Shown: one piece after another, positions 1 to 64,000 of the stretch
Numbering within the stretch: the stretch's first letter is position 1
Layout of the letters: each line of letters starts with the position of its first letter
Source: Rhodothermales bacterium
Lineage (GTDB): Bacteria > Bacteroidota > Rhodothermia > Rhodothermales > Bin80
Reading direction: 5' to 3'
Length of the DNA stretch: 64,000 bases
Assembly (NCBI GenBank): GCA_951812585.1
Contig: OX638318.1
Coordinates: 648,819 to 712,818, forward strand
Program-made: the position numbers and the translations under genes
Notes under the pieces: model-generated
Database searches by the model: none
What the model was told of the DNA's origin: nothing
Seen by the model: only the letters and a program-made list of their open reading frames with translations

Positions 1-213
1 GGCCGCCACCGACATCACAAAAAAGACCAGAATCTGTCCGCTCACCTCGCCCATATATTGGCTCAGCGCCACCAGGGTGATATTGACGGCATTCAGCATC
101 AGCTCCACCGACATCAGGATAATGATCAGGTTGCTCCTGAACAGCACACCCGCTACGCCGATAGCAAACAGCACTGCACTAAGGCCCAGATACCAACTGA
201 GTGCAATCTCCAT
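1..213 (-). CDS. nuoK: NADH-quinone oxidoreductase subunit K (3' end outside window)
   Basis: Membrane subunit of respiratory complex I, part of the proton-pumping arm. The minus strand from the ATG at 213 reads a hydrophobic protein beginning [16 protein letters not shown], followed by the NuoK-type stretch [17 protein letters not shown], whose glutamate in the second helix is the conserved proton-channel residue of the family. About 71 codons are present and the rest lies beyond the left edge. It follows nuoJ on the same strand with a 5-base gap, which is the usual nuoJ-nuoK order. Identification is firm because both the helix motif and the neighbour agree. Confidence 0.93.
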
Positions 214-218
214 GCGAT

Positions 219-722
219 CTATGCAAACTTGCGCTTGGCCAACATGAGTGCACCGACCGTAGCTACCAGCAGCAAAACCCCGATCATCTCAAAATCCAGC
301 ATGTGGCGGGTAAACAGCGTTTTGGCGATGGTCGTGGCAGCACCCGCGTCCTCGGCAACAGTCGCGGTCGCCGGCATCAGCTGCAGGCTCGTTGCGACGA
401 TGAACACCAGCTGCGAAAGCACGATAACGCACAATACAAAGCCGAGCGCCTTCTTCCAATCCATCTTCTCCAACTGCGGCAACGCGCCCAGATTGAGCAG
501 CATGATAACGAACAGGAAGAGCACCATGATGGCCCCTGCATACACCAGCACCTGCACGACCGCTATGAACTCCGCGCTCAACGTCAAATACAGGCCTGCC
601 ACGCAAAAAAGCGTCAGAATCAGCCACAGTGCACTCGTTACCGGATTCCGTGCGATCAGCATTCCGAGCGCCGCCACCACCGAGACCGTGCCCAACAAGA
701 TGAATAGCGACTCAGCAAGCAT
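219..722 (-). CDS. nuoJ: NADH-quinone oxidoreductase subunit J
   Basis: Membrane subunit of complex I, about 167 residues, with five predicted hydrophobic helices. The core carries the NuoJ signature around [19 protein letters not shown], and the C-terminus ends in a final helix and a short basic tail (KRKFA). The frame stays open upstream to 797, but the segment before [10 protein letters not shown] is polar and unlike NuoJ, so the ATG at 722 is the better start. No strong Shine-Dalgarno is visible, which is common in this lineage. nuoK follows immediately, so this is the distal end of a nuo operon that continues to the left. Confidence 0.92.
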
Positions 723-827
723 GGAAAGCAGTGTGGGTGAGCCGGTTGTAAGGGCGTGTGCGGTCCTGAATCTGGTGAGGCGAGCCAATTTACTCAAACT
801 GCGCGATACCGCAAAGAAAAGAACGCG

Positions 828-2270
828 TTAAGGGTCCTCGACCGGCAGCGGCACAGCCTGCCCTTCCGGCAGCGGCGACTGGTAAGCCGCACCATCTGTC
901 TGCTCGTCAAAATGTGCCTTCGCCGCGGCAACAAGGGCAGGATCGGTAAGGAGATCCACGCCCGTTGATGCAAGCACCTTGGCCGCGACGAGTGCTCCTT
1001 TGACCGCTGCATCGGTGCCATGACTCGCCGAAGTGGCCCAGCTGTGCCACGGCAGGCCGGCCGCCGCCGTGGTGACGCTGAAGCCTGCCGTGGGCACGAT
1101 ATAGCTGACCTCAGCGACATCGGTAGATCCGCCGCGGGCTGGCTGCACCGCAGAGGCCAGCGGCTTGATAGCTGCTTCGAAGCCCTTTGCTTCAATATCC
1201 AGATATTCCTGCAGCGCCCGGGCGAAGGCTTCTTCATCCTCTGTGAACGCCACCGGACCGACCAGTTCAAGGTTGGTCTGGAGCGCCTCCTGCAGGGGCC
1301 GATTGAGATTGTACTGGTGCACGCCCGTATTCAGGAAGACCTTGTGGGTCGTACGAGTGCCTTGGGCCGCGGCGCTGGCAATGTCCAGGATCCATGCGTA
1401 CCAGCGGTCCACGCTGGTACGATTCACATCACGCACGAAATACCACACCTTCGCGTATTCCGGCACTACATTGGGAACTTCGCCTGCGTTCGGCATCACA
1501 TAGTGAATGCGCGTGGTTGGCTGCACATGCTCGCGCATCAGGTTGACTCCGTAGTTCATCAGCTCCACCGCGTCCAGCGCGCTGCGCCCGTTCCAGGGGT
1601 CTGCGGAAGCGTGTGCCGCCTGGCCGAAGAATTCCACGGTGAAGTTATTCATGGCCCGTCCGGGCTGATTGCGCACTTCTGTGGTCAGGCCGGGATGCCA
1701 TTCCAATACCGCGTCCGCGTCGTCGAAGACGCCGTCGCGCGCCATGTACACCTTTCCGACGACCGTTTCTTCTGCCGGCGTGCCGTACAGCACGATGGTG
1801 CCGGGCAGTCCTTCGCTTGCCATGACCCGCCGCAGCGCCAGAGCGGCACCCACGGAGGCCGCTCCGAAGAGGTTGTGGCCGCATCCCTGACCCGAGGTGA
1901 TGCCATCGGCGCGCGGCTGGCGCATGGGTGCAGGGGCATTACCCACGCCCGGCAGCGCATCGTATTCCGCGAGGATCCCGATCACCGGGCTGCCTTCCCC
2001 GTAGCGCGCCACAAAAGCCGTAGGCATGCCGGCAACGCCGCGCGTTATGTCAAAGCCGTCGCGCTCGAGTATGCCGATCAAAAGCTCGGCAGAGCGATAT
2101 TCGTACAGGGCCGTTTCGGAGAAATCCCAGAGCGCCCTGGACATACGGTGGATTTGCGCATCCAGCGCTTCCACAGCATCCAGTGCTGCCTGCTTTGCAG
2201 GTGCCTGGGCCTGCGCCGCCGGGCACCAGGCGAGGAGACCGAGCATACACCAGGCATACGTGATTTTCAT
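828..2270 (-). CDS. Exported M20-family metallo-amidohydrolase
   Basis: A 480-residue zinc-dependent amidohydrolase of the M20 peptidase family, closest in layout to the AbgB / N-acyl amino acid hydrolase group. A signal peptide ends near AQAQA (about residue 22), so the enzyme probably acts in the periplasm. Metal and catalytic features are visible: GQGCGHN (Cys130, His132), the GTPAEETV glutamate pair at 167-168, and a later GGSTDVAEVSY segment typical of the C-terminal metal site. The dimerisation lid domain lies between, about residues 200-330. It runs in the same direction as nuoJ but 105 bases away, so co-transcription is uncertain. The substrate cannot be named from sequence; peptide-like or p-aminobenzoyl-glutamate-like amides are family possibilities. 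Confidence 0.85.
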   Translation of the reverse strand: MKITYAWCMLGLLAWCPAAQAQAPAKQAALDAVEALDAQIHRMSRALWDFSETALYEYRSAELLIGILERDGFDITRGVAGMPTAFVARYGEGSPVIGILAEYDALPGVGNAPAPMRQPRADGITSGQGCGHNLFGAASVGAALALRRVMASEGLPGTIVLYGTPAEETVVGKVYMARDGVFDDADAVLEWHPGLTTEVRNQPGRAMNNFTVEFFGQAAHASADPWNGRSALDAVELMNYGVNLMREHVQPTTRIHYVMPNAGEVPNVVPEYAKVWYFVRDVNRTSVDRWYAWILDIASAAAQGTRTTHKVFLNTGVHQYNLNRPLQEALQTNLELVGPVAFTEDEEAFARALQEYLDIEAKGFEAAIKPLASAVQPARGGSTDVAEVSYIVPTAGFSVTTAAAGLPWHSWATSASHGTDAAVKGALVAAKVLASTGVDLLTDPALVAAAKAHFDEQTDGAAYQSPLPEGQAVPLPVEDP

Positions 2271-2341
2271 AGAGCGGCACCTTGAATCTGTTTAGCGCCG
2301 CCAAAATAATGCCTGCGCGGCTTTTGCGCGGCGCGGACTTG

Positions 2342-3982
2342 CTACGGGCCATTCATCGCCGCCGCAACCGCTTGCGCGAAAGCCATTGGATCCGCAGCGC
2401 TTCCCCACGGGATTATGGTCGCGCTGCTCTCCTTCTGGTGCAACCACAAGGACAACAACCAAATCTCGTCGGACTGATGAACAGCATATCGCTGCGGCCG
2501 CGCGGCGCATGTAGTGTAGTGCTGCGTCAGACGCTGCTGGATGCACGCCTTGTCCGCAGCTTCCGGAGGCGCAGCCGCGACTACCTCATCCACAAGCAAT
2601 CCAAACCGCACCATGTAAACCTCTACAGCGGTTGCCTGTGGCACCACCACCACCACGTTGCGGTCATAAATATCGGTGCCCGTGACAAAGCGTTTGCGGC
2701 GCATTGCCCCGAGCCGACCGATCCAGTCGCGCAGCTCCGCCGCGCGCTCAAAGGCCAGCTCATCGGATGCTGCCTTCATCTTCTCATGCAAGCATGATAA
2801 GATCTCCTCGCGCGGTGCATTCAGGAAGGCCCGTACCTCATCCAGGCCGTGCGCCGTCAGCCTGCCGCCTAGATGGGCGGCGCGCAGGCTGGCAAACTGG
2901 TCTTCCGTGCGCTGCTCGCCGTAGACACTGAAGAACGCCTTGGTGATGGTTTGGGCCATTTGCCTGTCGCTAAACGGGCCATAGTACTCCGCGCCGTCGT
3001 CGCGGACGTGGCGCACGACCGTGACGCGGCGGTCCGCAGCCTGCGTGCCGATGCGCAAAAACGGGAGCGCTGCGAACCGTTTCGTATGCGCTCCTCTGTC
3101 GGCCCTGTTGTACGAAGGCTGATGCTCCTTACGAAGGCGATGCTCCAAGAGGATTGCAGCGAGTTCGGTCTTAGTCAGGGTCCATTCTATGCGGCGCACA
3201 GCATGCACCAGGCGCCGAGTCTGGTGGTTCTTCCCTTCAATGCCCACGAAGTAGCTGCCGATGCGCCGAGACAGGTTCTTGGCTTTGCCGATGTAGAGCA
3301 GCCTATCGCTCTGGTCACGAAAAAAGTACACGCCAGGCCCGGCAGGTACAGAGGGCAGCACTGTTTTGCGCAGCGCCTTGATCGCTTTGGGTGTCGTGCC
3401 GGTCTTTCTGTAGGTCTGGCGCTGAAACCGCACCAGCTCCTCCACCGTGCGCAGCCTGTGCTCGGCCCGCACGCGCGCCACCAGATGCATCAGCACCTCA
3501 AAGGTGGCGGTCGCATCCTCCAGTGCCCGGTGCGCACGACCCATGTCAATCCCGTAGAAGGCCTTCAGGCTACGCAGCGACTTGGAGGGCAGTCCCCGCA
3601 ATAGCCTTCGCGCCAGCCTTACAGTGCACAACGTCTGGTTCTTCAGCGGCCTGAGACCGGCACGCGAGAGCTCTGTGTTGATGAAGCTTGTGTCGAAACG
3701 TGCATTGTGCATGACGACTACAGCATCCCCAACAAACGCGACGAAGTCGGTCAATACGGTACGTGCGGTGGGCGCGCACTCGACCATGTGCGCCTTGATC
3801 CCTGTCAGTCGCGTGATGTGGCGCGGAATCGGCTGCTCCGGGTTGATGAGCGCCTGAAACTGATCGATCACCTTGCCCCGCTGCGCCTTGACGCCTGCTA
3901 TTTCAATGATGCGGCACACACCCGACCGCAGACCCGTCGTTTCCGTATCCACGACCACGAACATAGCGTCGTCAATCAGCAT
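2342..3982 (-). CDS. DnaQ-like 3'-5' exonuclease fused to a UvrC-type GIY-YIG nuclease
   Basis: A 546-residue two-nuclease fusion. Residues 8-170 form a DEDDh exonuclease with DTETTG at 12-17, a central HNARFD, and HRALEDA as the third motif. Residues about 210-300 form a GIY-YIG domain (GPGVYFFRD, then LLYIGKAKNL). A UVR-like helix pair lies near 370-405. The C-terminal RNase H-like and helix-hairpin-helix domains of UvrC are missing, as in the Cho nuclease. Likely role: incision or trimming during DNA repair. The start at 3982 is supported by GGAAGG a few bases upstream. The first 99 bases of the gene and its leader are duplicated at 8778-8979. Exonuclease/GIY-YIG fusions of this kind are known in several phyla. 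Confidence 0.88.
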   Translation of the reverse strand: MLIDDAMFVVVDTETTGLRSGVCRIIEIAGVKAQRGKVIDQFQALINPEQPIPRHITRLTGIKAHMVECAPTARTVLTDFVAFVGDAVVVMHNARFDTSFINTELSRAGLRPLKNQTLCTVRLARRLLRGLPSKSLRSLKAFYGIDMGRAHRALEDATATFEVLMHLVARVRAEHRLRTVEELVRFQRQTYRKTGTTPKAIKALRKTVLPSVPAGPGVYFFRDQSDRLLYIGKAKNLSRRIGSYFVGIEGKNHQTRRLVHAVRRIEWTLTKTELAAILLEHRLRKEHQPSYNRADRGAHTKRFAALPFLRIGTQAADRRVTVVRHVRDDGAEYYGPFSDRQMAQTITKAFFSVYGEQRTEDQFASLRAAHLGGRLTAHGLDEVRAFLNAPREEILSCLHEKMKAASDELAFERAAELRDWIGRLGAMRRKRFVTGTDIYDRNVVVVVPQATAVEVYMVRFGLLVDEVVAAAPPEAADKACIQQRLTQHYTTCAARPQRYAVHQSDEIWLLSLWLHQKESSATIIPWGSAADPMAFAQAVAAAMNGP

Positions 3983-4086
3983 AGCCTTCCGGTGCTGCTT
4001 TTTCTTGGTCCCTATATCCCCTATATACCCCTACTATACGGGCTGCCCCTGACACCGTATTGTCAGGGGCCTTGAGCGCGGCTACC
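3884..4086. repeat. Left copy of a 203-bp direct repeat (nuclease gene 5' end plus leader)
   Basis: This stretch holds the first codons and the upstream region of the DnaQ-GIY-YIG gene. It recurs in the same orientation at 8778-8979 with only a handful of substitutions and a few missing bases near the TATA-rich tract. The two copies bracket the block that carries the transposase remnant and the propeller genes. The copies begin at the same word (cgccttgacgcc) and end at the same word (gcggctacc). Confidence 0.93.
4045..4070. promoter_or_regulatory. Perfect 10-bp inverted repeat upstream of the repair nuclease
   Basis: GCCCCTGACA and TGTCAGGGGC form perfect arms around a 6-base spacer (ccgtat). 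It lies about 65 bases upstream of the nuclease start. No T-tract follows on either side, so an operator-like dyad is more likely than a terminator. The same dyad, with one spacer change, is present in the duplicated copy upstream of mdh. Which protein binds it, if any, is not known. Confidence 0.6.
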
Positions 4087-5266
4087 GCTGCCCGTGCGGA
4101 GCAAGTCCGTCTGAGAGCCGAGGTCCGTATTCAGGTAGCGCGCATTGTAGATGAGCTGGAGCGAATCGGCGGCGTCGGATCGCGGAGCAGCCGCCCCGCA
4201 CCGGCATCCTTTGGTCGGCAGCGCCGCAGGGGAGACAAGAAGAAGGGCAAGAAGCAGATCATCCTCGGCTTGCTGTGCAATGCGGAAGGCTGCCCGGTGG
4301 GCGTGGAGGTGTTTGCTGGTAACACCAGCGATCCCCACACGCTCACTACGCAGGTCAACAAGATCCAGCAGCAGTTCGGACTGAAGCGGATGGTACTGGT
4401 GGGGGATCGCGGCCTGCTTACCGAAGCCTGCATCCGCAAGGCGGTCAAGCCGGCCGGCTTTGACTGGATATCCGCCCTGCGCAAGGGCGGGATCCGCAAG
4501 ATCGTGGAACGGGACAAGGTGCAGCGGTCGCGCTTTGACGAACAGGACCTGGTGGAGGTAACCACGGACCTGTATCCTGGAGAGCGCATAGTCCTGTGCT
4601 ACAACCCCTTCACGGCCGAAGAATCGGCCCGCAAGCGCAAAGCGCTGCTGCAGGCAAGCGAAACGGCGCTGGAAAAGATTGCCCAGGCCACGCGTCGCGC
4701 ACGCCGCCCGCTGAAGAAGGAAAAAGCCATTGCCCTGCGCGTGGGCAAAGTCATCGGACGCTGGAAGATGGGAAAGCACTTCAAGCTCACCATTCAGGAA
4801 GGCTACTTCCACTATGCGCGCGACGAACAAGCGATCGCGCGCGAGGCCGCCCTCGACGGCGTGTATGCCATTCGCTCCAACCTGCAGGAGCCAGCAGCTC
4901 AGACGCTGGTGAAGGACTACAAGAGACTCTCTGCGGTAGAACAGGCCTTCCGCAACCTGAAGGATGACGCGCTTAGCGCCGATGCTTTTTGCGGAAGAGG
5001 ATCCTGAAGGCAAGCGGGCGGCAAACCAACACCCGGTCCATGCTGCAAAGCGCTCCCCCGCTGCAGAGAAAAAAGCCCGAACCAAGCGGACCGCAGCGGG
5101 CGGTGAAGCCATGAGCTTTGAGTCACTGATGGGACACCTGGCCAAGCTGAGCAAGTACGAGGTCACGCCGAAAATTGGCGAGGTCCAGGAGCCCCTGACA
5201 GTGCTTGGAAGCCTGTCAGAGAATCAGGCGCGCGCGTTCGAACTGCTGGGTGTTAAGGTCAAATAA
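4087..5266 (+). pseudogene. Decayed IS1634/IS4-like transposase
   Basis: The open frame to 5007 reads a DDE transposase core: KKKGKKQIILGLLCNAEGC, then VEVFAGNTSDPHTL, LVGDRGLLTEA and, late, KRLSAVEQAFRNLKDD. These are the conserved blocks of IS1634-type transposases. The N-terminal part is absent, and the 5' boundary coincides with the end of the 203-bp repeat. After the FRNLKDD block the frame shifts, and a family-typical C-terminus (ending in FELLGVKVK at 5266) resumes in another frame. The HVFLCFLAYL-like segment that normally lies between is missing, so an internal deletion is likely. The element cannot encode an active transposase. Confidence 0.85.
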
Positions 5267-6028
5267 GAGGCTGTTCCCAGCAGCGTCACTTCGGCACAGC
5301 CTAACATCCTAAGCTCCAACGCTCATCACACCTACCTATCCGTAGGTGTCACGAGGTATCGGCACACTATTCTAAACTCAAACCGTCGTGTAGCTTCATA
5401 AAGTGAACTCCCCACTGGGGGTAACTTCAGGTTAGAGTTTGGTCCGGCACCTGTCTTGCCCCGTTGTACAGTCCACTACCCCGGAGCTATCCTTCAATGC
5501 CACGCGCCCCCTTGTCCGCCCAGATGGTTTCTGATTCGCTTTCCACGTTGCTTCTTGCTGCCCTGGTTTGTGGCACTGTGATGAACAGACACGTCGCCGT
5601 TGGCACCGGCATGACCACGCGAAAAACCTGCCGTTACTGTGCATTTCCGGTTGGGTGATCACCGCGAGCGCGTGGATGATGCTCTTGGATCGCAGAGGTG
5701 GCCCACTTCAATCGAACAAGGGGACCGGGCGATCGGAATACACAATTCGGACTAGGGCTGGTAGGGGGCGCACAATTTTTCATCACAGATATTGCCCAAT
5801 GTGGCTGCATCGAGGTCGGCTAAGGAATTAGCGGATGCCAGGCCCGCCGCTCGTTGTCCTACGTATTCAACAAGTACAACAGACCTCTTTTGGAGGTATT
5901 CCGGTCCATGCCGCTCCAGGAAAACAACCGACTTCGTTTATGCCAAAATAGGTGGTTGCAGCCGCGACGCGGCAGTAAACTTGGCAGGTGGATTGATGTG
6001 TGTTTGTCGGAAGAATGACCTCCGTACA
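5267..6028. other. Gene-poor stretch between transposase remnant and propeller gene
   Basis: No credible gene is seen in these roughly 760 bases. Base composition is clearly less G+C-rich than in the flanking housekeeping genes. A weak imperfect inverted pair (aaactcaaacc near 5380 and ggttagagtttgg near 5430) flanks a small CCCC/GGGG hairpin. It could be the remains of an IS end or a transcription stop for the remnant. I cannot assign it. Confidence 0.5.
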
Positions 6029-7195
6029 CTACGAACTGATATCCCAAGCGACAACGATCGGCGCCCCCGTTTCTTCTTCGGTCACAATCCCGTACGCACG
6101 GCGGCCCCGTACGACGCGCAACTGCACACCTTGGGGCACGCTTGTCTTTCCTACCACGAGGCCATTCTTATCCACGACCAGCCACGTGCTGGTCTGCTCA
6201 CCCTCCTGCTGGGTCAATTCTATCCATAGGCGGCCTTCGCCATCCGGCACCAACGTATTGAAGGCCGGCTTGACTTCCGGAAGCCGCGCCCGAATCATCT
6301 CTTGAAAACCCTCCCGCGCGTTCGCAATTGCCTCTTGCCGCTCAGATTGCGTGACCGGAACTGGCGTGTGGGGTACGGTGATGTCGAATTCAGGTTGTTG
6401 GCCGCCGCGAAATGGCAAGGCGGTTATGTGGATTGCGGCATTTGTGCCATAGTACAATACCTGATCAGTACTGACGGCAAAGCGAGCACCGGAACCAAAG
6501 GGAAGAGCGTCGAAGCTGATTGTGAATTCTGTGATTTTGACTAGGACGTTCGACTGAGATAGCTGCGCCACGGAATCGCTTATAACAGTGCCATTCCAGT
6601 CTACAAGTTTGATCCGCAGAAAATTTATATCGGATTCATCTGACTCGGGCGAATAGCCTCTGGAATACTGCAGGAGTAGCCCGAGATCCGTTGCGCCCAG
6701 GAAATCATTCGGCGAGAGTCTGTCGTCTTCAGAAGAACTGGGCCTCAAGCTCGTGACATACGAATGGTCTTGCGGGGAGAATATGGTAAGCCTGGAAGCG
6801 AAGATATCCCATGCGTAAAGGGAATCTCCCGGTCCTAAATGCACATCGGGCATGTCGATGAATTCGCCGGGTCCCTCGCCTTCCCTACCAATCTCGCCGA
6901 TCAGTACACCTTCCTTGGAAAACTTGCGAATACGCTTGACTCTGTCGTGCGTAATGTAGAGATGTCCCCTGGAATCGACTGCCATGCCAAAAACAAACCC
7001 GAAGAGCACAGAATCACTGGCCGATTCGTCCCCAATCCGAAACGCTTCGGTGAGTGTAAGTACACTATCTTCGGAACTAGTCTCGCCTTCACCCGAATGT
7101 TGGTCGTTTGCACGCTGACACGCCCCCAGCACCAGCATTGCCGCCACAAGGGTAAAAACGATACGAACGCCGTATGGTCCTCCTGGATCGGTCAT
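6029..7195 (-). CDS. 6-bladed beta-propeller lipoprotein (first copy)
   Basis: A 388-residue exported protein. The N-terminus has a lipobox-like end (LVLGAC, Cys26), so a lipid-anchored periplasmic or surface location is likely. The body shows NHL-like propeller blades: GMAVDSRGHLYITH followed by IRKFSKEGVLIGEIGREGEGPGEF, the repeated layout of the 6-bladed propeller lipoproteins common in Bacteroidota. Such proteins are usually binding or scaffold modules, and a ligand cannot be named. It lies 9 bases after the second propeller gene on the same strand, so the two probably form one transcript. A 336-bp piece of its coding sequence is present in inverted orientation at 8440-8775. Confidence 0.8.
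   Translation of the reverse strand: MTDPGGPYGVRIVFTLVAAMLVLGACQRANDQHSGEGETSSEDSVLTLTEAFRIGDESASDSVLFGFVFGMAVDSRGHLYITHDRVKRIRKFSKEGVLIGEIGREGEGPGEFIDMPDVHLGPGDSLYAWDIFASRLTIFSPQDHSYVTSLRPSSSEDDRLSPNDFLGATDLGLLLQYSRGYSPESDESDINFLRIKLVDWNGTVISDSVAQLSQSNVLVKITEFTISFDALPFGSGARFAVSTDQVLYYGTNAAIHITALPFRGGQQPEFDITVPHTPVPVTQSERQEAIANAREGFQEMIRARLPEVKPAFNTLVPDGEGRLWIELTQQEGEQTSTWLVVDKNGLVVGKTSVPQGVQLRVVRGRRAYGIVTEEETGAPIVVAWDISS
6783..7120. repeat. Inverted-repeat arm inside the first propeller gene
   Basis: This part of the propeller gene, from the codons after its lipobox to about residue 138, recurs inverted at 8440-8775 at high identity (a few substitutions, one small indel). This copy is part of the intact gene and is probably the source. 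Confidence 0.92.
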
Positions 7196-7204
7196 TTTCT
7201 CATG

Positions 7205-8437
7205 TCATCTTGTTGAGCTGGATGACGATGTGCCGCTTTTTATCAGCCGATACACAGCCACGGTTGGCACACCCAGTTCGTCGTGCTGGAGCAGGAGCAC
7301 CCAGTCCAGACCCGCGTCGAGAAGGCTTGAACCCGCGGGAATGACAAGGCGACGGCTCCAGACGCCATCCGCGTCCAAGAGGTGCAATGCACGTTGCAGT
7401 GCCTGCCAGCCGTAGGTCGTGATCCACACGCTGCCGTCCAGCAACGGCAGGAGGGCAGCGTAGGCGGGAAAGCGCTCCGGCAACCGATCCCGTATGTCCG
7501 GCCAGCGCTCTCTTTCGAAGTGCCGGCGCTCTTCGGAGGTGTTGTATCGGGCCAGCCTGGCATCCCGGTATTTGCCCACGTGCTCACGAGTGACCCTCAA
7601 GTCCGGTCCGCTCCAGCGGACCATGCGTGCGACGCGACCGGTCCAATCTATCAGTTCGAGTTCGTAGTCGTCGGCCGAACCGTACCACACGCCGGCGGGC
7701 GCAACGGCGAACACCATGTCCCGTCCCCATGTTCTGGGACCGTCGCCGCCCCGGCCGTAGAAGGTGCGGTCGGTCCCGGGGATTCCCGAGCGCAGGGTGA
7801 CGGCGCTGTCCTTCCGCAGCCAGTTCAGCGACATCCGCCAGCGGTAGCTCTCGCCCTCTGTTACGTTCAAGCCCTCCCACGCAGACTCGTAGTCCGGCCA
7901 CGGGGCAAAGACCAGACCGCCTTCGGCTGTGCAGGCGGGGCTCCCGTACGGACTCACTCCGATCATGCCGAGCGACCGCGTGTCAGCCACCTTGCCGCCC
8001 GGATCGAGTTCGGTGATCCGGTCGAGATACCAGTCGTACACCGTGATCGCCGCTCCCGGGCAGCCCCGCAACAGCCGGAGTCCCCTGTATTCACCCGGTC
8101 CCTCGCCCAATTGCCCGCTTGTCCACACATGCTTGCCGCTGGCGTCGTACATCCGGACCTCGTAGCTCTGCTCGTCCGCGACGACTACGCTTCCGTCCTC
8201 CAGCCGAATCGCGCCGGTCACGTTGCCGAAGAGGTATTCCGGCGGACCATCGAGCATGCCGATCCGCACCAACGGCTCGTCTGCCAGGACCAGGTCGGGG
8301 TCGCGGGGGACTTCGCTCTCGACCACTATCTGAACGGCGAACGCAGTGGCCGGCATGGCAAGGAGTGCGGCCAAAACCAGCACGGCCTGTGCGCTTCGAC
8401 CCCGAAGAATGTGGGTGATTATAGCGTGTGTGATCAT
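7205..8437 (-). CDS. 6-bladed beta-propeller exported protein (second copy)
   Basis: About 410 residues. The frame is open upstream to 8719, but that extension is antisense to the inverted repeat. The ATG at 8437 (MITHAIITHILRG) is followed by a hydrophobic export segment (VLVLAALLAMPATAFAVQ), which fixes the start. The body has propeller-like blades, for example AIRLEDGSVVVADEQSYEVR and GQLGEGPGEYRGLRLLRG. This is the same GEGPGE motif as in its neighbour, but overall similarity is low, so the pair are distant paralogues. There is no lipobox, so it may be periplasmic rather than lipid-anchored. Function unknown beyond the fold. Confidence 0.78.
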   Translation of the reverse strand: MITHAIITHILRGRSAQAVLVLAALLAMPATAFAVQIVVESEVPRDPDLVLADEPLVRIGMLDGPPEYLFGNVTGAIRLEDGSVVVADEQSYEVRMYDASGKHVWTSGQLGEGPGEYRGLRLLRGCPGAAITVYDWYLDRITELDPGGKVADTRSLGMIGVSPYGSPACTAEGGLVFAPWPDYESAWEGLNVTEGESYRWRMSLNWLRKDSAVTLRSGIPGTDRTFYGRGGDGPRTWGRDMVFAVAPAGVWYGSADDYELELIDWTGRVARMVRWSGPDLRVTREHVGKYRDARLARYNTSEERRHFERERWPDIRDRLPERFPAYAALLPLLDGSVWITTYGWQALQRALHLLDADGVWSRRLVIPAGSSLLDAGLDWVLLLQHDELGVPTVAVYRLIKSGTSSSSSTR

Positions 8438-8439
8438 AA

Positions 8440-8775
8440 TGTCAGTGTGCAACGCCAACATTCGGGTGAAGGCGAGACTAGTTCCGAAGATAGTGTACTT
8501 ACACTCACCGAAGCGTTTCGGATTGGGGACGAATCGGCCAGTGATTCTGTGCTCTTCGGGTTTGTTTTTGGCATGGCGGTCGATTCCAGGGAACATCTCT
8601 ACATTACGCACGACAGAGCCAAGCGTATTCGCAAGTTTTCCAAGGAAGGTATACTGATCGGCGAGATTGGTAGGGAAGGCGAGGGGCCCGGCGAATTCAT
8701 CGATATGCCCGATGTGCATTTAGGACCGGGAGATTCCCTTTACGCATGGGATATCTTCGCTTCCAGGCTTACCAT
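8440..8775 (+). pseudogene. Inverted fragment of the first propeller gene
   Basis: Reading the plus strand gives the propeller sequence again (GEGETSSEDSVLTLTEAFR, then GMAVDSREHLYITHDRAK), without a start, signal peptide or C-terminus. It ends abruptly where the copied nuclease leader begins. It differs from the source gene by several substitutions. It has no upstream expression signals that I can see and is a duplication by-product. Confidence 0.9.
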
Positions 8776-8777
8776 TA

Positions 8778-8979
8778 CGCCTTGACGCCTGCTATTTCAA
8801 TGATGCGGCACACACCCGACCGCAGACCCGTCGTTTCCGTGTCCACGACCACGAACATAGCGTCGTCAATCAGCATAGCCTTCCGGTGCTGCTTTTGCTT
8901 GGTCCCTATATCCCCTATATACAACTATATACGGGCTGCCCCTGACACTGTATTGTCAGGGGCTTTGAGCGCGGCTACC
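8778..8979. repeat. Right copy of the direct repeat, now forming the mdh leader
   Basis: Second copy of the nuclease gene 5' end and leader, in the same orientation as the copy at 3884-4086. It joins the inverted propeller fragment at 8776-8777 without any intervening sequence. mdh starts 83 bases after its end, so any outward promoter or operator in the copied leader would now lie upstream of mdh. Confidence 0.93.
8938..8963. promoter_or_regulatory. Second copy of the 10-bp dyad, upstream of mdh
   Basis: Same perfect arms as at 4045-4070, with spacer ctgtat. It lies 100 bases upstream of the mdh start. A TTGTCA word at the dyad's right arm is followed 17 bases later by TACCCT, which is only a weak match to a -35/-10 pair. 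Confidence 0.5.
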
Positions 8980-9062
8980 CTGCAGCATAGGATGCTTCCG
9001 TGTGCAACACTTCCGCCCTTCCAGTGGTATCATCGGCACAAACCATTGGGTACCGCAAAACT

Positions 9063-10007
9063 ATGAGCAAGGCAACCGTAATCGGCGCAGGCAATGTGGG
9101 CGCAACCGTTGCCGAGTGCGTGGCGCGCAAGGACATGATCAATGAAGTCGTTCTCATTGACATCAAGCCTGGGCTGTCCGAGGGAAAGGCGCTTGATTTG
9201 GCGCAGGCGGCACCCATTCACGGCTATGACACGCGCGTGATTGGATCAACAAACGACTACGCGGCCACCGCGGACTCTGACATATGCGTCATCACCTCGG
9301 GCGTGCCGCGCAAGCCTGGCATGAGTCGGGACGACCTCCTTGCGATCAACGCCAAGATCGTGCACTCGGTCACCGAAGCTTTTGTCGCAAGGAGCCCGAA
9401 CGCGATCATCATTGTCGTTTCCAATCCGCTGGATGTCATGGCATACGTTGCGTACATGGCCAGCGGGTTTCCCAGCCACCGCATCATGGGCATGGCCGGC
9501 GTGCTTGACACCGCGCGCTACCGATGCTTCCTTGCCATGGAATTGGGCGTTTCGGTCAATGACATCCAGTGCCTGCTCATGGGCGGGCATGGCGATACCA
9601 TGGTGCCGCTGCCCCGCTACACCTCGGTGGCCGGCATACCGCTAACTGAGCTTATGGACATGTCGCGCATCCATGCCATCATCGAGCGGGTCAAGATGGG
9701 CGGCGGCGAGTTGGTAAAGCTGATGGGCACTTCCGCCTGGTATGCGCCGGGCGCTGGGGCTGCGGAGATGGTGGAAGCTATCGTAAAGGACTCAAAGCGC
9801 GTCTTGCCGTGCGCCGCCATGCTGAAGGGTGAGTATGGCTACAGCAATCTGTTTATTGGCACACCCGTGCGCCTTGGCCGCGGGGGCGTCGAATCGATCA
9901 TCGAAGTAGCCCTCGATGAGGAAGAACGTGCACTGATGAGCCAGTCAGCGGCGCATGTGCGTGCCAATCTGGACGCCCTGAAGCGCATTCAGGACGCGCA
10001 GGCCTAG
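9063..10007 (+). CDS. mdh: Malate dehydrogenase (NAD-dependent, LDH-like)
   Basis: Oxidises malate to oxaloacetate in the TCA cycle. The 314-residue protein begins MSKATVIGAGNVGATVAE, a classic Rossmann GxGxxG. The active-site loop reads PRKPGMSRDD with the arginines that select dicarboxylic substrates. Next come VVSNPLDVM, MAGVLDTARYR and the catalytic-histidine motif GGHGDTMVPL. The frame opens upstream at 9000, but those residues are not family-like, and the ATG at 9063 begins the fold exactly. Length and motifs fit the bacterial LDH-like MDH group (MDH type 3). Its leader contains the duplicated nuclease promoter region, so its regulation may differ from that in relatives. Confidence 0.95.
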   Translation: MSKATVIGAGNVGATVAECVARKDMINEVVLIDIKPGLSEGKALDLAQAAPIHGYDTRVIGSTNDYAATADSDICVITSGVPRKPGMSRDDLLAINAKIVHSVTEAFVARSPNAIIIVVSNPLDVMAYVAYMASGFPSHRIMGMAGVLDTARYRCFLAMELGVSVNDIQCLLMGGHGDTMVPLPRYTSVAGIPLTELMDMSRIHAIIERVKMGGGELVKLMGTSAWYAPGAGAAEMVEAIVKDSKRVLPCAAMLKGEYGYSNLFIGTPVRLGRGGVESIIEVALDEEERALMSQSAAHVRANLDALKRIQDAQA

Positions 10008-10013
10008 GGCTTG

Positions 10014-10304
10014 TTATACCTCCGGCGGTGCAAGATGCGCAATCGTGGCACCCCAACCGCTACGGTCGCCGGCTGCCCGGAATTTCAGCACCGTTGGTTC
10101 TGCATCCAGCAGGCGGTGCACCATGCCACGCTGGACCGAGCGCCCCTTGCCATGGATGATCCTAACCCGCAGGATGCCGCGAGCCCGGCATGCCCGCAGA
10201 TATTCCTGGACAACGCTGCGCGTCTCACGCGAACTGAACACATGCAAGTCCAGTACGCCATCAATTGGGTATTCCACGAGATCACTCATGGTGCCGGCAC
10301 TCAT
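10014..10304 (-). CDS. Smr-domain protein
   Basis: A stand-alone Smr domain of about 90-96 residues, of the type found at the C-terminus of MutS2 and in small free-standing proteins. Visible motifs are VLDLHVF (the LDxH motif) and IIHGKGRS (the HGKG loop). Smr domains bind or cleave RNA or DNA; family members act in ribosome rescue or recombination control, and which applies here cannot be told. The start may be at 10304 or at the internal ATG giving MSDLVEYP (10289). It is tail-to-tail with mdh, leaving only 6 bases between the stops. Confidence 0.8.
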   Translation of the reverse strand: MSAGTMSDLVEYPIDGVLDLHVFSSRETRSVVQEYLRACRARGILRVRIIHGKGRSVQRGMVHRLLDAEPTVLKFRAAGDRSGWGATIAHLAPPEV

Positions 10305-10337
10305 GCGGGAGGCAGGACTTGCGCCTCCGCGCTTGCG

Positions 10338-10856
10338 TCAGAGGTCTTCCAGTGCGTAGAAGGCGCGCACCGCGTCATAATCGCTCACATCCAGCCCAGC
10401 CCTGCGCGCAGCCGCGAATCCATCAATCACAACGACCTTTATGATATACTCCTCCTGCAGGAGGCTTACGATGTCGTCCCAGACCAGCACATCGGCCGTT
10501 GAGGCCTCGATGAAAACCTCCAGGAATTCATCGTCGTAGGCATAGCCCATCGTAAAGGTGTAATCTACATTAGCGTCCACGGTGTCTTCCACGCCGATGG
10601 TAAACGGCAGTGCGGTCCACGTACCCTGGTCGCGAAAATAGGCCAGTACCGCGCCACGATCCACCACGGAGGGTGTAATGCCCGATACAGTATACCCTCT
10701 GGAGGCCACGCTGCCATTGAAGGCCGCGGATTCCGGCGCAAAGGCAAGCGTAACGGTGTGCACGTTGGCATTCCCAGGCGGGCCTTGCGGGCCCGTGACT
10801 AGGGTGCACCCGGCAAGGTACATCGCGACGAGCGCGGCAATCACAAGGTGCTTCAT
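10338..10856 (-). CDS. Lipoprotein with a short collagen-like GPQGPPG segment
   Basis: About 172 residues. The start is placed at the ATG giving MKHLVIAALVAMYLAGC, a good lipoprotein signal with the modified cysteine at residue 17. Two Gly-X-Y triplets (GPQGPPG) follow directly, then the NANV element and a beta-rich acidic domain. This arrangement recurs in many Bacteroidota lipoproteins without a known function. The open frame extends upstream to 10919, but that part has no signal-like character. It sits upstream of the Smr gene on the same strand and could be co-transcribed with it. Confidence 0.75.
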   Translation of the reverse strand: MKHLVIAALVAMYLAGCTLVTGPQGPPGNANVHTVTLAFAPESAAFNGSVASRGYTVSGITPSVVDRGAVLAYFRDQGTWTALPFTIGVEDTVDANVDYTFTMGYAYDDEFLEVFIEASTADVLVWDDIVSLLQEEYIIKVVVIDGFAAARRAGLDVSDYDAVRAFYALEDL

Positions 10857-11225
10857 GGCAATGGAATCAGGTCTCTGGCAAAGCACAGAGCAAAGATCGG
10901 ACCATGCACGCCGCTGCATTGGGCACGCGTTCAGATACTTCCGGCTACAACAATGCCATCGAACCGACCGTTATGCCTGGACAAGCGGGGCCGCCGTGGC
11001 GGCGGTGCCGCGGCAAAAACGCATTGGGGGAGTGCCTACGATCTTAGCACAGAATTAAAACGGCTTTTGGCCACAAAAACCGCTGTCTGAGCTACATTGC
11101 GTGTACTATAAAGAAAGGGCAGTCCGTTTTTATGTGTAGAGTGTAACTGAGTTCGCGTTTTTACGTACGCAGACCTTAAAATATGAGCTTGATACCAACC
11201 CAACTTAGCACAGACCACTAGACGC
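10857..11225. other. Intergenic region between divergent lipoprotein and sigma-factor genes
   Basis: About 370 bases with no credible gene. The segment 11040-11220 is noticeably A+T-rich compared with its surroundings, as expected for a promoter region of the sigma factor. I see no clear -35/-10 pair that I would defend. Confidence 0.5.
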
Positions 11226-11936
11226 GTGGCTATAGCACGTATCATCCGGAAAACAACAGAGAAGCGGCAGCGCAAGGCTTCCACCCGGCTCGAGCAGCTC
11301 CAGCAGATGCCTGACGAGGATCTGATGGAGTACTTCCAGTCCGGGACGGTGGACGCGTTCAACATCCTCGTTGATCGTTACAGCGAGCGCCTGATGCACT
11401 ACCTGTACCGATTCCTGGGCGACACCCGGCGGTGCGAAGACCTTTTGCAGGAAACGTTCCTGCGGGTTTACCGCAACCGCCATTCGTACCAGCGCATCGC
11501 CAAGTTCTCGACCTGGCTCTACACGATCGCTGGCAACCTTGCACGCAGCGAGTACCGCAAGCGGAAACGCCGCCGCATGTATTCCATACAGTCGGTAAAC
11601 CGCGACAACGAGGAATACGAGATGGCGATCCCGGACGAATCCTTCTCGCCTGACAAGCACGCTGAAAGCACCTTGCAGGACAAGTACATTCAGGACGCGC
11701 TGGATCAGATCCCGCTCAACTTCCGCGAGGTGGTGGTGCTGCGCGATGTGCAGCAGCTTGCCTACGATGAGATTGCGAACATTACGGGGTTGCCCATGGG
11801 CACGGTCAAGAGCCGCATCAATCGGGGCCGCACCAAGCTCCAGGGACTCCTCAAGGACATCTATCCGTTTTGGGAGGAAGAGGTGGAAGAAGTGGAAGCG
11901 ATAGCCGCAGCGTACGAGAGTGATCCGGTAAGCTAG
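11226..11936 (+). CDS. ECF-type RNA polymerase sigma factor
   Basis: A 236-residue sigma-70 family regulator of the RpoE/ECF class, with only regions 2 and 4. Region 2 spans about residues 40-110: FNILVDRYSERLMHYLYRFL, the CEDLLQETFLRVYR helix that binds core, and FSTWLYTIAGNLARSEYRKR for -10 recognition. Region 4 spans about 155-215: PLNFREVVVLRDVQQLAYDE, then GLPMGTVKSRINRGR as the helix-turn-helix. A basic N-terminal extension of about 25 residues and an acidic C-terminal tail (EEEVEEVEA) are additions. No anti-sigma gene adjoins on the same strand, so its control cannot be read from context. Confidence 0.92.
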   Translation: MAIARIIRKTTEKRQRKASTRLEQLQQMPDEDLMEYFQSGTVDAFNILVDRYSERLMHYLYRFLGDTRRCEDLLQETFLRVYRNRHSYQRIAKFSTWLYTIAGNLARSEYRKRKRRRMYSIQSVNRDNEEYEMAIPDESFSPDKHAESTLQDKYIQDALDQIPLNFREVVVLRDVQQLAYDEIANITGLPMGTVKSRINRGRTKLQGLLKDIYPFWEEEVEEVEAIAAAYESDPVS

Positions 11937-12180
11937 CTGCGAAGTCTTGGCTCGAAGCGGCCCGGCCTGAAGAGCGAACTCGGCGCGGAGCGGCGCCTTG
12001 GCGGCCCGCGCTGGATCAGATACTTGCGCTGGGCTGGCCGCAGTATGCTGCGCCACACCGACATCGCCGGCGTCGTCATGAGGAGCCTGCCTTCAGCCCA
12101 TCACCGTACGAGTCGGGGCTGCGCCCGGATCCCATATTTGCTCTCCGCTGCACAAGCGTCCCTTCGCGGAGCTGTGCCGG

Positions 12181-12567
12181 ATGGGCCCAGGACAACGTAG
12201 GATTGTGCAAGTGCGCAGCACACCGCTGCAGCCGTCGCTGACGCCTGTACGGATCACGGTAGACCAGGAAAGCCAGGAGTTTCGCATCACTTGGCAGGAT
12301 GGGCATGTCGGAGCATTTCCGCTTGATGGCTTGCGCCGCGCCTGTCCCTGCGCCGGATGTCAGGGACATGAATCAATGCACGCGCTGCCTGATCCTGCTA
12401 TCTTTCGGCTGCCTGCATTGATGCAATGGCTGAATGTCAAGGTTGAGGTAGCCGGGAGTGTAGGGCTACGGCTGACTTGGGACGACGGCCACAACAGCGG
12501 AATCTTTACGTGGGCGCGGCTGCGCGCCATGTGTCCGTGCACCCAGTGCGCGCCACTACCCCATTAG
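12181..12567 (+). CDS. DUF971 (GBBH-like N-terminal domain) protein
   Basis: A 128-residue protein with the DUF971 domain. It reads FRITWQDGHVGAFPLDGLRR, then ACPCAGCQGH and, near the end, LRLTWDDGHNSGIFTWARLR and MCPCTQC. The paired cysteine motifs and the W-x-DGH repeats are characteristic of this domain, which is the zinc-binding N-terminal module of gamma-butyrobetaine hydroxylase and also occurs alone in bacteria. Stand-alone versions are sometimes linked to iron-sulfur metabolism, but no role can be fixed here. The first 20-odd residues are not domain-like, so a later start is possible. The preceding 240 bases contain no recognisable gene. Confidence 0.8.
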   Translation: MGPGQRRIVQVRSTPLQPSLTPVRITVDQESQEFRITWQDGHVGAFPLDGLRRACPCAGCQGHESMHALPDPAIFRLPALMQWLNVKVEVAGSVGLRLTWDDGHNSGIFTWARLRAMCPCTQCAPLPH

Positions 12568-12651
12568 CTGCACGATGATGATAATCACCACCGTGACCGC
12601 AGCCAGGATGCCCAAGGCCATCACCAAGTCGCGCTTCTGTTTCCTGTTCAT
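12556..12651 (-). CDS. 31-residue single-span membrane peptide
   Basis: The minus strand from an ATG at 12651 encodes MNRKQKRDL followed by a continuous hydrophobic run (MALGILAAVTVVIIIIVQLMG). This is a basic N-terminus and one transmembrane helix that ends the protein. It overlaps the end of the DUF971 gene tail-to-tail by 12 bases. The charge distribution and the absence of other coding explanations favour a real small protein, but no family is recognised. Confidence 0.5.
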   Translation of the reverse strand: MNRKQKRDLVMALGILAAVTVVIIIIVQLMG

Positions 12652-12731
12652 GGCATTCTTCGTAGGCGTGACTACAAGGTACAAAGCCGCCGCTTCACAT
12701 TTTCTTCTTATTCTTACTGGGCGCCCGCTCC

Positions 12732-14870
12732 TTACGGCGCGTCTTGTTCGGCCAGCGGCAGGCTGATCATGTTGGCGAAGATCGCATAGGCACCGCGATG
12801 GTGCACCTTGAGCTGTCGATACCAGCCGAGGGCCGTATAGATATAGGAACCCCGTCCCACCGTGGCTATCAGCGTGGAACCGCAATGCGGCGCTTCACCT
12901 GGGTCGTTCATGCAAAAGAGCGTTTCATAGCGCTCATCCCAGCGCTCAGGAAAGTACAGGCCGCGCTCCTGGACCCATCCGTCCCATGCATCCGGCCCGA
13001 TCACATTCGGCCAGTGCATCAGCGGGTGACTCGGATCCTGCACCGTTACGGGTGCGTCTTCGAGCGTCACGCGGCTCCGCCCAAGTACCAGGGGTAAAGG
13101 TGCGGGCGAGGTGCCGTCTTCACTGTTCCATTCCAGTGTCTTGTGGTAGTTGACGACCAAGTGCCCGCCTGCCCGCACCCAGTCCATCAGCGCCTCGTTG
13201 TGCCGCCGCAGATCGCTGCGGACGAGGTAGCTCCGGATATCCACCACGATAGTATGCAGCTTGTGATACGACGCCGAACCCAGAGCCGCGGAATCCAGCA
13301 TCACAAACTCGACGCCGAGCGCTTCTAGTGCAGCGGGCAGCGTGTTGTCATAACTCTTGACCACACCCACCTTAAGCCCAGGCGCCACCGCCACATCAAA
13401 GGCACGCCCGGCTATGCTGAATCCCGCCCCCGTAGAAGTTTCTGCCTCAACGATATAATCCCCATCGGGAAGCTGCGGCGGCAGTGACACGCTGAACTCG
13501 CCCATCAACTCAGGCATAGCTACCTGGCGTTGTACTCCTTGGAAAATGGGCGCGGCCGATTGCGTACCGCGAACGCGGATCCGAATCTGAACTTCGGTTA
13601 GATCCTCGTCGAATACTTGCACCTTAAATGGCACACGGTTGCCTCCGGCGTGCAGGCGAATCACCGGGCTGGCTGCCTCCAGAAACACGGGCGGCGCGAT
13701 GTGCAGCGGCAAGTACCCCGCGTGCGTCCGCCGTGCGCCCTGGTAGACGGCATAGAGGATCGGCGGGTGGTTGCGCTGCCGGTGGTACTGATACACCTTG
13801 GCCGGTCGGGTAAGCTGTACATCGGCTGGTATGTGTATAGCTGCAGGGCTTGAGGTCAGCACAGTGTCCACCGCGCCGGACAGCACCATGCGCGCACCCT
13901 CCTCCGCTGTCCAGGTGATCTCCACCGACTGCCCTGGCACCGCAATCGCATCGTCGAGCGCCAACGCATTCGAATCCAGAGGCGCGATGCGACCGGAATC
14001 CATCAGGTACGTCAGCGTGGATGCGGCCCGCGGTACTGGCACTAGACCGGCAAACAGGTCTTCTCCTTCCGGTGCGGCGTCTTCGGAGCGGAGCACGCTG
14101 AAGTAATTGGCGCGCAGGCCGGCGACCCGCTCGGCAAACTGGGCCATGCCTTGCGACGCATGAAAGCCGATCGCGTAGGCGGCACCGGCCGCGTAGGATT
14201 CGCTTGTTGCGGGATCACGCTCGCCGACTGGAACCGCCACCTGGTATTTCTCAGGCATGCCCCAATGTCGCAGGTACAGTCGGCGCGGCTGCCAGGCTTC
14301 CACGCCCGGCTCTTGTAGCTGCTCTGGGCGATACGTCGCATCGCCGGCCAATGCAAACGCGTCGTAGGCAGCCAGGCCCACGGCCTGGTGATGTCCATGC
14401 TGACGGCGCGCGCCCACTGTAACCGTGTCGTGATTGGTGAAGATCACATCCGGCTGCAGCTGTCGAATGATGCGCACCAGGCTTGCCGTGACGCTGTCCC
14501 GGCCACCCCAGAGTGCAAAAGATTCCTCTGCACTCTTCGAGTAACCAAAGTCGTTGAAGTTCAGAAAGTGCACCTGCGTACCCAGATGGCGCGCCGCCCT
14601 TTCGGTTTCTTCGGAGCGGATCGCACCGAGTGCCTCATAGAGCTCCGGACCGATCTCGTTCTGACCTCCTTCGCCGCGCGTAAAGATCACGCTGTGGACA
14701 TCGTAGCCTTTGGCCCGCCTGTAATAGTGCATGGTGGCCCCATCCTCGTCGTCGGGATGCGCCGCGAGGTTCATGGCCACAAAGCGGGTCTCCTCGGATT
14801 GATTCGGGGTCGGCTGTCTGCACGAAGCGCTGAGCAGCACCAAGGCAGCAAGGAAGGCAAAGCAGCGCAT
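12732..14870 (-). CDS. PIG-L family deacetylase lipoprotein
   Basis: A 712-residue exported protein. The start at 14870 gives a lipoprotein signal (MRCFAFLAALVLLSASC, Cys17). Residues about 30-300 are a PIG-L/LmbE metal-dependent N-deacetylase domain: AAHPDDED at 37-44, TRGEGGQNEIG, and GARRQHGHHQAVG as the third metal ligand set. The remaining C-terminal half is beta-rich, then has a Rossmann-like end resembling glutaminase-like folds (VNYHKTLEWN, then a final ALGWYRQL). Such long PIG-L proteins are frequent in Bacteroidota and probably act on N-acetylated sugars outside the cytoplasm. The substrate is unknown. It diverges from phzF. Confidence 0.85.
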   Translation of the reverse strand: MRCFAFLAALVLLSASCRQPTPNQSEETRFVAMNLAAHPDDEDGATMHYYRRAKGYDVHSVIFTRGEGGQNEIGPELYEALGAIRSEETERAARHLGTQVHFLNFNDFGYSKSAEESFALWGGRDSVTASLVRIIRQLQPDVIFTNHDTVTVGARRQHGHHQAVGLAAYDAFALAGDATYRPEQLQEPGVEAWQPRRLYLRHWGMPEKYQVAVPVGERDPATSESYAAGAAYAIGFHASQGMAQFAERVAGLRANYFSVLRSEDAAPEGEDLFAGLVPVPRAASTLTYLMDSGRIAPLDSNALALDDAIAVPGQSVEITWTAEEGARMVLSGAVDTVLTSSPAAIHIPADVQLTRPAKVYQYHRQRNHPPILYAVYQGARRTHAGYLPLHIAPPVFLEAASPVIRLHAGGNRVPFKVQVFDEDLTEVQIRIRVRGTQSAAPIFQGVQRQVAMPELMGEFSVSLPPQLPDGDYIVEAETSTGAGFSIAGRAFDVAVAPGLKVGVVKSYDNTLPAALEALGVEFVMLDSAALGSASYHKLHTIVVDIRSYLVRSDLRRHNEALMDWVRAGGHLVVNYHKTLEWNSEDGTSPAPLPLVLGRSRVTLEDAPVTVQDPSHPLMHWPNVIGPDAWDGWVQERGLYFPERWDERYETLFCMNDPGEAPHCGSTLIATVGRGSYIYTALGWYRQLKVHHRGAYAIFANMISLPLAEQDAP

Positions 14871-14997
14871 GGCGTAGAATGGTGGTGAGTGCGAGACCTG
14901 CAGATTGCTACGCCGGGACACGGATTTTGTTGATGCGCGTACAAGGCGGCGCATCGTGCTGGTGCTCGTACTGGAGCTGCTTAAGGGGCTGCTTAAA

Positions 14998-15873
14998 ATG
15001 CGAAGTTACCCGTTTATGCAGGTGGATGCCTTCACGACCCGTGCGCTGGGCGGAAACCCCTGTGCCATCGTGCTGGAGGCAGACGACCTCAATGGGGAAG
15101 AGATGCAGGCCATCGCCCAGGAGCAGAACCTTTCTGAAACGGCGTTCGTGCTGCGTTCTAGGGCGGCCGATGTCGGTGCGCGTTACTTTACACCATTGTC
15201 GGAGATCCCGCTGGCCGGCCACCCCACGATCGCCACGATCCATGCCTTGGTCGAGACCGGGCGCATCCCGGTGCGGCCTCCTCGCACCACGATTCAGCTG
15301 GAGCTTCCCGCCGGCATCATCCCTGTTGAAATCTTCGGTGGCAAGAGCACGCCTGAACAGGTCGTCATGACGCAGTTGAAGCCTCAATTCCTGGCCAAGC
15401 CTTCGGCTTTGGAAGTATGCGCCGCCTTTGGACTGAGCGCCGATGCCTTGCACCCGACGGTCCCTGCGCAGGTTGTGAGCACGGGCACACCGCAGCTCAT
15501 GGTCTGCGTCACTGGGGCGACTGCGCTGCGCAGAATCGCAGTGGATTACCGGATCCTTGCGGCGCTAAGCGCCCAGCACAACTTTTTCAGTGCGCATCTG
15601 TTCTTCGTGCGCGAAGGCAGGCAGTCAACCTTTGCGCGCCACTTCGCGCCTGAATTTGAGGATCCGTTTACGGGATCAGCAACGGGCGGCATGGGCGCTT
15701 TCCTGTGGCGCTACGGCCTCCTGTCGCAGCGCACCTTTTGCGCGGAGCAAGGCCACTGGATGGGCCGCCCCGGCACCGCTTCAGTCGAAGTCGTTGGACC
15801 GCGCGATGACATCCTTGCCGTAAAGGTCGGCGGCAGTGCCATCACGGTTATACGCGGCACGCTTTCGCTATGA
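14998..15873 (+). CDS. PhzF family isomerase/epimerase
   Basis: A 291-residue cytoplasmic protein of the PhzF family, which shares the diaminopimelate epimerase fold. It begins MRSYPFMQVDAFTTRALGGN. It shows GNPCAIVLEADDL, then QNLSETAFVL with the catalytic glutamate of the family, PLAGHPTIAT, and near the C-terminus EDPFTGSATGGMGAFL. The frame opens further upstream at 14905, but that extension is hydrophobic and basic and not family-like. The name is historical; most members are not in phenazine pathways and their substrate is unknown, which also applies here. A poly-T tract at 15892-15901 follows the stop without a convincing hairpin. Confidence 0.88.
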   Translation: MRSYPFMQVDAFTTRALGGNPCAIVLEADDLNGEEMQAIAQEQNLSETAFVLRSRAADVGARYFTPLSEIPLAGHPTIATIHALVETGRIPVRPPRTTIQLELPAGIIPVEIFGGKSTPEQVVMTQLKPQFLAKPSALEVCAAFGLSADALHPTVPAQVVSTGTPQLMVCVTGATALRRIAVDYRILAALSAQHNFFSAHLFFVREGRQSTFARHFAPEFEDPFTGSATGGMGAFLWRYGLLSQRTFCAEQGHWMGRPGTASVEVVGPRDDILAVKVGGSAITVIRGTLSL

Positions 15874-15930
15874 GCATGGACCCGCGCCCTCAGTTTTTTT
15901 TTGCTGCTACTTTCTTGAACTGAAGCTCCT

Positions 15931-17064
15931 ATGAGTCAATCACTCGATACCCTTGTTGTCCACGCTGGCGAAAGCGACCAGCGAATCGATGGTGCCGTAC
16001 GCTTGCCGATATTCCAGACGGCCATGTTTGCGCATGATGATCGGCCCCTGCGCTATATCCGCTACAACAACACGCCCAATCAGGAGATTATCAACGCCAA
16101 GGTTGCGGCTATCGAAGGGGCGGAGGCTGCGCTTGTTACGGGCAGCGGCATGACAGCCATCTCCGGCGCCTTGCTTTCGGTACTGAAGCCAGGCGACCAC
16201 CTTTTGGCGCAGGACCGCTTATATGGCGGCACGCACAGCTTTGCGACCTCGCTGCTGGCCGATTTCGACATTGCGTATTCGTTTGTGGATGCGGATCAGC
16301 CCGATTCGTGGGAAGACAGCCTGCGGCCCAACACCCGCGCCTTCTATGTGGAGTCCCTCACCAATCCCCTCCTTGAAGTATGCGACCTTGAAGCGGTCGT
16401 GGCCTTTGCGCGGGCCAACAGCCTGGTTTCGCTGATAGACAACACGTTTGCATCGCCCTGCAACTTCAAAGCCGCCGCATTCGGGTTCGATCTGTCGCTG
16501 CACAGCGCGACGAAATACCTCAATGGCCATTCTGACATTGTGGCCGGCGCGATGGCAGGCCGCGCGGATCTCGTTGCGGGCGTGAAGCGAACGCTGACGC
16601 ACCTGGGCGGGGCGCTCGATCCCAATGCCTGCTTTCTGCTGAACCGTGGCTTGCAGTCACTGGCGCTGCGCATGCGTGCGCACAACGAGAATGCGCTGGC
16701 ACTGGCGCAATTCCTGGAAGGCCACCCGGCCGTATCCAAGGTCAATTATCCGGGGCTGCTGTCGCACCCGCGCCATGCGCGTGCCGCGCGCCTGTTCGAC
16801 GGATTCGGCGGCATGATCAGCATTGAGCTCAGGGGTGGCCTGCCGGCTGCGGAGCGACTCATAGCACGGCTGCAGCTGCCCCTCTTTGCACCTAGCCTGG
16901 GCGGCATAGAGTCCCTGGTGACGCGGCCTGCGATGAGCTCCCACGCTTCCCTCACGCCCGAGGAGCGCGCCCAGGCTGGTATCAAGGATGACCTGGTTCG
17001 CATCTCTGTAGGCATCGAGGCGAGCGGCGACCTGATCGACGACTTCAGGCAGGCCCTGGCGTAG
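15931..17064 (+). CDS. Cys/Met metabolism PLP enzyme (cystathionine gamma-synthase / methionine gamma-lyase type)
   Basis: A 377-residue PLP-dependent enzyme. Family blocks in order are ETLVVHAGE-like LDTLVVHAGESDQ, YIRYNNTPNQEIINAKVA, GSGMTAISGALL, DRLYGGTHSFATSLL, ESLTNPLLEVCDLEA, LIDNTFASP, and the lysine motif LHSATKYLNGHSD that forms the Schiff base. The C-terminal domain ends with SLGGIESLVTRPAMSSHASL, also typical. It acts in sulfur amino acid synthesis or degradation. Choosing between gamma-synthase, beta-lyase and gamma-lyase is not safe by eye. It lies 57 bases after phzF in the same direction, so co-transcription is plausible. Confidence 0.9.
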   Translation: MSQSLDTLVVHAGESDQRIDGAVRLPIFQTAMFAHDDRPLRYIRYNNTPNQEIINAKVAAIEGAEAALVTGSGMTAISGALLSVLKPGDHLLAQDRLYGGTHSFATSLLADFDIAYSFVDADQPDSWEDSLRPNTRAFYVESLTNPLLEVCDLEAVVAFARANSLVSLIDNTFASPCNFKAAAFGFDLSLHSATKYLNGHSDIVAGAMAGRADLVAGVKRTLTHLGGALDPNACFLLNRGLQSLALRMRAHNENALALAQFLEGHPAVSKVNYPGLLSHPRHARAARLFDGFGGMISIELRGGLPAAERLIARLQLPLFAPSLGGIESLVTRPAMSSHASLTPEERAQAGIKDDLVRISVGIEASGDLIDDFRQALA

Positions 17065-17286
17065 AGGGCGGCCCCGGGTTATCTGCTCGCAAGGCCCACG
17101 CGCAGCTCCTCTCCGCGCGTGCCAACCCTCTGGCAGCGCACGGCTCAGGTCTGGCACGCGATGCGGCTGCGGCGCCTTGTACACTTACACCGCGTGCAGG
17201 AGCAATCATGGCGGCGGCGTGCGATCAGCCTGTGCGCCAAGGCCAAGAGGCGTCGTCCCGACGCCTACTGCCGCTGCGGCAAAAGT

Positions 17287-17784
17287 CTAACGTGCGCGTT
17301 TGCGCTTAAGCGTGCCGAACCCGCGCCAGCCGGGTATGGCTGCGGCCTGCCGCATCCATGATGCCAACTGCTGCTCGTCGAATTCGCCTTCGTAGATATC
17401 AATCCAGCGCGACTTCTTGTCTTTGCCTTTGCCGGGCGGGACCGGTTGCAGCGAAACGCCTTCGAAAAAGGTGACCTTGATGTAGCGTGTGAAGACATGG
17501 TAGCTCACGAACCACCCTTGGTCCTCGACGCCGTAGAACGGTGAATTCCATCGCACGGCCTTTTGTACCTGCGGCACGTTGGCCGTAATCAGATCATCCA
17601 GGCGTTGCCCCAACGCGCGCTTCCAGCCGGGCATAGCGGCGATGTAGGCCTGCACCGGACCATCGCCATCCCCCTTCGGAATCTGAGGGTTTCCTCCTGA
17701 AAGAAGCACCGGCTTCTTGCCGGTCTTCGCCGATTCCGTGGCCTCCGAAGCCGGTCGTGATCGCTTGGGGACAGTGTCAGCCAT
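17287..17784 (-). CDS. DUF1801 (YdhG-like) protein
   Basis: About 165 residues. The domain spans residues 45-150: VQAYIAAMPGWKRALGQRLD, then VQKAVRWNSPFYGVEDQGWF and ITVTFF-like YIKVTFFEG. This matches the DUF1801/YdhG fold, whose function is not established. The start is taken at the ATG giving MADTVPKRSRP, because the longer frame upstream lacks domain character. The C-terminus is basic (GTLKRKRAR). Confidence 0.78.
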   Translation of the reverse strand: MADTVPKRSRPASEATESAKTGKKPVLLSGGNPQIPKGDGDGPVQAYIAAMPGWKRALGQRLDDLITANVPQVQKAVRWNSPFYGVEDQGWFVSYHVFTRYIKVTFFEGVSLQPVPPGKGKDKKSRWIDIYEGEFDEQQLASWMRQAAAIPGWRGFGTLKRKRAR

Positions 17785-18084
17785 CGCAGAAATCCTTGCA
17801 GGTTCAGCCGGGTGCCAAGCTGCTGAAATAGCCACGCCCACCGAATGTTCTACGGCCTAGTGGAACTACCTCCGCCGGCGGCCTCTCCGATGCAGCGTGG
17901 AGAGAGGGCCATGCCGGATCGACTTCTCACGCGCCGCGTGCTTCGAGACCCCGGAAATGGGAAAGTCGACTTCGGCGAGGCGTTTGCTCTCCTTGGAATC
18001 ATGAATCGTTCATAGACCGATCTTGGCTCGGCTTCGCTTACAATGGTGTGCTTCGGCAGCGGAAAGCATGATGCAATACAGCTC

Positions 18085-18412
18085 AGTGAAGATTTTTCAG
18101 ACACTGTCTGGAAAATTCGCTCAGACGGATATGTCTGGTAGAACAGACGCATCTGCCAAATATTCTGACAGGAAAATCCTCGGCCAAGCCACTTTGTCGA
18201 ATCAGTCGCCAGCCTTTCAATGAGCGCTTTCCTGTACTGGACTCGCTCTTCGCCCGCCAGCTCAAATCTAATATGTCGTCCAATCAGCCCGTAGGCCGCA
18301 GTCATGACGGCATTCACCGAACGGGCGGCATGTCGTCAGGCGACTTCGACGATATCGGCTACATCGTCGAAAACCGGCTGTACCGCTCCTCAAGTGAAGC
18401 AATTTTCGCCAT
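18085..18412 (-). pseudogene. Remnant of a DUF1016/YhcG-type protein N-terminus
   Basis: The minus strand reads MAKIASLEERYSRF, then in a shifted frame FDDVADIVEVA, an in-frame TGA at 18336-18338, then RHAARSVNAVMTAAYGLIGR followed by EERVQYRKALIERLA and NIWQMRLFYQTYP. This order is the DUF1016 N-terminal domain of YhcG-like putative nucleases. The normal sequence has no stop at that place (arginine is expected), and a one-base shift occurs near the TTTT run at about 18370. The nuclease half is absent; sequence after IFQTVSEKS is unrelated. The gene is dead. Confidence 0.75.
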
Positions 18413-18562
18413 TTGTTGCAGCGGCAGGCAGCAGCAGTTTGCGCTAAACCGCAACCTTTTGGAGCGACATGGCCTGATGGTCAGGCGGGTACAATAGCGG
18501 ATGAGACAATCACCTCGGCTCCATCGTCCACAAAGAACAAGGCCGGGCAGCACGGTCCTGAG

Positions 18563-18770
18563 ATGAAGTCGACTAAGGAGGGAGCCTGTTTACACGGGGA
18601 GGAGAAGGTGATCTACGGCGACAAAACCTATGTGAGTCACCGGCGCAAGGCGGAGGCGGAAGCCCGGGGCGTGGAGTGGCGCGGGTTGCGTAAGGCCAAG
18701 ACGAAGCAGAAGCGCAATTGTGCGGGCCGGCCCGTCAGCAAGAAAGGCAACAAGGCATGGCCCCAATACG
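18563..18770 (+). pseudogene. IS5-family transposase fragment
   Basis: The plus strand reads CLHGEEKVIYGDKTYVSHRR, then AEARGVEWRGLRKAK and a Lys/Arg-rich stretch. This is the block around the second catalytic aspartate of IS5-type transposases (LLHGEE...GD.aY). No N-terminal domain, no DDE glutamate region and no clear ends are present. It abuts the 3' end of the epimerase gene. I infer a short IS remnant from a former insertion. Confidence 0.65.
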
Positions 18771-19913
18771 TCATCGGTGCCGCACGCCAAAAGCGAACAT
18801 GGTACGCGAAACGTAGCGCTCATCAGGCCTCAGTATGGTGGACGGAAACGCCGGCTGGTTGGGCGAATCAGGATAGTGCTGCGTTTCCAGGCAGAACCCG
18901 CCATGAGGGCCGTACACCTGACGGTTCTTCCCTTCTACACCATCCAGAAAGTTGCCCGTGTAAAGCTGGACACCCGGCTCAGTCGTCCACACCTCCATCG
19001 TTCGACCCGAAAGAGGATCGTAAACGCTGGCCGCCAACGCCAGGGAATCGCCCCCGCCATCCAGCACAAAGTTGTGATCGTAACCACCACCGATCACCAG
19101 TTGCGGATCATTATCGCGAATCCTTTCACCGATAGGCCGAGCCGTCGTCTTGAAGTCAAACGGCGTGCCGAAGACACTCCGCAGTTCGCCCGTGGGTATC
19201 AGCGTGGAATCGACCGGGGTGAAGTAGCTCGCATTCAACGCAAGTTCATGATCCAAAATATCACCCGTGCCGCTGAGATTGAAGTACGAATGCTGCGTCA
19301 GGTTGACCGGCGTCGCTTTGTCGGTCGTAGCCTCATAGTCGACGATCACCTCATTGTCCGCGGTGAGCGTGTACACCACCGTTACGCGCAGCGTACCCGG
19401 GTAGCCCTCCTCGCCATCGACACTGACGTATCTGAACGTGGCCGACGTGCGCTTGCCATCGCTTGCCGCCATTGACTCCCAGTTGACTTTGTCGAAACCG
19501 ACCAGGCCGCCATGCAGGTGATTCGGGCCGTTGTTGCGGGCCAGCATGTAGGTCTCGCCATCGAGCACGAAGCTGCCGCCCGCAATGCGATTGCCATAGC
19601 GTCCTACGATGGAGCCGAAATAAGGGTTGTTGTCGCCACGATACCCCGCAAGCGAGTCGAACCCCAGCACCACATCGTCCATGCTGCCCTTTGCATCCGG
19701 CACCGTGATGGATACGATCGTAGCCCCGTAGCTCAGGATGCCGACCTCCACGCCTTGGCTATTGCGCAGCGTGTGCAGGCGCACTTCGCTTTGGTCGGGC
19801 AGCGTGCCCACCACAGTGGTCGCAGTGCTGAATCCATCTTGCGAGGATTGACATCCCGCCATGAAGCAAGCAACCACCACGATGCTAATTGTTAAACCAG
19901 CGCGGACCATCAT
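18771..19913 (-). CDS. galM: Aldose 1-epimerase (galactose mutarotase), lipoprotein form
   Basis: A 380-residue enzyme that interconverts alpha and beta anomers of aldoses. A lipoprotein signal ends at Cys21 (ACFMAGC), so it should act outside the cytoplasm. Domain motifs are LSYGATIVSITVPD, the IVGRYGNRIAGG loop, NHLHGG with one active-site histidine, TQHSYFNLSG with the second, and GFCLETQHYPDSPN near the end with the catalytic glutamate. It is the last gene of a minus-strand run that contains two small proteins and two dehydrogenases. It overlaps the preceding small gene by 29 bases, which suggests translational coupling. Confidence 0.92.
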   Translation of the reverse strand: MMVRAGLTISIVVVACFMAGCQSSQDGFSTATTVVGTLPDQSEVRLHTLRNSQGVEVGILSYGATIVSITVPDAKGSMDDVVLGFDSLAGYRGDNNPYFGSIVGRYGNRIAGGSFVLDGETYMLARNNGPNHLHGGLVGFDKVNWESMAASDGKRTSATFRYVSVDGEEGYPGTLRVTVVYTLTADNEVIVDYEATTDKATPVNLTQHSYFNLSGTGDILDHELALNASYFTPVDSTLIPTGELRSVFGTPFDFKTTARPIGERIRDNDPQLVIGGGYDHNFVLDGGGDSLALAASVYDPLSGRTMEVWTTEPGVQLYTGNFLDGVEGKNRQVYGPHGGFCLETQHYPDSPNQPAFPSTILRPDERYVSRTMFAFGVRHR

Positions 19914-20157
19914 CGTGAATCACCTCTATGTCCTGGATTGCAAACCAGCCTTCGTTCTCCGTACCGGAAGAGTTCTGGTAGGGCACCTCCGGATTGCCTG
20001 TTTCGATATCGACCACATACGCCAGCGCCTTCCTGATGCCGGGTGCCACCTCAACCGCTTCTGCAACATCCGCCACGCGCCCGCGAATGTCTCCAAGCAT
20101 CAGCCCGTCCCGATTGTACAGGTGTACGATAACGCGCTTGCCGATCAGGTGGTACAT
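19885..20157 (-). CDS. Small hypothetical protein upstream of galM
   Basis: A 90-residue protein, MYHLIGKRVIVHLYNRDGLM, followed by a predicted small beta-barrel-like run (RGRVADVAEAVEVAPG) and a C-terminus ending HDDGPRWFNN. It has no signal peptide. The beginning resembles small domains that coordinate cofactors or nucleic acid, but I do not recognise a family. It is kept because its position and overlap with galM fit an operon gene and no other frame explains the space. Confidence 0.6.
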   Translation of the reverse strand: MYHLIGKRVIVHLYNRDGLMLGDIRGRVADVAEAVEVAPGIRKALAYVVDIETGNPEVPYQNSSGTENEGWFAIQDIEVIHDDGPRWFNN

Positions 20158-20189
20158 GCCGCGCGGCGCACCGCCGCAGCGTGTGGTGC

Positions 20190-20621
20190 CTACTGGGATG
20201 GCGTGTCTTCCTTGCGCGAGGCCGACACGTCCAGGTGCATGTTATAGTCTTGTAGGAACTGCTGCCCCGTAAGCACACCTTCGGCCAAGGTCAGCGTCAC
20301 ATCCATGATGCCATACTCGCCGCTATCAAAGGTGAAGTTGACCTCACCCGTCTCACTGTCGTAATCGGCACCAAATTCGATTGGATCGTCCGGCGCCATC
20401 TCCATGATCAACGAACCGATCAGCGAATCGCCTTCGGTGCGGAAGGTGACACTGCCCGTGTACACGCCTTGCGGAGTGTCCACCGCGTATTCCCACGCAC
20501 CGGCCAGTGGGTGCGGTGCTGGGGCTGCATCGTCAGTGGCTGTGCTGCCAAAACTGGCACAGCCGGCAATCAACAGGGCTATTCCAAAAGCGCCGGAAAG
20601 GCGCAGAAACGAACTTGACAT
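20190..20621 (-). CDS. Small exported lipoprotein
   Basis: A 143-residue protein with a clear lipoprotein signal (FGIALLIAGC, Cys21), an Ala/Pro linker, then a beta-sheet domain: LAGAWEYAVDTPQGVYTG, LIGSLIMEMAPDD and LTLAEGVLTGQQFL. The pattern looks like a lipocalin-like or DUF4488-type small barrel seen next to sugar-processing genes. I infer a carrier or accessory role only from context. Confidence 0.65.
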   Translation of the reverse strand: MSSSFLRLSGAFGIALLIAGCASFGSTATDDAAPAPHPLAGAWEYAVDTPQGVYTGSVTFRTEGDSLIGSLIMEMAPDDPIEFGADYDSETGEVNFTFDSGEYGIMDVTLTLAEGVLTGQQFLQDYNMHLDVSASRKEDTPSQ

Positions 20622-20639
20622 GGCGATGTGAAGAGTAAC

Positions 20640-21983
20640 CTATGGACGTACGGCTCGGGGCTTAAGCGACGTCAACGCACCAATGCGAACAGGTTCACCA
20701 GTCTTCACACTCTCTCTAGCAGCTACACCTATCAGTATGGACATTGCACCGTCTCGCGACCCTGCAGACAGCCGGAGCGGATCCGGCATGTCAGGGGTTC
20801 TGAATATACGATCCTTCAAACGACTGTCACCACCCCCGTGACCGCCCCCGCCATGGGGTATCTGGATAAGCTCCGTCTGGCCGAAGTTGTCCGTCACGCG
20901 GACCTCGTCATAGTTCGGTGCCTGCCAGGGCTGGCGCTGCTTGATCCACGCTTCCAGTCGGCCCCGGGTCCCGTTGAATGCTATGCGGTACCCCTCATAG
21001 GGTGAATACGTCGTCAGCGAATAGCTTACATGCGTGCCATTGGCATATTTGATCTGGGCCGACATCTTGTCATAGATGTCAATGTCCTCACTCCAGACGC
21101 AGCCATCCCGCAGGTATCCATCGTGGTGCTCGTGCGCCACATACAGGTTCATGTTCGACTCGCTGCCGGTGATGTCCCAATAGTGCCTGCACCGGTTCGC
21201 ATACGGACAGCCCCGGCAATGGGTGTGCCGGAAGTCATTGTTGTGCCCATAGTACTCGAGCGCGCCATACGCAAATACCTCCTCCGGCTCGGACTCCAGC
21301 CACCAGTTCAAAAGGTCAAAGTGGTGCGTCGCCTTGTGGACAAAAAGGGTGCCGCCGAAACGCTCCTTGCCATGCCAGCGCCGGAAATAACTTGTGCCGT
21401 GGTAGATGTCCAGATACCAGTGGAAATCCACGGAGGTGATATCGCCAATCCGGCCCTGCATAAGGAGCTCTTTGATGCGCTGTCGATGCGGCGAATAGCG
21501 ATAGTTGAAAGTGACCGTGAGGTTCTTGCGTGTCAAGGCTTGCGCATCCAGTATCGCCTGGCACTTGTCGGCATCGGTGGTCATGGGCTTCTCCGTAATC
21601 ACGTCGCAGCCCGCGTGCATCGCCTTGATGATAAACTCGTGGTGTGTGGCGTCCACCGTAGTCACGATCACCAGATCGGGCGCTGTCGCCCGCAGCATCT
21701 CGTCAAAGTCCGTAAAGGTTGGGCAGCTAACGCCGATGTAGTCTTTGGCGTAAGCCAGCCTGCCTGGATTGATGTCTGACAGGCCTGCGAATTCGACCAC
21801 ATCCGCATAGGCCTGCACGAGGCTGCGCCCCCACATGCTGTTGCCGCGGACACCCGTGCCTACGAGTGCCACGCGCGCCTTCCTGGGCGTGCTGGCCGAC
21901 AGGACCCGCGGCCCGACCAGCACCGAACTGGCCGCTGCTGCGCTGCTGGTCTTCAGAAAACTGCGTCGCGTGACTGATTCCAT
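20640..21983 (-). CDS. Tat-exported Gfo/Idh/MocA oxidoreductase with a cysteine cluster
   Basis: A 447-residue NAD(P)-dependent dehydrogenase. The N-terminus has a twin-arginine signal (TRRSFLKTSSAAAASS), so the folded protein with its cofactor is probably exported. The Rossmann motif is VALVGTGVRGNSMW, and the catalytic lysine motif is DVITEKPMTTD. A Cys cluster (HCRGCPYANRC) in the substrate domain is an unusual insertion and may hold a metal. Substrates in this family are usually sugars or inositols. It begins 16 bases after the preceding homologue ends, so the two are co-transcribed. The ATG at 21983 is chosen because it starts the Tat signal. Confidence 0.88.
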   Translation of the reverse strand: MESVTRRSFLKTSSAAAASSVLVGPRVLSASTPRKARVALVGTGVRGNSMWGRSLVQAYADVVEFAGLSDINPGRLAYAKDYIGVSCPTFTDFDEMLRATAPDLVIVTTVDATHHEFIIKAMHAGCDVITEKPMTTDADKCQAILDAQALTRKNLTVTFNYRYSPHRQRIKELLMQGRIGDITSVDFHWYLDIYHGTSYFRRWHGKERFGGTLFVHKATHHFDLLNWWLESEPEEVFAYGALEYYGHNNDFRHTHCRGCPYANRCRHYWDITGSESNMNLYVAHEHHDGYLRDGCVWSEDIDIYDKMSAQIKYANGTHVSYSLTTYSPYEGYRIAFNGTRGRLEAWIKQRQPWQAPNYDEVRVTDNFGQTELIQIPHGGGGHGGGDSRLKDRIFRTPDMPDPLRLSAGSRDGAMSILIGVAARESVKTGEPVRIGALTSLKPRAVRP

Positions 21984-21999
21984 ACCGATACCTTCAGTG

Positions 22000-23316
22000 T
22001 TATAGCGAAGGCTCCCAACCCGGCTCATAGGACCGGTTCCAGTAGCCCATGGCCTCTTCGTCTCCCAGGATGCGCCCGTTGGCAGGGTCGCATCTTAGGG
22101 TTCGCCCTACGTATTGCGCCACATTGCCCAGGTGGCACAGCAGCGTGCTCTTGTGTCCTTCCTCAATAGGCGAAGCCTGCACGGCACCATCTCTGATCAC
22201 CGCCAGCATGTTGGCTATGTGCCGCTCCGTCAAGCCGCCGCCGCCGCGCACATCCATCGTTCCTTCCTGATTGGAGGCACGTGCACGCTTCCAGATCTCC
22301 CGGTTGTCTTTGTCGTACACCACATAGCCCGAACGGCCAAGGCGCACAGTTCCATACTCGCCGTACACCAGCGTGCCGCGACCGCTGCCTTCCACCGGGC
22401 GTCCGTTGCAGCTTCGTCCGTCCCAAGTGATGGCCTTGTCTCCTTCAAAGTTGAACGTTGCCACCTGGGTGTCGAAGAATTCCCAGTCGTCCTGATAGTG
22501 GAAGCGGCCGCCTGCGGAGGTGACCATCGTAGGGTAGTCAACGCCAAGTGCCCAGCGTGCTATGTCGATTTCGTGGGTGCCGTTGTTGCATATCTCTCCC
22601 GTGCCCCAGTGCCGAAACCAGTGCCAGTTGTAGTGCACATAGTTGTCTTTGTACGGCACGCGCGGCGCGGGGCCTTGCCAAAGGTCGAAGTTGAGCCATT
22701 GCGGCACCGGCACTTCCACGCCGCGCCCGATGCTGCCCCGCGTATTGGCATACCAGGCCCGCGCATAGTAGGCGCGCCCGATGATGCCTTCACTGATGGC
22801 TTGGATGATCTGCGCCGACTCCCGTGAGGAGCGCTGCTGATTGCCCATCTGCACGACACGGTTGTAGCGCGCTTGTGCGGCGACCACCATCTCGCCTTCG
22901 CCTGCGTTGTAGCTGCATGGCTTTTCGACATAGACATGCTTGCCCGCCTGTAATGCCAGAATGGTCGCCGGCGCATGCCAGTGATCCGGGGCAGCGATCA
23001 CCAGAATGTCTACATCGTTGTCCTCCAGGACGCGGCGCAAGTCTTCTTCGCCCTTCGGAGCTGAATCCGGTGCCACTTCCTGGACGCCCTTGATTGTGTT
23101 GGCTATGGCCCGCGTGTCGACGTCGCAGACGTAGGCCACCTCGCAGTTGTCGGCCGTAGCGAAGGATCGGGCCAGCACATGCCCGCGACCTGCCACGCCC
23201 ATGACGGCAACGACCAGCTTATTGTTGGGCGATGCGTATGCACGCAGGCCCATCATGCCTAGCCCTATGCCGGATGCGGCAGTCCGCCGAAGAAATACTC
23301 TGCGATTAATACCCAC
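22000..23316 (-). CDS. Tat-exported Gfo/Idh/MocA oxidoreductase
   Basis: A 438-residue dehydrogenase, first gene of the sugar-processing run. It has a Tat signal (NRRVFLRRTAASGIGLGMMG). The Rossmann domain reads VVAVMGVAGRGHVLARSF, later DILVIAAPDHWHAPATILA and HVYVEKPCSYNAGEG with the conserved EKP lysine. The substrate domain includes YNWHWFRHWGTGEICNNGTH, the block typical of Bacteroidota members that sit in glycan or sugar oxidation clusters. No adjacent promoter motif could be defended, but the roughly 190-base gap to the DUF5916 gene is long enough to hold one. Confidence 0.88.
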   Translation of the reverse strand: MGINRRVFLRRTAASGIGLGMMGLRAYASPNNKLVVAVMGVAGRGHVLARSFATADNCEVAYVCDVDTRAIANTIKGVQEVAPDSAPKGEEDLRRVLEDNDVDILVIAAPDHWHAPATILALQAGKHVYVEKPCSYNAGEGEMVVAAQARYNRVVQMGNQQRSSRESAQIIQAISEGIIGRAYYARAWYANTRGSIGRGVEVPVPQWLNFDLWQGPAPRVPYKDNYVHYNWHWFRHWGTGEICNNGTHEIDIARWALGVDYPTMVTSAGGRFHYQDDWEFFDTQVATFNFEGDKAITWDGRSCNGRPVEGSGRGTLVYGEYGTVRLGRSGYVVYDKDNREIWKRARASNQEGTMDVRGGGGLTERHIANMLAVIRDGAVQASPIEEGHKSTLLCHLGNVAQYVGRTLRCDPANGRILGDEEAMGYWNRSYEPGWEPSL

Positions 23317-23505
23317 GGCAATCCCCTGTTGGTTCGCCTGCTAGTATACGACTCAGGAAGATTTCGATACCTACCCTGCAGGAATAAACCCTCCACGCAA
23401 TGCCGTACCGGTGCGCAGGGCGCGCGGCGGACTGAGGGTACTGCCTAGAAGGGACGTCAGGCCTTAAGGGCAAGCCCGGGCTTTCAGGCTGCGCTGTGCT
23501 TGAAG

Positions 23506-25833
23506 CTACGTGCGCACCAGGTACTGAAACTTGAAGAATACCTGCCGGCTGCTCTGCCGGAAGTATTTGGACGCATCACCACCCACACGTGCATACTGGT
23601 CCAATTCGTGCGTGCTTCCCAGATGGATGGCGGTAAACGCGTTGAGCTTATAGGTCAGTAGTGGATCAACTTCCAGCGACTTGTTGAAATCGTTGTACTG
23701 CACGACCGTTCGGAAGAAGAAGCTTCGCGTAAACTGGTACCCCAGCCGCAAGCGCGCAATGTAGCCGCTGAAGTAGTTGTCGCCGGTAGCGCGATTCTTC
23801 AGGCGTGAATAGGCTACCATGGGCCGAATGGCCAAGTGCTGATTGGGACGAAACGACCCCGAGAACCATACGTCCAGACTCTTGCCCAGGGTTGGATTGT
23901 CCAGAAATCTCGCGATGTCTCGTCCTGCGGACACCCCTGCGGAAAGGCTTGCGTATTCGCTGAAGTTGCTGAATGCATCCAGGCTGAAGCGCTGGATACC
24001 GTCGAAAAGCTTGCCCGCAAAGCGTTCGCGCTCAAAGGTGTAGCGCATCCATACGTTGGTCTGCCCCTTCATCTGCAGGCCCAAGCCTGGCGACAAGAAG
24101 TCGTTCTTGTGCAGGCCGTCATAGTTCCAGCGACGCCCTGCGGCCACATTGGGTCGTATGCGATCTACGAATGGGAGCACCTTTTCCGGATACAGGGTCA
24201 CACCCTGCCAGGCGAACACGCGGCGCACGCTGTTCTGACGCACAAAGCCGTTTGCCGCTCTGAATGTTGGGGTGCTTTGTTCGAATCCCGTTTTGAAGCT
24301 CCAGTAGCGTCCTTCGCGATCCAGTTCCAGAGAAGCGGCCAGCCCACGAAAGTTCTCGCCATCCAGTGCAGCGGTGTGATTCCGTGAACCGAAGGTGATG
24401 TCTCCCACCGAAGCGGATCGTACGGAATCGGTCGCCTCTGAAGTCTGGCTGGCAACCAGCTGCCCACTGAACAGGTACTTCTTGAAGAATCGCACCTGGC
24501 CATCAATGCCTAAGGTGCTGCCTGCCCCGCCAATGTCCAGACGCCGATCCGTTAGCATCGCGCCGACGTACGAATTACCGGGCAGGTTGTATTTGACGCG
24601 CAGGATATTGGACACGCTCTTGCCTGCGCTCAGCAGCCTGCTTTCCTCTTCGAATGGCATAAGCAGGGGTGACGTGTTGTCCCGGGCCCCTATGTACGCG
24701 ATGTCTGTGTTGCCCCATCGGCCGGTCAGCTTGCTGGCTACGATTGGATCGTTGATGCTGCGCGTGTAGACCGTTCGAATCTCCGTCCTGAACAGATCTG
24801 AGCCCTCCTGAAAGAAAGGCCGCCGCTCGTCATACGAGAGGGCAAAGGTGGAGTTGACATCAATCTGCGCCACATCGGATTCGATCTGACTGAAGTCTGG
24901 ATTAAGCGTAACGTCGGCGGTCAGCTCCGAAGTCAAACCGTACTTTACGTTCAGAGAAGGCTCAAGCGCGACGCGGTCGTTGTCGAAACCGCTGGACGGA
25001 TCGCCAGCGCTGCGCAGCGCCCCCGTGCTGGCACCCGTAAGGGCCGGCAGCACCTCAAGGTTGCGGCCCGCGCGCACGCCCTGTATGCCTGTGATGGTGC
25101 CCAACTGGCAGGGCCAGCATGGATTGTCCCGATCTATGGCTGCCCAGGAATACTGGCTGCGGCTAGCCCGCGGATGCGTGACCCAGAACGTGGCCCCCCA
25201 GGTCTGCACATCCTTGTTTGGAAAGCGCAGGCTCTTGAACGGGATGGCCATCTCAACCTCATACCCCGTATCCGTGATGGTGGCTTCAGACGTGAAAACA
25301 AGGTTGAATCCTTCGTCCTCGTTATTGACCGCAATCCTGGAATCGCCCTGGACGCCCAGCGGATTAGACGCGATGAAGTACAACGACTGCCCGTCCTGAT
25401 TAGGATCCAGAATAACCCCGACGTAGTCGTCCTGCCACAGCCCGTCCCGATCACTCAGGTTGGCACGAATATGCGCGGGATCATCCTCGATGCTGAAGGC
25501 CACGTACAGATGGTCCGCATCGTACGCCATATACGCCGTCACGTCTATGGGCGGCGCCGTTTGATCGCCTGGGAAGACTTCCGAAAAGTTCACGGCCTGG
25601 GCTGCAAAGTGCCAAGCCGACTCGGTCACCTTACCGTCCACCTCAATGGGCGTCATGGTGCGCCGCACATCCAATGCGGGCTGAATGTTAGGCCTGAAGA
25701 TCTGGGCTTGCGCGGGGCTCGCGTCGGCTCCGGCTTGAAGCGATTGGGCGGCGCTCCTGTTTGCAACCAACGTGGCTGAGAGGATCAGCGCAAACAGGAG
25801 TCCGAATCCGAAGCAGTTGTTCATGGTGCTCAT
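23506..25833 (-). CDS. DUF5916 protein: CBM9-like domain plus outer-membrane barrel
   Basis: A 775-residue exported protein. A signal peptide ends near ANRSAAQ. Residues about 50-240 form a carbohydrate-binding family 9-like domain (IEVDGKVTESAWHFA, then VTAYMAYDADHLYVAFSIED). The remainder is a beta-strand-rich region with DUF5916 blocks: VTLNPDFSQIESDVAQID and SYDERRPFFQEGSDLF. The C-terminus ends in an aromatic strand, FFKFQYLVRT, typical of outer-membrane barrels. Its role is unknown, and surface binding of glycans is an inference from the first domain. The start may be 9 bases later (MNNCFGFG). It is on the same strand as the sugar operon but separated by 190 bases. Confidence 0.87.
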   Translation of the reverse strand: MSTMNNCFGFGLLFALILSATLVANRSAAQSLQAGADASPAQAQIFRPNIQPALDVRRTMTPIEVDGKVTESAWHFAAQAVNFSEVFPGDQTAPPIDVTAYMAYDADHLYVAFSIEDDPAHIRANLSDRDGLWQDDYVGVILDPNQDGQSLYFIASNPLGVQGDSRIAVNNEDEGFNLVFTSEATITDTGYEVEMAIPFKSLRFPNKDVQTWGATFWVTHPRASRSQYSWAAIDRDNPCWPCQLGTITGIQGVRAGRNLEVLPALTGASTGALRSAGDPSSGFDNDRVALEPSLNVKYGLTSELTADVTLNPDFSQIESDVAQIDVNSTFALSYDERRPFFQEGSDLFRTEIRTVYTRSINDPIVASKLTGRWGNTDIAYIGARDNTSPLLMPFEEESRLLSAGKSVSNILRVKYNLPGNSYVGAMLTDRRLDIGGAGSTLGIDGQVRFFKKYLFSGQLVASQTSEATDSVRSASVGDITFGSRNHTAALDGENFRGLAASLELDREGRYWSFKTGFEQSTPTFRAANGFVRQNSVRRVFAWQGVTLYPEKVLPFVDRIRPNVAAGRRWNYDGLHKNDFLSPGLGLQMKGQTNVWMRYTFERERFAGKLFDGIQRFSLDAFSNFSEYASLSAGVSAGRDIARFLDNPTLGKSLDVWFSGSFRPNQHLAIRPMVAYSRLKNRATGDNYFSGYIARLRLGYQFTRSFFFRTVVQYNDFNKSLEVDPLLTYKLNAFTAIHLGSTHELDQYARVGGDASKYFRQSSRQVFFKFQYLVRT

Positions 25834-26309
25834 GAGGCAAGTAAGACAAAGACATCCTCCCAGGTGCCTTGACTCTACGTAGCCACACCTGCTTGGTTAC
25901 GCCCGACTTGTTTTACGCGGCGTTGGTATTCATCCTGACCACACGTTGATGTGCACTCGCAATGACCGCGTCGCGGAGTCATATACGCGCAGCAGCCTGC
26001 CAATGGCCTGGGCTTGGGAGCGAGTGAGCGACCTCACAGCAATCAGGTGCCCATCAGGAATTACCTTCGACATGCGCAGAACCGGCCTGCGACACGCACG
26101 GAAAAGCGAAGCGCGGCGCTGCCAGGGAGTCGCAGCAGGCTGCTTTCGGCGCCGCTTCGCGACCTTGTGACCGGACCTGCAGTCGACGCGGTACGCACGC
26201 CGACTCGTGAATCACAAGAGTGGCAGGCCTCCTCCTGACCGTCCCTCTTTGGCTGTACAAGCATCTCGCGGGAAGCCTTAACCGCCGCGCGTCCGCGTGC
26301 AGCAAAGGA
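25834..26309. other. Intergenic region, 476 bases
   Basis: Upstream region of the DUF5916 gene and downstream region of sbcB. Short frames exist on both strands, but their composition is arginine/alanine-rich in the manner of random frames in G+C-rich DNA. I see no gene, tRNA or repeat here. Confidence 0.55.
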
Positions 26310-27731
26310 TCAGTCCAATAGCCGCGCCTCTAGCTCCTTGCCGTAAGCTTCCAGATCGTAGATGAGCTTGCGCGTCTTCTCGTCAGCGCACTGCATCCGC
26401 GCTTCGGCAAGGTCCTTGACATAATGTTCGTACTGCGTCAGGCCCTTGTCGTCCTTCGACTCGAAAATCCGGTGACGGCAGTGTTGGTACCAGCGCGTTT
26501 CATCCTCCGCTGACAGGCTGCGCGGAAAGTTGCGTGCGCGGAAACGAAACACCAGCTCCGGCAGGCGTTCGTCCTTGAATGGAGTTTCTTCCCAACGCGG
26601 GCCGGGCTCGTCTACCAAATTCAGTATCCTGTCCAAAAGGGGTCGGTCGGAGCGCGGTATAAAGCCGTCGTAGAGCGCCTGGTCCACATCTCGTTCACGG
26701 TCACGGGGCCAACGGGCTGCAAAAGCATCGGCTGCCCGGCGTCCGAAGTCTTCCTTGTCCCTAATCAAGGCGCGGTGCTGCAGAAGCGTTTCCAGCTTCG
26801 TTCCCATGCGATCCATCAGCGCCGTTTGCCGATCGGTAAGCACGCCATCCAAGTCGAATTTCCACACGTACGGGCAAGCATTCAGTCTAATCCTGTGCAG
26901 CGCCTTGTCACCCAGGCTATCCTTCTCCAGCAGCACCTCGTCCGGCGCATCGAACAAGGGGCGCGGATCATAGAAGAGATCATACGCGAACACGGCTCCT
27001 TTGTCATCGCTCCCTATCGGCATCATGATGGATGCGCCGCGACGCCAATGTACAACCGAGCCCGAAACGTAGAGAAAGGTGCTATTTGCAGAAACGTGAC
27101 GCTTGACCTCACGCTTATCCCGCAGGCCCAGAAAGTTGCTCCACATGCGCGGCTTAGCCGCCTTGATCAGCTGCGCCACGCGTAGCATGTTCCGAACATC
27201 GGCCAGTGCATCATGCGCACTGGAAATATCCACGCCGTTCGCACCGGCAATGTCCTCCAGGCGGAAGGATGGCTTGTCATCGTCGGCAAAGTGCCATTGG
27301 ATGCCATCCGGCGAAAGTGCAAAAGCCGCCCGAAACAGGTCTATGATATCCCACTTTGAGTTCCCATCCCTGCTGTGCCATGCGTAGGGGTCGAGCAGAT
27401 TTCGGTAGAACAGAAACCGCGTAACCGTGTGGTCAAATCGCATGGCGTTATAACCTACGCAGCATGTGCCTGGCCGCATGAGCAGCGCATGGATCTGCTG
27501 GGCAAATGCGTGCTCGGTTATGCCAAGGCGGCGCGCCTTTTGCGGTGCGATGCCGTGGACCAGGCTTGCCCTTACCTGCGGCAGGCAGTCCAGCGCAGGC
27601 TTGCAGTAGAGCGTAATCGGCTCGCTGATCTGATTCAGGTTCTCATCCGTCCGGATGCCGCCAAACTGGACCGGACGGTCCACCATCCTCCAGCGGCCCG
27701 TTGTTTCGTAGTCATACCAAAAGAACTCCAT
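26310..27731 (-). CDS. sbcB: Exodeoxyribonuclease I
   Basis: A 473-residue 3'-5' single-strand DNA exonuclease used in mismatch repair and recombination. The DEDDh domain starts immediately: FFWYDYETTGRW holds the first acidic pair, VGYNAMRFDHTVTRFLFYRN the second block, and HDALADVRNMLRVAQLI the third. The SH3-like and helical C-terminal domains follow, and total length matches the E. coli enzyme closely. The frame is open to 27776, but the ATG giving MEFFWYDYE (27731) matches the family start. It is a monocistronic gene by position. Confidence 0.93.
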   Translation of the reverse strand: MEFFWYDYETTGRWRMVDRPVQFGGIRTDENLNQISEPITLYCKPALDCLPQVRASLVHGIAPQKARRLGITEHAFAQQIHALLMRPGTCCVGYNAMRFDHTVTRFLFYRNLLDPYAWHSRDGNSKWDIIDLFRAAFALSPDGIQWHFADDDKPSFRLEDIAGANGVDISSAHDALADVRNMLRVAQLIKAAKPRMWSNFLGLRDKREVKRHVSANSTFLYVSGSVVHWRRGASIMMPIGSDDKGAVFAYDLFYDPRPLFDAPDEVLLEKDSLGDKALHRIRLNACPYVWKFDLDGVLTDRQTALMDRMGTKLETLLQHRALIRDKEDFGRRAADAFAARWPRDRERDVDQALYDGFIPRSDRPLLDRILNLVDEPGPRWEETPFKDERLPELVFRFRARNFPRSLSAEDETRWYQHCRHRIFESKDDKGLTQYEHYVKDLAEARMQCADEKTRKLIYDLEAYGKELEARLLD

Positions 27732-28478
27732 CTGCTTCTCATCAGTGCACAGCAAGACCCCGACAGCCCCCGTCAAGGCGCGATCGAGGAATCATCTCCG
27801 AAGCGGCGTACGGACATCCCGCCGCAGCTGACCGGCTGCCGCACAACATACGGTAATTCGTGCCATGTTCCCGACTTGTACATTGTGGAGGTCGGCCCTG
27901 TGAACCGGTCAACCCGGGTGCCTGGCCGACCGTGGGGCCGGCTGCATCTGCCGCTGCTGCAGTGCGATATACCCAATCGCTGGACAGCTTTTCGCCAGTG
28001 CCCCCGCCCAGCAGTGTTATGGGTTATAGCGGAGCATGGCTGCACCGGTGGGCAATGGGTTTGGTATCGGTTGCAGGTCTGGCGGACACTGGCCCATCCA
28101 GATCGAAACAGACCGCCGCTGGGCTACGGTGATGGACCTTCCGGTGATGTCGTTGGTGATTGCAGAGCCATGCATGCAAGTCCGGGCTTGCGTGCCTCCA
28201 GTATGGGCCTCGCTCTGCTTGCCGCTGATCAATACGATCAAGGGCACTACGATGGCACTGGACCGCTTTGACGATGCTGTAGCACACCAAGCAGCGGCGC
28301 GGAGCATGTCCGGTGCTAAAAGCAAGGGACCAGTCTGGCATGCGCCCGTTCTGCCGAGCACGGCTTCGCTTCTTGCCCCGCGCGCGAGCCCAGCGAAGCA
28401 GCGCGCAGGCCTGTCTGCCCGCATGGAACGCATTGGACTTAAGCCCCTTTACTGCACAGACATTCTTCGCATATCATC
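27732..28478. other. Intergenic region with a dispersed repeat
   Basis: About 750 bases without a convincing gene. Its main content is the repeat described separately at 28013-28126. The remaining sequence has small frames without family features. The stretch upstream of the SDR gene includes acagacattcttcgcatatcat, which is A+T-richer than its surroundings and may hold that gene's promoter. Confidence 0.5.
28013..28126. repeat. Dispersed ~110-bp repeat, copy 1
   Basis: Aligns without gaps to 54755-54866 at roughly 80 percent identity by eye. Shared words include ttatgggttatagcgg, gtgggcaatg, ttggtatcggttg and ccatccagatcgaaacagac. It lies in non-coding DNA in both places. It could be a small non-autonomous element or an IS-end relic. 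Confidence 0.8.
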
Positions 28479-29303
28479 ATGCGCATGTTTGACAACCAGA
28501 CCGTCCTGATAACCGGTGCGGGACGCGGCATCGGGGCGGCGGCCGCACAACAGTTCGCGGCACACGGGGCCAATGTCGTCGTCAATGACCTGGAAGCGGC
28601 GCAGTGCAATGCGGTCGTGGACTCCATCGTGGCATCGGGCGGTACCGCCCATGCGGCGTCCGGCGACATTACGCAGGATGGCATGGCAGAAGTGCTCGTT
28701 GCCCGTGCGTATGACCTATACGGCGAACTCAACGTGCTGGTAAACAACGCGGGCTTTCTGTGGGACGGGATGCTTCACAAGATGACCGATGAGCAATGGC
28801 AGCGCATTCAGGAAGTGCACACGCTGGCACCGTTTCGGATGATTCGCGCAGCCGCCCAGTACTGGCGGCCCGCAGCCAAGGCCGAAATGAACACCGGTCG
28901 CTTCGCTCGGCGTTGCATCATCAACGTGTCATCCACCAGCGGCCTGCACGGCAACATCGGCCAGGCCAACTATGCCACCGCCAAGATGGGCATCGTGGGA
29001 CTCACCAAGACCGTTGCCAAGGAGCTGGGCCTGTTCAGTATCCGCTGCAACGCAGTGGCCTTCGGGATGATCGACACGCGCCTGACAAGGCCAACAGAAG
29101 ATGGCGAGACGTTTGCGATCAGCGGCCAGGAAGTCAAGCTCGGCGTGCCTTCCAAGCTGCGGCCGGCTATTGAAGCACAAATACCGTTGCACCGGTATGG
29201 AACACCAGACGAAGCGGCAGGCGGAATACTCTTTCTTGCCTCACCCCTGGCGGACTACGTCACCGGTCATACGCTGGAGGTAACCGGCGGACTCGGCATC
29301 TAG
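28479..29303 (+). CDS. Short-chain dehydrogenase/reductase (FabG-like)
   Basis: A 274-residue NAD(P)-dependent oxidoreductase. The cofactor loop is ITGAGRGIG (residues 11-19), NDLEA follows the second strand, and VLVNNAG marks the core. The catalytic set is visible as Ser152 in NVSSTSG, Tyr165 and Lys169 in NYATAKMG. An insertion around residues 128-145 (RPAAKAEMNTGRFARR) is longer than in FabG proper. The C-terminal GHTLEVTGG is typical of the family. Substrate unknown; 3-oxoacyl or hydroxyacyl-CoA reduction is a common role for similar proteins. It is tail-to-tail with the DsbA-like gene, only 2 bases apart. Confidence 0.88.
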   Translation: MRMFDNQTVLITGAGRGIGAAAAQQFAAHGANVVVNDLEAAQCNAVVDSIVASGGTAHAASGDITQDGMAEVLVARAYDLYGELNVLVNNAGFLWDGMLHKMTDEQWQRIQEVHTLAPFRMIRAAAQYWRPAAKAEMNTGRFARRCIINVSSTSGLHGNIGQANYATAKMGIVGLTKTVAKELGLFSIRCNAVAFGMIDTRLTRPTEDGETFAISGQEVKLGVPSKLRPAIEAQIPLHRYGTPDEAAGGILFLASPLADYVTGHTLEVTGGLGI

Positions 29304-29305
29304 AC

Positions 29306-30241
29306 TTATTGCGAATCCGGAGAGCGAAGAATTTCTTCGACGAGGATCACAAAGGTTTCGATGGGGTGCGCACCGTTGAGGAAACGTCCATTGATGAAAA
29401 AGCCGGGCGTGCCCGTGACCCCGAAGGCTGACTCCGCCAAGTCGATAGAGGACTCCACTGCTGCCGCCGCCGCCAGGTAGTCCGCTGACGTTGCATTGGC
29501 CGCGCACTCGTGCCAGGCATCAAGATCGATTCCGCTGTCCATCAGGTAGCTGCGACTTAGCGCAACGAGTCCCTCGAGCGCGATCTCGCTCTGATTTCGA
29601 AAATAATTGTCATGCAGCATCCAGAATGCCTCTGCTGACTGTTTCTCTGCGCACACGGCGGCAATAGCCGCAGGCTTGGCCCAGTTGTGAATGGGCAGTG
29701 GCTTGTGCAGATACACAAAGCGAACTTCGTCTGGATACTGCTTGAGAAGCTCCTCTATGGTAGCGAATCCGCGCGCGCAATAGGGACACTGGAAGTCGGA
29801 AAATTCGAAAATCGTCACAGGCGCATCCGCTGGGCCGCGGGACGCCATGCCTTCCGCGTACTCCATCAAGGCATCATGGCGCTCCGCTTCGGATATCGCT
29901 TCCAGCTGTCTTTCCTGCTCCTGCCGCTCCGCCACCTGCTCAATCGACAGGCTGACATCTATGGCCTGATGCGACAACAAGAGTAGAACCCGCGCGTAGG
30001 CAACCGAAAGCAAAAACGGCAACTGCTGCTCGCCATTGATCAGTACCGTCCCCTGATGAAAGCCCTCAAAAGAGCTTTCGGTGATCGAATCCAGTTCCAG
30101 CTCCGCGTCACGCAGATCGGGGATTCGAAAACGGAGGTTGGCCAGAATCTGATCACTGGATGGCAGGTCCTGCCCCGGTGCAGTCGCCGCACACAACGAC
30201 GCCAGAATTAGAAGAAGCGCAATGCGCCGAAGCTTACACAT
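29306..30241 (-). CDS. DsbA-family thioredoxin-like exported protein
   Basis: A 311-residue protein. The start at 30241 gives a signal peptide (MCKLRRIALLLILASLCAAT). Residues 25-130 form an unassigned N-terminal domain with a Glu/Gln-rich helix (EQVAERQEQERQLEAISEAE). Residues 140-310 are a DsbA-type thioredoxin fold: VTIFEFSDFQCPYCARGF with the active CPYC at 152-155, VYLHKPLPIHNWAKPAA, and the cis-proline loop VTGTPGFFINGRFLNG. It should make or reshuffle disulfides in the periplasm. The frame continues upstream to 30391, but that region is outside the fold and has no signal character. Confidence 0.88.
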   Translation of the reverse strand: MCKLRRIALLLILASLCAATAPGQDLPSSDQILANLRFRIPDLRDAELELDSITESSFEGFHQGTVLINGEQQLPFLLSVAYARVLLLLSHQAIDVSLSIEQVAERQEQERQLEAISEAERHDALMEYAEGMASRGPADAPVTIFEFSDFQCPYCARGFATIEELLKQYPDEVRFVYLHKPLPIHNWAKPAAIAAVCAEKQSAEAFWMLHDNYFRNQSEIALEGLVALSRSYLMDSGIDLDAWHECAANATSADYLAAAAAVESSIDLAESAFGVTGTPGFFINGRFLNGAHPIETFVILVEEILRSPDSQ

Positions 30242-30531
30242 AAGGGTGCCGTTGGGTTTAGCCTGTGTGTTACTTGTGCATCGTGTAGATGTTGCCAGGT
30301 GACCATGCCTGGCGGTATTTGCGGGAGCCAAAAGAGTGCGCCTGGGTGCTGCACTGAACGCCCGGAGCCCTCTGTCACGCGGACCTTCCACCTGCCTGGC
30401 CCCACCTTCAGACGCTGCGAATCAGGCCCGGGCACTACCAGCGGGTGCCGCCTGGCGGGACAACGCAAATGATCGCGGCTTTGGGAACGCGAGGGATCCG
30501 CCGCCGCAAACCTCTTGCGGTAAAGCCCGCC

Positions 30532-31926
30532 TTATGCGCTTATGCCAAGCTGATCCGCCACATCCTGCACATACGCGCGGGCGCGGGGCTCGGAGCCTGC
30601 CTCCGCGTAGACCCGTAGAACGGGCTCCGTACCCGAGGGTCGAACCAGCACCCAGCCCTCGGCCGTGATGTGCTTGAAGCCATCCAAGGTATCCAGGTGC
30701 TGGACGGGACTGCCCGCAACCTCCTTGAGCCCGCCTTCGGCCTTCAGGCGCTGTACAATGGCAGGCAGCTTGGGCGTGTGTACATCCGCGCGATGGTATG
30801 CGTGCGGTCCAAACTCGTCAAACAGCTCCTGGACCAGGCTGGACAACGGCTGGCCGCGCCGCATGAGCATCTCCACGAGCATCAGGCCTGCATAGACGCC
30901 ATCGCGCTCGCAAATATGTCCCTTCAGCGCAATACCACCGGACTCCTCGCCACCGAGCAGCACGTCGCTCTCCAAGATGCGCGGCGCTACATATTTGAAT
31001 CCGATCGGCAATGTCTCCACCGGCAGCCCGTACGCAGCGCCCATCTTTTCCAGCATGGCTGAAGCAGCAAACGTTCGTACGATTGATCCACGCAGCCCAC
31101 GCACCTGGTGCATGTACTTGACCAGGAGCGCCATCACCAGGTGGCTTGTCACTTCGTTGCCACGCTCATCCACAACGCCGATGCGGTCCGCATCGCCATC
31201 GTTCGCAATGCCAATATCGGCCGCACTGCTGCCCACCAGGGACATGAATGGGCCTAGATTGCGCCCAATAGGCTCGGGGGCCAGGCCCCCAAAGCTTGGA
31301 TTGAATTCGCTGTGCATTTCCAGCACACGCTCACGGCCCAGAAGTGTACGGAAGAGTCCCTGCCCTGCGCCATACATGGCGTCGTGCGCAACCACCAGGC
31401 CAGCGCCGCGGAGCGCCGCCATGTCAAACTTCGTGTGCAGGTGGTCCGCGTACTGCGTACGCACATCCGCCGTCCGAATCTGCCCCGGCCTCTTTGCCCA
31501 GGCCCTGCCCATCGCTTCGGACAGCCTGCGCTCCACCTCGCCAATCATGGCAGGGGTCGCCGGACCCCCAAACGACGCCTTGAGCTTGTAGCCGTTGTAG
31601 TGCGCCGGGTTGTGGCTCGCTGTGATGACGACGCCCGCGTCAGTGCCAAAGGCCTTGGTGGCCCAGCTGATTGCAGGCGTCGGCGTGATACCCTCCGCAA
31701 GAATGACATCGACCCCGTCACGGGCCAAGGTCTCCGACACATGCTGCGCAAAGCGATCACCCATAAAGCGCGCATCATGCCCGATGACCACGGTGGGCTG
31801 CTCCGCCGCTAAACGCAGCCAGGACGCCGTTGCGCGCGCTACGCGCGTCAGGTTGGCGAACGTATAGTCTTGCGCCACTATGGCACGCCAGCCGTCGGTA
31901 CCGAAACGAATCCCGCCCCCGCTCAT
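30532..31926 (-). CDS. Phosphoglucomutase/phosphomannomutase family protein
   Basis: A 464-residue alpha-D-phosphohexomutase. It begins MSGGGIRFGTDGWRAIVAQD. The phosphoserine loop is ITASHNPAHYNG (Ser104), the metal loop NDGDADRIGVVDE, the sugar-binding loop LLGGEESGGIALKGH, and the phosphate-binding domain WVLVRPSGTEPVLR. The GTDGWR opening is shared with phosphoglucosamine and archaeal-type mutases, so the exact sugar (glucose, mannose or glucosamine phosphate) is not resolved. The start overlaps the stop of the upstream pgm by 4 bases (ATGA type), so the two mutases are translationally coupled. Confidence 0.88.
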   Translation of the reverse strand: MSGGGIRFGTDGWRAIVAQDYTFANLTRVARATASWLRLAAEQPTVVIGHDARFMGDRFAQHVSETLARDGVDVILAEGITPTPAISWATKAFGTDAGVVITASHNPAHYNGYKLKASFGGPATPAMIGEVERRLSEAMGRAWAKRPGQIRTADVRTQYADHLHTKFDMAALRGAGLVVAHDAMYGAGQGLFRTLLGRERVLEMHSEFNPSFGGLAPEPIGRNLGPFMSLVGSSAADIGIANDGDADRIGVVDERGNEVTSHLVMALLVKYMHQVRGLRGSIVRTFAASAMLEKMGAAYGLPVETLPIGFKYVAPRILESDVLLGGEESGGIALKGHICERDGVYAGLMLVEMLMRRGQPLSSLVQELFDEFGPHAYHRADVHTPKLPAIVQRLKAEGGLKEVAGSPVQHLDTLDGFKHITAEGWVLVRPSGTEPVLRVYAEAGSEPRARAYVQDVADQLGISA

Positions 31927-33497
31927 AGACCAGCCTCCTCCAGCGCCTGCGCCACCACCGCGCGCGCCTCTTCCAGAATGACCTCCAGATGATCTGCACT
32001 CCTGAAACTCTCTCCGTAGATCTTGTAGATCGCCTCGGTGCCGGAAGGACGCGCGGCAAACCACCCGCCGGCGGTTTCTACCTTGAGCCCGCCGATGGGC
32101 GCATCGTTGCCCGGCGCCCGCGTCCGCTTGTGCAGAATGCGCTCCCCAGCCAGCGTCACCGCCGGCACCATATCCGGCGACAGCTTACGCAGCACCGCCT
32201 TTTCCTCGCCCGTCGCTGGCGCATCCACACGCCGGTAATACGCCTTGCCGTGCTGCTCCTCCAGTCCGGCATAATGCTCGCTGGGATCGCGTTCCGTTAG
32301 CGCAGTCATCTCAGCCGCAAGCAGTGCCATGACAATGCCATCCTTATCCGTGGTCCATACGCTGCCGCACCGACGAAGCAGCGTCGCGCCGGCGCTTTCT
32401 TCCACCGCTAATCCGTACGATCCGCGTAGCAGACCGTCTACATACCACTTGAATCCCACGGGCACCTCCACCAGCGACCGCTTGAGGTCCTGCGCCACTC
32501 GATCCACCATGGCGCTGGTCACCAGCGTCTTCGCAATGGCCGTGGCCGCGGGCCACGCCGGGCGATACCCAAACAGATACGCTGCTGCTGCCGCAAGGAA
32601 GTGGTTGGGATTCATGAGACCGCCCCCACGGGTAACGATCCCGTGTCGATCTGCATCCGGGTCATTGCCGAACGCAATATCAAACCGGTCATGCAGCTGC
32701 ACCAGGCCCGCCATCGCATGCGGCGAAGAGCAGTCCATCCTGATCATTCCATCGTGGTCGGGCGGCATGAAACTGAAAGTCGGATCGATGGCCCTATTGA
32801 CAACCTCCAAGTCCAGTCGATACCGCTCCGCTATCGGATCCCAGAGGTCCGCGGCAGCGCCGCCCATCGGATCCACGCCAATCTTGAGGCCGGACTTGGA
32901 GATCGCATCCATGTCCAGTGCGTGGTCCAGATCGTCTATGTACGCGGTTGCCCAGTCCTGCGGGTGCGACTGTGGCCGCGCGGTGCGCCGCACGCCTTTG
33001 AGACCGCGCAAAAGCAACTCATTGGCCCGGGCCTGGATGGCGTCCGTGAGTGCGCTTCCCGCTGGCCCGCCGCTGGGCGGGTTGTACTTGAGGCCGCCGT
33101 CACCCGGCGGGTTGTGCGACGGCGTCAGAATGACCGCATCCGCCTGCGCTGCAAGCCGGTGCTGGTTATATGTCAGCACCGCATGCGACAGCACAGGCGT
33201 AGGCGTATAGCCGCCCCCCTCCTGCGTTATAGCCGTTACGCCATTGCCCGCAAAGACCTGCAGCGCGGTCGCAAACGCAGGCACCGACAGCGCATGCGTG
33301 TCCATGCCCAAGAGCAGGGGTCCCTCGGCTGGACGCAGCTCACAGATGGCCTGACAGATGGCCAGGATGTGGTTTTCATTAAAGGTGCCCAGCACTGAAG
33401 AACCGCGATGGCCGGAGGTTCCAAACGCTACTGGGCCATCACCAGGCTCGAAGTAGGCCGCTTCCAGCTGTGCTATGCCTGCCCCCGCCAAACGCAT
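31923..33497 (-). CDS. pgm: Phosphoglucomutase, alpha-D-glucose phosphate-specific
   Basis: A 524-residue enzyme that interconverts glucose 1-phosphate and glucose 6-phosphate. It shows VAFGTSGHRGSSVLGTFNE at 23-41, the catalytic loop ILTPSHNPPGDGG with Ser127, the metal loop FGNDPDADRHGIV, and WTTDKDGIVMALLAAEM. The last is typical of the E. coli Pgm subgroup rather than of PMM/PGM. The C-terminal phosphate loop reads WFAARPSGTEAIYKIYGESF. It sits 6 bases downstream of recN on the same strand, so recN, pgm and the second mutase may share a transcript. Confidence 0.92.
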   Translation of the reverse strand: MRLAGAGIAQLEAAYFEPGDGPVAFGTSGHRGSSVLGTFNENHILAICQAICELRPAEGPLLLGMDTHALSVPAFATALQVFAGNGVTAITQEGGGYTPTPVLSHAVLTYNQHRLAAQADAVILTPSHNPPGDGGLKYNPPSGGPAGSALTDAIQARANELLLRGLKGVRRTARPQSHPQDWATAYIDDLDHALDMDAISKSGLKIGVDPMGGAAADLWDPIAERYRLDLEVVNRAIDPTFSFMPPDHDGMIRMDCSSPHAMAGLVQLHDRFDIAFGNDPDADRHGIVTRGGGLMNPNHFLAAAAAYLFGYRPAWPAATAIAKTLVTSAMVDRVAQDLKRSLVEVPVGFKWYVDGLLRGSYGLAVEESAGATLLRRCGSVWTTDKDGIVMALLAAEMTALTERDPSEHYAGLEEQHGKAYYRRVDAPATGEEKAVLRKLSPDMVPAVTLAGERILHKRTRAPGNDAPIGGLKVETAGGWFAARPSGTEAIYKIYGESFRSADHLEVILEEARAVVAQALEEAGL

Positions 33498-33503
33498 AGG
33501 CTC

Positions 33504-35216
33504 CTATTCCCGTGTCTTCATAAGCTCGCGCGCACTCTCCCGCATGGCATCGGTCACCTCCGTACCCGAAAAAAGCCGGGCCACCTCCTCCGCACGCCCC
33601 GCATCCGACAAGCACCGGATGAAGGTGTGCGCGCGGCCCGCCACTACGCGCTTTTCTACGACATAATGGGTGCGCCCCAGCGCCGCGATCTGGGGAAGAT
33701 GGGTGATCGCAATAATCTGGTGGTAGCGCGCGAGCGCAGCCATGCTTTCGCCTACCATGCGCGCAATGCTTCCCGAAACGCCGCTGTCAATCTCGTCAAA
33801 CACGAGGATCGGCAGGCTCTCCGACTTGGCCAGGATCGTCTTCAACGCCAGCATGATGCGGCTGATCTCACCCCCGGAGGCCACACGTTTAAGGCTCCGG
33901 GCCGGCTCCCCAACATTGGTCGCAATACGAAATTCCACCTCATCCATCCCTTGCCGGAATGCCCGATAGCGGTGGGTAGGCTGCTCTGGTGCAGGCAACT
34001 GTATCCAGCCCTCCGGGTCGGGCCGACACCGAAAGTCTACCACCAGACGAGCCCCAGGCATGCCAACGCGCCTGAGCTCCACTGCCACATCGCGCTCAAT
34101 GCGCTCTGCTACCTCCCGCCGTTTGCTGCTGAGTAACAGCGCGGCCTCCGCAAGCTTTGCCTGCCGCCTGCTGATCTCTTCCTGCAGCGCCTGCAGGGAT
34201 TCCTTGTAGTTGACCAGCAGATCATACCGGTCGCCAATCCTGGCGCGATGCTCTACCACCGCCTGTACCGTACCGCCATACTTGCGGTTGAGTCGATGCA
34301 GTTCGCTCATCCGCTCCCGGATGACTTCCAACCGGTTCGGGTTGAACTCGATGCGCGCATTGTAGTCCTGCAACAGGGCCGCTACGTCAGCCACCACGAT
34401 CTGGGCAGACCGAATCTCTTCGCAGGCCGCTTCAAAGACCCTGTCAATACGCGCGAGCGCCTGCAACTCGTTGCGGGCTACAATCAGCTGATCTCCCGTG
34501 GCCTCATCCCGCGCATACAGCATCTCGTAGAGCGTAGCGGTGGCGCTAAAGAGTCGTTCCGCGTTTTCCAGCCTGCGCTGCTCGTCCACAAGGGACTGCT
34601 CTTCATCGAGCTGCGGGTTTACAGCATCGATCTCCTGGATTTCGTAGGCCAGGCGCTCTTTCAGCGCATGCGACTGGCTTTGCTGCTCCTCCATGGCGGC
34701 GCGCCGGTCCACCAGTTCACGCATAAGCGCGAGGTGCTGCGCATAATCAGTGCGCAGGCCGCCCAGCCGCCCGAATTGGTCCAGAAGCTCCAGGTGCGTT
34801 TCGGTGCGCAGCAGCGACTGGTGCTCGTGCTGCCCGTGCAGGTCGATCAGGTGGGCGGCCACCTGGCGCATGATCGACAGCGTCGCGGGCGTATCGTTGA
34901 CGAATGCGCGGCTATAGGTGGGCGCAATCTCGCGGCGCAAAATCAGATGCGACGACGGCTCCAGACCCTGGGCCGCCAGTAGCGATTGCAGCGACGGCAT
35001 GGTCGCCTCGTCGAAGAATCCCTCTATCACGGCGCGTTTCGCACCCGAACGCACAACATCAGCGCGGGCCCGCTCGCCCAGAATCATCTTCAGCGCCCCG
35101 ATGATGATCGACTTGCCGGCGCCCGTTTCACCCGTGAGGATGTTCAGCCCACTGTCAAAGTCTACCTCAAGCGAATCGATCAGCGCGTAGTCACGGATGT
35201 GAAGCGTCCTTAGCAC
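33504..35216 (-). CDS. recN: DNA repair protein RecN
   Basis: A 570-residue SMC-like ATPase for double-strand break repair. The Walker A motif GETGAGKS (29-36) follows the typical start MLRTLHIRDYALIDSLEVDF. The middle is a coiled-coil arm. The C-terminal half carries the signature LKRVASGGEISRIMLALK and Walker B in LPILVFDEIDSGVSG, followed by the RecN ending ITHLPQIAALGRTHYVVEK. Length and layout match the family. secA starts 15 bases upstream of it in the same direction, which points to an operon. Confidence 0.96.
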   Translation of the reverse strand: MLRTLHIRDYALIDSLEVDFDSGLNILTGETGAGKSIIIGALKMILGERARADVVRSGAKRAVIEGFFDEATMPSLQSLLAAQGLEPSSHLILRREIAPTYSRAFVNDTPATLSIMRQVAAHLIDLHGQHEHQSLLRTETHLELLDQFGRLGGLRTDYAQHLALMRELVDRRAAMEEQQSQSHALKERLAYEIQEIDAVNPQLDEEQSLVDEQRRLENAERLFSATATLYEMLYARDEATGDQLIVARNELQALARIDRVFEAACEEIRSAQIVVADVAALLQDYNARIEFNPNRLEVIRERMSELHRLNRKYGGTVQAVVEHRARIGDRYDLLVNYKESLQALQEEISRRQAKLAEAALLLSSKRREVAERIERDVAVELRRVGMPGARLVVDFRCRPDPEGWIQLPAPEQPTHRYRAFRQGMDEVEFRIATNVGEPARSLKRVASGGEISRIMLALKTILAKSESLPILVFDEIDSGVSGSIARMVGESMAALARYHQIIAITHLPQIAALGRTHYVVEKRVVAGRAHTFIRCLSDAGRAEEVARLFSGTEVTDAMRESARELMKTRE

Positions 35217-35231
35217 GAAGGCCTGGCCTGG

Positions 35232-38200
35232 CTATATGCGTCCATGGCAGTACTTGTATTTCTTCCCGCTGCCGCAGGGACACGCACTATTGCGGCCAAC
35301 ACGGTCACCGGCGATTACGGGCTGCCTTCGCGTCGATGGATCCCTCCCGGCTGCGCTACTCTGTCCGCCAGCCAGTCCGAAGCCGGGTGCTGCCGAATCC
35401 TTGCGCATCCGCGCACGCTGGCGATCCAGCCCAAGGCGACGACGGGCCGCGGCGGTCTGCACACGCGACTTGGCATTGCCCTGCTCCACCACGGGACCAG
35501 CCCTGAAGACAAACGTCACCACATCGCGACTGATCTGGTCCATCACGTTCGAAAACAGGTTGAAGGCCTCCATCTTGTACTCGATGAGCGGGTCGCGCTG
35601 ACCATACGCCCGCAGCCCGATGCCTTCCTTGACCTCGTCCAAAGAGCGCAGGTGCTCCGTCCATCGCTCATCAATAAGCCGCAGCACCGCCGCGCGCTCC
35701 AATCCGTTGTTGAGCTCGTGGCCCCCTGTTGCGAGTGCTTCGCCTACTTTCACCACCACGCGCAACCTGCGCCTGCCATCGCTGAAGTCTACAAAGACGC
35801 GGTTGCGCTCTTTGTCTTTGTTCTGTGCCAAATACTCCCGCATGGTGGCATGAAACGGATCGGCCAGCGCCTGACGCTTGCGATCATAATGCGCGACGGC
35901 TGCCTCAAACACATCTTCGCTGACGCCCGCTTCCCCCAGCGAAAAGAACCGCTCCCGATCAATCTGGTAGTCCAGAGCAAACAACTGGCGCAGGTCCATA
36001 CACAGCTCTTCAATGTTGCCATCGCCGTGATACCGGAACACAAGCTCTTCCACGACCTGGCGCAGCATTTCCAGTACCTCTCCGCGCATGCGTTCGCCCT
36101 TGAGCGCATGCATGCGCCGATCATAAATAACCTCGCGCTGCGAATTCAGCACATCGTCGTACTCCAGCTGCCGCTTACGAATAGCGAAGTTGTTCTGCTC
36201 CACCTTCTTCTGCGCGCGCTCAATGCTCTTGGTGATCCAGGTGTGCGTGATCACCGCGTTGTCTTCCACCTTCATGCGATCCATCACGCTGGCGACACGA
36301 TCCGGCCCGAACAGGCGCATCAGGTTGTCTTCCAGCGAAATGTAAAACTGACTTTCTCCCGGGTCGCCCTGCCGCCCAGAACGTCCACGCAGCTGCAGAT
36401 CAATGCGGCGGCTTTCATGCCGCTCCGTGCCTATGATCGCCAGGCCCCGGTTCCGTATCCCGGGCGCGAGTTTGATGTCCGTGCCCCGTCCCGCCATGTT
36501 GGTGGCGATGGTGACCGCCCCGCGCTGCCCAGCCTGCGCTACAATGAGCGACTCCTGCTTGGCGCGGTCCCGCTTGGCGTTGAGCACATTGTGTGGAATA
36601 CGGTTGCGCTTCAGGGCGCGGCTCAGCGTTTCTGAGACATCCACCGAGGTCGTGCCCACCAGCACCGGCTGCCCAGACTGGTGGTACTCCATGATCTTCT
36701 GGATCACTGCCCGGTACTTTTCGCGGCGCGAGCGATAGATCAGGTCATCCTTGTCGATTCGTGCAATGGGCTCGTTGGTGGGCACGACCACCACATCCAT
36801 CTCATAGATCTTGTGGAACTCTTCCGCCTCTGTTTCCGCCGTACCGGTCATGCCGGCGAGCTTCGTATACATGCGAAAGTAATTCTGCAGCGTGATCGTC
36901 GCATACGTCTGCGTTGCGGATTGCACCTTCACCCCCTCTTTGGCCTCTATGGCCTGGTGCAATCCGTCCGAATACCGCCGCCCGGGCAGCGCGCGTCCGG
37001 TATGCTTGTCGACGATCTGAACCTTCCCGTTTTCGACGATGTACTCCGTGTCCCGCTCGTAGAGCGTGTAGGCCTTGAGCAGCTGTTCAATCGCATGCAG
37101 GCGCTCCGCGCGGTCTGCATACGTGTTGTAGAGTGCGCGCTTTCGGTCTTCCAGGCGGTTCTTGAGCACGCGGAGATCGTTCTGGATCTTGTTCTCGCGC
37201 TTCTCTTCGGACAGATCTGTGCGCGCTCTGATGTCGTCAAACAGAGCCTGCTTCTGCTCCGCATATTCGTCTTCAAAGCGCGCGGTCTCTTCGCCCACAT
37301 CGGGCAGAATGAACAGATCTACCTCCGCTTTGGCCGCCTTGGCTACAAAGGCGCGGCCCTGGCTCGTCGGTTCAATCGCATGCTGCTTTTCATCTAGCGC
37401 ATAATGCAGCACCTCGTCCACCAGCGGCATGTTCTTGGCGTTGTCCTGCAGGTAGAAGAACTCCGTCTTCTGCCGCAATTGCCCCATACCCGGCTCCTGC
37501 AGAATCTTGATCAGCTTCTTGTTTCGCGGGAACCCCCGAGAGGCCCTCAGCAGCGCAAGGCCGGCTTCTTGCTCCAGCCCTTTCACTTCCTTTACATCGT
37601 CCCGTGCCAGCGCCTCGTCGCGCTCCTTGAGCAGTCGCTCGGCCTCCGACGCAAGGCCGGCCACGATGCGCTTCTGCCGCTGCACCAGCCGCTCTACGGC
37701 CGGCTTTAGCTCGTCAAAACGGCTTTGACCTGCCGCCGGTACGGGACCGGATATGATGAGCGGCGTCCGGGCCTCATCAATAAGCACGGAGTCCACCTCA
37801 TCCACGATGGCGTAGTAATGCGCCCGCTGCACAAGCTGCTCCGGCTCCACGACAAACGAGTTATCGCGGAGGTAATCAAACCCGAACTCGTTGTTGGTAC
37901 CATAGGTGACATCGGCATGGTAGGCCGCGCGGCGGCCCGCGCTATGCGGCTCGTAGCCATCAATGACATCCACCGTTAGCCCCAGGAATTCGAAGACCGG
38001 GCCCATCCACTCAGCATCCCGCTGTGCTAGGTAGGGGTTCACCGTAACCAGGTGCACTCCGCGGCCGACCAGCGCATTGAGGTACACCGGGGCCACAGCG
38101 ACCAGCGTCTTGCCTTCCCCGGTCTTCATCTCCGCAATGTTGCCGCGGTGCAGCACAACACCGCCCAATAGCTGCACATCGTACGGCACCATCTCCCACC

Positions 38201-38750
38201 GGATCTGCGTACCGCCGGCCTCCCACGTGTTGGCCCACCGCGCAGTGGAGCCCTGGATCGCAGGGTAGCCACGTTTCTTTGCTGTCGCGTGATCGTGCTC
38301 GGTGGCCTTGACCGTGAGTCCACCCCGTTCGGCAAAGCGGCGACATACCTCCTTGACAACCGCAAAGACTTCCGGAAGGATGTCTTCCAAGACTTCCCCG
38401 ACGACTTCAAGCCATTCTTCTTCCAGCTCATCCAGCTCATCAAAGAAATCCAGGCGATCCTTCAGTGACAGCTCCGATGTGCGGGCCTTGCCGTTGGTGC
38501 TGGACGATCCGGCCGTCCCGCGCAATATGCTGTTGATCTCCTGCTGGCGCGCCTCAATCTCTGCTACGCTTTCCCGAATAATCCCTTTGAAGTAGCCCGT
38601 CTTTGCGCGCAGCTTTTCATCAGAAAGGGCGCGCACGGCGTGCCCAAAGCCCAGAATCTGATCCACAACCGGCTGATAGTGCCTATCAATCAGCCGTTGG
38701 TTCTTGTCGCCAAAAAGACCCCCAAAAACTCTTGTGAACATGTTGGCCAT
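35232..38750 (-). CDS. secA: Preprotein translocase ATPase SecA (long form)
   Basis: A 1172-residue motor of the Sec pathway. The Walker A motif EMKTGEGKT is at 208-215, about 100 residues later than in E. coli. The N-terminal insertion includes an acidic helix (DELDELEEEWLEVVGEVLED), as in Bacteroidota-type SecA. Other blocks are YGTNNEFGFDYLRDN, the DEVDSVLIDEAR DEAD box, GMTGTAETEAEEF, and MAGRGTDIKLAPG. The C-terminal SEC-C zinc motif CPCGSGKKYKYCHG ends the protein and binds SecB or ribosomes. A second in-frame ATG three codons in is an alternative start. The gene is divergent from porQ. Confidence 0.97.
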   Translation of the reverse strand: MANMFTRVFGGLFGDKNQRLIDRHYQPVVDQILGFGHAVRALSDEKLRAKTGYFKGIIRESVAEIEARQQEINSILRGTAGSSSTNGKARTSELSLKDRLDFFDELDELEEEWLEVVGEVLEDILPEVFAVVKEVCRRFAERGGLTVKATEHDHATAKKRGYPAIQGSTARWANTWEAGGTQIRWEMVPYDVQLLGGVVLHRGNIAEMKTGEGKTLVAVAPVYLNALVGRGVHLVTVNPYLAQRDAEWMGPVFEFLGLTVDVIDGYEPHSAGRRAAYHADVTYGTNNEFGFDYLRDNSFVVEPEQLVQRAHYYAIVDEVDSVLIDEARTPLIISGPVPAAGQSRFDELKPAVERLVQRQKRIVAGLASEAERLLKERDEALARDDVKEVKGLEQEAGLALLRASRGFPRNKKLIKILQEPGMGQLRQKTEFFYLQDNAKNMPLVDEVLHYALDEKQHAIEPTSQGRAFVAKAAKAEVDLFILPDVGEETARFEDEYAEQKQALFDDIRARTDLSEEKRENKIQNDLRVLKNRLEDRKRALYNTYADRAERLHAIEQLLKAYTLYERDTEYIVENGKVQIVDKHTGRALPGRRYSDGLHQAIEAKEGVKVQSATQTYATITLQNYFRMYTKLAGMTGTAETEAEEFHKIYEMDVVVVPTNEPIARIDKDDLIYRSRREKYRAVIQKIMEYHQSGQPVLVGTTSVDVSETLSRALKRNRIPHNVLNAKRDRAKQESLIVAQAGQRGAVTIATNMAGRGTDIKLAPGIRNRGLAIIGTERHESRRIDLQLRGRSGRQGDPGESQFYISLEDNLMRLFGPDRVASVMDRMKVEDNAVITHTWITKSIERAQKKVEQNNFAIRKRQLEYDDVLNSQREVIYDRRMHALKGERMRGEVLEMLRQVVEELVFRYHGDGNIEELCMDLRQLFALDYQIDRERFFSLGEAGVSEDVFEAAVAHYDRKRQALADPFHATMREYLAQNKDKERNRVFVDFSDGRRRLRVVVKVGEALATGGHELNNGLERAAVLRLIDERWTEHLRSLDEVKEGIGLRAYGQRDPLIEYKMEAFNLFSNVMDQISRDVVTFVFRAGPVVEQGNAKSRVQTAAARRRLGLDRQRARMRKDSAAPGFGLAGGQSSAAGRDPSTRRQPVIAGDRVGRNSACPCGSGKKYKYCHGRI

Positions 38751-38885
38751 TCCCGTGTGCGTGCGAATTGCTCACCTACCCATGCGGAGCGCAGCCATCT
38801 GCTGATGGAGCCGTGCTTTTAAGGCCTGCTGCATGGATCCGTTCCCTCAGCATGGGGTTTGACTTTTGCACCACAAGGACTTGCT

Positions 38886-39851
38886 ATGCGACTTCGCCCC
38901 GTTTGCGCATTCATCTTTCTGGCAGGCACGCTTCCTTTATCTGCGACAGCACAACCCGGACCCGTGACGGGGTTTTCGTTCCTCCGCGTCGCGCCTTCGG
39001 CGCGCGCGGCGGCGCTCGGCGGCAGCCTTTCATCGGTGTGCTGCGAGGATCTGGGAGCTTTTTTTTACAACCCGGCCCTGCTGAGCACTTCCGTAGATCA
39101 GCTGCTTTCGGTGTCATATCTGAACCATCTGCATGACCTCAGTGCAGGATTTGCAGCGTACAGCCGTGATATCGGCACCTACGGGACAGCTGCCGCAGGC
39201 CTGCGGTTCTTCAGCTATGGGCAGCTGGAACGGGCAGACGAAGCGGGCAACCGCACGGGCACCTTCAGCGCATCCGATATCGTGCTGACGCTCGGCGGTG
39301 GACGGGCCTACCAAGACAATGTGCGCTATGGTGCCAGCATCCACCTGGTTTACACGGGCATTGATCAGTACCGCGCCACCGCCCTTCTGGTGGATGTCGG
39401 CATGGCGTATCATGATTCCGCGCGCCGGCTTACCGCCAGCGCCTCCATCAACGGCGCGGGCATGGTTTTGCGGTCTCTTGGATCGGTCGCCGACGAGGTT
39501 CCGCTGGATATAAGGGTCAGCGTCGCCAAAGGACTACGCTACGTGCCGCTGTTTGTAACACTCACCGCCTACAACCTGCACGACCTGGACGCACCCTTCG
39601 AAGGCAGCACGGCCGACCGCATCGCACAGCAGATGATCGTCGGGCTGGAGTTCAACGTGGTTGCTGCGTTTACGCTGCGGGCAGGATACAATCACCGGCA
39701 GCACCAGAACCTTTCCTCTGGCAGTCGCCTGGATATCGCCGGTGCTGGAATGGGCTTCGGACTGCGCGTCCGGCGATTTGCGTTAGATTACGCGTACTCC
39801 TCGTGGTCCTTTGCTGGGCTGCACCAGTTTACCGTCAGCGCTCGGTTGTAG
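38886..39851 (+). CDS. PorQ-like protein (type IX secretion / outer-membrane barrel)
   Basis: About 321 residues with a signal peptide (MRLRPVCAFIFLAGTLPLSATAQ). The mature start GFSFLRVAPSARAAALGGSL is the signature of PorV/PorQ proteins, followed by DLGAFFYNPALLS and many amphipathic strands ending in a terminal aromatic strand (SFAGLHQFTVSARL). This fits an outer-membrane barrel of the FadL-like group. PorQ proteins help attach or shuttle cargo in type IX secretion. The single-gene context and the ASARA-type motif favour PorQ, but I cannot exclude another member of the PorV family. Its 3' end overlaps the convergent recombinase-like gene by 17 bases. Confidence 0.8.
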   Translation: MRLRPVCAFIFLAGTLPLSATAQPGPVTGFSFLRVAPSARAAALGGSLSSVCCEDLGAFFYNPALLSTSVDQLLSVSYLNHLHDLSAGFAAYSRDIGTYGTAAAGLRFFSYGQLERADEAGNRTGTFSASDIVLTLGGGRAYQDNVRYGASIHLVYTGIDQYRATALLVDVGMAYHDSARRLTASASINGAGMVLRSLGSVADEVPLDIRVSVAKGLRYVPLFVTLTAYNLHDLDAPFEGSTADRIAQQMIVGLEFNVVAAFTLRAGYNHRQHQNLSSGSRLDIAGAGMGFGLRVRRFALDYAYSSWSFAGLHQFTVSARL

Positions 39852-40806
39852 CACTTCGGGGCACGAGGCCGCTTTTGCGCAGTTGGGCGATCTTCTTGTT
39901 CAGCCCTCGGGCACGCACTCGGCTCCGGATATCATCCATACTCTTCCCGTCACTGAGCCAGAGGACGAGGGCGGTAAGCGTCAGACTCTTGGTGGTCACA
40001 CCTTGACGCTGTACGCGCGCTTTGGCGAGGTAGTTGGCGATGCGCCGGCGTAACGAGCGGGCATCGAGGCGCCCCCCATTGCTCCGGTGCGAGTGAGACA
40101 GAAACAGCGGGTCGGTAAGGCTCCGTGCCGGGCGTGTTTCAAGGTACGCCCTGATTTTATGCACCACGGGCTCATCGAGCGGCACCGATTGTGTCATCCG
40201 CGAGTTTCGGGCACCGCCGACTCTCAGGTGTACGCCAAGGAGCGACTGCTCCAGGTCTCCTACGTTGGCCCGCTCAATCTCCGATACGGTAAGGCCTGCG
40301 TAGAGCAAGCCGTAGATGATGGCGAAATCGCGCTTGCCGATCCTGGTGCTGGTGTCCACCACCTCCAGGAGCGCATAGATTTCGGACTCAGTCAGGGGCT
40401 GCGTTGAACGCGCTGCCGGGCGCGCTATGCTCTTCATGTGCGCCGTGGGATCATTCGGCAAGAACCCTGTTGAGACCAAGTACTTGCAGAACTGGCGCAG
40501 CGCCGTGACGTACGTGGCTACGGTGCGCGACTGCAGGTCCTCTTCCACGACGAGGTAGTCCACATAGTCGTCCATCGCTGCCCTCGTCATGGGGCAGTAG
40601 CCGCCGCGCTGCTCCAGCCAGTGTCCGAACCGGTTCAGGCACCGGTTGTAGGTCCCTTGCGTGGAACGGGCCTTGTTACGCAGGCATTCCGTCAGAAAGG
40701 CTCGCTGCCGGTGCTTCAGCTCACTGAGCGTGAGCACCTGCACGCCTACCCTAAGCGCTTCCGTGGGCTGACCTATGATAGCCTGCGCGATCATCGCTAA
40801 CGCCAT
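39835..40806 (-). CDS. Tyrosine recombinase homologue lacking catalytic residues
   Basis: A 323-residue intact frame with the XerC/D layout. An N-terminal SAM-like DNA-binding domain spans about residues 28-130 (RTVATYVTALRQFCKYLVS). A catalytic-like domain spans about 140-310 (FAIIYGLLYAGLTVSEIERA). The first catalytic Arg of LLYATGLRVSE is Thr173 here. The beta-turn lysine block is GGARNSRMTQSVPL. The HxLR motif reads KSLT (273-276), and no tyrosine occurs in the expected C-terminal place. The gene starts 9 bases after the dehydrogenase E2 gene, so it is probably co-expressed. It may bind DNA without cutting it. See findings. Confidence 0.8.
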   Translation of the reverse strand: MALAMIAQAIIGQPTEALRVGVQVLTLSELKHRQRAFLTECLRNKARSTQGTYNRCLNRFGHWLEQRGGYCPMTRAAMDDYVDYLVVEEDLQSRTVATYVTALRQFCKYLVSTGFLPNDPTAHMKSIARPAARSTQPLTESEIYALLEVVDTSTRIGKRDFAIIYGLLYAGLTVSEIERANVGDLEQSLLGVHLRVGGARNSRMTQSVPLDEPVVHKIRAYLETRPARSLTDPLFLSHSHRSNGGRLDARSLRRRIANYLAKARVQRQGVTTKSLTLTALVLWLSDGKSMDDIRSRVRARGLNKKIAQLRKSGLVPRSATTER

Positions 40807-40815
40807 AACAGCTGA

Positions 40816-42498
40816 TCAAATCTCCAGCGTGGGGTCAAACGACTCCACTACCGAGGCAAATTTTCGTAGGAATGATATGCCCATCGCGCCATCAATGATC
40901 CTGTGGTCATACGAGAGCGACAGGTACATCATGTGCCGAATGGCAATCACATCGCCGAGAGCGGGGTCTTCCACCACCACCGGCCGTTTCTTGATCGCCC
41001 CGGTAGCCAGGATGGCTACCTGCGGTTGCAGGATTATGGGTGTTCCCATGATGGAGCCCAGCGATCCCAGGTTGGTAAGCGTGAAGGTGCCGCCCTGCAG
41101 GTCATCCGGATTCAGTTCGTTTGCCCGTGCCCGTGCGGCCAGGTTGTGGGCCGCATGGGCGAGGCCAGCCACGCGCTGCCGACCGGCATGCTTGATCACC
41201 GGTACGATCAGTCCCGTCTTGTCGATGTTGACTGCTACACCGATGTGGTAATCCTTCTTGATGATGATGGACGTTCCCTCGACCGAGGCATTGAGGATCG
41301 GGTGATCCCGCAGCGCTTCCACGACGGCGTACACCAGAAACGGCGTATAGGTCAGCTTGATGCCATCCTGCTGCAGAAATGCGTGCTTGTGGGTCTCGCG
41401 CAGCCGCACCAGGTTGGTGGCGTCTACTTCTGCGAACGAGGTCACATGGGCTGCCGTCTTGCGCGAAAGCGTCATGTGGTGGGCAACCAGCTGACGCATC
41501 CGATCCATTTCGATCACTTCTTCCCGCGGCCCAGCCGCTCTTGGCACCGTTACCTTCGGCGAATGCTCGGGCGCAGCTGCCGCAAGCGGGCGCTCGGGCG
41601 CAGCTGTTGTCGGCGGCCGCTTGCGAGCCGCGATGTAGTCCAAAAGATCTTTCTTGTTGATGCGACCGCGGCTGCCGGAGCCTTTGATGCCAACGAGCTC
41701 GTCAGTGCTGATGCCTTCCTGCTGCGCTATGGACCGCACCAGGGGCGTAAGGAACCGTCCGTCGCTCAGGTGACGACCATCCGAAGGCGTTTCCTTCTCC
41801 TGTGCTCCGTCCACCTGATCTTCGGGGCCTTCAGACGACACTGCTTCCGCCGTTGCCACATTTACAGCCTCGTCTGTGGCGATGATTGCAATCAGCGTAC
41901 CCACCGCAACGGTCTCGCCCGCAGGAACCAGGATCTCCTGCAGTGTTCCCTTGGCGGGCGATGGCACATCCGTGTCCACCTTGTCCGTTCCGATCTCCAG
42001 AATGGTTTCATCGAGCGCAACCGCATCTCCGGGCTCCTTGTACCATGCGATCACCGTGCCCTCGGTGATGCTTTCTCCCATCTTGGGCATGATCACCGGC
42101 TCCGTAGCAGTAGGCGCGGGGCGAATCGTTGCGCGAGGAGCGCCTTTGGATGTGGAGCCTGTCGTGGCTGTGCGGCTTGGCGCGGCCGCTGATGCGGCGC
42201 TAGGCGAGGCTGTGGATGCAGGTTGAGGCACAGCCGGAGGCGGGGTGGCTGCGGTGGTGCCGACTTGTATGCGTGCAATCGGCGTGCCTACGTCAACGGT
42301 CGTGCCCTCTTCTACGAGAATCTCCGCAAGGATGCCCGCGTCAGATGCGGGAATCTCGGTGTCGACCTTGTCCGTGCCGATCTCCAGAAGGATCTCATCC
42401 TGTGCGACCGCCTCGCCCACCTTCTTGTACCACGTGATGACCGTGCCCTCGGTGATGCTTTCTCCCATCTTGGGCATGAGCACATCTACTACGGGCAT
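40816..42498 (-). CDS. 2-oxoacid dehydrogenase E2 (dihydrolipoyl acyltransferase), two lipoyl domains
   Basis: A 560-residue core component of a 2-oxoacid dehydrogenase complex. Two lipoyl domains are present (about 1-80 and 130-215), each with MPKMGESITEGT and the lipoylated lysine in IGTDKVDT. They are joined by Ala/Pro/Ser-rich linkers. The peripheral subunit-binding domain lies near 250-285 (FLTPLVRSIAQQEGISTDEL). The catalytic domain fills the C-terminal part and ends with SYDHRIIDGAMGISFLRKF, containing the catalytic histidine. The MGESITEGT form is common in succinyltransferases (sucB), but pyruvate or branched-chain substrates cannot be excluded. E1 and E3 genes are not adjacent. Confidence 0.9.
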   Translation of the reverse strand: MPVVDVLMPKMGESITEGTVITWYKKVGEAVAQDEILLEIGTDKVDTEIPASDAGILAEILVEEGTTVDVGTPIARIQVGTTAATPPPAVPQPASTASPSAASAAAPSRTATTGSTSKGAPRATIRPAPTATEPVIMPKMGESITEGTVIAWYKEPGDAVALDETILEIGTDKVDTDVPSPAKGTLQEILVPAGETVAVGTLIAIIATDEAVNVATAEAVSSEGPEDQVDGAQEKETPSDGRHLSDGRFLTPLVRSIAQQEGISTDELVGIKGSGSRGRINKKDLLDYIAARKRPPTTAAPERPLAAAAPEHSPKVTVPRAAGPREEVIEMDRMRQLVAHHMTLSRKTAAHVTSFAEVDATNLVRLRETHKHAFLQQDGIKLTYTPFLVYAVVEALRDHPILNASVEGTSIIIKKDYHIGVAVNIDKTGLIVPVIKHAGRQRVAGLAHAAHNLAARARANELNPDDLQGGTFTLTNLGSLGSIMGTPIILQPQVAILATGAIKKRPVVVEDPALGDVIAIRHMMYLSLSYDHRIIDGAMGISFLRKFASVVESFDPTLEI

Positions 42499-42562
42499 CG
42501 TAGACCTCCATCGTTGGCATGCGGGGTCTGCAATATACGCCTAAGCCGCTCAGCGTGCGCAC

Positions 42563-44683
42563 TTAGGCGATGAGCGGCGCAATCACCAGGGCGACGACGG
42601 CGATGAGCTTGATCAGAATGTTGAGGCTGGGCCCCGATGTATCCTTGAACGGATCGCCCACTGTATCTCCGGCCACAGCGGCCTTGTGGGCCTCTGTGCC
42701 TTTTCCCAGCACCTTGCCGTCTATGCTCATACCTGTCTCAATACGCTTTTTGGCATTGTCCCATGCACCGCCGGCGTTGGACTGAAAGATGGCGAAGAGA
42801 ACGCCCGACACCGTCACGCCGGCCAGGAGCCCGCCCAGCATATCCTTGCTGATAAAGCCAATCACAACAGGCACCACCAGCGCCAAAAGGCCGGGCGCAA
42901 TCATTTCGCGGATCGCCGCCGCTGTGGAGATATCCACGCACCGGGCATATTCCGCACTAGCGGTGCCTTCGCGCAGCCCGGGGATTTCGTTGAATTGCCG
43001 GCCGACCTCATTGATCATGTCGGAGGAAGCCCGTCCCACGGCCGCCATGGCCATCGCGCTGAACACGTATGGCAGTGCCGCACCGAGCAGCAGACCCGCA
43101 AGGATGTGGGGTGCCGCCACATTGATGGTCTCCATGCCGGCCTGCTGCATGAACGCGGCAAACAGCGCCAGCGCGGTCAACGCCGCAGAGCCGATGGCGA
43201 ATCCCTTTCCGATGGCCGCAGTCGTGTTGCCGACCGCATCGAGTTTGTCGGTGCGCGCACGCACTTCGGGCGGCAGCTTGGCCATCTCCGCAATGCCGCC
43301 TGCGTTGTCGGAGATCGGCCCGTAGGCATCAACCGCGAGCTGAATGCCCGTCACCGACAGCATGCCGACAGCCGCAATAGCGACGCCGTACAGGCCCGCG
43401 CAGGCATGGGCACCAATGATGGCACCCGCCAGGATGAGAGCCGGAATACCGGTAGAATACATGCCGACACCCAGCCCTGAAATGATGTTGGTCGCGGGCC
43501 CGGTCACGCTCTGACGGGCAATTTCCAGCGTCGGAGGCGTGTGCGTGGATGTGAAGTACTCCGTGGACAACCCGATGAACACGCCTGACGCCAGACCGAT
43601 GAGTACGGCCCAGAACACGCCCAGCGAGGTGTACGAAAAAGAACCTACGATGGGTGTCGTGGCGGACCAGGATTCGGGCAGCATCCAGCGGATCACGAAG
43701 AACGCAACCACGGCCATGATCGCGCTCGCTCCGAACTCGCCCAGGTTCAGCGCTTTCTGGGGGCTGCCCCCTTCTCTCGTGTGCACCAGGAATGAACCTG
43801 CTACAGACACCAGGATGCCCGCACCGGCCAGCACGAGCGGCAGCAGCACAGGGCTGAGCATGCCCGTCGGCAGATCCATTCCGTCGAATGCGGCCAGAAA
43901 GCCTGTGCCCAGAACCATCGTGCCAATGATGGAGCCGACATAGCTTTCAAACAGATCTGCGCCCATGCCGGCCACATCGCCCACATTGTCGCCCACATTG
44001 TCCGCAATGGTTGCAGGGTTGCGCGGGTCGTCTTCGGGAATGCCCGCGTAGACCTTGCCTGCAAGGTCCGCGCCGACATCGGCTGCTTTGGTGTAGATGC
44101 CGCCCCCAACGCGTGCAAAGAGCGCGATGGACGATGCGCCCAGGGAGAAGCTCGCGATCACGTTAACTACGCGCGTGGGTGACCAGTCGGTCAGATTGTC
44201 GTAGATCAGAAACAGCGACCCAAGTCCCAGGATGCCGAGTCCGACCACGCTCAGGCCCATCACCAGCCCGCCTGAAAACGCCACGTTCAGCGCGGGAGCC
44301 AGGCCTTTCCGCGCTGCGTGCGTAGTACGCACGTTGGCGCGCGTGGCTACCTGCATGCCAATGAAGCCCGCCAGTCCGGAGCACAGGGCGCCCACGAGAA
44401 AAGAAATGGCAACCATCGGCGAATTGACGACTTCGCCATCCAGTGTTCGCTCCTGCCAGTTGACAAAGAACAGGAGTACCGCCACGGCTAGCACAAAGAA
44501 GCCGAGTACCCGATATTCCCGCCGAAGAAATGCGCGCGCGCCGCGCGAGATCGCGCCCGCGATCTCGATCATGGCATCGGTGCCGGGATCTTGCCGATTG
44601 ACCCAGCGTGCCCTCACCATGGCAAACACGAGCGCGATGACGCCGGCAACAGGAATGCAGTATGTGACCAACTGGTAATTCAT
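42563..44683 (-). CDS. hppA: Membrane-bound ion-pumping pyrophosphatase, K+-dependent type
   Basis: A 706-residue integral membrane enzyme that couples pyrophosphate hydrolysis to cation export. It has about 15-16 hydrophobic segments. Substrate-site motifs are [40 protein letters not shown] and, late, [11 protein letters not shown] and [15 protein letters not shown]. The sequence [15 protein letters not shown] has alanine and glycine at the two positions that separate K+-dependent from K+-independent enzymes, pointing to the K+-dependent class. Whether H+ or Na+ is pumped cannot be read by eye. The longer frame up to 44719 adds only 12 polar residues before MNYQLVTYC, so 44683 is the better start. 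Confidence 0.93.
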
Positions 44684-44820
44684 AGGAAGGGCTTTAGTGC
44701 TTCCGGTGCTGCTGCACACCGGGCATGCAAATGGAGGTTGGAAGCGCTTACAGGCTGCTCAAACGTTTCTATTAAGGACTTGGATAACGCTAACGCAGGC
44801 CGCAGGCACGAATGCGCCGA

Positions 44821-45468
44821 TTATTCAAGGGCCCCGCGCGGCGGCGTGCTCTGCGGTGGCGGCGGCGGCGATGGTGTAGCGGACGCAACCTTCCGTACCC
44901 GGCGGTTGAACCGGTTCATCGCTTGCGTGATGCCCTCGGTCACATAGGTCGTCACGCCTTGTGCGGCGCGTACGATAGCCTCTTCGATGACTGGGCGCTC
45001 ATCAGCCGTGAAGGGCGCGAGCACGAAGCGGCTCTGCTGTCCTGCCTTGTACGCGGTGCCGATGCCGATACGAAGCCGTGCAAATGCCTCGGAGCCCAAG
45101 GCGTCCATGATGTCTTGCATGCCGTTGTGGCCGCCCGCGCTTCCTGAGGCGCGGATGCGCAGCATTCCCAAGGGCAGGTTGAGATCATCCGCTACGACCA
45201 TGATGGACTCCGGCCTGCAGGCATACCGCCGGGCAAGATTCGCCACAGCGTCGCCGCTCCGATTCATAAACGTTTGCGGCTTGACCAACAGGACGGGCCG
45301 TCCCCGGAGCTTCCTGTCGGCGACGAGCGCCTGTGCCCGACCATCTTTCCGCCACGGCTCCTTTCCGCACAGCTGCTCAACCACGGCGAATCCCACATTG
45401 TGGCGCGTGGCCTTGTACTGCGGCGTCGGATTGCCCAGCCCTACGATCAGCCGCCGTGTCCCGGCCAT
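44821..45468 (-). CDS. pth: Peptidyl-tRNA hydrolase
   Basis: A 215-residue esterase that recycles peptidyl-tRNAs. It begins MAGTRRLIVGLGNPTPQYKA, with Asn13 and catalytic His23 in TRHNVGF. Further motifs are KPQTFMNRSGDAV, MVVADDLNLPLGMLRIR and GSAGGHNGMQDI. A proline-rich tail (SPPPPPQSTPP) extends the C-terminus. It follows rplY by 15 bases in the same direction, within a tRNA-Gln/prs/rplY/pth run, an arrangement known from other bacteria. Confidence 0.95.
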   Translation of the reverse strand: MAGTRRLIVGLGNPTPQYKATRHNVGFAVVEQLCGKEPWRKDGRAQALVADRKLRGRPVLLVKPQTFMNRSGDAVANLARRYACRPESIMVVADDLNLPLGMLRIRASGSAGGHNGMQDIMDALGSEAFARLRIGIGTAYKAGQQSRFVLAPFTADERPVIEEAIVRAAQGVTTYVTEGITQAMNRFNRRVRKVASATPSPPPPPQSTPPRGALE

Positions 45469-45483
45469 GGCAGCCAGTCCGCT

Positions 45484-46101
45484 CTAGAGGATGCCGTCCT
45501 CAGCACCGTCCTCAGCGCCGTCCTCATCGCCCTCGACATCGTCGTCCTCAACGATCTCGATGCGCGGACGCTCCACGGACATGAGAATCTGGCTGTCTGG
45601 AGCATGGATATCGAGGTTCTCCAGGCTAAGGTCGCGCACATGGATCGCATCGCCGATGGCAACATTCGTCACATCCACATCAATCTGCGCGGGGATGTGT
45701 CTTGGCAGGCAGGCGACGGTGAGCTCCGTGATCGTGTGCCTGACGCGGCCACCGCGCGTCTGCCCGACGGATGTGCCGATGTAATGGACCGGCACCGACA
45801 ACGTGATGGCTTCACCCGGGTGTAGCACCTGAAAATCAACGTGCATGGGCCGGTCTGTGACGGGGTGGAAGTCGATGTCCTTTACAACGCATTCCCAGGC
45901 GTCATCCCCCATGGTGATCTGCACCACATGGGCCTTGGCCGTTTGGATGAGCGGGTGCAGGCTTTTTTCCGAGGTGCTGAACGGCAGGGAGGCTACGTGA
46001 CGCCCGTACATGATGCACGGCACGTCTCCCGCGCGGCGCACAGCGCGTGCCGCGCCCTTGCCCGGCGACCTGGGCTTCGCCGTAAGCGAAACTGTATTCA
46101 T
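45484..46101 (-). CDS. rplY: Ribosomal protein bL25, CTC/TL5 long form
   Basis: A 205-residue 5S rRNA-binding protein. The N-terminal L25 domain includes AVRRAGDVPCIMYGRHV and VVKDIDFHPVTDRPMHVDF. The C-terminal TL5/CTC beta domain includes VPVHYIGTSVGQTRGG and IDVDVTNVAIGDAIHV. The extreme C-terminus is very acidic (a Glu/Asp-rich tail). It lies between prs and pth, each within about 16 bases, so a common transcript is very likely. Confidence 0.94.
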   Translation of the reverse strand: MNTVSLTAKPRSPGKGAARAVRRAGDVPCIMYGRHVASLPFSTSEKSLHPLIQTAKAHVVQITMGDDAWECVVKDIDFHPVTDRPMHVDFQVLHPGEAITLSVPVHYIGTSVGQTRGGRVRHTITELTVACLPRHIPAQIDVDVTNVAIGDAIHVRDLSLENLDIHAPDSQILMSVERPRIEIVEDDDVEGDEDGAEDGAEDGIL

Positions 46102-46116
46102 CTGAAAGCGATGTGG

Positions 46117-47055
46117 TTACGTCCTGAACAGTGTGGAGATAGAAGCATCGGTGGTGATGCGTTTTATGGCATCCGCAAACAGGTCGGCTACGCTTACCAC
46201 CTCAACAAAGGGTGACGTTCGGCGCAGCGGCACAGTGTCGGTGACGACGACCTTGCTCAACGCGGATGCCTCTATTCGTTCAAATGCTGGCCCCGAAAAA
46301 AGCGGATGCGTACAGGCGGCCATGATATCGCGCGCGCCGGCTTCGCGCAGCGCATTGGCTGCGTTGGTTATGGTGCCCGCCGTGTCGATGAGATCGTCAA
46401 TAAGCAGTACGTTCTTGCCCCGCACCTCGCCGATGATGTTCACGACCTCCGCCTGGTTCTGGTTGGGTCGGCGCTTGTCAATGACCGCCAAGTCCGTGTG
46501 CAGCCGACTGGCATAGGCGCGCGCTATCTTGATCGCACCCACATCCGGCGCGACCACAACCAGGTTCGTTACGTTAATCTCACGAAAATAGTCTCTGAGT
46601 ACCACGGAGGCATACAGATGATCCACAGGGACATCAAAGAACCCCTGGATCTGGGACGCATGCAGGTCCATGGTCAGCAGACGATCAATGCCGGCTGTTG
46701 TGAGCAGGTCGGCCACCAGCTTGGCGGCAATAGAGACCCGGGGCTGATCCTTGCGCTCCTGCCGAGCATACCCGAAGTAGGGCACCACCGCTGTGATGCG
46801 GGCCGCTGAAGCGCGCTTGGCGGCATCTATCAGCAACAGCAGCTCCATCCAGTTGTCCGCGTTGGAATACGTGCTCTGGATGATGAAGACGTCCATGCCG
46901 CGGATGGACTCCTCATACCGGCAATACAGCTCACCATCGGCAAACTTCTTGAGCGTAAGCTCACCGAGTTGCTGACCGAAGGAGGCCGCAAGACTTGCTG
47001 CAAACGCGGGGCAGCTGCTTCCTGAAAACAGCCCTATGGGCAATTCTTTTGCCAT
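46117..47055 (-). CDS. prs: Ribose-phosphate pyrophosphokinase
   Basis: A 312-residue enzyme that makes PRPP for nucleotide, histidine and tryptophan synthesis. Motifs are LKKFADGELYCRYEESIRG, the catalytic flexible loop AVVPYFGYARQERKDQPRVS, LLTMDLHASQIQGFF, and the PRPP-binding loop VLLIDDLIDTAGTITNAA. The longer frame to 47121 has no family-like residues before MAKELPIGLFSG, so 47055 is used. It is the first protein gene after tRNA-Gln on the same strand. Confidence 0.95.
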   Translation of the reverse strand: MAKELPIGLFSGSSCPAFAASLAASFGQQLGELTLKKFADGELYCRYEESIRGMDVFIIQSTYSNADNWMELLLLIDAAKRASAARITAVVPYFGYARQERKDQPRVSIAAKLVADLLTTAGIDRLLTMDLHASQIQGFFDVPVDHLYASVVLRDYFREINVTNLVVVAPDVGAIKIARAYASRLHTDLAVIDKRRPNQNQAEVVNIIGEVRGKNVLLIDDLIDTAGTITNAANALREAGARDIMAACTHPLFSGPAFERIEASALSKVVVTDTVPLRRTSPFVEVVSVADLFADAIKRITTDASISTLFRT

Positions 47056-47134
47056 TTGATCGTTGGGAAACCTCTCTGCATCATGGGGCACCGCGCGCAC
47101 GCAGATCGTCCGCACCGGCACAATATTCGTGTAG

Positions 47135-47208
47135 TGGTTGCCCGGGGAGGATTCGAACCTCCACCAACGGCTCCAAAGGCCGCTGTCCTGCCATTAGACT
47201 ACCGGGCA
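47135..47208 (-). tRNA. tRNA-Gln (anticodon TTG), CCA encoded
   Basis: The minus strand folds as a full cloverleaf. The acceptor stem is TGCCCGG paired with CCGGGCA, the D arm begins TAGTCTAATGG, and the anticodon loop is CTTTGGA with anticodon TTG. The T arm is GGAGG-TTCGAAT-CCTCC. The discriminator is A and CCA is encoded. It lies 79 bases upstream of the prs start in the same direction. Confidence 0.95.
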
Positions 47209-47319
47209 TCGTTGCAACACTGCGCCGTAACGCGTTAGACGGTTACACCTGAGCAACGCACAGGCACCAGAAACCCGCTTGAACGCACACCGTTAGGGAC
47301 GGTTTTAGGCTGCACTGTC

Positions 47320-48093
47320 ATGAAACAAGAATCCATCATCGGCGTGATCGGCGGCATGGGCCCGTATGCTGGGCTGGATCTTGTACACAAAATCTTCGAC
47401 GAGACGCTGGCTGCTACGGATCAGGAACATGTCCCGGTCGCGCTCCTGTCGTATTCCCCCAGGATCCAGGATCGCAGCGCCTTCATCTTCGGCGCGATTC
47501 AGGAGAACCCGGGCTACGCCATTGCAGGCGTAGCCGCCGCACTGGAAACGCTGGGTGCCAGCGTCGCCGGCATGCCGTGCAATTCTGCGCACATGCCGCC
47601 CATCTTCGACGTCACCCGTCAGCGGCTGCGCGACGGCGGGCATACGATACGGCTCTTGCACCTTGTGGATGAGACGATCCAGCATGTGCGCTCCACGCTG
47701 CCGCATGTAAAGCGCGTCGGGCCCCTGTCTACGCTCGGGACCTTTCGCACGGGTCTTTATGAAAAAGCGATCAAAGCCGCCGGACTTTTCCCCGTAATGC
47801 CGACCGAAACCGTGCAGGCTGATCTGGTCCACCGGGCGATCTACGATACACAGTTCGGCATCAAGGCCCACTCTGCGCCCGTCACAGCCCGCGCCTCCGC
47901 CATGGTGCGGGACGCCATCGACCACCTGCGAACCCGCGGCGCAGAGGTTGTCATTCTGGGCTGCACCGAATTGCCGATGGCGGTCTCGCCGGATGACGAC
48001 CCCACCCTGATTGATCCTGCGCGGGCGCTGGCGCGCGCCCTGTTGCGCGAGACCTATCCGCACAAGCTGCGGCCGCTCGGTGCGGCGCGTTAA
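47320..48093 (+). CDS. Aspartate/glutamate racemase family protein
   Basis: A 257-residue cofactor-independent racemase. The two catalytic cysteines are visible: Cys87 in AGMPCNSAHMPP and Cys215 in VILGCTELPM. The N-terminus IIGVIGGMGPYAGLDLVHKI is the typical phosphate-loop-like start of the family. Aspartate racemase-like rather than MurI glutamate racemase is suggested by the MGP-x-A start, but the substrate is inferred. It is divergent from tRNA-Gln and prs. Confidence 0.87.
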   Translation: MKQESIIGVIGGMGPYAGLDLVHKIFDETLAATDQEHVPVALLSYSPRIQDRSAFIFGAIQENPGYAIAGVAAALETLGASVAGMPCNSAHMPPIFDVTRQRLRDGGHTIRLLHLVDETIQHVRSTLPHVKRVGPLSTLGTFRTGLYEKAIKAAGLFPVMPTETVQADLVHRAIYDTQFGIKAHSAPVTARASAMVRDAIDHLRTRGAEVVILGCTELPMAVSPDDDPTLIDPARALARALLRETYPHKLRPLGAAR

Positions 48094-48170
48094 TGCGCCA
48101 AAACATCGTACTTTCGCAGCCATGTCTGGCAAAACGATGATGGCGGAACGCGTATGAACAAGGAGAGCTG

Positions 48171-49973
48171 ATGGCGACGCTGGATTGGATCCTGGTGGGC
48201 GCATATTTCCTTCTGACATTTCTGATCGCGGCCTACTACAGCAGACGGGCCGGAAGGAACACATCCGAGTTTTTTCTCAGCGGGCGCAGCTTGCCGTGGT
48301 GGCTTGCGGGCACCAGCATGGTGGCGACCACCTTCGCCGCCGACACGCCGCTTGCGGTTACAGAGCTGGTGGCAGACAACGGCATCGCAGGCAACTGGCT
48401 TTGGTGGAGCTTCGCCTTTGGCGGCATGTGCACCGTCAACTTCTTTGCGCGACTCTGGCGGCGGAGCGGCATTCAGACCGATGTGGAGTTTGTGGAGCTG
48501 CGCTACGCAGGCAAGCCTGCCGCCTGGCTGCGCGGCATTAAAGCGGTCTACTTCGGCCTGGTGATGAACGTCATCATCATCGGCTGGGTCTCGCTGGCGA
48601 TGGAAACGGTGATTCAGGTGCTGTTTCCTGATCTGGCACTCTTTGGCCGATCGTCGTTTGCGGCTTTGGGCCTGGAGATCAGCGCGGCGCTTGTCCTCGT
48701 CAGCGCGCTGGTGGTGCTTGTGTCCGGCTATGCGCTCCTTGCAGGCTTGTGGGGCGTCGCGGTCACGGATGCTTTTCAATTCCTTTTGGCGATGGGCGGC
48801 TCCATCCTTATGGCAATTTTGGTGCTGCAGCATCCGGATGTGGGCGGGATCACGGGGCTCAAGGCGCAGCTCCCTGCGCACACCTTCAACTTTTTGCCGA
48901 CCATAGGCAAAACCGCAGGCGCAGCGGCCGCCATGACGCTCACGATTCCGGCCTTTGTCGCCTTTATCGGCATCCAATGGTGGTCCAGCTGGTATCCTGG
49001 CGCAGAGCCGGGCGGCGGCGGCTATATCGCACAGCGCATGATGAGCGCCAAGGATGAGCGCCACGCGCTATTTGCTACGCTGGGGTACACAATCGCACAC
49101 TACTGCGTGCGCCCTTGGCCCTGGATTATAGTGGCCCTGGCATCCCTTGTACTCTACCCTGACCTTTCGAATTCTCGCGAGGGATTTGTGATGGTGATGC
49201 GGGATGTGCTGCCCAGCGGACTGTTGGGACTGGTCGTCGCTGCGTTTCTGGCAGCATTCATGAGTACGGTGTCCACGCAGCTGAACTGGGGCGTATCGTA
49301 CCTGGTACATGATGGGTGGCGTCGCTTCGTGGCGCGCGGCCGCTCCGAGCGGTATTACGTGGCACTGTCCAGGATTCTGACTTTTGTGCTGGGTCTTGTC
49401 AGCATCGTCGTGGCTACACGGCTGGCTTCGATCAGCGGAGCCTGGGAGCTTATCCTGACTGCATCCGCGGGACTCGGCATGGTGCTGATCTTCCGCTGGT
49501 ACTGGTGGCGCATCAACGCATGGAGCGAGCTCGCGGCCACACTGACCCCGATCATCCTAGTGGTGCTGGAGGTCGCTGGTGTCCGGGTGCCCGGGCTTGG
49601 CGCATCCTTTCCCACAAACCTGTTCACGGTCGTAGGCGTTTCCACGGCGGCGTGGCTGTCGGTCACCTTTCTGACGTCGCCGACGCCGCGCGTCGTCTTG
49701 GACAAGTTCTATCGGCGCGTGCGCCCTGCCGGGCCAGGCTGGCGTCCGCTTGCTGCGGCGCACCAGGATATCGTTCCCAAAACCGGCATAGTCGTGCTCA
49801 GCCGGCGCTGGATCACGGGCGTCATCCTGGTCTACACCATGCTGTTTGCTGTGGGCCATGTCATCCTGGGCAATATCGGCGCGGCAGCGTGGCTGATTCC
49901 AGTGGCCGTCGTCGCCTCCGCCATCTTGTGGTGGGATTTGAGCACTGGTGGCAATGCGGCGCCCGCTTCCTAG
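48171..49973 (+). CDS. Sodium:solute symporter family transporter
   Basis: A 600-residue membrane protein with about 13-14 hydrophobic segments. The N-terminus reads ILVGAYFLLTFLIAAYYSRR, then the SSS-family block NTSEFFLSGRSLPWWLAGTS and ADTPLAVTELVADNGIAGNW. It includes FLAAFMSTVSTQLNWGVSYL in the middle, a hallmark of the helix that holds the Na+ site. The substrate (sugar, amino acid or other) cannot be named. It follows the racemase by 78 bases on the same strand, so uptake of an amino acid for that enzyme is one possibility, by context only. Confidence 0.9.
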   Translation: MATLDWILVGAYFLLTFLIAAYYSRRAGRNTSEFFLSGRSLPWWLAGTSMVATTFAADTPLAVTELVADNGIAGNWLWWSFAFGGMCTVNFFARLWRRSGIQTDVEFVELRYAGKPAAWLRGIKAVYFGLVMNVIIIGWVSLAMETVIQVLFPDLALFGRSSFAALGLEISAALVLVSALVVLVSGYALLAGLWGVAVTDAFQFLLAMGGSILMAILVLQHPDVGGITGLKAQLPAHTFNFLPTIGKTAGAAAAMTLTIPAFVAFIGIQWWSSWYPGAEPGGGGYIAQRMMSAKDERHALFATLGYTIAHYCVRPWPWIIVALASLVLYPDLSNSREGFVMVMRDVLPSGLLGLVVAAFLAAFMSTVSTQLNWGVSYLVHDGWRRFVARGRSERYYVALSRILTFVLGLVSIVVATRLASISGAWELILTASAGLGMVLIFRWYWWRINAWSELAATLTPIILVVLEVAGVRVPGLGASFPTNLFTVVGVSTAAWLSVTFLTSPTPRVVLDKFYRRVRPAGPGWRPLAAAHQDIVPKTGIVVLSRRWITGVILVYTMLFAVGHVILGNIGAAAWLIPVAVVASAILWWDLSTGGNAAPAS

Positions 49974-50282
49974 GTGCCCGCGCCCACGATGCAGCGCATT
50001 TGCTTATCCACGGCCAGCACGATGCGCGCCCCTGACGGCAACGGCAACGGGCACAGTGTACAGTCCTGCATGACCTGTCTGGACGAGCCCGCAGGCGCTC
50101 AAAGCGTTAAGGCAATCACCGGTGAAGCGTATCCAACCAGGAGTCGCTGCTGACCAACCGGCCTTTGCGCTGCAGCGAGGCACATGCGTCCATCGGATGC
50201 ACGCGGTGACCAATGCATACCGTGGCACAAGCGCGGCCTGTTTGCGTTATTAGCGCCTCGAATGCAACCGTATGATTCACTC
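49974..50282. other. Intergenic region, 309 bases
   Basis: No gene is credible here. Short antisense frames are of random composition. The promoter of the GroES-like gene should lie in its right half, but I cannot mark it. Confidence 0.5.
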
Positions 50283-50666
50283 ATGACAGAACTAATCGTC
50301 GTTGGTGATCGTGTCCTTGTTGAACCCGACGACGGGGAACAGCTTACGGCGTCCGGACTTGTACTTCCAGCCACCGTCGCCGAGCGAGAGCGGGTAGGCT
50401 TCGGCAAAGTGGTCAGGGTAGGACCCGGGCACCTGGTGCCCAATCCAGACTTCGTGGAAGGCGAGTCCTGGAACACCGCAAAGGAGGCAGGACGCTACTT
50501 GCCGCTGCAAGCCAAACCGGACGACTATGCCTTCTTCGTTCGCAAGGAAGCCGTAGAGCTAACCTACAGGAGCCACAAGTACTTGATCATGCCGCACCAC
50601 GCCATCCTGGCGCTTGTGCGTCGGGACCATCAAGACATCCTGGACGAAATCCTTGAGGACAGCTAA
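50283..50666 (+). CDS. GroES-like co-chaperonin paralogue
   Basis: A 127-residue Cpn10-fold protein. The start MTELIVVGDRVLVEPDDGEQ and the block TASGLVLPATVAERERVGFG are the beginning of the GroES barrel with its mobile loop. The next strands (GKVVRVGPGHL) also fit. It is about 30 residues longer than a classic GroES (about 95). The extra part lies between the roof loop and the last strand (VEGESWNTAKEAGRYLP and the following KPDDYAFFVRKEAVEL), and the end is HHAILALVRRD. groEL is not adjacent, so it is probably a second, specialised copy. The frame is open upstream to 50184 without family features. Confidence 0.82.
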   Translation: MTELIVVGDRVLVEPDDGEQLTASGLVLPATVAERERVGFGKVVRVGPGHLVPNPDFVEGESWNTAKEAGRYLPLQAKPDDYAFFVRKEAVELTYRSHKYLIMPHHAILALVRRDHQDILDEILEDS

Positions 50667-52153
50667 TACTCCGCGAAGAGTTGCTGCACCCGCGCCTTCT
50701 GCACCTTGCCGATCCCGTTGTGCGGTAGCGCATCCACCAGTATGATGCGCGTGGGTGCCTTGTAAAATGCCATGCGTGCCTTGACCCAGGCGCGCAGCGA
50801 CGCTGCACTGAGCACACAGCCAGTGCGAAGCACAACAGCAGCACAGATGCGCTCGCCCCATTCAGGATCCGGGACTCCGACCACTGCGCATTGGTCAATC
50901 GCCGGGTGCTGGCGGAGCACCTCCTCTACTTCCAATGCGGAAACCTTGTATCCGCCTGACTTGATGATGTCAACCGATATGCGCCCGAGTATTCGGTAGT
51001 ATCCGCGCTCCATCACGGCCATGTCGCCGGTGCAGAACCAGCCTGCCTTAAACGCTTGGCGCGTCATTGCCGGTCGGTTCCAGTATTCCATAAACACGCT
51101 GGATCCCCGCACCTGTAGCTCACCTGGCGCACCTTCACCGGCAACCGCCCGCCCGTCCTCTCCCACCAGGCGCACCGCAATGCCGGGCAGCGGCTGTCCG
51201 ACCGTGCCACTGCGCCGCTCTCCGTGGAGCGGGTTGGAAAGCGCCATGCCCATTTCTGTCATGCCGTAGCGCTCCAAAAGGCGCTGTCCGGTGACCTCTG
51301 CCCACGCGTCAAAAAGGGCCGTGGGCAAAGCGCTGGAGCCCGACACCATCAGGCGAGGCTTGCGAGCCGCATCGGCCCACGCCGCTTGGACCGTGCGCGG
51401 CGCCGCGCGCCAGACCGTCAGGAGCTTGTGGTACATCGTCGGCACTCCCATAAGCAGCGTGGCTTTGCCCAGCCGCTCCCAGACCATGCGAGCATCGAAG
51501 CGCGGCAAAAACTCGCAAGTCGCCCCTGCCCACAGGCAACATAGCAGTGCATTGATCAAGCCATGGGCGTGATGCAGTGGGAGCACATGCAGGATGCGGT
51601 CATCGGCGCGCCAGTCCCAGCTGGAAACGAGCGGCATGATCATTGCCTGGATGTTCGCATGCGTGCTCACGACGCCCTTCGGGCGGCTGGTCGTTCCACT
51701 GGAATAGAGAATAAGCGCGCGATCCGTGGACGCAACCGCTGGCAGCGGTTTGATGCAGGCCTGGGTCAGTGACTCAAGCTGCAGTGCTTCTGTGAACAAA
51801 CGCTGTAGGCGTGGATGGTGCGCGGCATCTGCCAACGCCCGTTGTGCCCCAGTGTCCCGCAAGACGTATTGGAGCTCGGGTGCAGGATGCTGTGCGCATA
51901 GCGGCACTGCGACGCCGCCAGCCAGCCATGTGCCCACCAAGGCCGCAACGAAGCGGTGGCCTGGTGCCGCCATGATTGCTACACGGCATCCAGAAAGGCT
52001 TGGCGCGTCGCGCAGGAGTGCAGAAGCGACCGCTGTGCTTTGCACAGCCAGTTCCCCGTAGGTGTGGGCTCCATCGTCGTCCAGAATGGCCGTACGCGCA
52101 CCGCCTTCCTGCACGCGTTCAAGAAGTTGCACGGCTGCCATATGCCATGCCAT
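50663..52153 (-). CDS. AMP-dependent acyl-CoA synthetase, MatB-like
   Basis: A 496-residue ligase of the ANL superfamily that activates an acid with ATP and joins it to CoA. The phosphate loop is LILYSSGTTSRPKGVVSTHA, the A5 block GQRLLERYGMTEMGMALSNP, and the hinge RISVDIIKSGGYKVSALEVE, which matches malonyl/methylmalonyl-CoA synthetases (MatB) well. The C-terminal catalytic lysine is in GIGKVQKARV. Substrate assignment as malonate is inference. The stop overlaps the GroES-like stop by 4 bases (convergent). The start may be at 52153 or the next ATG (MAAVQLLER); tRNA-Met lies 11 bases upstream. Confidence 0.86.
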   Translation of the reverse strand: MAWHMAAVQLLERVQEGGARTAILDDDGAHTYGELAVQSTAVASALLRDAPSLSGCRVAIMAAPGHRFVAALVGTWLAGGVAVPLCAQHPAPELQYVLRDTGAQRALADAAHHPRLQRLFTEALQLESLTQACIKPLPAVASTDRALILYSSGTTSRPKGVVSTHANIQAMIMPLVSSWDWRADDRILHVLPLHHAHGLINALLCCLWAGATCEFLPRFDARMVWERLGKATLLMGVPTMYHKLLTVWRAAPRTVQAAWADAARKPRLMVSGSSALPTALFDAWAEVTGQRLLERYGMTEMGMALSNPLHGERRSGTVGQPLPGIAVRLVGEDGRAVAGEGAPGELQVRGSSVFMEYWNRPAMTRQAFKAGWFCTGDMAVMERGYYRILGRISVDIIKSGGYKVSALEVEEVLRQHPAIDQCAVVGVPDPEWGERICAAVVLRTGCVLSAASLRAWVKARMAFYKAPTRIILVDALPHNGIGKVQKARVQQLFAEY

Positions 52154-52164
52154 ATGCCTTGGGG

Positions 52165-52238
52165 TGGCGTGGGGGAGATTCGAACTCCCGACCTTACGAT
52201 TATGAGTCGCACGCTCTAACCTACTGAGCTACCACGCC
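52165..52238 (-). tRNA. tRNA-Met (anticodon CAT, elongator type)
   Basis: Minus-strand cloverleaf: acceptor GGCGTGG paired with CCACGCC, D stem GCTC/GAGC, and anticodon loop CTCATAA (anticodon CAT). The T arm is GGGAG-TTCGAAT-CTCCC, and the discriminator is A. The first acceptor pair is a normal G-C, unlike initiator tRNA. CCA is not encoded. An isoleucine (lysidine) identity cannot be formally excluded. Confidence 0.92.
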
Positions 52239-52334
52239 GGCATCGCAACCCAGTTGTAACCGTATCGAGGTGCTTTGTTGCCGAACCGGCTGCAGGGTTT
52301 CGGGTAACAGGTCTGCACCACAAACTACACAGCG

Positions 52335-53483
52335 ATGGCATGGGGTGACGTACTGGGCCAAGCGCAGCCCCTGAGCATACTGCGCCGGGCTATTGTTTCC
52401 GGCCGCTTAGCCCATGCGTACTTGTTTCACGGACCGGAAGGCGTCGGCAAGTGTGCGGCGGCCCTTGCGTTCGCGCGCGTGCTGCTTTGCCGTGATTCCG
52501 GTGACGAGGCATGCGGCAACTGCACCGGCTGCAAGTATACAGGCCTGTTGCAGCACCCGGACTTGCATGTGCTTTTTCCTCAGCCGACGGATGCTACGCA
52601 GGAGGAGGTTGGCGCACGGCTGCAGGCACTGGCACAGGATCCTTATGCTGTGATGAATTTTGCGCGGCGCAAGCAGGTGTTGGGCAGAGCACCTTCGAAC
52701 AAGCAGGCCTTCTACCCCATTGACCGGATCAAGCAGGAGCTTCGCACCGCGCTGACCTTGCACGCTGCTTATGGCGGATATCGCGTCGTCGTGCTCACGC
52801 AGGCCGATACGCTGGGAGAGCCGGCAGCGAATGCTTTCCTGAAGTTCCTGGAAGAGCCTGGCGACGAGACCGTCCTCATTCTTACAACCACGCGTACGGA
52901 GCAGTTGCTGCCGACCATCGTGTCGCGGTGCCAGCAGGTGCGGTTTGCACCCTTGGATGAATCGTCCATCGCTGCGGCCTTGGTGGAGCGGCGAGACATA
53001 GCGAACGATTCGGCTCTGCTGTATGCGCGCATGGCGGAGGGATCGTACACCGTAGCACTGGACCTTGCTTCGCAGGATACGCTGCAAGCGGAGCGCAAAG
53101 TTGCGCTGGAGTTCCTGGGTTATGCGTACATGCGCCATGCGCAAAGGCAGATGCGCCTTATGGAGCAGATCATCGGCGGCGGGCGCGATCATGTTTTGCG
53201 CGTGCTGGACCACGCGCTTGTCTGGATCCGGGACCTGCTGCTATGGCAGGTCTTTGCAGAGGAAGCACGGATCACCAACATCGACAGGACTGCCTCGGTC
53301 GCCAAGTTTGCTTCGCGACTCGGACACGCTGACTTGGATGCCATGGCCCGCCTCGTGGAAGAAGGCCGATTCCTTGTCAGAAGAAACATGAACCTCAGGA
53401 TCGTGCTTATTGCGCTGTCTCAGGCGGTCGGTCAAGCCATGCGGCGTGCCAGTACGGGAAAGCTTTACGTGCCGCTCGCGTAG
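52335..53483 (+). CDS. holB: DNA polymerase III delta' subunit
   Basis: A 382-residue clamp-loader subunit. It opens MAWGDVLGQAQPLSILRRAI. The P-loop region is FHGPEGVGKCAAA, with Cys40 where an active ATPase has Ser or Thr. The zinc module has cysteines 52, 60, 63 and 66 (CGNCTGCK). Later come VVLTQADTLGEPAANAFLKF, then FLEEPGDETVLILTTTRTEQ and LLPTIVSRCQQVRF, the SRC motif. These are clamp-loader hallmarks. It is followed 20 bases later by ricT on the same strand, a pair often found together in bacteria. Confidence 0.92.
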   Translation: MAWGDVLGQAQPLSILRRAIVSGRLAHAYLFHGPEGVGKCAAALAFARVLLCRDSGDEACGNCTGCKYTGLLQHPDLHVLFPQPTDATQEEVGARLQALAQDPYAVMNFARRKQVLGRAPSNKQAFYPIDRIKQELRTALTLHAAYGGYRVVVLTQADTLGEPAANAFLKFLEEPGDETVLILTTTRTEQLLPTIVSRCQQVRFAPLDESSIAAALVERRDIANDSALLYARMAEGSYTVALDLASQDTLQAERKVALEFLGYAYMRHAQRQMRLMEQIIGGGRDHVLRVLDHALVWIRDLLLWQVFAEEARITNIDRTASVAKFASRLGHADLDAMARLVEEGRFLVRRNMNLRIVLIALSQAVGQAMRRASTGKLYVPLA

Positions 53484-53503
53484 CGGCCAGGACCACTTAA
53501 CGG

Positions 53504-54490
53504 ATGGCGTGCGGATCATGTACCGGCGGAACGGATGGCGGTTGCGGCTGCAGCGCCGGCATCGGGTGTGGCGGCTCTTGCCCAACGGTCAGCGTGCACG
53601 ACTGGATGCCCGACGTGTCGCCATCAATGCCCGACCTGGTGGAGGTGGCTTTCAAGCACCGACGGCGGCGCATCTTTCGCAACGACCGCAAGCTGCGCTT
53701 AGCATCGGGCGACGATGTCATTGTCGGGGTGCGCGGCGGCATTGACTTCGGGCATGTTACGATGAAGGGCGAGCTGGTGCAGTTACGCGCGAAGCCGCGG
53801 CCCAACTACAATCGCGTGATCAGGATTGCAACCCGGTGGGACCGGAAGCATCAGGAAAAGAACCGCGAGTCTGAGGTCGAGGCACTGTCACTGTTTCGAG
53901 CCGCGGCCAACCGACGTGCCCTGACCATCAAGGCGGTTGATGCAGAGTGGCAGCATGACCGCAAGCGTATCTCGTTTTTCTATACCGCAACCAAGTCCAT
54001 CAATGTTCGGAGTTTGATTCCGGAGCTTGGCCGGCGTCTGGAGGCGCGGGTAGACCTGAAGCGCATCAACAAGCGGGAGGAGGCTGCCCGTATTGGTGGC
54101 ATAGGCGTCTGCGGTCGGGAGCTCTGCTGCTCCTCCTGGATGCATTCGATGCCCCAAGTGTCATTGTCTGCAGCCAAGGCGCAGCAGTTTCCGCTGTCGG
54201 TTGATCGCCTCCGTGGTCGTTGCAACCGCCTCAAGTGCTGCCTGAATTATGAGCTCGATCATTATATGGAGGCACTCAAGGACTTTCCGGAGCGCGGCGC
54301 GATCATAAGGACTGAGCGCGGCGACGGCAGGGTTGATCAGGTAGACATCTTTTTTCGGACGGTCACGCTCAAGTACCACAAGGGGCCCCCGGAGACGGTT
54401 TCTGTCGAAGACATCACCCCGTCTGCTGCGCGGCCCAAGGGCAGGTCCGCGGCTGCGCCAAGGCGTCAGGCGACTGGTAAGCACCCCTAA
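53504..54490 (+). CDS. ricT: PSP1-domain protein RicT/YaaT
   Basis: A 328-residue PSP1 C-terminal domain protein. The first 26 residues are Cys/Gly-rich (CGSCTGGT, then GCGCSAGIGCGGSC), as in Bacteroidota homologues, and likely bind an iron-sulfur cluster. The PSP1 core includes VEVAFKHRRRRIFRNDRKL, RKRISFFYTATKSINVRSLI, ARIGGIGVCGRELCCSSWM, and CNRLKCCLNYELDHYMEALK, the most conserved segment with its cysteines. In Bacillus the homologue works with YlbF/YmcA in RNA processing and development. It lies directly after holB. Confidence 0.9.
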   Translation: MACGSCTGGTDGGCGCSAGIGCGGSCPTVSVHDWMPDVSPSMPDLVEVAFKHRRRRIFRNDRKLRLASGDDVIVGVRGGIDFGHVTMKGELVQLRAKPRPNYNRVIRIATRWDRKHQEKNRESEVEALSLFRAAANRRALTIKAVDAEWQHDRKRISFFYTATKSINVRSLIPELGRRLEARVDLKRINKREEAARIGGIGVCGRELCCSSWMHSMPQVSLSAAKAQQFPLSVDRLRGRCNRLKCCLNYELDHYMEALKDFPERGAIIRTERGDGRVDQVDIFFRTVTLKYHKGPPETVSVEDITPSAARPKGRSAAAPRRQATGKHP

Positions 54491-54952
54491 GCGTCCAACG
54501 ATGTCGCAGGCAGCCGCGCGCCTTGCCGTTGTCTTCCAGACTATGACCGGGGCGCAGGGAAGGCAGGGGGCCTCGTGCAGGGCCGCTGTGCACCTCTGTT
54601 GCAGCAGCCGACTGTAGCGGCTGTCAGCGATTCGGCAACAATTCAGCGACACGCAAGGCAAGATGCGGTGAACCGGCTGTGACGATGTTGGCGGCGTTGG
54701 AAGAGGCGATGGTGATTTGGAGAAGGAAGAAGGTCAGGACGAATAAATCACCAGGGTTATGGGTTATAGCGGGGCATATCGGCCCCAGTGGGCAATGAGC
54801 TTGGTATCGGTTGTGGGTTTGTCTGAAACTGCCCCATCCAGATCGAAACAGACCGCTGCATACTTGACGCTGCACCACTGGCGCTGTCTGCTTATCGGGC
54901 TGGACACTACCATGCCTCGCCTCTTTTCAAAAGAGAGACCCGAACCTTTTTT
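54491..54952. other. Intergenic region before the IS1595 element
   Basis: About 460 bases without a gene. It contains the second copy of the dispersed repeat. The right part is A+T-richer, as near an IS end. Confidence 0.5.
54755..54866. repeat. Dispersed ~110-bp repeat, copy 2
   Basis: Matches 28013-28126 along its length at about 80 percent identity and in the same orientation. It lies 86 bases left of the IS1595 left end and is not part of that element by the position of its inverted repeats. Confidence 0.8.
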
Positions 54953-55023
54953 GGGGCTTATATACTTAACTGTAACTTTTCTCCGATTGGGCCGTATGAG
55001 GATTAAGCCAGATCGGGGGAATC

Positions 55024-55960
55024 ATGACAGGGCCAGGCAGATCACACCGCAAGGGCATCACACTCTTGGCGTTGGCACGGCGGTACCCGAACGAGGAAGC
55101 CGCCCGGGAATGGTTTGAGGCCATCTATTGGCCGGAAGGCCGCTTTTGTCCGCAGTGCAGGGGCACCGATACCTATGCTTGCCCACAACAGACCATGCCG
55201 TACCGTTGCCGCACGTGCCGCAAGCGGTTCAGTGTTCGGACGGGCACGGTGCTGCAAGCCTCCCGGTTGCCCTTGCTCCAGTGGACCTACGCCATTTATC
55301 TTGAAATGACCGCGCTCAAGGGCGTATCCAGCATGAAGCTTCACCGCGACCTGGGCATCACGCAAAAGTCGGCGTGGTTCATGCTGCAACGGATTCGGGA
55401 GGCGTTCGCGCCGTTAGCCGCCGCCGCGTTTGAAGGCCCGGTTGAAGCCAACGAGACGTATGGTTGGGGGCAAGGAGGCCAACAAGCACGCGCACAAGAA
55501 GCTGAAAGCGGGACGCGGAACGGTTGGTAAGACGGCGGTAGCGGGGCTGAAAGACCGCGGTACCGGCCAGATTCGGGCCAAGGTCGTTGGAGGACGCAAG
55601 CGGCCCGACGTTGAAGCAGTTCGTGTATAACCCCACCGAAATCGGCGCAACGGTCTACACGGACGACGCCACCGCTTACAAGGGCATGATCGGTATGGAG
55701 CATGAGACGGTCAAGCACAGCGTGGGCGAATGGGTCAACGGCATGGCCCACACAAGCGGGCTGAAGTCGTTCTGGGTCACGCTGAAGCGGGCGTACCATG
55801 GCGTGTACCACAAAATGAGCGCCAAGCACTTGCAACGGTACGTGCAGCAGTTGCGCAAAAGCACAACGTCCGGGACATGGACACGCTCGAACAAATGCAG
55901 CACGTAGTGGCCGCACGGGCAGGGCGGCGGCTTATGTACAAAGATCTGATTGCGCAATGA
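55024..55960 (+). pseudogene. IS1595 transposase with three frameshifts
   Basis: The N-terminal zinc ribbon is intact (CPQCRGTDTYACPQQT, then YRCRTCRKRFSVRTG), followed by MKLHRDLGITQKSAWFMLQR. Single extra Gs disturb the frame near 55463 and 55590, and a lost base disturbs it near 55853. Read through these shifts, the DDE domain gives VGGKEANKHAHKK, VYTDDATAYKGM, KMSAKHLQRYVQQ and VRDMDTLEQMQHVV. Two catalytic acidic residues also appear changed: EANETY where VDETY is usual, and SGLKSFW where the family has glutamate (GxESFW). The gene is inactive twice over. Confidence 0.87.
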
Positions 55961-56148
55961 GAAGGGTCAACGATACGAAGGACGCGTTACACGCTGAGTT
56001 TGAGCGGATCGACACCACGCCCAGTCCGAATCCGCGCTATCGCGGATTGACGATCCAGCAGGCGGTAAGGCAACTGGTGAAGGCCAGGCCAAAACCGAAG
56101 CAAGCGGCAGATTTGAGGGCAAGAAACGACGAGCTGTGCCACGTCTAA
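55957..56148 (+). CDS. Small passenger protein at the IS1595 right end
   Basis: A 63-residue frame whose ATG overlaps the transposase stop (ATGA), inside the element just before the right terminal repeat. It starts MRRVNDTKDALHAEFERIDT and ends with a basic segment (KARPKPKQAADLRARND). Small genes in this place are seen in some IS1595 elements. Function unknown. Confidence 0.5.
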   Translation: MRRVNDTKDALHAEFERIDTTPSPNPRYRGLTIQQAVRQLVKARPKPKQAADLRARNDELCHV

Positions 56149-56359
56149 GCTCCAAGCAGTGTACAGGTAAGTATATAAGCCCCTTTGATAACTAGAGATT
56201 GCCAAAAAATGCGTACTATTAGGCCGAACCAAGCGCAACTGGGGTAGGACTATGGGCTGTAGCTGCGCGGAGAAGTGGATTTGGAACAAGGATCGTGACC
56301 GAAAATCCACACATTCGTATTGAATGCGAATCCCCAATTCTAACAGTCTATGATTGACC

Positions 56360-58792
56360 ATGAATGCAACCCGCATACTACCCGTCTTTCTGCTCCTTGC
56401 AACAGTGGTAACCCAAGTGCAGGCTCATCAAAACGGATTTGGGAGCTCGGTTGCGATTACGGACGGTGCCTTGGTAGTGGGCAAGGCCTACACAGGGACC
56501 GGCGCAGGTACTGTGTACGTATTCGGTTTTGATGAAGCAAGCGGAGATTGGGTAGAACATCAGCAACTCCAGGCATCGGATGCCGGTAAACATCTCGACC
56601 ACTTTGGCAGGGCAATGGCCGGCGGAGGCAATACCCTATTTGTCGGTGCCATTGGCAGCGATGATTCGAGGGGCGCGGTCTACGTTTTTGAGCAAAAGGA
56701 TGGTCTATGGGCGGAAACGGCCAAATTGGTGGCAAGTGATGGGACCGAAGGCTATCAATTCGGAAACGCCGTCGCAGTGCATGGCGGTCGGTTACTTGTC
56801 AGCTCCGTAGGACCCGATGAGACAGACGGGGCTATTTATGTATTTGACAGGGATCCTGACTCAAAAATGTGGAGCGAGCGAGCGACAATCCGAGTCGGCG
56901 AAGCCAACCCAGATGATGCCCCAGGCTGGAAAAGAAGTTGGAGTGGACCTGCGCCTGTTGCTGGCGTAGGAGCGGCCTTGGCCATTGATGATCACATGGC
57001 GGTAATTTCTGTCCCCGCACGTGGAAGTAAGGTTCTGGTTTATACCCACGACCCGGAGACTGACGAGTGGTCGAAGACTGGCGAATTGACAGTCGAGGGT
57101 CTGGAATCACGACATCTGTTCGGGTTTGCGTTGGCAGTGCAAGACGGCAAGATATTTGTCAGCTCCGCAGGATTCAATGGTTTTCAGGGTGCCATTTTCA
57201 TTTTTGACCAGGAAGGCGAATCTGGCCAGTGGGTGGAAAGCGGCCGCCTGTCTGGCGTCGTCTCGGGCAAAAGTTCGAGGATGTTGGGTGCATCGCTCGC
57301 TGTTGGGGAGACCACTCTGTGGACAGGTGCACCATTTGCGAACGATTTCAAGGGGACGGTTTTTCGCTACAGTCGCGACGCGCAAAGCGGGGATTGGCTG
57401 GCAGTAACGGAAGTGCTACCGGAGGAAATGGATGCGGACGACTCGTCCGCTCCCTGGCTGGGCTGGACGCTCAACGTCAATGATAATACGGCCTTAGTCG
57501 GTGCACCATCTGCCGATTTCGGGGCTGGCAAGGCTTATGTTTACGAGTATGCGAAAGGCCAGTGGATAGAAACTGGAGCGTTGATAGACAAAGTAGTGAG
57601 CATTCCCTCCGTGCTTGGCGAGGAGATTGCCTGTGATGGCGGTGTGGCTGATCGTTTTGCATGCAGCGAGGTTGATCTTGTCTCGTTCCTTCCGGTCTCG
57701 GACCTTGGCGGTGGACGCGGCATGGAGGTCAATGACCTGTGGGGCTGGACCGATCCGGAAACGGGCAAGGAATGGGCACTAATTGGCCGCAAGGACGGCA
57801 CTTCCTTTGTCGATGTGAGCGATCCGCTCAGACCGGTTTACGTAGGGAACCTACCAAAGACAGGATGGTCACCCGCCAGCACTTGGCGAGACATCAAGGT
57901 CTACAAAGACCACGCCTTTATCGTTGCCGATGGCGCTGGGGAGCATGGAATGCAAGTGTTCGATCTGAGGACACTGCGGGACGTGCAAGATCCTCCAACC
58001 AAATTCTACATGAGCGCCCACTATACCGGCATTGCCAGCGCGCACAATATCGTAATCACAGAGGAGACCGGATTTGCTTTTGCCGTCGGTAGTAGCGGCG
58101 GCGGCGATACCTGTGGCGGAGGTCTCCATATGATTGACATTCGGGAGCCCTTGCACCCTACTTTTGCGGGTTGCTTTGCCGACACCGAAACTGGACGTAG
58201 AGGCACCGGCTACTCACATGATGCGCAATGCGTCATTTACCATGGCCCAGACACGGAGCACCGCGGCAAGGAGATATGCTTTAGTGCAAACGAGATGGCA
58301 GTCAGCATTTCGGATGTCACGGACAAAGACGAGCCCGTTAGTTTGTCCAATGCCACATATCCCAACTACGGCTATTCCCATCAGGGCTGGCTTACCGAAG
58401 ATCACCACTTCTTCTTCATGAACGATGAGTTGGACGAGATCCGAGGCTCAGTGGATGGAACAAGGACGTTAATCTGGGATGTGTCTGACCTGGATGATCC
58501 GCAATTGGCAGAGCAGTACCTGTCTGAAAACAAGGCCAGTGATCACAACCTGTATATCCGGGGCGATATCATGTATCAGTCCAACTACAAGAGTGGGTTG
58601 CGCATCTTGGACATCTCCGACCCGCTGAAACCACTTGAGGTTGGCTTCTTCGACACTGTGCCCTACGGGGACAACGAGCCTGGCTTAGGGGGATCGTGGA
58701 GTAACTATCCGTTTTTCAAGAGCGGCATCATAGTCGTAACCAGCGGAAAAGAGGGGATGTTCATCCTCAAGAAGCAAGTCGCCGACACCTGA
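56360..58792 (+). CDS. Choice-of-anchor B protein with FG-GAP-like propeller repeats
   Basis: An 810-residue exported protein. The signal peptide is MNATRILPVFLLLATVVTQV-QA. Residues about 25-400 contain six similar units of about 55-60 residues, each with a FG.ALAV..G...VG/SS pattern and an aspartate-rich turn followed by GAIYVFD (for example NAVAVHGGRLLVSSVGPDE). This is the integrin-like FG-GAP propeller. Residues about 415-800 form the choice-of-anchor B domain: LPVSDLGGGRGMEVNDLWGW, TSFVDVSDPLRPVYVGNL and NLYIRGDIMYQSNYKSGLRI. No membrane anchor or type IX sorting domain is visible at the C-terminus (MFILKKQVADT). The gene lies alone between insertion sequences. Confidence 0.88.
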   Translation: MNATRILPVFLLLATVVTQVQAHQNGFGSSVAITDGALVVGKAYTGTGAGTVYVFGFDEASGDWVEHQQLQASDAGKHLDHFGRAMAGGGNTLFVGAIGSDDSRGAVYVFEQKDGLWAETAKLVASDGTEGYQFGNAVAVHGGRLLVSSVGPDETDGAIYVFDRDPDSKMWSERATIRVGEANPDDAPGWKRSWSGPAPVAGVGAALAIDDHMAVISVPARGSKVLVYTHDPETDEWSKTGELTVEGLESRHLFGFALAVQDGKIFVSSAGFNGFQGAIFIFDQEGESGQWVESGRLSGVVSGKSSRMLGASLAVGETTLWTGAPFANDFKGTVFRYSRDAQSGDWLAVTEVLPEEMDADDSSAPWLGWTLNVNDNTALVGAPSADFGAGKAYVYEYAKGQWIETGALIDKVVSIPSVLGEEIACDGGVADRFACSEVDLVSFLPVSDLGGGRGMEVNDLWGWTDPETGKEWALIGRKDGTSFVDVSDPLRPVYVGNLPKTGWSPASTWRDIKVYKDHAFIVADGAGEHGMQVFDLRTLRDVQDPPTKFYMSAHYTGIASAHNIVITEETGFAFAVGSSGGGDTCGGGLHMIDIREPLHPTFAGCFADTETGRRGTGYSHDAQCVIYHGPDTEHRGKEICFSANEMAVSISDVTDKDEPVSLSNATYPNYGYSHQGWLTEDHHFFFMNDELDEIRGSVDGTRTLIWDVSDLDDPQLAEQYLSENKASDHNLYIRGDIMYQSNYKSGLRILDISDPLKPLEVGFFDTVPYGDNEPGLGGSWSNYPFFKSGIIVVTSGKEGMFILKKQVADT

Positions 58793-59456
58793 GCACCTAG
58801 TCCGCGCAACGACTCAATAACCACCGTCCGGGAAAAGAGACGATGTATTAGGTGGGCGCCTCCTAGTCATTCCCGAAGACCAACTGCTGTACGAGCGTGA
58901 AGGACAGCTCTTGGGCCATGGCCGGGGCCAGGATCCAAGGCACACTGGCCAGCGCGAGAAGGAATCACCGCAAATCTAAATGATCGTTCATGTACATCAT
59001 TGTGGGCAGATTTCACCGTCCCAGACGTGATTTGGGGAGACCACCCAAGTGTCGCCGGCCTCCCCAGCATAGGATAAGGAGGCGCGTGCACAGGGGCTGA
59101 CTCGCTCCCGCGGCAGGCACCGGCGGGCGGGCCGTGAGCGGCCGAATATCCTGGGTTATGTTTCCGCTGATAATTGGTATTATCCTAGGAAATGATTGAG
59201 CGCCGCCAGTTCCGTGCCATGACATCACCGCCGTCTTGCCCCAGCCCTTGGTGCCCACTCAAGCGTCCTACGATGCGCAGTTGAGGGCACTGGTGCGGCT
59301 TCACGGCAAGGGCCCCCACAGTCAGCACGTCTGGGCCGATGCGCTTGTAGGATTCATTGTCTGCCTTGAAAGGGCTAGACATTCACACAAGCAATGTCTA
59401 GCCTCTACGGAGCCACAAGCGCTATGTAGAGGAACAGGGCATAGAAAAGACTACTG
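58793..59456. other. Intergenic/degenerate region between anchor-B gene and phosphoesterase fragment
   Basis: About 660 bases. On the minus strand 58867-58980 reads a signal-peptide-like stretch (LLALASVPWILAPAMAQELS) that ends after 13 more residues and has a stop before its first hydrophobic codons, so it looks like a degraded gene start. The part 59190-59390 has open frames on both strands with no family match that I can defend. Confidence 0.45.
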
Positions 59457-59576
59457 ATGGCTGGATTCCGGTTTATACACACTTCCGACCTACACTTGGG
59501 TCGGAGATTCAGCAGTTTTCCAGAACCCATCCGAGGTCGCCTTGTGGAAGTTCGCCATCAGGTATTGAAACAACTA
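59457..59576 (+). pseudogene. Truncated SbcD/YhaO-like metallophosphoesterase start
   Basis: The first 40 codons read MAGFRFIHTSDLHLGRRFSS and then RGRLVEVRHQVLKQL. The SDLHLG motif is the first metal site of calcineurin-like DNA repair exonucleases of the SbcD/YhaO type. After about 59576 the frame continues only as unrelated residues and meets the neighbouring insertion sequence. The rest of the enzyme is not found on the other side of that element. Confidence 0.72.
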
Positions 59577-59626
59577 GCCTGGATATCCAACAGCATTAAT
59601 TCATATGAGAGTCCGCGAGATTCTGA

Positions 59627-61369
59627 TCAGGCAAGGCGTATCGTCAGGGGCCTATTGTGTAGCCAGGGTATGGCCAGTGTCGAGTCATGGTAGCCCGCAT
59701 TGCGCAATGCTGCGCCGTTAGCGCGGCGGCCTAACGTGACAATGATTTCGTCGCTTGTGATGTGGACCGTTCCAGGGTAGTTGACCAAGTCTCGGAACAA
59801 GGTCCGCGTCTTTCGCTTTTCGTATCCGTGGCTGATTCTGCGCGCGAGTAGGCGATACAGCGAGCTGGCCATGAGTGTCAGCTGCACATCCAGCCCGATC
59901 TTCAGCGGTACCGCCGCTGACAACGCGTCCATATGGAAGAAGTCAATGGCATCGGCAATGGTGTTCTCAATGATCATTCGACGGGCGTAGCGATCGATCA
60001 GCTTCGCGGCGGAGCCCTTCATTTCGTTGGTAATCAGCAACGTGGGTTTTTCGTGCCCGAGGTCAATGATGGCGATCTGGCGCACTTCGCCTGGGAAGTT
60101 CCTTAGTCGCACCATCTGTTCCAAGACGCGCGGGTTCCGATAGGCGCGCCCGATATTGGTGAGCCTTACTCTTCGCCAGTGTTCTTGCGGCGTCGCCAGT
60201 ATCCGACTTACCAACGACTGGCTGCGTCTTCGCAGTGTCAGGAACCGTATGCCTGATGCGTGCAGACGGGCAAGATTGGCATAGGTCGTCAGCCCGCTGT
60301 CAAAGACCAACTCGCTGGGCACGTTTCCCGTGCGCTGTTTCCAGTGTTCCACAAATGCGAGGACTTGGTCGTACTGATCCGCCTTGCGGATCTGAACATT
60401 GGCATAGGTGAAGAAACATCTGTCGGCGTCACGAGCCAACAGTGCCAGCATTCCCTTCTGCCTGCGGCTACGCTTGGAGATGTAGTGCTTTTCATAGACC
60501 TCGTGGTCGCCATGGTAGGGTATGGTGTGGAAGTCCAGGTCAAAGGAACGCCCACCGACCAAGTCAATCCCGACCCCCTCCACAGCGTGGTGCCACTTCA
60601 TCATCAACTGCGGCAGCACACGTGGATCCACGCGAGCGCTGTACTCGACGAGCGTCGAAGTTTTTGGCATAATGTTGAGCCCGGAGAACAACGCCGGTCC
60701 TTCATCCAGGATGTCGGGCATGAAATGCCGCGGGCGCCCGATGCCCCAGAGCTTTAAAGCCAGCAGCGACCGCACGGCACAACCGGCCGGAATCCGATCG
60801 CTGCCAGGAAAGGTGCATGCTGCCAGGACGCTATCCAGATCCATGCGGACCAGATCGTGGGCAAACAGAAACAGACCGCCGAAGCGTGTGCGGAACCGCC
60901 GCGGAGACAGATCCAGGGCCGCACAATTGGCTGGCGGCGCCCGTTCGACGCACAACGCGGCCCGCTGCTGAGCCGTGCGTCTGGGCAGCTTAGGAACCCC
61001 TGCGTCTTGAAGTGTCTTGGAGATGGTAGAGGTGCCCACGCGCATCCCCTCACTGAGGAGGCGTTCACGAATCTCGGTGACAGAGAGCTTCTCTTGTTTT
61101 CGCAAGGCCAAAATGCGGCGCGTTCTCTTCACGCGCAAAGGCTCCTCGGACTTGGGCTTGCGACCCGGCACATTACGTCGGAAGAAGCGCTCCACCTGAG
61201 GATTCTGGTGGAAGTGGGCGCAGAGGTTATATACAGCGCCGGGCGAATAGCCGAACCGCTCTGCGGCTTCTGGTACGGTGAGCCCTTCGACAAAGATGGC
61301 ACGCAGGACCTCGTACTGCCTGTGCAGCGGTAGGGTAGGCTTAAGAAAGTCACTGGCACGAGCCTTCAT
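59627..61369 (-). CDS. DDE transposase with N-terminal helix-turn-helix (IS4/IS1634-like superfamily)
   Basis: An intact 580-residue transposase. Residues 10-110 carry two helix-turn-helix units (VLRAIFVEGLTVPEAAERFG and LSVTEIRERLLSEGMRVGTS). The DDE-like domain follows: SFDLDFHTIPYHGD, LVFDSGLTTYANLARL, IRFLTLRRRSQSL, and YARRMIIENTIADAIDFFHM with the late glutamate. Clear terminal repeats could not be fixed. ATTCATATGA at 59599-59608 and its near-complement TCATACGAAT at 61406-61415 are a weak candidate pair. It lies beside the truncated phosphoesterase and is the likely cause of the truncation. Confidence 0.82.
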   Translation of the reverse strand: MKARASDFLKPTLPLHRQYEVLRAIFVEGLTVPEAAERFGYSPGAVYNLCAHFHQNPQVERFFRRNVPGRKPKSEEPLRVKRTRRILALRKQEKLSVTEIRERLLSEGMRVGTSTISKTLQDAGVPKLPRRTAQQRAALCVERAPPANCAALDLSPRRFRTRFGGLFLFAHDLVRMDLDSVLAACTFPGSDRIPAGCAVRSLLALKLWGIGRPRHFMPDILDEGPALFSGLNIMPKTSTLVEYSARVDPRVLPQLMMKWHHAVEGVGIDLVGGRSFDLDFHTIPYHGDHEVYEKHYISKRSRRQKGMLALLARDADRCFFTYANVQIRKADQYDQVLAFVEHWKQRTGNVPSELVFDSGLTTYANLARLHASGIRFLTLRRRSQSLVSRILATPQEHWRRVRLTNIGRAYRNPRVLEQMVRLRNFPGEVRQIAIIDLGHEKPTLLITNEMKGSAAKLIDRYARRMIIENTIADAIDFFHMDALSAAVPLKIGLDVQLTLMASSLYRLLARRISHGYEKRKTRTLFRDLVNYPGTVHITSDEIIVTLGRRANGAALRNAGYHDSTLAIPWLHNRPLTIRLA

Positions 61370-61710
61370 AGAATATCAAGGTATTATAGCACATATCCCA
61401 CTATATCATACGAATACGACAACCGCAAGCAGTGCGATTCAAAAAAAGGTATTTACGACGAATAAAGCCCTTAACGCCGCGATCAAATCACTAAAAGCAG
61501 CTTTCAGCGGCAAGTCTGGCGTCCTGGCCTGCGGCGTGCAACCGTGCCCCGATGATGCAAGACACCGTGGTATTTGTGCTATAATGAATCTATATACGCA
61601 TTCACACTAGTAAGGCCTATCCTCAGTCGGGGCGGACAATGAGTCATGTAGCCCCCAACAAGACCCTTTTTATGGCTCGCTTGTTAACATCCATTAGTGC
61701 CGTTGGACAT
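61370..61710. other. A+T-rich intergenic region with a repeated -10-like motif
   Basis: No gene is seen. A 19-base motif occurs twice in opposite orientation: gtgggatatgtgctataat on the minus strand (61383-61401), leading into the transposase, and gtggtatttgtgctataat on the plus strand (61567-61585), differing at two positions. Both contain a TATAAT hexamer. Confidence 0.6.
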
Positions 61711-61946
61711 TCAGGCTAGTAGAAACGTGGAGACGACGACACCGATCATGGTACCGATACGCTCTTCGCCGAAGATCGCGGCAAGGAAGCCCGCTTCGTG
61801 ATCGACGAGAGCACAATTTGCCACACCTTGATTCATCCGAGGCGCTTAAGAAGGATGTCAGCACACTTTTCGTGTGTTTTATGAGAGTAAACAACGCGAC
61901 CGTAACAGACGCGCACCTGGCTATCGATCGGGTCTCGGGAGTCCAT
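61711..61946 (-). pseudogene. SLATT-domain effector, decayed
   Basis: The ATG at 61946 begins MDSRDPIDSQVRVCYGRVVY and continues SHKTHEKCADILLKRLG. A TGA at 61833-61835 then interrupts, followed by IKVWQIVLSSIT. A one-base shift leads to GFLAAIFGEERIGTMIGVVV-STFL, and a final stop follows at 61711. This is the N-terminal half of a SLATT protein (two transmembrane helices), a membrane effector that accompanies SMODS nucleotidyltransferases in CBASS-type antiphage systems. The C-terminal half is missing. Its start lies 7 bases after the nucleotidyltransferase stop, as expected for a two-gene operon. Confidence 0.82.
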
Positions 61947-62342
61947 GGTCTGTTCAGTCTGGAAATGATGTGCCAAAGATCTTGCGCCATTTCTGCTTGG
62001 CAGACCACTCCTGTTTCGGGTCCGCGGTTTCGTGCGTGATCGCCTGAATCGCGATGCTGCAGCAGCATCTGGCCTTGTTCTGGAAGCGTCCTTTTTTTTA
62101 CCCGTTGACTACTGCCCGGTGCTCTCCAGTATTCCTGGTCAGTATCCTGGCTGGCCATGTAAGCGAAGAAGTCGCGACACATGAGGTCGTAGTAAAGGAA
62201 TGACTTGTCGCGGTACTTCCCTCTGTGCCAATAAGAAGTGAGACAGTTCAATACATTAATAGTGTAGCCGCGTTGGGGTTCAAGCGGCAGGGCTGGTCTG
62301 GCGATTTTGCTTAACCAATCCATCATTTTCCCCTATTCAATC

Positions 62343-62744
62343 ATGGAATCCGATTACCCTTCCAACACGACCGGTACGGCAGAGGTCCCTCCGACTGAAG
62401 TGGTTCCCAAGGCCAAGCGCCGCAGGTTCACGGCCAGTTACAAGATGCGCATTCTGGACGAGGCCGAGCTCTGCAGCAAGCCTGGAGAGGTCGGTGCGCT
62501 TTTGCGTCGGGAAGGCCTTTACTCGTCTCATCTGGCCCAGTGGCGCAAGCAGCGCGAATATGGAGCGCTTTATGGTTCGACCCAGGCTGGGAAGGAACTG
62601 TTGGCCAAGGACGAGGAGATTCGGCGGCTGCGCAAGGCGCTTGGTCAGTCCCGGCAGCAGCTTCAGAAGGCCGAGGCCATCATAGAGGTTCAAAAAAAAG
62701 TCTGCATGCTCTTTGGCATCAGCAGCGAGAGCGAGGCCGGGTAG
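62343..62744 (+). CDS. IS3 OrfA (helix-turn-helix protein)
   Basis: A 133-residue DNA-binding protein from the ATG giving MESDYPSNTTG. The helix-turn-helix is in KRRRFTASYKMRILDEAELC and GALLRREGLYSSHLAQWRKQ. A leucine-zipper-like helix follows (EEIRRLRKALGQSRQQLQKA). It binds the IS ends and forms the N-terminal part of the OrfAB transposase after frameshifting. Confidence 0.9.
   Translation: MESDYPSNTTGTAEVPPTEVVPKAKRRRFTASYKMRILDEAELCSKPGEVGALLRREGLYSSHLAQWRKQREYGALYGSTQAGKELLAKDEEIRRLRKALGQSRQQLQKAEAIIEVQKKVCMLFGISSESEAG
62691..62700 (+). other. Candidate -1 ribosomal frameshift site (A8G)
   Basis: Eight adenines followed by G (62692-62700) lie near the end of orfA, where orfA and orfB frames overlap. 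Slipping back one base joins VQKK to the orfB frame (then SLHALWHQ). This is the common arrangement of IS3 elements and would give a fused OrfAB protein. Confidence 0.7.
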
Positions 62745-62746
62745 CG

Positions 62747-63817
62747 ATGAGGGAGAGGGTCAAGGCATTGCGTCCGATTCTGGGTACGGTGGCGGCCTGC
62801 CGCCACGTGGGGATCTCTCGCGCCTCCTATTACAGAAGTCAACGTGCGGCGCAGCAGCAGCCGAAGCGGCGTCGCCAGAGCAGCCGACGGTTGTCGGAAG
62901 CTCGCCGGGCGGAGATTCGGGCGATATTGAACGCGAGGCGTTTTGTGGACCTGCCGCCACGCCAGATCTGGGCCACGCTCCTGGATGAAGGCACCTACCT
63001 GTGCCACTGGCGCACCATGTATCGTATCCTTAGTGAAAACAGGGCGATACGCGAGCGCAGGAATCAGCGCGTACATCCTCCGTACACGAAGCCGGAGTGG
63101 TTGGCCCAAGCTCCGAACGAGCTTTGGACGTGGGACATCACCACGCTTCGGGGCCCGGTTAAGGGCCTGCACTTCAAGCGCTACGTGCTACGGGATATCT
63201 TCAGCCGCTACGTGGTGGGATGGACCCTTGCCTCGTTTGAGTCTGCCGCGCTGGCCAAGGATCTCGTCCTGGCCACATGCGCGCGTCAAAACGTCCGAAG
63301 AGACCAGCTGGTCCTCCATTCGGATCGCGGCCCGGTGATGACAAGCAAGACGTATGTGCAGCTGTTGGCAGAGCTGGGAGTGGAAGGCTCCTACAGCCGT
63401 CCGTATCGCTCGAACGACCATCCCTATTCGGAGGCGCACTTCCGCACGGCGAAGTACCACCGGACTTACGAGGTGCGCTTCGGCTCCCTGGAGGACGCCC
63501 GGAGCTGGGCGCGGCTCTTCTTCCATTGGTACAACAACGAATTCTACCACACGGGGATTGCGCTGATGCATCCCTCGACGATCCACTACGGCAAGACGCG
63601 CGAGGTATGGAAGGCGCGACAGCGCGTCATGCAGGAAGCCTATGCGCGAGAACCGGAGCGATTCATTCGGGGGATGCCCAAGGTACCCATGCCACCGCGG
63701 AAGGTGTGGATCAACCCGCCAGACGACCCCCAGGCTGCGGTGAAGCTCGTAGCCAAGAGCAATGGCCGCCAGTCCCGCAACTTCGTAGTCACACGCGACC
63801 AGTTACTGCCCACATGA
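62747..63817 (+). CDS. IS3 OrfB (DDE integrase domain)
   Basis: From the ATG at 62747 it encodes 356 residues, or the C-terminal part of a longer fusion by frameshift. The rve core shows NELWTWDITTLRGPVKG (first D), VLHSDRGPVM (second D) and NDHPYSEAHFRTAKYHRTYE (E). The upstream HTH_21 block is ARRFVDLPPRQIWATLLDEG. All three catalytic acids are present and no frame damage is seen, so the element may be mobile. Confidence 0.92.
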   Translation: MRERVKALRPILGTVAACRHVGISRASYYRSQRAAQQQPKRRRQSSRRLSEARRAEIRAILNARRFVDLPPRQIWATLLDEGTYLCHWRTMYRILSENRAIRERRNQRVHPPYTKPEWLAQAPNELWTWDITTLRGPVKGLHFKRYVLRDIFSRYVVGWTLASFESAALAKDLVLATCARQNVRRDQLVLHSDRGPVMTSKTYVQLLAELGVEGSYSRPYRSNDHPYSEAHFRTAKYHRTYEVRFGSLEDARSWARLFFHWYNNEFYHTGIALMHPSTIHYGKTREVWKARQRVMQEAYAREPERFIRGMPKVPMPPRKVWINPPDDPQAAVKLVAKSNGRQSRNFVVTRDQLLPT

Positions 63818-64000
63818 GTTCCATCCGCTACACTAAATCCGAGGCGAATTTGTCTCATTTTTGTTGGCACACACCGCTTCCAGTTGTTTATGAACTGGTA
63901 AGCCAGAGTGTCAATGAGCAGGCCGCCAATTTGTACGCTCCACTCTTGTTGCCACGATCGCATCATTCGGCAGAGCGGGACGAGGTTATTGTTGCACGAT

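Follow-up and report, generated by a model that had tools for sequence, protein, structure and literature searches.

The window, as we call the whole stretch of 64,000 nucleotides of a Rhodothermales bacterium genome that was analysed, encodes a protein predicted to have the complete fold of a tyrosine recombinase and in which every catalytic residue has been replaced. It is best explained, with a probability that we put at roughly 0.6, as a chromosomal, vertically inherited, single-copy and non-catalytic Xer paralogue that would act as a DNA-binding regulator or as an architectural protein. If so, its family would provide a natural series for studying the passage from enzyme to binding protein, in which the catalytic residues are lost one by one along the tree. 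The gene, its relevant codons and its two immediate neighbours are the following:

39835..40806, minus strand: non-catalytic Xer-type (simple tyrosine recombinase) paralogue, 323 aa (ORF, Pfam, model/fold match to XerA/XerH/Cre, orthologues)
40470..40725, minus strand: core-binding (N-terminal SAM-like) domain, approximately residues 28-112 (Pfam residues 43-113; model helices 27-40, 47-66, 75-88 and 93-112)
40288..40290, minus strand: codon 173 (Thr), Arg-I position (alignment)
40210..40212, minus strand: codon 199 (Ala), position of the beta-hairpin lysine (alignment)
39979..39990, minus strand: codons 273-276 (KSLT), HxxR motif (alignment)
39910..39912, minus strand: codon 299 (Ala), His/Trp-III position (alignment)
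39883..39885, minus strand: codon 308 (Gln), position of the nucleophilic tyrosine (alignment)
40816..42498, minus strand: SucB-type 2-oxoacid dehydrogenase E2, a conserved neighbour directly upstream in Rhodothermales (NCBIfam; locus survey)
38859..39851, plus strand: porQ (type IX secretion), convergent neighbour (NCBIfam PorQ above cut-off; locus survey)

The gene runs from an ATG start to a TGA stop without internal stop codons, begins 9 bases after the end of the upstream E2 gene and shares 17 bases with porQ, tail to tail. Its surroundings are of a housekeeping kind and comprise, in order, ribose-phosphate pyrophosphokinase, ribosomal protein L25, peptidyl-tRNA hydrolase, a membrane pyrophosphatase, E2, the paralogue, porQ, secA and recN. 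In agreement with a preliminary description of this DNA as holding an intact, full-length frame with a core-binding domain, Pfam recognizes Phage_int_SAM_1 in the 323-aa product at 1e-7; the catalytic Phage_integrase domain was not found in it by Pfam. The NCBIfam models for XerD and XerC score 86.4 bits (curated cut-off 329.6) and 73.6 bits (curated cut-off 335.15), that is, about a quarter of what assignment to either equivalog calls for. Elsewhere in the same genome, one integrase occurs in two near-identical regions (L022, G000:C1:1175223; L023, G000:C1:231103), one copy being truncated (frames of 151 and 275 aa), with a flanking peptidase-like frame common to both.

The canonical active site of tyrosine recombinases is R-K-H-R-(H/W)-Y. 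In a MAFFT alignment of 121 non-redundant family members (95 from Rhodothermales and 26 from elsewhere), the window protein has Thr173, Ala199, Lys273, Thr276, Ala299 and Gln308 at these positions. The columns are secure because relatives retain partial motifs in recognisable context (AGLSEIE, VQGKGHTVKD, PHSLTHT, RMRHGT, TTMIY) and because all 17 intact recombinases included in this alignment show RKHRHY. An independent alignment of the family profile with E. coli XerD (1a0p) also gives Ser at Arg-I and Thr at Arg-II, so that misplacement of the catalytic residues by the alignment is ruled out, each column being anchored by SKHTHY and SKHRHY orthologues. The preliminary description had put Thr173 at Arg-I and Lys273...Thr276 at HxxR, which are the exact positions, and had noted a changed C-terminal tyrosine and no evident beta-hairpin lysine, for which the alignment gives Gln308 and Ala199; an intact R-K-H-R-H-Y was looked for and T-A-K-T-A-Q was found. 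Its broader claim that all catalytic residues are replaced is true of the window's lineage but not of most Rhodothermales orthologues, whose commonest state, SKHTHY (64/95), lacks the two arginines only.

The predicted structure (AlphaFold, 38 aligned sequences; pLDDT 88.4, pTM 0.71) shows the complete two-domain fold, with a core-binding and a catalytic-fold domain, and matches XerA, XerH, Cre and the integron and lambda integrases with Z of 17-19 across 260-290 residues. Against XerA, the Z is 19.1 and the rmsd 15.2, with the domains rotated; such large rmsd values to apo XerA and XerD arise because the interdomain angle differs. Against DNA-bound XerH, the Z is 19.0 and the rmsd 4.3 over 281 residues (a second XerH value is 3.6), a match of the model that speaks for the fold, not for DNA binding. 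MrpR/YopR and the phage repressor SroF are also found among the structural matches.

The family forms one clade (support 100/99) in a maximum likelihood tree of 74 proteins, apart from XerC, from XerD and from two sets of intact Xer-like recombinases of Rhodothermales, here called set A and set B; the window protein branches outside both the XerC and XerD clades. Arg-I is found in none of the 95 Rhodothermales sequences and is absent from 23 of the 26 others, and Arg-II is kept in 2/95 Rhodothermales sequences (its usual replacement being Thr) as against 21/26 outside the order. Losses of His, Lys and Tyr are concentrated in the window's own bacterial family, outside which many sequences still have Lys and Tyr; each of the 11 members of that family that were examined has substitutions at both His-II and His-III, against changes in approximately 26-45% of the other columns invariant across the order. 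The three sequences with Arg at position I (L096 from G305; L098 and L100 from G259 and G112), all from outside the order, are represented by two tips in the tree, and L096 carries all six catalytic residues, RKHRHY. These tips are nested, and a single change therefore suffices on the tree, most simply a regain. By parsimony on the sampled tree, whose root rests on the XerCD outgroup, the loss is stepwise: Arg-I would have been absent already at the root of the sampled family, Arg-II would have gone in the Rhodothermales lineage, and His, Lys and Tyr in the window's family. Because of this distribution of Arg-I, Arg-II and His, catalysis would thus have been abandoned early, with the remaining active-site residues drifting later.

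One match each was retrieved by protein search from 36 of 39 Rhodothermales genomes (with a second, weak match in one genome), and a profile search found the family in 62 of the 296 genomes of the phylum. Loci of the family are also present in named records of Rhodothermus, Salinibacter, Salinivenus, Longimonas, Rubrivirga and Roseithermus, which identify the order as Rhodothermales. Beyond Rhodothermales, it occurs in at least 11 families, one of them from the same class, with lower scores, the weakest two (G072, G278) being borderline. Of 93 non-redundant Rhodothermales loci, 64 have E2 immediately upstream in the same orientation, and porQ is present and convergent in 51 of the 83 with flanking sequence. 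The search for orthologues in the same place in relatives that had been proposed beforehand thus found them, usually directly behind E2. The gene had also been described as fixed 9 bases behind E2 and overlapping porQ; this is correct in the window, but the E2 linkage is a property of Rhodothermales and not of the protein's function. Other neighbours are found outside the order, and in eight genomes (L177, L179, L181, L183, L184, L188, L191 and L192) the next gene downstream on the same strand is leucyl-tRNA-synthetase-like, as called by Pfam for one genome and by BLAST clustering for the remainder. The place between housekeeping genes is kept across the order, which rules out a mobile integrase or its remnant. 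The term “domesticated”, which suggests capture from a mobile element, needs qualification: no mobile-element relative of the family was found, and according to the tree the family is old, has been inherited vertically and is related to simple recombinases of the Xer type.

Pairwise dN/dS values (Nei-Gojobori) range from 0.03 to 0.16 for close pairs across Rhodothermales and from 0.12 to 0.18 inside a genus of the window's own family in which both His and usually Tyr have been lost. They are far below 1, which points to purifying selection, and the gene has therefore been retained without its active site. Neutral decay in all relatives, which would have spoken against the original proposal, did not appear; with the catalytic residues gone, intact single-copy orthologues and dN/dS of 0.03-0.18 in close pairs, the statement that this protein is not an integrase is well supported. 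Two observations count against our preferred explanation: the window protein and its two nearest relatives give dN/dS of 0.24 and 0.28 at a dS of about 1.4, near saturation, where values are rough, and the DNA-facing domains have diverged faster in the window's clade than elsewhere in the order, core-binding domain identity being 0.42 in that clade and 0.60 in the rest of the order. Even the clade with the most degenerate sequences retains residues such as Tyr53, Arg159, Asp160, Arg246, Arg250 and Arg255.

The predicted fold, the basic charge (pI ~10.2, with 49 Lys and Arg against 29 Asp and Glu) and the retained residues, arginines among them, suggest that the protein binds DNA, although a basic charge is equally found in active recombinases, which counts against its use as evidence. 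With its core-binding and catalytic-fold domains closing as a C-shaped clamp, the protein would still grip a specific DNA site, which it would occupy or bend, acting as a transcriptional regulator or as an architectural DNA-binding protein, possibly in the manner of the tyrosine-recombinase-fold repressor MrpR. Our preference for a regulator over an architectural protein or a partner subunit comes from binary comparison only.

The possible part of such a protein in chromosome dimer resolution has to be considered in view of the Xer complement of the order. No XerD above the curated cut-off was found in 39 Rhodothermales genomes and no XerC in 59. XerD exceeded the cut-off in all 24 genomes tested from elsewhere in the class and phylum, each also with a second match, XerC-like in nearly all, and in other groups the non-catalytic family coexists with a complete XerCD pair. 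Of 23 genomes from outside the order, 19 contain the canonical dif pattern, which is often almost perfectly palindromic there; among 17 Rhodothermales genomes, no palindromic canonical dif was found and the pattern occurred, non-palindromic, in two, a suggestive absence given that one exact pattern was searched, that a diverged dif would be missed and that GC-rich genomes yield fewer chance matches. FtsK gamma is retained in all 17 Rhodothermales genomes tested. An intact RKHRHY Xer-like gene is present in 32 of 39 Rhodothermales genomes, set A in the window's family and a few others, set B in most other Rhodothermales, in a complementary distribution (in two genomes, set B is accompanied by a weak, partial match to set A); this gene is likely the dimer resolvase of the order. 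It has miaA as a neighbour in 11 of 16 loci, whichever set is present; examples are L248:5968-6873 (in the window's own genome, G000:C1:3134605-3135417) and L240:6001-6951. The two sets are unrelated and occupy mutually exclusive genomes with a common miaA neighbourhood, as if one had displaced the other in place. In the complete genome G017, the top match to the XerC model is the non-catalytic protein (L034; G017:C1:457025-457831), which automatic annotation may label as XerC. There is thus an annotation trap, since “XerC present” would be wrong for at least one complete genome of Rhodothermales; and, with XerC, XerD and canonical dif apparently lacking, one may ask how the order resolves chromosome dimers. 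In the open-licence literature, we found no paper on Rhodothermales and tyrosine recombinases, or on Salinibacter with XerC, XerD and dif.

From this situation comes the main rival of the DNA-binding account, in which the protein would be a non-catalytic partner subunit of the intact set A or set B recombinase, forming half of a pseudo-heterotetramer on a two-half site and controlling dimer resolution. Rhodothermales without XerC or XerD over the cut-off yet with FtsK gamma, and with one intact Xer-like gene, often beside miaA, alongside the non-catalytic gene, would fit it. However, the coexistence of the family with complete XerCD in other groups means that the partner must have changed, sets A and B lie in separate clades and the non-catalytic protein has no corresponding split, and no site was found; we hold this reading to be unlikely. 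Its stronger form, that XerCD-dif has been replaced in the order by a single intact Xer-like recombinase with the non-catalytic paralogue as obligate partner, appears doubtful enough to be called improbable, although, if true, it would reveal a dimer-resolution machine with a pseudo-enzyme as one subunit type.

A regulator specific to the neighbouring metabolic operon is suggested by the E2 gene directly upstream in 64 of 93 loci, but the other 29, including Rhodothermus, have no E2 there, the neighbours in other families are leucyl-tRNA synthetase or other genes, and a gap of 9 bases is too small for an operator, which together leave it a small chance. We give very little credit to an active recombinase using other residues: the related genomes outside the order that bear Arg-I, including one (G305) with RKHRHY, and the Lys and Tyr so widely kept outside the window's family would be in its favour, but both arginines are gone in nearly all Rhodothermales, the window protein has lost the tyrosine nucleophile as well, and the nested Arg-I bearers need one change only. 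Hardly anything is left for an old integrase decaying as a pseudogene, despite the lost catalytic residues and the faster divergence in the window's family, since full-length, intact frames in nearly all genomes, a conserved place and dN/dS far below 1 contradict it.

To our knowledge, the bacterial recombinase folds known to have turned into DNA-binding proteins are mainly phage repressors, and by analogy the family studied here would be a chromosomal case of such recruitment. With XerC and XerD it shares two-domain architecture and length, they provide its best sequence models, though far below the cut-off, and its fold is that of XerA, XerH and XerD; it differs in having lost the catalytic residues, in forming a separate clade and in coexisting with true XerC and XerD in other groups. 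MrpR (YopR), the master repressor of the Bacillus prophage SPbeta, has a tyrosine-recombinase fold without recombination activity and represses by binding DNA, its Arg-I being changed to Val or Ser, its His to Asn and its Arg-II replaced; its authors suspect a wider occurrence of such recruitment (PMC10516654). MrpR and SroF resemble the window's protein in that they have this fold, lack Arg-I and further catalytic residues and must serve a role other than recombination. Nevertheless, MrpR is a phage gene whose DNA binding is demonstrated, whereas our family is chromosomal and order-wide and its DNA binding inferred; both repressors match with Z of 13-15, a different domain arrangement and 8-12% identity, and MrpR (8a0a; Z 13.5, rmsd 17.8, 8% identity) ranks below many active recombinases. 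Crypton-derived and ALOG proteins are reported to be likewise derived from tyrosine recombinases and kept for DNA binding, and may be set beside our family by that description, although they are eukaryotic and come from transposons (PMC3212892, PMC3537659).
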